Origin: a virus
Virus record (IMG/VR): IMGVR_UViG_3300036760_000319
Coordinates: 1 to 21,196 of that record
Reading direction: 5' to 3' (one strand)
DNA length: 21,196 nt
Within the stretch, counting starts at the first letter, position 1. Each line of letters starts with the position of its first letter. The position numbers and the translations under genes were made by a program. Shown here piece after piece: positions 1 to 21,196 of the stretch. The notes beneath the pieces are model-generated. The model was not told where the DNA came from and searched no databases. It was given only the letters and a program-made list of their open reading frames with translations.

Positions 1-611
1 GTGAAGTGTATGCCGTCCGTCAGGTGAATAGAACCGCTCAAGTCGCTCCCCCGCCGCATGCCCCAATGCAGGAATCCTTGGAGGCTGTTGCGCCCCACGA
101 TCTGTTCTAGCCACCACTCCTGCCCTACCTTGTCTGCTAGGTCGTCTAGGGCATCCCCCAGGTACATGCCGCCTGCCTGGAATGTCCCGCGAAAGGGGCC
201 ACAAGGCTCATTTCGGACACTAGGCAGGAAGCCGGTCGGGTTATGGCTGTTGACCAACTGAAGCGCCTGCAACGCGATGATGCCAGCGGCGCGGTTGCTG
301 TAGGAGACCCTAAGCGGAATCCGCCGCTCATAGAGCAGGGAGGCCCAGCTATCGCCGGAGACCTCCAAGACGCCGTGCTCCTCCTCTATCCGCCCGATGA
401 TGCCAATGTAGGCGTGAGCCCCACGGATCACCACCAGGTTGCCCTGTTTGATCGTATCCCTATTGGCGCCTGGGTCGGAGGCGACTACCTTGAACGAGAA
501 GGCACCATGCCCGGAGATGGTGAGCAGGCAGTTGATGTCACTGGCGGTAGGAAGCTCCGCCAACATCCGGCACGGCGCGGTGGGGTCATGGACTGTCACT
601 GCTATGCCCAC
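1..611 (-). CDS. Tail hub / Gp37-like tail protein, 3' end cut by window edge
   Basis: An open frame of 203 codons runs without a stop from a GTG at 611 to the left edge of the window. The start is chosen because a GGAGG at 617-621 lies 5 nt upstream; it overlaps the end of the preceding distal-tail gene by 10 nt. The visible part has a beta-rich N-terminus (NLVVIRG at 58-64, YIGIIGRIEEE at 69-79, then VLEVSGDSWASLLYERRIP at 81-99). A helical stretch follows with GDALDDLADKVGQEWW at 152-167. This pattern is that of siphovirus tail hub or baseplate proteins, such as the ReqiPepy6 Gp37-like family, which follow the distal tail protein and bind the tail tip to the adsorption apparatus. Placement after tape measure and distal tail protein fits. 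The family name is inferred from pattern and position; the missing C-terminus could carry other domains. Confidence 0.72.
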   Translation of the reverse strand, partial: MGIAVTVHDPTAPCRMLAELPTASDINCLLTISGHGAFSFKVVASDPGANRDTIKQGNLVVIRGAHAYIGIIGRIEEEHGVLEVSGDSWASLLYERRIPLRVSYSNRAAGIIALQALQLVNSHNPTGFLPSVRNEPCGPFRGTFQAGGMYLGDALDDLADKVGQEWWLEQIVGRNSLQGFLHWGMRRGSDLSGSIHLTDGIHF

Positions 612-3490
612 GGGTGCCTCCACAGGGTCTTAACCCTCACTACCCCGATGCCCGCCTCTATGTAGCTCAGGTCAACCTCCCCGGCGTCCAGCCGCATCCA
701 TTCCGCCTCGTCGGAGGGCGTCAGCAGGCCGGGCACGTTCTCGCCCGTGTCGGAGCGGATGACCGTGTGCGCCATGCAGTCGATGGCGATAGTCGGGATG
801 AGGCCAATGCGGAAATCATGGTCTTCGCCGCTCGTCTCCCAGGAATCGCCATCCCAGTAGTAACCTGCCCCAAAGGGGTAGTCCCCTACCGCCAACCCAC
901 GCCAACGATAGTATTTGGCAGCGTCAACGGCTCCGCTGCGGGCGATGGCTATGTGGTATTGGGTGCCTGCGACGAGGCTGGGCGGCGTGGCAAAGACAAA
1001 CTGTATCCAGTCGCCGGTTGTAGTTAGGCTGGCCCCCGCAACCGGCGTAGCCGTGCCGTTGGCGATGGGCGTTCCGCTGGGCTTGCCCCCGGCGTCGGTC
1101 TCAATTCGCAAGGTTACGTTGTCAACTGGGGCGCCTACCTTGCACAGCCATGCCCAGATGAAGGGCACCGTCTGAGCCGCCCCTACCTTGAATCCTTGAC
1201 TCCTCTTCTCAACACCAGCAGCAGCGCCAAAGAGGTTCCAGGCATTGCTCTTGTCGTACATTTCGGCGATGAGGCTCGGCACGATGCCCAGGGTAAGCTC
1301 CTGGTCGGTGTCATTGTTCTTGAGCGTGCCCTGAAGCCGGTAGATATGCTCCTGCGTAGCTCGGATGATGCTTGGTGTCCTGGGGGTCGCGTTGTCGAGC
1401 ACGATTTTCAAGTTACCGGCCACGACTGTCTGTCCAGAGCCGGTGGGCGCCTCCGATTGTTTCTCAGCAGCGGGCATCCCCAGGATGGCGAAGCGGGCTG
1501 TGCGTCCGGTCTTTATCCACTTAGCCAGGGCAACGTCGTATTTCCACATGCACCCATGCGGATAGACGTAGGCAGCTACCGCCGAGCTTGAGATGTAGAT
1601 CGTGCCCACTCGCGGCGGCGCAGACCGCACGAAGATAAGATAGTAGGCGCCCGCCTGAAGCCAGGGGCGCCGCTTGAGGGCGGTAGACTCATCGAAGAGC
1701 AGGGGAATGTCAAAATAACCTTCGGACAAACCAGCAGAGGCGAAGACGAAGGCCCCGCACGCGGACTTGTTAAAATCAGGATGGCCGTCCGTCTCCCCGA
1801 CGATGTAGACAGCGAACTCGCCGCTACCATCAGCAGATTTCTTGAGCCGGACGACCAGCCCAGAAAGCTCCGTGTCCTGGTCAAGCACGAACCGCTGGCA
1901 GCGCGTCCAACTGAAGTTGTCGTCATTGGCAGGAATAGCCTCACCATCGTCATCGAGTGTCCTACACCCGGTCACGGGCAGCAGGTTGGCGCTCCAACGT
2001 ATGCGGGAGAGCACGGCGGGCGGCGTGAGGGTCACAGCATTGCCGTCATTGGTCGAGCAGTACCGCTTCAGCAGCGTCTCAAGGCCCTCTATATCCGTCC
2101 CGAAGACCTCTAGGCCCAGCAGGTCATTCACCACCACATCATGCGTGATAGCGTTGGCTGCCGCCTTAACACCGCAGGGGACATACAACTCAAGGCTGTT
2201 AGCCTGGGGCCTGGCCGCCGAGGGCGGTAGGTCATAGAAGTCAAACCAGCTAGTTGGCGGGTTATCCGCGTCAAGCGAGACCAGCGGGGAGAGCAGGTTG
2301 TCCTCATAGAAGGCCCGGAGAAGCTGGCCGCTCCTATCTGTGCCCGGCGCCACGTAGGAGCCGGTGACGTTGTGCTGCTCATTGGTAGAGGAAGATAGCT
2401 CAATGATTGGCGCTTCTGCGTCTGGCGCGGCCCCGGATATAGCCTCATTCGCATAGTCGGTGAGAATCTCAATCTCGTGCGCTACCAGGTAGAGCTTGTC
2501 GCCCGCCGTACCCGTCCACCTATCTGTGTTCCGGGCTCCCCGCACGATGCCGCAGAGGGCCGTTGGGGTCTTGCTGGTGTACTGGTAGCACTCGTACCCG
2601 CCACTGCACTTGAAGAAGCCATTCTCAGGCCAGAGAGAGGTATCGTCTACCGCTAGTTCCCCGCCGTTCACTGGGCTGGAAGCCGTGATGTCCTGCAGCA
2701 GCACAGCGGAGATGGCGGGCTTGAAGTCTAGGGCAATCCATAGCCGGAGGTATTGGGCAGCAACCGCCTTGGCCCAGAACTTCGTCGGCACGCCGTCCAC
2801 GAGCACGCGGATGTCTTTCCAGTCGGCCCGTAGGCGCCCGGCGGCCACCTCTGCTGCATAGTCTATGTACCCGGCGTTGGCGGAGCCCGCGATCTCCAAC
2901 GGATAGTTGCTGGCCGGAAACTCCGAACGCCAAGCACAAATGACCTGCCAGCGGCGTGTGTAGCCATCCGTATGTGGCCTGAGCACAAGCGGACTCATCT
3001 CAAAGACGGGGAGAGCCCTTACGGTGCCCGCGTTAGTCACGGGCCAACTTGTTGGGCTGGTGTCGATAATCTGCTCGTCGCTCTGTAGCTCATCACTCTC
3101 GAAGATGGGCTTGGCAACGTAGAGGCGCACGATGAAGGCGTCAATGCTGTTCGGGAGTGCCCGCACGTTGATGGTCTTCACGGTCAGCCGGTAGGTCACG
3201 GGCGGATCGCTGCCGTCTACAGCGGTCAGCAGCACATCGCCTTTGTGGGGGTCGAAGAGGGTCTTGAAGGCATTGAGGGCCGCCTGCGTTGTGTTCTTCA
3301 TGCGGACGTAGAGGGGCAGCACGAGGCTCTGGGGCTGCGAACGCGGCGACGTGGGGAAGGCCCCCGCAACCTCTACCTCTACCGGCTCTTCGGTCACAAG
3401 GCAGAGCGGATCATGCTCACGCAGGAACTTCGCCTCATAGTCAGTGGCGAGCATCGTGCCGTCGAAGGTGGTAGGAGTCAGCTTGTACAT
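602..3490 (-). CDS. Large distal tail (Dit-like) protein with inserted beta modules
   Basis: This 962-residue protein starts four bases inside the end of the tape measure frame (TAATG junction). Residues 1-260 look like the N-terminal belt of distal tail proteins. Residues 900-962 (DCMAHTVI at 904-911, EAGIGVVRVKTLWRHPW at 945-961) look like the short beta domain that closes them. Between these sits a large insertion. Residues 277-336 form a small beta module with YQYTSK and GIVRGARNT. Residues about 523-670 and 755-897 are two successive jelly-roll-like regions, each with a 'QxF.V' opening strand and a late 'LQAGAYYLIF' or 'LVAGTQYHIAIA' strand. Classical Dit proteins are roughly 200-300 residues long, so this is an enlarged 'evolved' form, probably with carbohydrate-binding or adsorption modules at the tail tip. 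The Dit identity is inferred from position and both termini. Confidence 0.72.
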   Translation of the reverse strand: MYKLTPTTFDGTMLATDYEAKFLREHDPLCLVTEEPVEVEVAGAFPTSPRSQPQSLVLPLYVRMKNTTQAALNAFKTLFDPHKGDVLLTAVDGSDPPVTYRLTVKTINVRALPNSIDAFIVRLYVAKPIFESDELQSDEQIIDTSPTSWPVTNAGTVRALPVFEMSPLVLRPHTDGYTRRWQVICAWRSEFPASNYPLEIAGSANAGYIDYAAEVAAGRLRADWKDIRVLVDGVPTKFWAKAVAAQYLRLWIALDFKPAISAVLLQDITASSPVNGGELAVDDTSLWPENGFFKCSGGYECYQYTSKTPTALCGIVRGARNTDRWTGTAGDKLYLVAHEIEILTDYANEAISGAAPDAEAPIIELSSSTNEQHNVTGSYVAPGTDRSGQLLRAFYEDNLLSPLVSLDADNPPTSWFDFYDLPPSAARPQANSLELYVPCGVKAAANAITHDVVVNDLLGLEVFGTDIEGLETLLKRYCSTNDGNAVTLTPPAVLSRIRWSANLLPVTGCRTLDDDGEAIPANDDNFSWTRCQRFVLDQDTELSGLVVRLKKSADGSGEFAVYIVGETDGHPDFNKSACGAFVFASAGLSEGYFDIPLLFDESTALKRRPWLQAGAYYLIFVRSAPPRVGTIYISSSAVAAYVYPHGCMWKYDVALAKWIKTGRTARFAILGMPAAEKQSEAPTGSGQTVVAGNLKIVLDNATPRTPSIIRATQEHIYRLQGTLKNNDTDQELTLGIVPSLIAEMYDKSNAWNLFGAAAGVEKRSQGFKVGAAQTVPFIWAWLCKVGAPVDNVTLRIETDAGGKPSGTPIANGTATPVAGASLTTTGDWIQFVFATPPSLVAGTQYHIAIARSGAVDAAKYYRWRGLAVGDYPFGAGYYWDGDSWETSGEDHDFRIGLIPTIAIDCMAHTVIRSDTGENVPGLLTPSDEAEWMRLDAGEVDLSYIEAGIGVVRVKTLWRHPWA

Positions 3491-5313
3491 TAGGCACCCC
3501 TAAACAGGCGGTCGGTCTCACGTAGAGCCATCCGCGGATCGGCGTTCGGGAAGACGTTGTTGATACGCCCATAGTTGTTGATGGTCTGGCCGCCCCGGAA
3601 TAGATCGCGGCTCTCGCGGTTCGAGTACACGTCTGCGCCGGAGGGCAAGGCCACAATCTCAGGGCCGCGCTCACCGACCAGGGCGAGCCCGCCGGGGAAG
3701 CCCCGCATACCCTCGGCCAGCTTGAAGATGCTCAGATCGGGGTTCCAATCGATGCCCACATACTTGCCGAAGATGGTCTTCCCGACGGAGATATGCAGGT
3801 TGGCGTCGGCCCAGTCAATCATGGCATTCCAACCGCCCTTGATGAGGTTGAGGAAGGCGTCCTTGATGTCCCCCACGAAACCCCCGATGGCCCCAACCAG
3901 ACCGCCGATGGCGTCCTTGATTGCCGTCACCAGGGCACCGGCAAGGGAGGTGCCCGCGTTGGCCCAGTCGCCCAGGAAGCCGAGCACCCTGCCGGGCAGC
4001 GCCTCGATGAAGCTGATGATGTCGCCGATGATCTCGCCCACCTTCGCCTTGACCTCTTCGAAGTGGGTCACGATGAAGAAGAGCCCACCGGCGGGCGGGA
4101 AGAGGATGCCCAGCGCGACGGTAACGATGGTCTGCCAGTTCTCCTTCAGCCAGTCCATAGCGTCGGTGATAATGCCCACCACTTTGTCCTTCAGGCTGAT
4201 GAAGAAGCCGGGAATCGTATCCGTGAAGAATGGCCCCACGATGTCAGTGAAGAAGCCAAGAACGGTATCCCATACCGCCTTAATTTTCGGCCAGATGTCA
4301 TCCCAATGCTTGACGATTTCGATGATGCCCAGAACCAGGAGGGCGATGGCCGCAGTGATGGCAACAACGGGCGCGTAGGCTATGAGGAAGGCAGCGCCAG
4401 TGGCTAGTAGGGCAGCCGCGTGTGCAATCTCTGCCACTGTCCAGGCCGCAATAGCGGGCGTCACGACCATAGCGATGGCAACGCCAAGGGCCACGAGCAC
4501 CTCCTTGTGGTCGCTGAGGAAACTGATAACAGGCTCGATGGCCGCCTTAGCTACGTTGAAAGCCCCTGAGAGCACCGGCCCCACTACGGCAGCCATGTTC
4601 TGAATGGCCGGGATGATATCCTTCGTCAGCACGCCGACTAGCGCGGTCATCACGGGTAGGAGGGCCGTCCCGATCTGTACTTGCAGGTCGTGCATCTGAA
4701 TCTTCGCGGCCTCCATCTGGCCAGCCGAGGATGCGGCGAATGCGTCCGCTTGGCCACCGAACTTTTCCTGAATCTTGCCAAAGAGTTCGGCCTCGCCAGC
4801 GCCCTTCTCGATAGAGATGCCATAACGTGAGAGGACATTCACGTTCTCGTCTGTGGCCTTGCCCAGGAGCTTGGAGGCGGTGTAGAGATCAACGTGGGCA
4901 CCACGGGCCAAATCCGCAGCCATCCCCATACGCTTCTGCGCTTCCTCCGCGCTTCCGGTCTGAGCGGTGAGCAGGGCAAGGGCATCCGCCTGATCCTGGT
5001 AGCTAAAGCCCGCTGCCTTGCCCTTGTCTATCGTGGCGTCGATTTGGCCCTTGATGGCATCGTATGAAGTCCCCGTGTTCTCTATCGCGGTCTTCAGGCG
5101 GATTTCAGCGGCTTCGTGGTCGGCGGCAGCCTGCGTCGCGTCCATGAGCATGCCGGGCGCCGCCATGACGCCTTGCGACATGACGATACCGCCCGCAATC
5201 GTACCGACCTTGCCGAGGGCAGAGCCCAGCCCGCCCGCCTTCTTCTCGACTTGGTTGAGGACGCCGGAGGCTTCGTCGCTACCCTTGATATGGATTATGA
5301 CATCGTTAGGCAT
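3490..5313 (-). CDS. Tail tape measure protein
   Basis: This 607-residue protein has the composition of a tape measure: alanine- and glycine-rich helices, amphipathic N-terminal repeats (residues 1-225) and strongly hydrophobic segments (about 270-345 and 390-420) of the kind thought to enter the host membrane during DNA injection. The C-terminal stretch from 544, with ALVGERGPEIVALPSGADVY, is a frequent ending of siphovirus tape measures. The ATG follows directly after the TAG of the frameshifted chaperone frame, so translation is probably coupled. It sets tail length; by the usual rule of about 0.15 nm per residue the tail would be near 90 nm, fairly short. It is followed by the distal tail gene with a 1-nt overlap. 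No lysozyme or peptidase domain is visible. Confidence 0.93.
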   Translation of the reverse strand: MPNDVIIHIKGSDEASGVLNQVEKKAGGLGSALGKVGTIAGGIVMSQGVMAAPGMLMDATQAAADHEAAEIRLKTAIENTGTSYDAIKGQIDATIDKGKAAGFSYQDQADALALLTAQTGSAEEAQKRMGMAADLARGAHVDLYTASKLLGKATDENVNVLSRYGISIEKGAGEAELFGKIQEKFGGQADAFAASSAGQMEAAKIQMHDLQVQIGTALLPVMTALVGVLTKDIIPAIQNMAAVVGPVLSGAFNVAKAAIEPVISFLSDHKEVLVALGVAIAMVVTPAIAAWTVAEIAHAAALLATGAAFLIAYAPVVAITAAIALLVLGIIEIVKHWDDIWPKIKAVWDTVLGFFTDIVGPFFTDTIPGFFISLKDKVVGIITDAMDWLKENWQTIVTVALGILFPPAGGLFFIVTHFEEVKAKVGEIIGDIISFIEALPGRVLGFLGDWANAGTSLAGALVTAIKDAIGGLVGAIGGFVGDIKDAFLNLIKGGWNAMIDWADANLHISVGKTIFGKYVGIDWNPDLSIFKLAEGMRGFPGGLALVGERGPEIVALPSGADVYSNRESRDLFRGGQTINNYGRINNVFPNADPRMALRETDRLFRGA

Positions 5314-5834
5314 CTACTTAGGCTTCCTCGCTGCCGCTTCTACGGCGAGCAGCAGCAGCGTCGAGCTAGGCTCCCGGAGCACCTGGCTCGGCAGGCAATG
5401 GAAACGCTCGCTGAGGGCAAGGATGAACTCGGCTTCTACAAGCTCCCACGGCTTCTCTACGCGGTTGCCGCCGGAGTCATAGGCTCCTCCGACCTGCTTC
5501 CAACGGGTGAGGGCTGTCCTAAAGGGGCAGGGGGCTCGGTCAGAGCCTTCACCAACTCCTCAGCCAGCCGCCGTATGAAGAGCGGAGGCACCCGTAGCAC
5601 ACCCTCATAGCTCGCCGGTAGAGCGCCCTTCTCGTCCTCTAGGTTCCAATCCACAAGGATGCTGGCTATAAACCGGCAAAGCTGTTCTGTGCTCTCCGGG
5701 TCGGCCTGAAGCCGCTGGATAGCGATGAACTCCCCGATGGGGAAGTCAAGCTGTACCCTGACCTCGGCGCCCTTGTAGTCCTCGTCCTCGAAGATGAGCC
5801 GGGCGATGCGCTGCTTAAACTTGAAGTTGGGCAT
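5314..5834 (-). CDS. Tail assembly chaperone, -1 frameshift product (gpGT-like)
   Basis: The second frame has no plausible start of its own. It is open from upstream of the heptamer to a TAG at 5314-5316, directly abutting the tape measure ATG at 5313. After slipping at 5520-5526, decoding would go ...EPPAPL (residue 105), then RTALTRWKQVGG and on through KPWELVEAEFILAL to ARKPK. This adds 68 residues, giving a 173-residue fusion. It is the classical G/GT arrangement known from lambda and most siphoviruses. The extension is charged and helical, as expected for the part that contacts the tape measure. The feature spans both frames; it is one protein joined at 5520 by re-reading one base. The frame and heptamer are read directly from the sequence; the efficiency of shifting is unknown. 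Confidence 0.83.
5457..5834 (-). CDS. Tail assembly chaperone, unshifted product (gpG-like)
   Basis: This 125-residue protein sits immediately upstream of the tape measure, the place where siphoviruses keep their tail assembly chaperone. It begins with MPNFKFKQRIARLIF and is acidic and helical through residues 16-100; the last 20 residues are proline- and serine-rich and look like read-on sequence before a stop. An AGGAGG lies just upstream (ATAGGAGGGCTTAG before ATG). A perfect slippery heptamer, CCCTTTA, lies at codons 104-105, and an open -1 frame continues to the tape measure start. The short form and the frameshifted form together are expected to coat the tape measure while tube subunits polymerise. 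Sequence similarity to a named chaperone cannot be tested here, but position and slippery site make the call strong. Confidence 0.85.
   Translation of the reverse strand: MPNFKFKQRIARLIFEDEDYKGAEVRVQLDFPIGEFIAIQRLQADPESTEQLCRFIASILVDWNLEDEKGALPASYEGVLRVPPLFIRRLAEELVKALTEPPAPLGQPSPVGSRSEEPMTPAATA
5520..5526 (-). promoter_or_regulatory. -1 ribosomal frameshift site CCCTTTA
   Basis: On the minus strand the heptamer reads C CCT TTA in the phase of the chaperone frame. It fits X XXY YYZ exactly: CCT re-pairs as CCC and TTA as TTT after a one-base backward slip. It falls 20 codons before the stop of the unshifted frame and leads into the only open frame that reaches the tape measure gene. Confidence 0.82.
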
Positions 5835-5844
5835 CTAAGCCCTC

Positions 5845-6255
5845 CTATGGTGCGAACGTCGGCACCACGCCGTCGCTGAGCTTGCCAGTGGCCGTCCAGG
5901 TCAGCGAGCCGTCCGCCCCGCGAGCGATGTTGTAGCTCGTGAAGATCATCTCCATGTCAAGCGTCACACCGTCGGGGTAGCCGACAGTGACCGTCCGGCC
6001 AACCTCGCCCGCCTTGAGCACGCCGATGTCCTTGAAGACGCTGTGCGAGACATCCTTGTTGAAGGTGCCCTTTAAGCTGATCTCGGCGTCTCCCAAGAGC
6101 AGCAGGCGCTCTAGGGCCTCAACGTCGATGCCCGTCACGTTCTGCTCGCCCCGCGACGTGTTGACTGTGAAATCAGTCACGTCATTCTCGATGGGTACAG
6201 GGGCGCCGCCGGAGTCATCTACCGACAGGCTCATGCCCAATCCACTGATCTTCAT
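5845..6255 (-). CDS. Second tail tube-like protein
   Basis: This 136-residue protein lies between the main tail tube gene and the chaperone. It is related to its upstream neighbour. TGIDVEALERLLLLGDAEISLKG (residues 41-63) matches TGLDVSAIERIHGLQSGELSVNT in the larger protein. SYNIARGADGSLTWTATGKLSDG matches TYNTARAADGALTGTVQVKSSG. It has the one-domain length of a minimal tube protein and lacks the extra C-terminal domain of the neighbour. It could be a second tube subunit, a tube initiator or a minor ring protein. A TAGGAGA site precedes the ATG. The homology is visible by eye; the separate role is inferred. Confidence 0.75.
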   Translation of the reverse strand: MKISGLGMSLSVDDSGGAPVPIENDVTDFTVNTSRGEQNVTGIDVEALERLLLLGDAEISLKGTFNKDVSHSVFKDIGVLKAGEVGRTVTVGYPDGVTLDMEMIFTSYNIARGADGSLTWTATGKLSDGVVPTFAP

Positions 6256-6267
6256 TGTCTTTTTCTC

Positions 6268-7011
6268 CTACGGCGTTACCGGGCCGTACCGGACTACTGC
6301 GATTGCATACGTTACCGATGTGAAGCCCCCCGCGCTGGTCACGGAGACCCGTAGCCATCGCTTGATGGGGCCAGCTACTATGATGTGCTGGACGCCGGGT
6401 GCCGACGTGACCAGGGCAAAGGCCCCGACCGCCGAGTAGGGGTCAAGGTCGCCATCATCATCCGAGTCTTCGAGCACGAATGTTACATTCGTACCGGCGA
6501 AGGCAAAGACCTGTAGGTAGACCGACAGATCGCCGTCCGTGCCAACGCCGTTATCCACGCCGTCCAGGTCTTCCTCTGCCTCGCTTACGACCTTGCCAGG
6601 CGTGAGGCTGACGCCCCACTCTAGGCCCTTGGCAGCGCCGCTGGACTTGACCTGTACGGTGCCGGTCAGGGCGCCGTCCGCGGCGCGGGCCGTGTTGTAG
6701 GTAAGCTGCTTCCCCAGCAGGCAGGCCACCGGGTTGCCTAGGAGCGTGCCCCTGAAGTAGAGCACCTGCCGGTCAGCCGCCGGGATGACCTTCAGTACAG
6801 GGTGTAGGTGGGCCGTCGCCGGGTTGAGGTATGTATTTACACTCAACTCTCCGCTTTGGAGCCCGTGAATACGCTCGATGGCGCTGACATCTAGCCCCGT
6901 TGCTTCTATGGCGGCAACCTCTTTATTGGCCGCCGTGAGCGCCGCCACATCCCCTGAGAGATCGTAACCGGCGACATAGACGTGATCGGTGAGTCCTGTT
7001 GTCTTACCCAT
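6268..7011 (-). CDS. Major tail (tube) protein
   Basis: This 247-residue protein has the usual position of the major tail protein, after the tail terminator and before the chaperone. Residues 1-135 form the tube domain, with ATGLDVSAIERIHGLQSGELS and LTYNTARAADGALTGTVQVKSSG. Residues about 150-247 form an extra domain with LQVFAFAGTNVTFVLEDSDDDG and RWLRVSVTSAGGFTSVTYAIAVVRYG, a beta-sandwich pattern seen at the C-terminus of many major tail proteins, where it decorates the outside of the tube. CTAGGAGA lies upstream of the ATG. The acidic DSDDDGDLDP loop may bind a metal, but that is only a guess. Confidence 0.85.
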   Translation of the reverse strand: MGKTTGLTDHVYVAGYDLSGDVAALTAANKEVAAIEATGLDVSAIERIHGLQSGELSVNTYLNPATAHLHPVLKVIPAADRQVLYFRGTLLGNPVACLLGKQLTYNTARAADGALTGTVQVKSSGAAKGLEWGVSLTPGKVVSEAEEDLDGVDNGVGTDGDLSVYLQVFAFAGTNVTFVLEDSDDDGDLDPYSAVGAFALVTSAPGVQHIIVAGPIKRWLRVSVTSAGGFTSVTYAIAVVRYGPVTP

Positions 7012-7021
7012 AGTGTTTCTC

Positions 7022-7483
7022 CTAGCCGAAGGGCTCTACGCTGTCATTCACGATCAGCGGAATTAACACGTCTACGCAGCGAAAGATGGTGCCTGAAACA
7101 TCGACGTACCCGGCTTTCGCGCTGAGCGGTGTGCCGCATTGCCCGAACACGTCAATATTTCTGACCGTCGCTCCCAAATCCAGATCGCTGCACAAGGCGT
7201 CGAACACCGCATCAACACAGGCCACTAGCTGAGGGTCTATGTCCTCTGCTGGCTCGGCCAGCATATTCGACATCAAGCGCATGGTGAACACGTACAGACT
7301 GGACGCCCGGTTAAGTCCACTGGCATTAGCCGCTGGGCCTGCGCTGGTGAAGTAGATGGCTGCCGTAGTCCCACTAGATGATGGCGGGGATTTCGGTTCT
7401 ACACCCTGCACCTTGTCGAAGATGCCCAACCGCTGCATGGCCGATATAAGGTTCTTGAGAGTGACTCGGATGTTACTGGCCAC
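7022..7483 (-). CDS. Tail terminator protein
   Basis: I place the start at the GTG at 7483, giving 153 residues beginning (M)ASNIRVTLKNLISAMQRLG. An ATG further upstream at 7552 would give 176 residues but would bury the start inside the preceding gene. The GTG overlaps the TAG of that gene by one base (TAGTG), and AGGGAG lies 8 nt upstream, typical of termination-reinitiation. The segment SSLYVFTMRLMSNMLAEPAEDIDPQLVACVDAVF and the later GTPLSAKAGYVDVSG and CVDVLIPLIVND fit tail terminator proteins (lambda gpU role), which cap the finished tube and join it to the head. Position between the gp10-like gene and the tube gene agrees. Confidence 0.78.
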   Translation of the reverse strand: MASNIRVTLKNLISAMQRLGIFDKVQGVEPKSPPSSSGTTAAIYFTSAGPAANASGLNRASSLYVFTMRLMSNMLAEPAEDIDPQLVACVDAVFDALCSDLDLGATVRNIDVFGQCGTPLSAKAGYVDVSGTIFRCVDVLIPLIVNDSVEPFG

Positions 7484-7872
7484 TAGCTCAACTCCCTTGC
7501 TAGTTTGGCGACATACTTCTCGGCCACAGCGGGGGCCTCTTCGCTGAGCCAATCGCCGACCTGACGGAAAACATGGTAGCCACGGAAACGGCCCCGGCCA
7601 AATTCCAAGAAAGGCCCATACACGACTCCCGAATCCGTTATCAGGGCCGAGTGATCGGGCCGAAGCTCGCCATGAATGTTGCGCCGGTAGTGGCCGGTGC
7701 TCTTGCCATCGCTCAAATAGACGCCCGTAGGCGCCTTCTGAAGCAGTTGTCCGAGGCGCTCTTCGCCCTTCTCGACCAATTCCTGAAGCACCTGATCAAG
7801 CGTCTGCTCAACCTTCGGCGCAATAGCCACCGTAAAGAGTGGGCCTGTGCACTTCACGTCTAGGACAATCAT
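7483..7872 (-). CDS. HK97 gp10-like tail completion / neck protein
   Basis: This 129-residue protein carries the pattern YGPFLEFGRGRFRGYHVFRQVGDWL at residues about 85-109, the characteristic C-terminal part of HK97 gp10-type proteins that join tail to head. The N-terminal half is a helix (PKVEQTLDQVLQELVEKGEERLGQLL) followed by a strand with TGVYLSDGKSTGHYRRNIH. The ATG overlaps the stop of the connector gene by one base (TAATG). The next gene again overlaps by one base, so the three proteins of the neck are probably made in fixed proportion. Confidence 0.8.
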   Translation of the reverse strand: MIVLDVKCTGPLFTVAIAPKVEQTLDQVLQELVEKGEERLGQLLQKAPTGVYLSDGKSTGHYRRNIHGELRPDHSALITDSGVVYGPFLEFGRGRFRGYHVFRQVGDWLSEEAPAVAEKYVAKLARELS

Positions 7873-8903
7873 TAGATGCTCCTCACCGCCCTACTCCGGT
7901 AGTAGGCGTCTGTTGCCTGCTGCCGGAGGTCTTTCAGGCCAACGCCCTTCGCCTCAATAGCCCCTTCGCCCTGCCCGATGTTGCGCCCATAGCCAGCCTG
8001 CTCCTGCTCAAAGCGGGAGATGGCTTCTGCCAGGCATAGATCGGAGATGAGGCCGGGCGGGACATTCCGGGTGATAGGCGTCTCTTTGGCGTGGGCAGTC
8101 GCCGTAGTGCCACAAGCGCCGCGCACGACGGCCAACTGACGCTCGATGTAGACGATTGCATCCGTTAGGTGGGCGGCCAGCGCGGTGCCGTTGTAGGCCC
8201 GCTTCACTATCAGGTTGTTCCCGGCTACGGCGACAATGAACATCTCTTCAGCGTCCACCAGGATGATCTCACTAGAGTAAAAGGTTGTGCCCTCGTCCAC
8301 GGGGATAAGCGTATCGGCTGCATTGGCCCCCACATCGGCGCTCAGGAGGGAGGCGTTAGCCACCGCCGCTCTGCCGGTGACGAGCATCGCCTCATCATCA
8401 ATGAAGATGAGGTCTCCTATCCCCACCAGGGAAGCGTCGGGCACCACGAGGGCGGTCACGGCGTCATCGATGGCGGCCACCAAGTCGCCGACAACGGCGG
8501 TGTCCTGGCTGTAGCCCCAGATGCCTTCGATGAGGATGCTCAGTTGGCGGGTAGCATCCTGCTGAAAGCTATCATTGGAGGCCAGGTTGACCTCTAGGCG
8601 GGAGTATGGGGGGCTGTTGACCGGCTGGGGCACATAGTCCAGCATGGGCTCGCCGCCGGAGGTGACGGATTCGATGTCAAGGAGATCGGCGTCTAGGTAG
8701 AGGCGCAGAGAAGTATTGGCGAATGGCTGGGGCCATTCGTAGGCGCGGGTAGCGACGAGGGGGAAGAAATGCCGGTGAAGCAGGCGCTCTATCTGGCGCG
8801 AGGTCGAGGCCAGCAGGCGCGAGATCGCACTGTCTTTGTCTGGCCCTTTGAATCCGGCAGCAAGTTTGAACTGCTCTACTGTGCAGTAAGTAGGATACAA
8901 CAC
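7872..8903 (-). CDS. Head-tail connector with inserted beta modules
   Basis: The start is a GTG at 8903 with GGAGGG a few bases upstream. Residues 1-145 (CTVEQFKLAAGF, ISRLLASTSRQIERLL, AYEWPQP) and the helical C-terminus from 280 (SDLCLAEAISRFEQEQAGYG) match the helical head-tail adaptor family (HK97 gp6 / SPP1 gp15 type), which sits under the portal. At 343 residues it is about twice the usual length or more. The extra part, roughly 148-255, holds two successive beta modules: GDLIFIDDEAMLVTG and SSEIILVDAEEMFIVAVAGN followed by LIVKRAYNGTALAAH. A similar module occurs in the distal tail protein of this phage. Family call from helices and position; the module is seen directly. Confidence 0.75.
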   Translation of the reverse strand: MLYPTYCTVEQFKLAAGFKGPDKDSAISRLLASTSRQIERLLHRHFFPLVATRAYEWPQPFANTSLRLYLDADLLDIESVTSGGEPMLDYVPQPVNSPPYSRLEVNLASNDSFQQDATRQLSILIEGIWGYSQDTAVVGDLVAAIDDAVTALVVPDASLVGIGDLIFIDDEAMLVTGRAAVANASLLSADVGANAADTLIPVDEGTTFYSSEIILVDAEEMFIVAVAGNNLIVKRAYNGTALAAHLTDAIVYIERQLAVVRGACGTTATAHAKETPITRNVPPGLISDLCLAEAISRFEQEQAGYGRNIGQGEGAIEAKGVGLKDLRQQATDAYYRSRAVRSI

Positions 8904-8947
8904 CGTCTCCCTCCAATGCTTTCTTCTTCAGGATCGGGATTATTCGG

Positions 8948-9112
8948 TTAGAAGTTAGGCTGCCAGCCGCAGAAGGGACACCGCAGCGTTCCGCGTGGCC
9001 CCGTCTGCAAAGGCATACCGTCCAGGGGACAGGCTTGAGGCGGCTGTTGCTGCTCCGCCCGGCGCCTGTCCCTTGCTTCTTTCAGGATGTCGAGTAGCTG
9101 TCCCCAGGACAT
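8948..9112 (-). CDS. 54-residue zinc-ribbon-like protein
   Basis: This small gene starts with ATG at 9112, only 3 nt after the TAG of the upstream gene, and ends with TAA at 8948. The product begins MSWGQLLDILKEARDRRRAE, an amphipathic helix, and continues with a CPLDG (Cys29) and a CPFCGW (Cys45, Cys48) pair, the spacing of a small zinc-ribbon-like fold. It ends in QPNF. No strong Shine-Dalgarno is visible, so translation probably depends on coupling to the gene before it. The pattern of a short helix followed by CPxDG and CPFxGW recurs in small phage proteins near capsid and connector genes, to my recollection; its role is unknown to me. The reading frame and cysteine pattern are seen; metal binding is inferred. 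Confidence 0.72.
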   Translation of the reverse strand: MSWGQLLDILKEARDRRRAEQQQPPQACPLDGMPLQTGPRGTLRCPFCGWQPNF

Positions 9113-9115
9113 CGG

Positions 9116-9475
9116 CTACGTCGCCGAAGCGACCTTCAGAACGCCATTGTCGAAGTAGCAGGTCACACCGTCCTCCGGGTCAACCGTCGGGATGGCGGCG
9201 ATGAGGGCCAGCAGCGCAGCGTAGGCGACTGTAACCTGGTCTTCGCCGATGCTCTCGTCCACAACCTTGAGCACGCCACCATTGACTTCGATGGTCACGT
9301 CATCCGGCTCGGTGACAACGATGCTGTCGCCTTCGTTGACCAGGCCGGAGCCCACCGGAATGGTGATCTTCCGATTCGTACCATCAACGGTGAAAATCTC
9401 GTCGCCCGCCTCGTCGTAGAAGACGGCATTGCCATCGACCCACTTGAAGCTAACTTTCCAAGGCTTCGTCATCAT
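9116..9475 (-). CDS. Small head protein, possible head fibre or decoration protein
   Basis: This 119-residue acidic protein has an N-terminal beta part (VSFKWVDGNAVFYDEAGDEIFTVDGTNRKITIPVGSGL) and a C-terminal part with YAALLALIAAIPTVDPEDG and YFDNGVLKVAS. Such short proteins just after the capsid gene are often head fibres or decoration proteins, and the repeated 'NGVLKV' strands suggest a trimeric beta assembly, but I do not recognise the family with certainty. Two ATG codons are adjacent; AGGAGG lies 3 nt before the first (9475) and 6 nt before the second (9472), so the real start may be 9472. It overlaps nothing and is coupled to the 54-residue gene that follows. Confidence 0.6.
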   Translation of the reverse strand: MMTKPWKVSFKWVDGNAVFYDEAGDEIFTVDGTNRKITIPVGSGLVNEGDSIVVTEPDDVTIEVNGGVLKVVDESIGEDQVTVAYAALLALIAAIPTVDPEDGVTCYFDNGVLKVASAT

Positions 9476-9482
9476 GCGCCTC

Positions 9483-9920
9483 CTACACCGCCGAAGCCGG
9501 AAGGTTCTGCGGCGCCCGCTGCACCTTCAGGCCGTGGACGATGGCGACGCAGATGCCCGCGCCGTCGATGGTGCATTCCACCGAGTCGAACCCGTCCGAC
9601 AGACTATCGGCGGTGACGTGGATAACCGCGCAATCGAAGGCCGTGGTGTCCTTTTTGACCATCGCGTGATCACCGTCTAGCGGCCCATTGGCATCCTCGG
9701 TCTCATGCGTCCAGACACCGCCCACGCCGTTACCGGCGTAGTAGTCATTCAGCACGTCCAAATCTTGCTCATCGGCCCCGGCGATGCTCTCCTTGAGGCT
9801 GATGGCCTGCGCCCCGCCGTCCTCGTAGCAGACGAACGTGACGCCCTCCGCGTTCTTGAGGGACACGTGCTTGCCCGATGCCACGGGGATCACGTTTAGC
9901 TCTTTGCCCAGTGCTTGCAT
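9483..9920 (-). CDS. Unknown small virion protein downstream of capsid
   Basis: This 145-residue acidic protein begins MQALGKELNVIPVASGKHVSLKNAEGVTFVCYEDGGAQAISL. It has a central YYAGNGVGGVWTHETEDANGP and a late DSLSDGFDSVECTIDGAGICVAIVHGLKVQRAP. The alternation of short strands suggests a compact beta domain. The place directly after the major capsid gene, with its own strong GAGGAG site, suggests a protein needed in many copies, such as a capsid decoration protein. Some tail or head proteins in this position have the same GxDSVECTIDG-like strand, but I cannot name a family. Cysteines at three places give no obvious metal pattern. Confidence 0.55.
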   Translation of the reverse strand: MQALGKELNVIPVASGKHVSLKNAEGVTFVCYEDGGAQAISLKESIAGADEQDLDVLNDYYAGNGVGGVWTHETEDANGPLDGDHAMVKKDTTAFDCAVIHVTADSLSDGFDSVECTIDGAGICVAIVHGLKVQRAPQNLPASAV

Positions 9921-10015
9921 TGTTCTACTCTCCTCACCCTGCCAGGGTGTTAATGCTGGCTAGGGCACTAGGAGGCGGCAGGGGGTTTGGTGCCTACCGC
10001 CCCCGGATGTTGCTG
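9921..10015 (-). other. Structured spacer between capsid gene and next gene
   Basis: This 95-base gap is the longest inside the head operon apart from the portal leader. At 9935-9949 a perfect hairpin (CACCCT, 3-nt loop, AGGGTG) directly abuts the GAGGAG ribosome binding site at 9929-9934. Upstream, G5 at 9981-9985 and C5 at 10000-10004 could pair, with GGCGG and CCGCC as a competing choice. There is no U-tract, so it is not a normal terminator. Its most likely role would be RNA processing, stabilisation or tuning of translation; this is inference. Confidence 0.4.
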
Positions 10016-11317
10016 CTAGACGGTGCCCAGGCCCACGAAGGGGCTCAGGCTCGCGCCCGCGTTCCTCGGCGTGATGGCCGAGTTGAGCCAGCCACGACCG
10101 TCCACTCGTTCGGTGACGAGGTAGGCGGTCACGCCGCTGGAAAACCTGAAGTGCGGCGAGCTAGACTGGTACATGGTCTGCCTGTCCCCGATCAGGTAGT
10201 AGCCCAGGTCGAGGAAGCAGATGTCGTTCGGGTCGCCCAGGGTTGGCACCTTCTCCGTGAAGATGACCGGCCTGCCCAGGATGGTCACAGGCGGCCCCGC
10301 GGCACCGTTATTGAGCCAGACTGCCGAGCCCCCAAGCCCGACTTCCAAGCTCATCTGTGCAAGCGCCGGGAAGGTATCGATGCTGGCGACGAAGATGGCC
10401 CGCCCCAAAGAGGCGGGGAGCATCCGAGCGTACATCGCTACGATGTCGGCCCACTTGATCGTGGCCGCGGTGTCCCGCGTCACGGAAATGAGGGCCGGAC
10501 TGTTGAGCACGCCCTGGGGCTGCCCGACGCCGTTGCCTGTCAAGAAGGCGTAGTCCTCTTCAAAGGCTATCGCCTCCGGGAACATCGTGGAGAGGAACGT
10601 CTCGAAGGAGATGATGCTATCGGAGATAAGCTCGTTCGGAACCTCAGTGTAGGCCACGAGCTTCTTTGCCTGTAGCACCGCACGGCCAAACTTGGCCTCG
10701 CTGCCCTTGGCCTCCTGCCCTTCCTCACACCATGAGCAGACGACACCGCCATAGACGCCGCCGACATTCGTGGTGGAATCGATCAGAGGGAACGGAACGG
10801 TCAGGGACTCCATTGGGATGACCCTGGCCCGTGCCCGAACGATAGAGGCTTCGAGCGCGACCCTCAGCATCTCCGAGCGCAGGCTCTCAGGGATGAGGAA
10901 CCCGCCCTCGCTGGGGACGCCGCTGGAATAGGCCCGAATCTTGCGAACCCGCTCATCGGAATCGCGGTTCGGGTTCATGTGCCAGGTGGCCTTGAAGTAG
11001 TCCGCATGGCTCTCGAACAGGTTGTCTAGCTGGGCGCCGACGGCACGAGGGTTGTAACCTTTAGTGTCGACGGGCAAGTTCTGAGGCGTCAGGTTGGGGC
11101 GGTTGATGCCCTGTTCCTTGAGGAAAGCGGTCAACTGCTCCTGCACCTGCTCGCCCACGATCTTGGCGACTTCGCCCGCCTTGTTGGTGGCCTTGACGTA
11201 TTGGGCCAGGAAATCCTTGGTGGCTTCTGCGCTACCAAAGACCTCGCTGCGCCGCTTGTCATCGGCCAGAAGCTCGGCAAGCTCCTCCGGCTTTTCCGGG
11301 ATGACTAGTTTCTTCAT
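10016..11317 (-). CDS. Major capsid protein, HK97 fold
   Basis: This 433-residue protein has the order of an HK97-type capsid: a charged helical N-terminal region (residues 1-125) that acts as scaffold or delta domain, then EGGFLIPESLRSEMLRVALEASIVRARARVIPM and PLIDSTTNVGGVYGGV. The core follows, with KKLVAYTEVPNELISDS, EDYAFLTGNGVGQPQGVLNS, a helical stretch and GPPVTILGRPVIFTEKVPTLGDPNDICFLDLGYYLIGDRQ. The ending GVTAYLVTERVDGRGW is also usual. The protease directly upstream probably removes the delta domain near residue 125-135, just before the GGFLIPE segment, though no exact cut site can be read. AGGAGGAAACA precedes the ATG. Confidence 0.94.
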   Translation of the reverse strand: MKKLVIPEKPEELAELLADDKRRSEVFGSAEATKDFLAQYVKATNKAGEVAKIVGEQVQEQLTAFLKEQGINRPNLTPQNLPVDTKGYNPRAVGAQLDNLFESHADYFKATWHMNPNRDSDERVRKIRAYSSGVPSEGGFLIPESLRSEMLRVALEASIVRARARVIPMESLTVPFPLIDSTTNVGGVYGGVVCSWCEEGQEAKGSEAKFGRAVLQAKKLVAYTEVPNELISDSIISFETFLSTMFPEAIAFEEDYAFLTGNGVGQPQGVLNSPALISVTRDTAATIKWADIVAMYARMLPASLGRAIFVASIDTFPALAQMSLEVGLGGSAVWLNNGAAGPPVTILGRPVIFTEKVPTLGDPNDICFLDLGYYLIGDRQTMYQSSSPHFRFSSGVTAYLVTERVDGRGWLNSAITPRNAGASLSPFVGLGTV

Positions 11318-11326
11318 TGTTTCCTC

Positions 11327-12148
11327 CTAGAGGACTGCCTCTTCAAAGGCTTCCTCGAATAAGGCAGCCCAATCGACGGGCTCCTCTTCCTTTTCGTCTT
11401 CTGGTGCCTGCATCCTTGCCAGCAATGCCGCCGGGACATTCTTGAACCGGCTCAAGTCGAACGAGTTACTGATTTGGCCCTCGCCGTCGCCCACCTCATC
11501 AGCCAGGCCGATGGCTACGGCCTCTTCCGCGCCGTACCAGGATTCAGCGGTCATCCGCTCTTTCCATTCATCCTGCGTACCGCCCGCCTTCTCTGCGTAC
11601 ACGTCGGCGATATTCGCTGTCAGCATGTCGAGCAGGTCACCCATCTTGCGGTGATCTTCAGCGTTGCCAATAGTGAGCCCCTGAGCAGGGTGGATCATGA
11701 TATAGGTGTGAGGCGCCATGATCACCTTATCGCCCGCCATTGCCACAACTGAGGCGGCTGAGGCGGCCAGGCCGTCCACACGGGACACGATCTCAGCGCG
11801 GGCCTGCTTCAACGCCGTATAGATCGTGATTCCCTCAAATATATCCCCGCCGGGACTGTTGATGTGAAGGTTGATCCGGCGAGCCTTGATGCTCTTGAGA
11901 TCACGGATGAAGTCGCCCGCCATGACGCCAAAGCCGCCGATCTCATCCAGGAGATAGATGTCGGCTTCGGCCTCGGTTCGGTTTTTCACTTCGTACCAGG
12001 ACTTCACGCTATTCTGCTCCCACTGGCTCTGGCAGACGGCATAACGCTGGCCGCTCTTGGGGTATTCCCGCCTCATCATGTCTGAGCTCATGCAGCGCTC
12101 GATGAAATCATTCTTGTCCTCGCCTTTACGAGGTTTTGGTAGCGGCAT
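11327..12148 (-). CDS. Head maturation protease, ClpP-type (S14)
   Basis: This 273-residue protein has an N-terminal extension of about 45 residues (KGEDKNDFIERCM, YPKSGQRYAVCQSQWEQ) shared by many phage head proteins, followed by a ClpP fold. The motif DGLAASAASVVAMAG gives the nucleophile Ser130 (aligned with the Ser of GxAAS in ClpP), and YIMIHPAQG gives His153. The third residue is not certain because phage members vary in the region MTAESWYGAEEAVAIGLADEV. It cuts scaffold and capsid delta domains during head maturation. It ends in an acidic tail with EDEKEEEP and is followed after a few bases by the capsid gene. A GAGG lies 8 nt before the ATG. Confidence 0.92.
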   Translation of the reverse strand: MPLPKPRKGEDKNDFIERCMSSDMMRREYPKSGQRYAVCQSQWEQNSVKSWYEVKNRTEAEADIYLLDEIGGFGVMAGDFIRDLKSIKARRINLHINSPGGDIFEGITIYTALKQARAEIVSRVDGLAASAASVVAMAGDKVIMAPHTYIMIHPAQGLTIGNAEDHRKMGDLLDMLTANIADVYAEKAGGTQDEWKERMTAESWYGAEEAVAIGLADEVGDGEGQISNSFDLSRFKNVPAALLARMQAPEDEKEEEPVDWAALFEEAFEEAVL

Positions 12149-12177
12149 GGTTCTGCCTCGCTTCTATCTTAGCGCAG

Positions 12178-12402
12178 TTATTTCTCGCAACGCAAGCGTT
12201 CGCCTGATTTGGACTGTTCTGTTGCGTCAATCAGTCGGTCGAGCTTCTCGCCGATAGCGCCCAATGCCCCCATGATGCTGCCCAGGTGATTGTTGACTAT
12301 GCTCGTCCCCAGGGCGAGCAGCTTGTACATGACCAGCAAGGTCAGCGCAGCCACGCCGACGGCGCCGCCCTGTATTACAACCTGGATCACGTTTGCGTCC
12401 AC
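12178..12402 (-). CDS. Small single-helix membrane protein
   Basis: This 74-residue protein starts with GTG at 12402; an AGGAGG is provided by the last codons of the MuF-like gene (GAG GAG GAT TAG), so the start is well supported. One hydrophobic helix spans residues about 8-30 (VIQGGAVGVAALTLLVMYKLLALG), followed by an amphipathic, polar tail (LGAIGEKLDRLIDATEQSKSGE). This is the shape of small phage membrane proteins that lie between portal and protease genes or of type III holins, but no lysin gene is beside it in the window. I cannot assign a function. Confidence 0.7.
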   Translation of the reverse strand: MDANVIQVVIQGGAVGVAALTLLVMYKLLALGTSIVNNHLGSIMGALGAIGEKLDRLIDATEQSKSGERLRCEK

Positions 12403-12405
12403 CAG

Positions 12406-12975
12406 CTAATCCTCCTCATGGAGCGCCGCCGTCCGGTAAACGACGTTGCAGCGGCAGTTCGGATGGGCGGGGCTCGCCTTATCGCCGGAAGGGAAGGCGT
12501 CATCAATGGGCAGCCACTCGCCGGTATCGTTCTCGCTACAGATGTCGCAGGCATCACCGGCGCCTAGCTGCCACTTCTTTTCGTCCCGGCCCTGGTGGAC
12601 GGCAGCCTGCCTGCTGCCCTCGCCGAGGCTCTTGGCGATCTCAGTGCGAGCGATGGTCTCTGCTCGCCGGGCGCTGAAGGTGTCGCCGTCCGTGATGGCC
12701 TTCTTTAGCTCCTGCACCGTCCGGCCATCCTGGATCGTCTGGGCCACCAGGGAGCGAACGCGCTCAACCGTGGTATCCTTGATGCCCTGGATCAGGTCGG
12801 CGCAACGAGTCTCTGCCCACTCGACCGCTCGGAGATGGGCCTGGCTCTGGGGTAGCCCTTCCATAACCAGCACAGCCTCGAATAATGTTTCCAATTCGAC
12901 CTGAGCATCGGCGCCATAGAGGTCGGCCCAGTCGCGCCGGTCGAAATAGCTGTCGACGTCATTCGGATTGATCAA
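12406..12975 (-). CDS. MuF-like head morphogenesis protein
   Basis: This 189-residue protein starts with TTG at 12975, with GAGGAG four bases upstream, inside the last codons of the portal gene (17-nt overlap). The C-terminal half carries the phage Mu gpF signature: RRAETIARTEIAKSLGEGSRQA (residues 103-124), then CDIC (143-146), FPSGD (161-165) and AHPNCRC (170-176). Cys143, Cys146, His171, Cys174 and Cys176 form the usual conserved Cys/His cluster. The N-terminal part is shorter than in Mu gpF or SPP1 gp7, which bind the portal and are packaged with the DNA. The portal-MuF-protease-capsid order is standard. Confidence 0.87.
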   Translation of the reverse strand: MINPNDVDSYFDRRDWADLYGADAQVELETLFEAVLVMEGLPQSQAHLRAVEWAETRCADLIQGIKDTTVERVRSLVAQTIQDGRTVQELKKAITDGDTFSARRAETIARTEIAKSLGEGSRQAAVHQGRDEKKWQLGAGDACDICSENDTGEWLPIDDAFPSGDKASPAHPNCRCNVVYRTAALHEED

Positions 12976-14329
12976 GATGCTCCTCTAGCGCGATGCGCTC
13001 AGCATCCAGTCGGTCGGCCCAGGAAGCCTCGATTTGGCGCTCAGAGGCCGCTACGGGGTCTTTTTCCTTGTTCACCATGTTCGGATAGCGCCCTCGCGGA
13101 TTAGGTGGGCCTGACGCCTGCTGTGAGGGCCGACTGATGGGCTGCACAGTGACGGGCAGGGCTCCCGTGTGGCTGATTTCCGGCAACCCCAAAACGGCCA
13201 GCGACTCGATAGGGTCGAAACCGGCACGCACGAGTGCAGCGACCGCCTCTACCTTGGCGCTCATCTCCGTGACGGCCTGCGCCTTGTCTTTGGGCGTTGG
13301 GTCTTCATAATCGAAGTAGAGGCCCTTGCCGCTGCTGCCGAATAGGGGCAGGAGCTTCTCATTGAGGGCCTGCTTGATGCGTTCTAGCCGGGGCCGGATG
13401 CACCAGCGGGCGAATACGACCTCTGCCGCTTCTGCGTTGGCCCTGTTTACGTCGGTTGTGGTGCCCAGGAGGGGCTTCGGGAACGCGAATGCCTCCCGGA
13501 TGATCTCGCGGTTGGTCTCTCGCAGGAGAGCAAACTGCATATCCCGCTGGGTGTACTTTCGGTCTACCCAGGTGGCTTGCTCCAAGATGGCGACGCGGTG
13601 GGCATTCTCGATGCCCTGGTGCTGCTCCTTCCACCGGAGGCACATCTCATTAAATTCATCGTCGGTGAGGCGCTTGTCCACCTGAACGATCCCACCCGGC
13701 TCCGCGCTATTCATGAAGAAATTGCGGTTCCAAGCCGCGCTGAAACGCTCGGCGTCGATGTCCGTCAGGATGGCCTGCACCGGCCCCATGCCTCTATAAG
13801 GGTCTAGCGGGCTGGGTGTCTTAAGGAAGATGACCTCATCGAGCCTGAAGGGGACGGGCTCGGCGCCGCCCCGGTAGAGATAGCCGCTGATGAACTCTGT
13901 TGGGTGAGGCACCGGCGCCATCTTGTCGGGTCGGATGGGCCAGATTTCGAGGGGAGGCCCGAAGCCCGCGTTGGAGCGGGCAAGCAGCCACCAAGCCTCG
14001 CCCACGAGGTCTAGGTGCTGCATGAAGGTTTCCACGAAATCGCTATTTGTCATGAAGGGATTGGGGCGATCCCAGAGGTCTTTCGCAGGATGGGCCAGCA
14101 CCTCGACAGGATCACCATCCCGCACGGCCCGGTAGAGGTGCCAGTTGATCGAGGCCGTACTGTTGGCGAGCCGGTTGACGATGGCGAAGAGGGTGCCCAC
14201 GGAACCGTACGTCCTGAGCAGGCCCTCAATGTTGGTGGTAGTCCCAGCCAGGCCGGACAGCCCAAAGCCGAGGCCCTGGGTATAGCGGATCGGTGACTTG
14301 TTGAAGAGAGTTCGGAGAAAACTTCTCAT
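12959..14329 (-). CDS. Portal protein, HK97 family
   Basis: This 456-residue protein has the features of HK97-type portals. The N-terminal part is short and basic, followed by VGTLFAIVNRLANSTASINWHLYR. HPAKDLWDRPNPFMTNSDFVETFMQHLDLVGEAWW covers the clip and stem entry, with LEIWPIRPDKMAPVPHP after it. LDEVIFLKTPSPLDPYRGMGPVQAI lies in the wing, and SAEPGGIVQVDKRLTDDEFNEMCLRWKEQH and AFAFPKPLLGTTTDVNRANAEAA follow. The C-terminal 50 residues are proline- and charge-rich and overlap the MuF gene. It forms the dodecameric ring through which DNA enters and leaves. TAGGAGACTATCAAC precedes the ATG, and a promoter-like element lies just upstream. Confidence 0.94.
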   Translation of the reverse strand: MRSFLRTLFNKSPIRYTQGLGFGLSGLAGTTTNIEGLLRTYGSVGTLFAIVNRLANSTASINWHLYRAVRDGDPVEVLAHPAKDLWDRPNPFMTNSDFVETFMQHLDLVGEAWWLLARSNAGFGPPLEIWPIRPDKMAPVPHPTEFISGYLYRGGAEPVPFRLDEVIFLKTPSPLDPYRGMGPVQAILTDIDAERFSAAWNRNFFMNSAEPGGIVQVDKRLTDDEFNEMCLRWKEQHQGIENAHRVAILEQATWVDRKYTQRDMQFALLRETNREIIREAFAFPKPLLGTTTDVNRANAEAAEVVFARWCIRPRLERIKQALNEKLLPLFGSSGKGLYFDYEDPTPKDKAQAVTEMSAKVEAVAALVRAGFDPIESLAVLGLPEISHTGALPVTVQPISRPSQQASGPPNPRGRYPNMVNKEKDPVAASERQIEASWADRLDAERIALEEHLDQSE

Positions 14330-14349
14330 GTTGATAGTCTCCTAATCAA

Positions 14350-14379
14350 AGAATAAGGGGTCGAAGCCCCCAGAGTCAA
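14350..14379 (-). promoter_or_regulatory. Candidate promoter for the portal operon
   Basis: On the minus strand TTGACT (14374-14379) is followed after 18 bases by TATTCT (14350-14355), with the expected start near 14343 and a leader of about 14 bases to the portal ATG. The spacer also contains GGGG and CCCC arms (small loop with a UUC-type turn) followed by T-rich sequence, so it may also act as a weak terminator for the winged-helix gene upstream. Both readings rest only on sequence pattern. Confidence 0.45.
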
Positions 14380-14397
14380 GGCATGGGCTGATTTGAC

Positions 14398-15351
14398 CTA
14401 GTCGTTCCTGCCCAGCATCCTGTCCCTAGCGGCCTTGTCTTGTACGATTGTGCGATAGGCGACTTTGAAATAGCCCAACGTCGTGCCTTCCTCGTCGTTT
14501 CGATGCTCCCAAAAGTGGGTCACAACGGACAGAAGCTCGTCAATCGGGGCCTGTCGGAGCAGGTTCTTGACGATTCCTACGTCCTTTCCGGTCACTACGT
14601 CATACGATTGGCGCATCTCGCGTTCGTATAATCTCTGCCAGTGCCTCAAGAAGCGGTCAATCGGCCCGTCGTATGGCTTGTAGTCATTCTTAAGGCTGGC
14701 CACCAGGAAGCCAGCGGGGTGCCGTATTAGCTGGCCGCCAAGCTGACGGCGCCGTAGGTCTTCTAGGTGGAAGGCCACTGCCTCCGGCGGATAGCTGGCC
14801 ACCATCTCCGGCTCTATCCCTAGCTCCGCCAAGACTGCCGCCTGATCTCTCTCGTCAGAAAGTCTGAGAGCGTCCGCAGACGCTTCAGCAGCATTGGAAA
14901 GATTAGAAGGTTGTGTAAGTGGTACGTTAGTACCACTGGGAGTATACTGCCCCATCTCCTGGGGGTCGCGGAAGGTATAAGTTTTGGGGGTCATGGAAAT
15001 AGCTTCGTCCTTGAATCTAATTCTGTAGGATGAGGCCAGTTGCTTGACCCCGCCTTCCCGCTTCCAACGCTGCTCCCGTATGACAAAGCCCTTCATCACT
15101 AGCTCGCGGGTGCCCGCCTCTACCGTATTCTGGCAGAGATTGGACACCTTGATCAGCCAGCCGATACTGATGGGCTCGCCATTTGGATCGGCCCGGCTGT
15201 TCAGTGTTCGCTCAGCGATGAAGTAGAGCAGCTTGAAAGCGGTGGGCTTGACGTGGTGGGCTGCCTCATGCATCAAGTGGACGGGGATTGCCGTCCACGG
15301 TTGGCGCGATACGCCTTCAAAGCAGTAGCCTGTCTCAAGGTCTTCGGTCAT
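14398..15351 (-). CDS. Winged-helix, replication-initiator-like protein
   Basis: This 317-residue protein has an N-terminal winged-helix domain at about 35-112: KPTAFKLLYFIAERTLNS as first helices, ISIGWLIKVSNLCQNTVEAGTRELVMKGFVIREQR as recognition helix and wing. A low-complexity linker (130-170) follows. The segment LGIEPEMVASYPPEAVAFHLEDL...IRHPAGFLVASLKND (176-222) is the pattern found in phage and plasmid replication initiators and replisome organisers. The C-terminal helices (233-305) resemble a DnaD-like tail, without a clear signature. Such proteins recruit helicase at the origin. It is unusual to find one between terminase and portal. AGGAGG lies upstream of the ATG, 9 bases after the stop of the zinc-finger gene. 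A transcription regulator is the alternative. Confidence 0.62.
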   Translation of the reverse strand: MTEDLETGYCFEGVSRQPWTAIPVHLMHEAAHHVKPTAFKLLYFIAERTLNSRADPNGEPISIGWLIKVSNLCQNTVEAGTRELVMKGFVIREQRWKREGGVKQLASSYRIRFKDEAISMTPKTYTFRDPQEMGQYTPSGTNVPLTQPSNLSNAAEASADALRLSDERDQAAVLAELGIEPEMVASYPPEAVAFHLEDLRRRQLGGQLIRHPAGFLVASLKNDYKPYDGPIDRFLRHWQRLYEREMRQSYDVVTGKDVGIVKNLLRQAPIDELLSVVTHFWEHRNDEEGTTLGYFKVAYRTIVQDKAARDRMLGRND

Positions 15352-15360
15352 TTCAGCCTC

Positions 15361-15774
15361 CTAAATCGCATTCTCGTCCGTCTTAGCCGCCTGCTTCCTT
15401 TCAGCCGCCCGTGCCATGTACTCGGCCTGCTTCTCTGGGTGTTGTTCATGAAAGTGGGCGAAGCCCTCTTTCCGGCATGTCCGGCAGTAGCGTTCGAGCG
15501 ATCCGTTTGGTCGCTGCCAATAGTAGGTATTCTCCGGTGTGAACTCGTGCCCATTTTTGCAATGTGTCAGAGCGCCCCGCCAACGCTTGCCCGACCTACT
15601 GTGTCGGCGCTTGACACAAGCGACGCAGCGGCGCTCGTTAGGTCGGCATGGCGGGATATAGCAGGTGGCGGGGTCATCGAACAGAACCAGATGCCCATTT
15701 TTGCAAACACGGTGTGCCCTGCCCTTGGCTGCCGCCTGCTTGATCATGCTCGCAAGCTCGTCATAGTCAATCAT
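15361..15774 (-). CDS. Double zinc-finger protein, HNH-associated type
   Basis: This 137-residue basic protein holds two copies of one zinc-binding unit. Copy one has CKNGH (Cys24, His28) and CVAC (Cys50, Cys53). Copy two has CKNGHEFTPENTYYWQ (Cys72, His76) and CRTC (Cys97, Cys100). The CKNGH pentapeptide is identical in both. The second copy is the finger often found at the start of phage HNH homing endonucleases, but here no H-N-H catalytic core follows; the protein ends in a basic helix (YMARAAERKQAA). It may be a DNA-binding remnant of a homing enzyme or a regulator. AGGAGA lies 7 bases before the ATG. It is the first gene after a strong promoter and a structured leader. Confidence 0.72.
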   Translation of the reverse strand: MIDYDELASMIKQAAAKGRAHRVCKNGHLVLFDDPATCYIPPCRPNERRCVACVKRRHSRSGKRWRGALTHCKNGHEFTPENTYYWQRPNGSLERYCRTCRKEGFAHFHEQHPEKQAEYMARAAERKQAAKTDENAI

Positions 15775-15799
15775 CTTTCGTCTCCTATACGACCGATGA

Positions 15800-15859
15800 C
15801 CCCGGCGGGACTGCGAGAAGCGCCGGGGCCATCATGTCGTCAGCTAGATTCTCGCAGTC
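15800..15859 (-). promoter_or_regulatory. Structured leader: two overlapping inverted repeats
   Basis: CCCCGGCG (15800-15807) and CGCCGGGG (15821-15828) form a perfect 8-bp stem with a 13-base loop. Eleven bases of that loop, GACTGCGAGAA (15809-15819), are exactly complementary to TTCTCGCAGTC at 15849-15859. In the minus-strand RNA the order is a-b-a'-b', so the two stems compete or form a partial pseudoknot. The a arm would begin about two bases after the predicted transcription start. This arrangement resembles an attenuator or riboregulator, or a pair of DNA operator half-sites beside the promoter. Pairing is read directly; function is inferred. Confidence 0.6.
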
Positions 15860-15867
15860 GCATGACC

Positions 15868-15896
15868 AAGATAAGGGGTTTCTGAAAGCTTGTCAA
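15868..15896 (-). promoter_or_regulatory. Strong sigma70-type promoter for zinc-finger cassette
   Basis: On the minus strand a consensus TTGACA (15891-15896) is followed after exactly 17 bases by TATCTT (15868-15873). The predicted start is near 15861, giving a leader of about 87 bases to the zinc-finger ATG at 15774. The element lies in the gap after the small membrane gene (stop at 15922). It is the best promoter match I find in the window. Confidence 0.75.
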
Positions 15897-15921
15897 GAGT
15901 TTCACCCGATTTAGAGTAAAA

Positions 15922-16116
15922 TTATTCCATCGCATAGCCGATGAGGAGCAGCACGGCGCCGAGCACAAGGAGCGCCCACGGCCAGCCTGCCAGGAATCCT
16001 ACGCTCAGGATGAGGCAGCCGAAGCCGACCAGATCAATGATGCGGGGTAGGCTGGGGCGGGTACGCGCAGAAAAACGGCTGAGTGCCATCCTGATGGGCA
16101 GACGGGGCATTCTCAT
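15922..16116 (-). CDS. Small two-helix membrane protein
   Basis: The start is placed at the ATG at 16116, because AGGAGG at 16124-16129 lies 7 bases upstream; the longer reading to 16194 would run into the terminase gene. The 64-residue product begins with a basic segment (MRMPRLPIRMALSRFSARTRP) and then has two hydrophobic stretches, IIDLVGFGCLILSVGFLAG and ALLVLGAVLLLIGYAM, separated by a tryptophan-proline turn (WPW). Both ends are predicted to lie on the same side. Small membrane proteins of this kind often sit beside terminase genes; the function is unknown, and holin-like activity is one possibility. Confidence 0.7.
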   Translation of the reverse strand: MRMPRLPIRMALSRFSARTRPSLPRIIDLVGFGCLILSVGFLAGWPWALLVLGAVLLLIGYAME

Positions 16117-16127
16117 GGTCAGTCCTC

Positions 16128-17387
16128 CTAGTCGATGAACCTCACCCTGGCCCCACCTTCGCTGTAGTGGGCATTCGCCAGGGCCAGCCCGCATACGCAG
16201 TCATCATTGAGACCTTCGGGGGCGCTATAACGGACGCCCTGCCGGGTGTATTGGAATTCAAACTCTAAAAGCTCACTGACGATCGGCCCCTCCGGGAAGC
16301 GAATCTTGCGCTGCTGAATGGCTAACGCGAGCCCTTCCATGATCTGCTGCTTCGATTGCGTGGTAAACTTGAACCCCTCATAGTTGCCGCCGTGCCGCTG
16401 TAGCTCCTCAACGATGGGATCACCAACGCCGGTAGCGTCCACAAGGGCAGGAACGCGACCAGTGGCCTCCTGAATCCTGGATATCTGTATGCCCCACGGC
16501 GCCTGAAAGCGCTCGAAGACGCAGACCTCGCGCTCCCTGTTGAGCCCGATGCCTACCGTCCAGTCCACATACTTCGCCAAATCCCAGCCCATACAGGTAG
16601 CCGGGCCATCAGCGAGAGCCGGGATGGTACAGTCCTTGATGGCCCTGATGTCGAAGGGGTTGCTGCCGTCATCTGTTGCTTCGGCTTCGTACAATTCCTT
16701 GAACACAACGGCAGGCAGCGTGGCCTTAGCGTCTTCCACTTCATCCTTGTCCAGAACACCCGCCTCAACAGCATCCCAGGCGGTCAGCTTTGCATAATGA
16801 TAGTTGGCCTTGCCTGCCTCAGCCTGTCGCGCCAGCATATAGGCCCAATTCTTCTTGCCCCTAACGTTGCCGATGAGCCGTACAGGGCCGCGGGTAGCGG
16901 TTAACGTAGAGCGGATGGCGTGCCATGCTTCCTCCCTTATGCGACAATCCTCGTCCAGAACGGCTGCAAACACGTCCTCACCATAGAGCAGATCGGGATT
17001 GTCGCCCGTCTTAAACCATAGTTCGGCGCCATTTGAGAGCCGGATCATGGGATCGGGTGCCTCGACTGCTTTGAACATTCCCTTCGGAAGCAACCGCTTG
17101 TATCTGCGCCATGCGATCTTAGTCTGAAAGTACGAAGGCGCGATCCACCAGAAGGCTTGACCCTCTTCGCCAGCTAATGCCTTTTGCACTAGCCAATCCA
17201 TGCAGCCATAGGTCTTACCGCTCTTGGTGCTGGCCTCGATGACGGCATACCGTTCGGGGCAGAAGATAGCGTCATATTGCTTGGGGTACAGGACGGCGGG
17301 AACGTAGGCAGGCGCTACCCACGGCGCCGGTGGTGGCTGCTTGGGGCGCCCTTTGGGGTTGCCAGATTGCCCCTTCTTCCATGTCAT
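16128..17387 (-). CDS. Terminase large subunit
   Basis: This 419-residue protein is the packaging motor ATPase and nuclease. The N-terminus KKGQSGNPKGRPK is a short basic motif (DUF5681-like) found in front of some terminases. The ATPase has Walker A ASTKSGKT (residues 52-59), Walker B AAVLDED (141-147, catalytic Glu146) and a coupling motif IGNVRGKKNW (172-181). The nuclease has the acidic residues expected of an RNase H fold: Asp269 in GWDLAKYVDWTVGIG, Asp317 in ALVDATGVGDP and Asp395/396 in GLNDDCVCGLALAN. At 419 residues it is short but complete. No strong Shine-Dalgarno is present (AGGGC about 10 bases upstream), so it may depend on upstream translation. Confidence 0.95.
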   Translation of the reverse strand: MTWKKGQSGNPKGRPKQPPPAPWVAPAYVPAVLYPKQYDAIFCPERYAVIEASTKSGKTYGCMDWLVQKALAGEEGQAFWWIAPSYFQTKIAWRRYKRLLPKGMFKAVEAPDPMIRLSNGAELWFKTGDNPDLLYGEDVFAAVLDEDCRIREEAWHAIRSTLTATRGPVRLIGNVRGKKNWAYMLARQAEAGKANYHYAKLTAWDAVEAGVLDKDEVEDAKATLPAVVFKELYEAEATDDGSNPFDIRAIKDCTIPALADGPATCMGWDLAKYVDWTVGIGLNREREVCVFERFQAPWGIQISRIQEATGRVPALVDATGVGDPIVEELQRHGGNYEGFKFTTQSKQQIMEGLALAIQQRKIRFPEGPIVSELLEFEFQYTRQGVRYSAPEGLNDDCVCGLALANAHYSEGGARVRFID

Positions 17388-17531
17388 GATGCATTTGCCC
17401 TACTTGAAAGCGCCTTTTTTTATACTAAGGCCGGAAAATTGCATGATTCGGCCCTCTCACATACCAATAATAGGTCATTTGCACTATGGGTTGGCGGGAT
17501 ATCTTGCTTCCTGTTTGTTCTGTACATTGTT

Positions 17532-17546
17532 CTAGTGCACCTAAAT
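17532..17546 (-). repeat. Dispersed motif TTAGGYGC, copy 1
   Basis: The 15-mer ctagtgcacctaaat is identical, in opposite orientation, to the copy in the integrase N-terminus about 2 kb away. Core on the minus strand TTTAGGTGCACTAG. Confidence 0.6.
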
Positions 17547-17603
17547 GATGGGGTAGAGGGGCGCGTGGGGGGCGGTGTTAGGTTCATTTTTGCCGTTCCT
17601 AGT

Positions 17604-17611
17604 GCGCCTAA
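17604..17611 (-). repeat. Dispersed motif TTAGGYGC, copy 2
   Basis: Minus-strand context ATTAGGCGCACTAG; differs from copy 1 by one base in the core. Lies upstream of terminase in the gene-poor stretch. Confidence 0.55.
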
Positions 17612-17648
17612 TTGCACATCAGGGCCGCTGCCTTGCTTGCTTCCCATC

Positions 17649-17930
17649 CTAGCTTCGCGCCCCGCCGTCCATATCTACGTTCTCGGCGCCGCTTACACCA
17701 TCATGCGTAGGTAGCGGTACGCCATGCCAACGGTGTAGGGCCATACGGAGTCCCCATGCGCTACCACCACCATGCCGCTCTGCTGTGCGCTGTCCACCTA
17801 CCCTACCGGCCTTACGTGCTAAGGTTGACTTACCGTCAGGGCCTTTACTCTTCTCATGCTTCTCTAGCATGTAGGCTCTACGGCGCATGTTGGCGACACG
17901 CTGCTGCTCCGGGTCTAGTGCTGCTCCCAT
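17649..17930 (-). CDS. Small basic protein of unknown role upstream of terminase
   Basis: A 93-residue frame starts at ATG 17930, right after a TGA in frame, and lies between the intrinsic terminator and the terminase region. The product is basic and helical: LDPEQQRVANMRRRAYMLEKHEKSKGPDG, then STLARKAGRVGGQRTAERHGGGSAWGLRMALHRWHGVPLP, and a loose acidic tail. The 'GRVGG...AWG..MALRRWHG' pattern looks like a conserved fold but I do not recognise it. It could be a small terminase subunit by position, but the typical helix-turn-helix is not evident. No good ribosome binding site is visible, so its reality is moderate. Confidence 0.45.
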   Translation of the reverse strand: MGAALDPEQQRVANMRRRAYMLEKHEKSKGPDGKSTLARKAGRVGGQRTAERHGGGSAWGLRMALHRWHGVPLPTHDGVSGAENVDMDGGARS

Positions 17931-17984
17931 CTGCTTGACTCATTGCCCATCCTGTTCTGGCTGGTGACGCATCATGCCGGGTGC

Positions 17985-18011
17985 AAAAAGGCCCTGGACA
18001 GAGCCAGGGCC
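17985..18011 (-). terminator. Intrinsic terminator after the lysogeny genes
   Basis: An 8-bp perfect stem (GGCCCTGG at 17990-17997, CCAGGGCC at 18004-18011) with a 6-base loop is followed on the minus strand by five T residues (AAAAA at 17985-17989 on the plus strand). It lies about 100 bases after the stop of the lipoprotein gene and separates the integrase-lipoprotein unit from the terminase genes. Confidence 0.85.
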
Positions 18012-18113
18012 AATTGCCTTGCTCAGATATTCGGTTGTACGTCTAGATTAGCCGGTTACTCGGATGCTGTCAAGTCCCCATACGATTTGCTCGCAGAATG
18101 TAACATTCCGAAC

Positions 18114-18554
18114 CTATTGGAGCCACCGTTCGGCCCAGGTCAATTCGGCAGGGGTTAGGTTGCTCCTGTCCAGATACCACCAGACGCAGGCGTTGGCGGC
18201 GCCCTCTATGGGCATCCCCGCCGGTGCCGATCCACCCAGTCGTAGGTAGTCCTGGCCCTCTGCGGTCATGAGGTATTCTCGGAGCGAATCGCTGGGCTCC
18301 TTATGTAAGCTGTCCAGCACTACCTGGTGCTGCCGGGCGTGACACAACTCGTGGGCCAGGACTTGCAGCGTCCAGTTGGGGCCTAGTATGACCGTCCGCG
18401 TCCTGGGTTGATAGGCGCTCGCGCCGGACGTGGCGCAGTAGGAGCCATCGGGCAGGCAGCTATTGAGATCAACATAGACGCGCAGCCCATAGGGTAGGAC
18501 GCAGCCCATCAGAAGGGTTGTCAGGGGCAAGAGGATCAGTAGTAGCTTTCGCAT
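18114..18554 (-). CDS. Lipoprotein with zinc-peptidase-like HExxH motif
   Basis: This 146-residue protein has a lipoprotein signal: MRKLLLILLPLTTLLMGC, with lipobox LMGC and lipidation at Cys18. The mature part has VLAHELCHARQH, a zincin HExxH motif (His68, Glu69, His72) with a further His76. The acidic LREYLMTAEGQDY and IEGAANACVWWYL lie downstream and may supply the third metal ligand. Four other cysteines (33, 40, 71, 122 approximately) could form disulfides. It would be anchored at the outside of the cell or in the periplasm. It lies between the integrase and a terminator, away from lysis genes, so expression in the lysogen (lysogenic conversion) is plausible. AAGGAG lies 8 bases before the ATG, within a hairpin region. 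Peptidase activity is inferred from the motif only. Confidence 0.75.
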   Translation of the reverse strand: MRKLLLILLPLTTLLMGCVLPYGLRVYVDLNSCLPDGSYCATSGASAYQPRTRTVILGPNWTLQVLAHELCHARQHQVVLDSLHKEPSDSLREYLMTAEGQDYLRLGGSAPAGMPIEGAANACVWWYLDRSNLTPAELTWAERWLQ

Positions 18555-18604
18555 GGACGGTGCTCCTTTCCTCCGGCAGCACCGTCCTGGTAGAATGAGG
18601 ACGG
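18555..18604 (-). promoter_or_regulatory. Competing RNA hairpins at the lipoprotein start
   Basis: GGACGGTGCT (18555-18564) and AGCACCGTCC (18578-18587) form a perfect 10-bp stem that ends right at the ATG and holds the ribosome binding site in its 13-base loop and stem edge. The second arm can instead pair with AGGACGG (18598-18604) through CCGTCCT (18582-18588), a 7-bp stem with a 9-base loop that would leave the ribosome site open. The two structures exclude each other. Seen directly; regulation is inferred. Confidence 0.6.
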
Positions 18605-18682
18605 GCCAGCCGGTTCGGGTGACTGGGGCCGGTGCTTTCTTCGCGGGATACCACCGACCTCAGCGGGCCGTTTGGCCCTTCT

Positions 18683-19639
18683 TTACTTGTTTAACAGCCG
18701 ATCCGCGGGTGACTCATATTCGCGCAACGCCCGCTCTTGGGCTGAAGCTCTGACGTACCTGTAGACCATTGCCAGGCTATTCCAGCCTGCTAGCTCCTTG
18801 AGTTGAAGGGCGTCGGCTCCGCCATCAAGCTGAGCAATCGCCCAACCGCGCCGGAAGCCATGCACGCCGCAGAACGTGAGCCCCGCGGCGGTGAAGCGTC
18901 GCTGTAGGGCCGTCCTGAGCCCGTTGAACGTCATGGGGATGCCTGTACGGGAGAGGAATAGGGCATCCTTCGGCTCGTGGGCCGGTCGACGTCGCAGATA
19001 CCTAAACAGGGCAGACGCGGTGAGCGATCCGTAGCGGACTCGCCGCTGCTTGCCGCCTTTTCCACTGCGGATCATGACCTGTCGCTCCGCCGTGTCGAGA
19101 TCGCCGACGCACAGGCTACAAAGCTCCTGGGCCCGCATGCCGGTGTCAAAGAGGAACAGCACGATGGCCCGATCCCGCAACGCCGCGAGGTCGGCGCCCT
19201 TGCTAGGGATGGTGCCCAGCACAGCGGCTATGTCATTGCCCGTGTAGTGGGCCTGAACCTTCTCAGGTATGCGCTCCGGTTTGATGCGCTCCATTGGGTG
19301 AGTCTTGCGAAGGTCAAACTCGATGGCCCAATTGTAGAAGGCCCTGATTGCCGCCTGCCGGTTGCGGATCGTCGCCGGGGCGTTACCCCTTGCATGGAGC
19401 GAGTTGAAGAAGTCCTCTAGGTGCTCGCGCTCTAGATTTTCCAGTAGGGGCATGCCCCTAGCGGCTGTGTGGGCGATTAGCAACTCAACGCCTTCGCGGT
19501 AGCTCTGGCGCGTCTTGGGCGCCTTCCTTGCCAGGCTGTCGATGAATGCGGTAAGATCATCTGTGTCCTGCCGCCGAGCGTCCCCGGTAGGCAAGAATTT
19601 AGGTGCACTAGCATGCAGACTGGTCTGTTTGGCTGTCAC
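18683..19639 (-). CDS. int: Tyrosine recombinase / integrase
   Basis: This 318-residue protein has an N-terminal core-binding domain at about 25-115 (TRQSYREGVELLIAH, NAPATIRNRQAAIRAFYNWAI) and a catalytic domain with the full set of residues: Arg169 in FDTGMRAQELCSL, a lysine in SGKGGKQRRV (Lys194 or Lys197), His260 and Arg263 in HGFRRGWA, Trp286 in AGWNS in the place of the usual His, and Tyr295 in VYRYVRA. There is no clear separate arm-binding domain, so it is of the compact XerC/D-like kind. The start is a GTG with a G-rich ribosome site (AAAGGGGGG). A promoter lies just upstream. It would integrate and excise the phage genome; no excisionase gene is seen beside it. Confidence 0.95.
   Translation of the reverse strand: MTAKQTSLHASAPKFLPTGDARRQDTDDLTAFIDSLARKAPKTRQSYREGVELLIAHTAARGMPLLENLEREHLEDFFNSLHARGNAPATIRNRQAAIRAFYNWAIEFDLRKTHPMERIKPERIPEKVQAHYTGNDIAAVLGTIPSKGADLAALRDRAIVLFLFDTGMRAQELCSLCVGDLDTAERQVMIRSGKGGKQRRVRYGSLTASALFRYLRRRPAHEPKDALFLSRTGIPMTFNGLRTALQRRFTAAGLTFCGVHGFRRGWAIAQLDGGADALQLKELAGWNSLAMVYRYVRASAQERALREYESPADRLLNK
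19597..19611 (+). repeat. Dispersed motif TTAGGYGC, copy 3
   Basis: TTTAGGTGCACTAG on the plus strand, within the first codons of the integrase gene (ASAPKF). Perfect 15-base match to copy 1 as inverted repeat. Confidence 0.6.
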
Positions 19640-19665
19640 GGTGCTGCCCCCCTTTCTTCACCTTT

Positions 19666-19695
19666 ACGATACTGGGGGGAGCGCCTAACTGTCAA
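19666..19695 (-). promoter_or_regulatory. Integrase promoter
   Basis: On the minus strand TTGACA (19690-19695) is followed after 18 bases by TATCGT (19666-19671), with the expected start near 19659, about 20 bases before the GTG of the integrase. One copy of the dispersed TTAGGYGC motif (19681-19688) sits inside the spacer, where a bound protein would block RNA polymerase. Confidence 0.65.
19681..19688 (-). repeat. Dispersed motif TTAGGYGC, copy 4
   Basis: GTTAGGCGCTC on the minus strand, placed between the -35 and -10 boxes of the integrase promoter. Weakest copy outside the 8-base core. Confidence 0.5.
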
Positions 19696-19725
19696 TAGGG
19701 GGAACAGGGGGTGCGGGGCGGCGGT

Positions 19726-19733
19726 GCGCCTAA
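19726..19733 (-). repeat. Dispersed motif TTAGGYGC, copy 5
   Basis: AGTCTATTAGGCGCACC on the minus strand. It shares the extra AGTCTAT flank with copy 6 and has the opposite orientation, so the two flank the candidate attP core. Confidence 0.55.
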
Positions 19734-19757
19734 TAGACTGTTATCGAGGATTCTGCA

Positions 19758-19777
19758 AGCTAGTCCTACAACTAGCT
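19758..19777. other. Candidate attP core
   Basis: In the intergenic stretch between the integrase and the tail gene, AGCTAGT (19758-19764) and ACTAGCT (19771-19777) form a 7-bp inverted repeat around a 6-base spacer CCTACA, the form of a tyrosine recombinase core site. ATCGAG (19743-19748) and CTCGAT (19788-19793) flank it almost symmetrically, and AGCTAGTC recurs at 19809-19816. Motif copies at 19726 and 19820 lie on either side in opposite orientation, like arm sites. The site is inferred; no attB is available for comparison. Confidence 0.45.
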
Positions 19778-19819
19778 AGAATTATCTCTCGATTCCTGGC
19801 AAATGCGTAGCTAGTCTAT

Positions 19820-19827
19820 TTAGGTGC
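19820..19827 (+). repeat. Dispersed motif TTAGGYGC, copy 6
   Basis: AGTCTATTTAGGTGCATC on the plus strand, just after the stop of the tail-fibre-like gene and facing copy 5 across the attP candidate. Confidence 0.55.
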
Positions 19828-19841
19828 ATCTGGAGAGGGGG

Positions 19842-20585
19842 CTAGTTCATTTTCACCGGGCCAGATAGTCGCCGCACACGGCGTCCCCTTGGGTACTGCC
19901 AGAACTCGCCCGCGGGTGCCCCTATTGCGATCATCCACATCGCAGCCGTCTGAAAGACATTGGAGATGGTCGCCGATCGCGTGCCGGTCGGCGCGGTGCC
20001 GTTGAGGTTCTGCCAGCACACCTCTTGAATGGGCGGGGGTGTGTCGGTTCTACCCTGATCCACCACCTCGGTCATGCCGTTAGGGGGCGTCCAGGTCTGT
20101 CCTGTCGAACTCGCCTGAAGAGCGCACACACAGAAGTAAAGCAAGTCCTCCCCCAAGTTCGGCGTTACGCCGTTCGCAACCGCTTGGGCGTGATTAGCTC
20201 CCTGATTGTCCGGCGTTGTTTGGTAGGCATCTACCGGGTTGATCACGTTAGCCCCTGTGATTCGACAGATCGAAACAATCCAGTCGGTAGTAGCGCTACC
20301 GCCTTCAAGGGCCAGCGCAGCTTGGTTCTCCCCCGCAGCTACGCGCCAATATGCCCATACCTTCACGGCGCGGTTAGACGCACCGGAGGCACCTATAGGC
20401 GGGCCGCACGCCGTCCAACCATTAGGGACGGTCAAGGTGCCATAAACCTCACTGTAAGCGATAAAGCCGCCGATAAGCATAAGCAACAGGTCGCCGGGCT
20501 GTACACCGGCAGGATAGGCCGCATTGAAGCTAATGCTGTTGCCAACGCTTGTGACTTGGACGGCTTGATGTACGGGGTTCGCCAT
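19842..20585 (-). CDS. Tail fibre-like virion protein, beta-sandwich type
   Basis: This 247-residue protein is rich in short strands and small residues: QPGDLLLMLIGGFIAYSEVYG, TVPNGWTACGPPIGAS, VKVWAYWRVAAGENQAALAL, DWIVSICRITGANVINPVDAY, LLYFCVCALQASSTGQTWTPPNGMTEV. The order GDLLL - VPxGWT - YWRVAAGE - ICRITGAN - VDA is a recurring jelly-roll-like pattern in phage structural or adsorption proteins. It ends in a basic segment (RGRRVRRLSG). It is coupled to its upstream neighbour by a TAATG overlap. It probably sits on the outside of the tail or head; the exact place is unknown. Confidence 0.65.
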   Translation of the reverse strand: MANPVHQAVQVTSVGNSISFNAAYPAGVQPGDLLLMLIGGFIAYSEVYGTLTVPNGWTACGPPIGASGASNRAVKVWAYWRVAAGENQAALALEGGSATTDWIVSICRITGANVINPVDAYQTTPDNQGANHAQAVANGVTPNLGEDLLYFCVCALQASSTGQTWTPPNGMTEVVDQGRTDTPPPIQEVCWQNLNGTAPTGTRSATISNVFQTAAMWMIAIGAPAGEFWQYPRGRRVRRLSGPVKMN

Positions 20586-20929
20586 TATGATAGTTCCTGG
20601 CCGGAGACAGTGAAGGCGAGCGAGTTGGCGCCGTCAGTCCGCACCACAATGAGAGCCCCCGCATCCAGGTATTGCGGGCCGCTCCAAGAGACCGTCATGT
20701 TACCGCCGATCGCCACGTCGTAAAAGAGCGCGTTCGAGACTCCGGCTGCCCCTCCGTTCGGCACAAGGAACACGCGGGCAAGCCTCGACGCGCTGGACGT
20801 ATTGCAGATGTCTATGGCCTGCACAACGGTCGTCGTGCCCGCTGGCACGGTATAGATGGTCAGGTTATTGGTGTCTGCCGGGAAGCCCTGGCCGAGTTGT
20901 TTTGGATCGATGGTAGTCGGAGTAGCCAT
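20585..20929 (-). CDS. Small beta-rich virion protein
   Basis: This 114-residue protein reads NNLTIYTVPAGTTTVVQAIDICNTSSASRLARVFLVPNGGAAGVSNALFYDVAIGGNMTVSWSGPQYLDAGALIVVRTDG. 'TIYTVPAGTTTVVQ.I.ICN' followed by 'W.G.QYL.AGA.I' is a pattern of small tail- or neck-associated beta proteins in many siphoviruses. It has no signal peptide. The ribosome site GGATAGGA lies in the end of the gene before it. It probably works together with the jelly-roll-like protein downstream as part of an adsorption structure; this is inference from context. Confidence 0.62.
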   Translation of the reverse strand: MATPTTIDPKQLGQGFPADTNNLTIYTVPAGTTTVVQAIDICNTSSASRLARVFLVPNGGAAGVSNALFYDVAIGGNMTVSWSGPQYLDAGALIVVRTDGANSLAFTVSGQELS

Positions 20930-20938
20930 CTTGTTGTC

Positions 20939-21178
20939 CTATCCTAGCGATAGCCAAGCAAGCAGATTGGCTTCAGGGCTACCGCCACCGCCACCACCGC
21001 CCGACCCTGGTGGGCCTGGTGGCCCCATGCCTCCGCCCATTGTCAGCCGTGTGACGTAGCTATCGCCCATCCTGGGTGCCCGCTCAAGGCGCCTAGCTTG
21101 GCGCTCCTGCCGCTTCACGGAGGGCAGCAGCCCATACTTGCGCTGGTGCTCCCCGATTAGGTCACGTCTCATGTCCAC
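20939..21178 (-). CDS. Small protein with glycine-rich tail
   Basis: This 79-residue protein has a very basic N-terminal half (RRDLIGEHQRKYG, KRQERQARRLERAPR) and then a low-complexity stretch, MGPPGPPGSGGGGGGG, ending in ANLLAWLSLG. AAAGGTG lies five bases before the ATG. The collagen-like GPPGPPG and the glycine run suggest a flexible linker peptide of a tail structure. The next 18 bases reach the edge of the window, so the upstream gene is not seen. Function unknown; the frame fits the coupled gene row after it. Confidence 0.5.
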   Translation of the reverse strand: MDMRRDLIGEHQRKYGLLPSVKRQERQARRLERAPRMGDSYVTRLTMGGGMGPPGPPGSGGGGGGGSPEANLLAWLSLG

Positions 21179-21196
21179 ACCTTTACAGCCAAATCC

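What the first reader, a model, noticed from the sequence alone, without database searches (positions are those of the whole stretch)
15800..15896. Strong promoter with a self-competing leader RNA inside the late gene row
A TTGACA-17-TATCTT promoter is followed, two bases after its predicted start, by an RNA whose two stems exclude each other. An 8-bp stem (15800-15807 with 15821-15828) has a 13-base loop, and 11 bases of that loop match the 5' end of the transcript (15849-15859). In the order a-b-a'-b' the full 11+8 bp pseudoknot looks sterically tight, so a switch between two states is more likely. It could be an attenuator, a target for a small RNA or protein, or, at DNA level, paired operator half-sites.
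Basis: partly seen in the sequence, partly recalled or inferred. Interest (0 to 1): 0.62.

Follow-up and report, generated by a model that had tools for sequence, protein, structure and literature searches.

The report
Two-state leader of phage zinc-ribbon gene
A phage gene for a small zinc-ribbon protein starts with a short RNA leader that can fold in two mutually exclusive ways, one hiding and one exposing the start codon, so it may be a small translation switch; only one phage is known to carry it, so this is unproven.

Summary
A 10/12 sigma-70 promoter (15896-15868, minus strand) is followed by a leader of about 87 nt. An 11-nt 5' segment (a, 15859-15849) perfectly complements 11 of 13 loop bases of a hairpin. 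Interlocking this good appears in 5 of 6000 shuffles of the window and nowhere else in 1.28 Mb of related phage DNA.

New here: the b' arm also complements the start-codon region. State A (a:a') leaves b' to form a -10 kcal/mol hairpin that pairs the AUG. State B (b:b', about 5 kcal/mol better) frees the AUG. State A becomes possible first during transcription, and nested refolding to B has a high computed barrier. I therefore read it as a folding-controlled translational leader for a 137-aa zinc-ribbon protein related to the C-terminal part of phage HNH endonucleases.

The promoter has a syntenic counterpart in the one near relative (L076). The hairpin segment is absent there, where the downstream gene differs. 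No homologous leader was found, so no covariation test was possible. Function is a single-sequence inference; the mechanism is of a known kind.

The parts
15868..15896 (-). sigma-70-type promoter TTGACA-17-TATCTT; predicted start about 15861
   Evidence: syntenic TTGACA-18-TATCTT in L076
15849..15859 (-). segment a, GACTGCGAGAA, 5' end of the predicted transcript
15821..15840 (-). segment b with extension (14 + 5 paired bases, bulged A at 15835)
15809..15819 (-). segment a', TTCTCGCAGTC, in the 13-nt loop of b:b'
15789..15807 (-). segment b' with extension; pairs with b in state B, and its 15800-15795 and 15792-15789 pair with the start region in state A
15782..15785 (-). Shine-Dalgarno GGAG; in the 7-nt loop in state A, in a weak basal helix in state B
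15770..15781 (-). start-codon region (AUG at 15774-15772), paired with b' in state A
15785..15835 (-). possible 16-codon leader ORF MMAPALLAVPPGSSVV*, stop TAG overlaps the Shine-Dalgarno; no Shine-Dalgarno of its own (weak)
15361..15774 (-). 137-aa protein with two CKNGH...C..C zinc ribbons; matches only the C-terminal part of phage HNH endonuclease families; no HNH-domain match in Pfam

Best explanation
The element is the 5' untranslated leader of a small accessory (moron-like) transcription unit inserted between the terminase/membrane-protein genes and the portal gene. It most likely controls translation of the zinc-ribbon protein by order of folding. As RNA polymerase leaves the promoter, a and a' can pair first (state A). 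That traps b in the loop, and the freed b' then pairs with the start-codon region and masks the AUG. Later, or when a factor or a ribosome unwinds a:a', b pairs with b' (state B, the stable form) and the AUG becomes free. Shown here: promoter motif, both pairings, their exclusion, computed energies, AUG masking in A. Inferred: that the RNA is made, that A persists long enough to matter, and that this lowers protein output.
For: Interlock rarer than chance. Prefix folding: at 52-64 nt A is the best fold; B overtakes at about 66 nt; at 92 nt A -35.5, B -40.3 kcal/mol. The computed nested path from A to B needs about 27 kcal/mol, so A could be long-lived. In A the AUG is unpaired with probability 0.0; in B 0.91-0.95 (transcript to 15770). 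The AUG-pairing hairpin is -9.9 to -10.3 kcal/mol; only 0.2% of shuffled leaders match it with the AUG fully paired. The RNA strand folds better than its complement, -39.0 against -31.3 kcal/mol, because of G-U pairs. The syntenic promoter in L076 supports transcription. Precedent: hairpins control translation of homing endonucleases in T4-type phages, including one (seg43(25)) just upstream of a ribosome binding site (PMC2988022); metastable nascent hairpins mask a Shine-Dalgarno in aapA3 (PMC6733600).
Against: A single sequence: no homologous leader, so no covariation. The only near relative, L076, lacks the hairpin segment at the same place. State B dominates at equilibrium. The real barrier may be far lower through branch migration, which nested models cannot treat. 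The AUG-masking result was found after looking. AUG availability in B falls to 0.4-0.7 when more coding sequence is included. No trigger is identified.
Confidence: 0.4

Rival explanations
1. A plain stable 5' hairpin (state B) that protects the mRNA or spaces the ribosome binding site; the complementarity of a to the loop is chance or a relic of a local inverted duplication and has no role.
For: B is the equilibrium fold from every start site tested. Hairpins just upstream of HNH genes occur in other phages. Fold energy z is only about -2.7.
Against: 11/11 complementarity to the loop is rare (5 of 6000 window shuffles), and b' also fits the start codon.
Confidence: 0.3
2. A DNA operator: paired half-sites of a repressor at +3 to +13 and about 40 bp downstream, possibly with a second palindrome 21 bp centre to centre.
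For: Inverted repeat 11/11 directly at the start site.
Against: No further copies near other promoters of the window; imperfect positions of the long stem are G-U pairs on the transcribed strand only; no such site at the L076 promoter; start-codon complementarity is then unexplained.
Confidence: 0.13
3. Leader-peptide attenuation: ribosomes translating the short ORF 15835-15785 (with a Pro-Pro-Gly stretch that could slow them) open b:b' and reinitiate at the gene start, since the stop overlaps the Shine-Dalgarno.
For: ORF geometry: the stop codon lies in the Shine-Dalgarno; the ORF runs through b, a' and b'.
Against: No Shine-Dalgarno for the ORF; a 16-codon open frame is common by chance; no homologue to test coding constraint.
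Confidence: 0.1

Closest known systems
RNA hairpins controlling translation of T4-type homing endonucleases (I-TevI, I-TevII, I-TevIII, segB, mobE; seg43(25))
   Same: Phage gene related to homing endonucleases, own promoter next to the gene, stable hairpin at or just upstream of the ribosome binding site (PMC2988022).
   Different: There one hairpin masks the Shine-Dalgarno in read-through RNA and the internal promoter escapes it. Here the whole leader lies downstream of the promoter, two structures compete and the AUG is masked. The protein shows no HNH core.
Metastable nascent structures of type I toxin mRNAs (aapA3; hok)
   Same: A 5' structure forms first during transcription and is later replaced by a more stable one; in aapA3 the early hairpins block ribosome access (PMC6733600).
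   Different: In those mRNAs the final fold is translationally inert; here the final fold exposes the AUG. No antisense RNA is known here.
Leader of the MS2 maturation gene
   Same: Order of RNA folding sets when translation is possible (described in PMC6733600).
   Different: In MS2 the early state allows translation and the final state blocks it; here the computed order is the reverse.
Translational attenuators of the erm type
   Same: Alternative stems, with a segment that pairs either upstream or with the start region (own knowledge).
   Different: The leader ORF here lacks a Shine-Dalgarno, and no inducer is known.

Membership tests
Two-state (attenuator-type) translational leader | Two mutually exclusive stems in the 5' leader | tested here: met
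   rarity
Two-state (attenuator-type) translational leader | One state masks the ribosome binding site or start codon, the other frees it | tested here: met
   Computed only: AUG unpaired 0.0 in A, 0.91-0.95 in B; weaker (0.4-0.9) when more coding sequence is included
Two-state (attenuator-type) translational leader | Structure conserved with compensatory changes in homologues | tested here: inconclusive
   No homologous leader found
Two-state (attenuator-type) translational leader | Expression responds to the switch | not testable with these tools
   needs reporters and probing
Leader-peptide attenuator | Translated leader ORF with its own initiation site | tested here: not met
   ORF 15835-15785 has no Shine-Dalgarno (sequence)
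Intrinsic transcription terminator or transcriptional attenuator | GC-rich stem followed by a U run | tested here: not met
   no U run after b' (sequence); not among the terminator-like sites
Known RNA family (Rfam 15) | Score at or above the gathering cut-off | tested here: not met
HNH endonuclease (for the downstream gene) | HNH catalytic core | tested here: not met
   no Pfam match; PHROG match only to model positions 152-225 of 281 and 162-230 of 414
DNA operator of a phage repressor | Repeated sites at regulated promoters | tested here: not met
   only the two half-sites themselves; 4 matches with up to 2 mismatches against 6.4 expected

The most novel reading that the evidence does not exclude
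A phage leader in which the extreme 5' end of the mRNA captures the loop of the main hairpin during transcription, so that the start codon is masked in nascent RNA and freed only after refolding: a built-in delay timer for an accessory zinc-ribbon gene.
Probability: 0.2. Interest if true: 0.5.

Novelty: new member of a known kind. Interest (0 to 1): 0.3.

Why it matters
If real, it extends the known translational control of phage homing-endonuclease-like genes from a single masking hairpin to a two-state leader set by folding order. It would be a small, self-contained system for studying co-transcriptional RNA folding. It also shows an accessory cassette that keeps its promoter position while exchanging both leader and gene between related phages.

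Tried and rejected
Searches for homologous leaders: DNA similarity in phage records, the 11-bp inverted repeat with a variable gap and the hairpin core in viral contigs: none. Relatives by zinc-ribbon protein share only the CKNGHEF zinc ribbon; by the adjacent HTH protein: none; by terminase, portal and capsid: one near relative, L076/L156, with a different cassette gene, and L157 with no cassette. The genome search does not draw relatives for a virus record. Idea that read-through RNA hides segment a and so folds differently from RNA started at 15861: a local hairpin of -5.2 kcal/mol exists, but the A-B gap changes by only about 1 kcal/mol; rejected. Full pseudoknot: rejected on geometry. Terminator: no U run. 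Forcing a:a' with a soft constraint failed and was redone with hard constraints. Rfam: nothing above cut-off. Solved structures: no meaningful match for the protein. Structure prediction of the protein was not run, because its relatives align over only about 40 residues.

Full report
What is there. The window is an incomplete phage record of 21,196 bases with no close isolate: the best terminase match in phage records is 31% identical. Nearly all real genes lie on the minus strand. Around the finding the order of transcription is terminase (17387-16128), a small membrane protein (end 15922), promoter, leader, a 137-aa zinc-ribbon protein (15774-15361), a 317-aa protein without family match (15351-14398; L076 has a replication-initiation-like protein in this place) and the portal protein (14329-12959).

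Promoter. TTGACA-17-TATCTT at 15896-15868 matches the sigma-70 consensus at 10 of 12 positions. The nearest relative found, L076 (terminase 83% identical), has TTGACA-18-TATCTT 23 bp after the stop of its membrane gene, against 25 bp in the window. This is the best evidence that the promoter is real. In the same place L076 carries a different 91-aa gene behind a short leader without hairpin, followed by a replication-initiation-like protein. In L157 (portal 63% identical) the terminase is followed almost directly by the portal. The promoter-leader-gene block is therefore an exchangeable accessory cassette, and the hairpin segment goes with this cassette, not with the phage group.

The pairings. 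The RNA fold shows a longer hairpin than described: 14 contiguous pairs, a bulged A and 5 further pairs, then a weak base of 3 + 3 pairs reaching the Shine-Dalgarno; -39.0 kcal/mol, z -2.8, none of 200 shuffles as good. Both imperfect positions within the 14-bp stem are G-U pairs on the transcribed strand, and the complementary RNA strand folds worse, -31.3 kcal/mol. This favours an RNA over a DNA reading, though weakly. By itself the fold energy is not extreme for this GC-rich phage. What is rare is the interlock of a hairpin loop with an 11/11 complement nearby: 5 of 6000 shuffles of the whole window, no other case of 11 or more in 1.28 Mb of related phage loci, and 6 of 20000 shuffles of the leader by a stricter joint score.

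Exclusion. The full pseudoknot is not possible on geometry. One base joins a' to b' and would have to span 11 bp; with the long stem formed, the short stretch left between a and the stem base cannot reach the loop. The two states are alternatives.

With a:a' held, the best fold puts b' onto the start region: 15800-15795 with 15775-15770 and 15792-15789 with 15781-15778, leaving GGAG in a 7-nt loop and the AUG fully paired. This hairpin is worth about -10 kcal/mol. Of 3000 shuffled leaders with the start region fixed, 1.1% fold as well there and 0.2% also pair the whole AUG. Of 23 gene starts of the window folded the same way, the most stable is -9.1 kcal/mol, and most lie between 0 and -6 (that window of sequence is shorter upstream than the hairpin, so the comparison is rough). 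With b:b' held, the AUG is 0.91-0.95 unpaired and the Shine-Dalgarno lies in a weak helix. When 15 to 70 more bases of coding sequence are included, the AUG in B is partly paired with other partners (0.4-0.97 unpaired), while in A it stays at 0.02-0.11.

Order of folding. At lengths of 52-64 nt only or mainly state A exists; B becomes equal near 65-66 nt and better thereafter; at 92 nt the ensembles are -35.5 (A) and -40.3 (B). The best nested refolding path found from A to B climbs to -7.3 kcal/mol, about 27 kcal/mol above A. This is an upper estimate, since branch migration through a partial pseudoknot is not modelled. A transient or long-lived masked state is thus plausible, but its lifetime is unknown. 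RNA read through from upstream shows the same order of states with a gap changed by about 1 kcal/mol, so the start site itself is not a switch.

The gene. The protein has two CKNGH-type zinc ribbons. PHROG models of HNH endonucleases match it only beyond their first 150 positions, and Pfam finds no HNH domain. Relatives in viral contigs share mainly the ribbon at residues 60-104. It may be a nucleic-acid-binding remnant or a stand-alone relative of HNH homing endonucleases; whether it binds its own leader is open.

Comparison. T4-type phages control several homing endonuclease genes with hairpins at the ribosome binding site next to an internal promoter; for seg43(25) of Aeromonas phage 25 a very stable hairpin lies just upstream of the site without masking it, with unknown effect (PMC2988022). 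Nascent metastable hairpins block translation of the aapA3 toxin mRNA, and folding order also matters for hok and for the MS2 maturation gene (PMC6733600). The present leader would be a further member of that broad kind. It differs in that the early state masks the AUG and the late state frees it, and in that the trap is made by the very 5' end of the RNA. A preliminary comparison also suggests that phage HNH-type genes have structured leaders somewhat more often than other genes (6 of 50 with z below -3 against 5 of 176), but at least three of the six are close relatives of each other.

Verdict. The sequence feature is real and unlikely to be pure chance; the promoter is very probably real. 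The two-state translational leader is the most likely function (0.4), a plain hairpin with incidental complementarity next (0.3), a DNA operator and leader-peptide attenuation less likely. Without a second sequence this cannot be settled computationally.

Noticed in passing
L067, L068, L033 (just before 4725) and L028 (just before 3307): HNH endonuclease genes in these viral contigs are preceded by a very strong hairpin (z -4.4 to -6.3 where measured) right after the upstream stop codon. The stem changes in a paired way between L067 and L068 (GGTTAA/TTAGCC against GGATAA/TTATCC), and all four share GGGGAAG in or next to the loop. It looks like a conserved RNA element, unrelated in sequence to the window leader.
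   Followed up: partly
L157:2765-3033: The match to the window's head protease is interrupted by about 270 bp and skips two query residues, as if something is inserted in the protease gene.
   Followed up: no
window 14330-14397: A second promoter-like site (TTGACT-18-TATTCT at 14379-14350) precedes the portal gene and overlaps a small hairpin; L076 has TTGACA-18-TACGCT in the corresponding place.
   Followed up: no
window 19666-19695: TTGACA-18-TATCGT, the only other 10/12 promoter-like site of the window, lies just upstream of the integrase gene.
   Followed up: no
window 15927-15944: Weak terminator-like hairpin followed by AATAATTTTA at the end of the membrane-protein gene, just upstream of the promoter.
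   Followed up: no
window 15829-15840 and 15770-15781: The two segments that compete for b' resemble each other (ACGACATGATGG and ACGAAAGATGAT); the start region may have been duplicated to make the leader.
   Followed up: no
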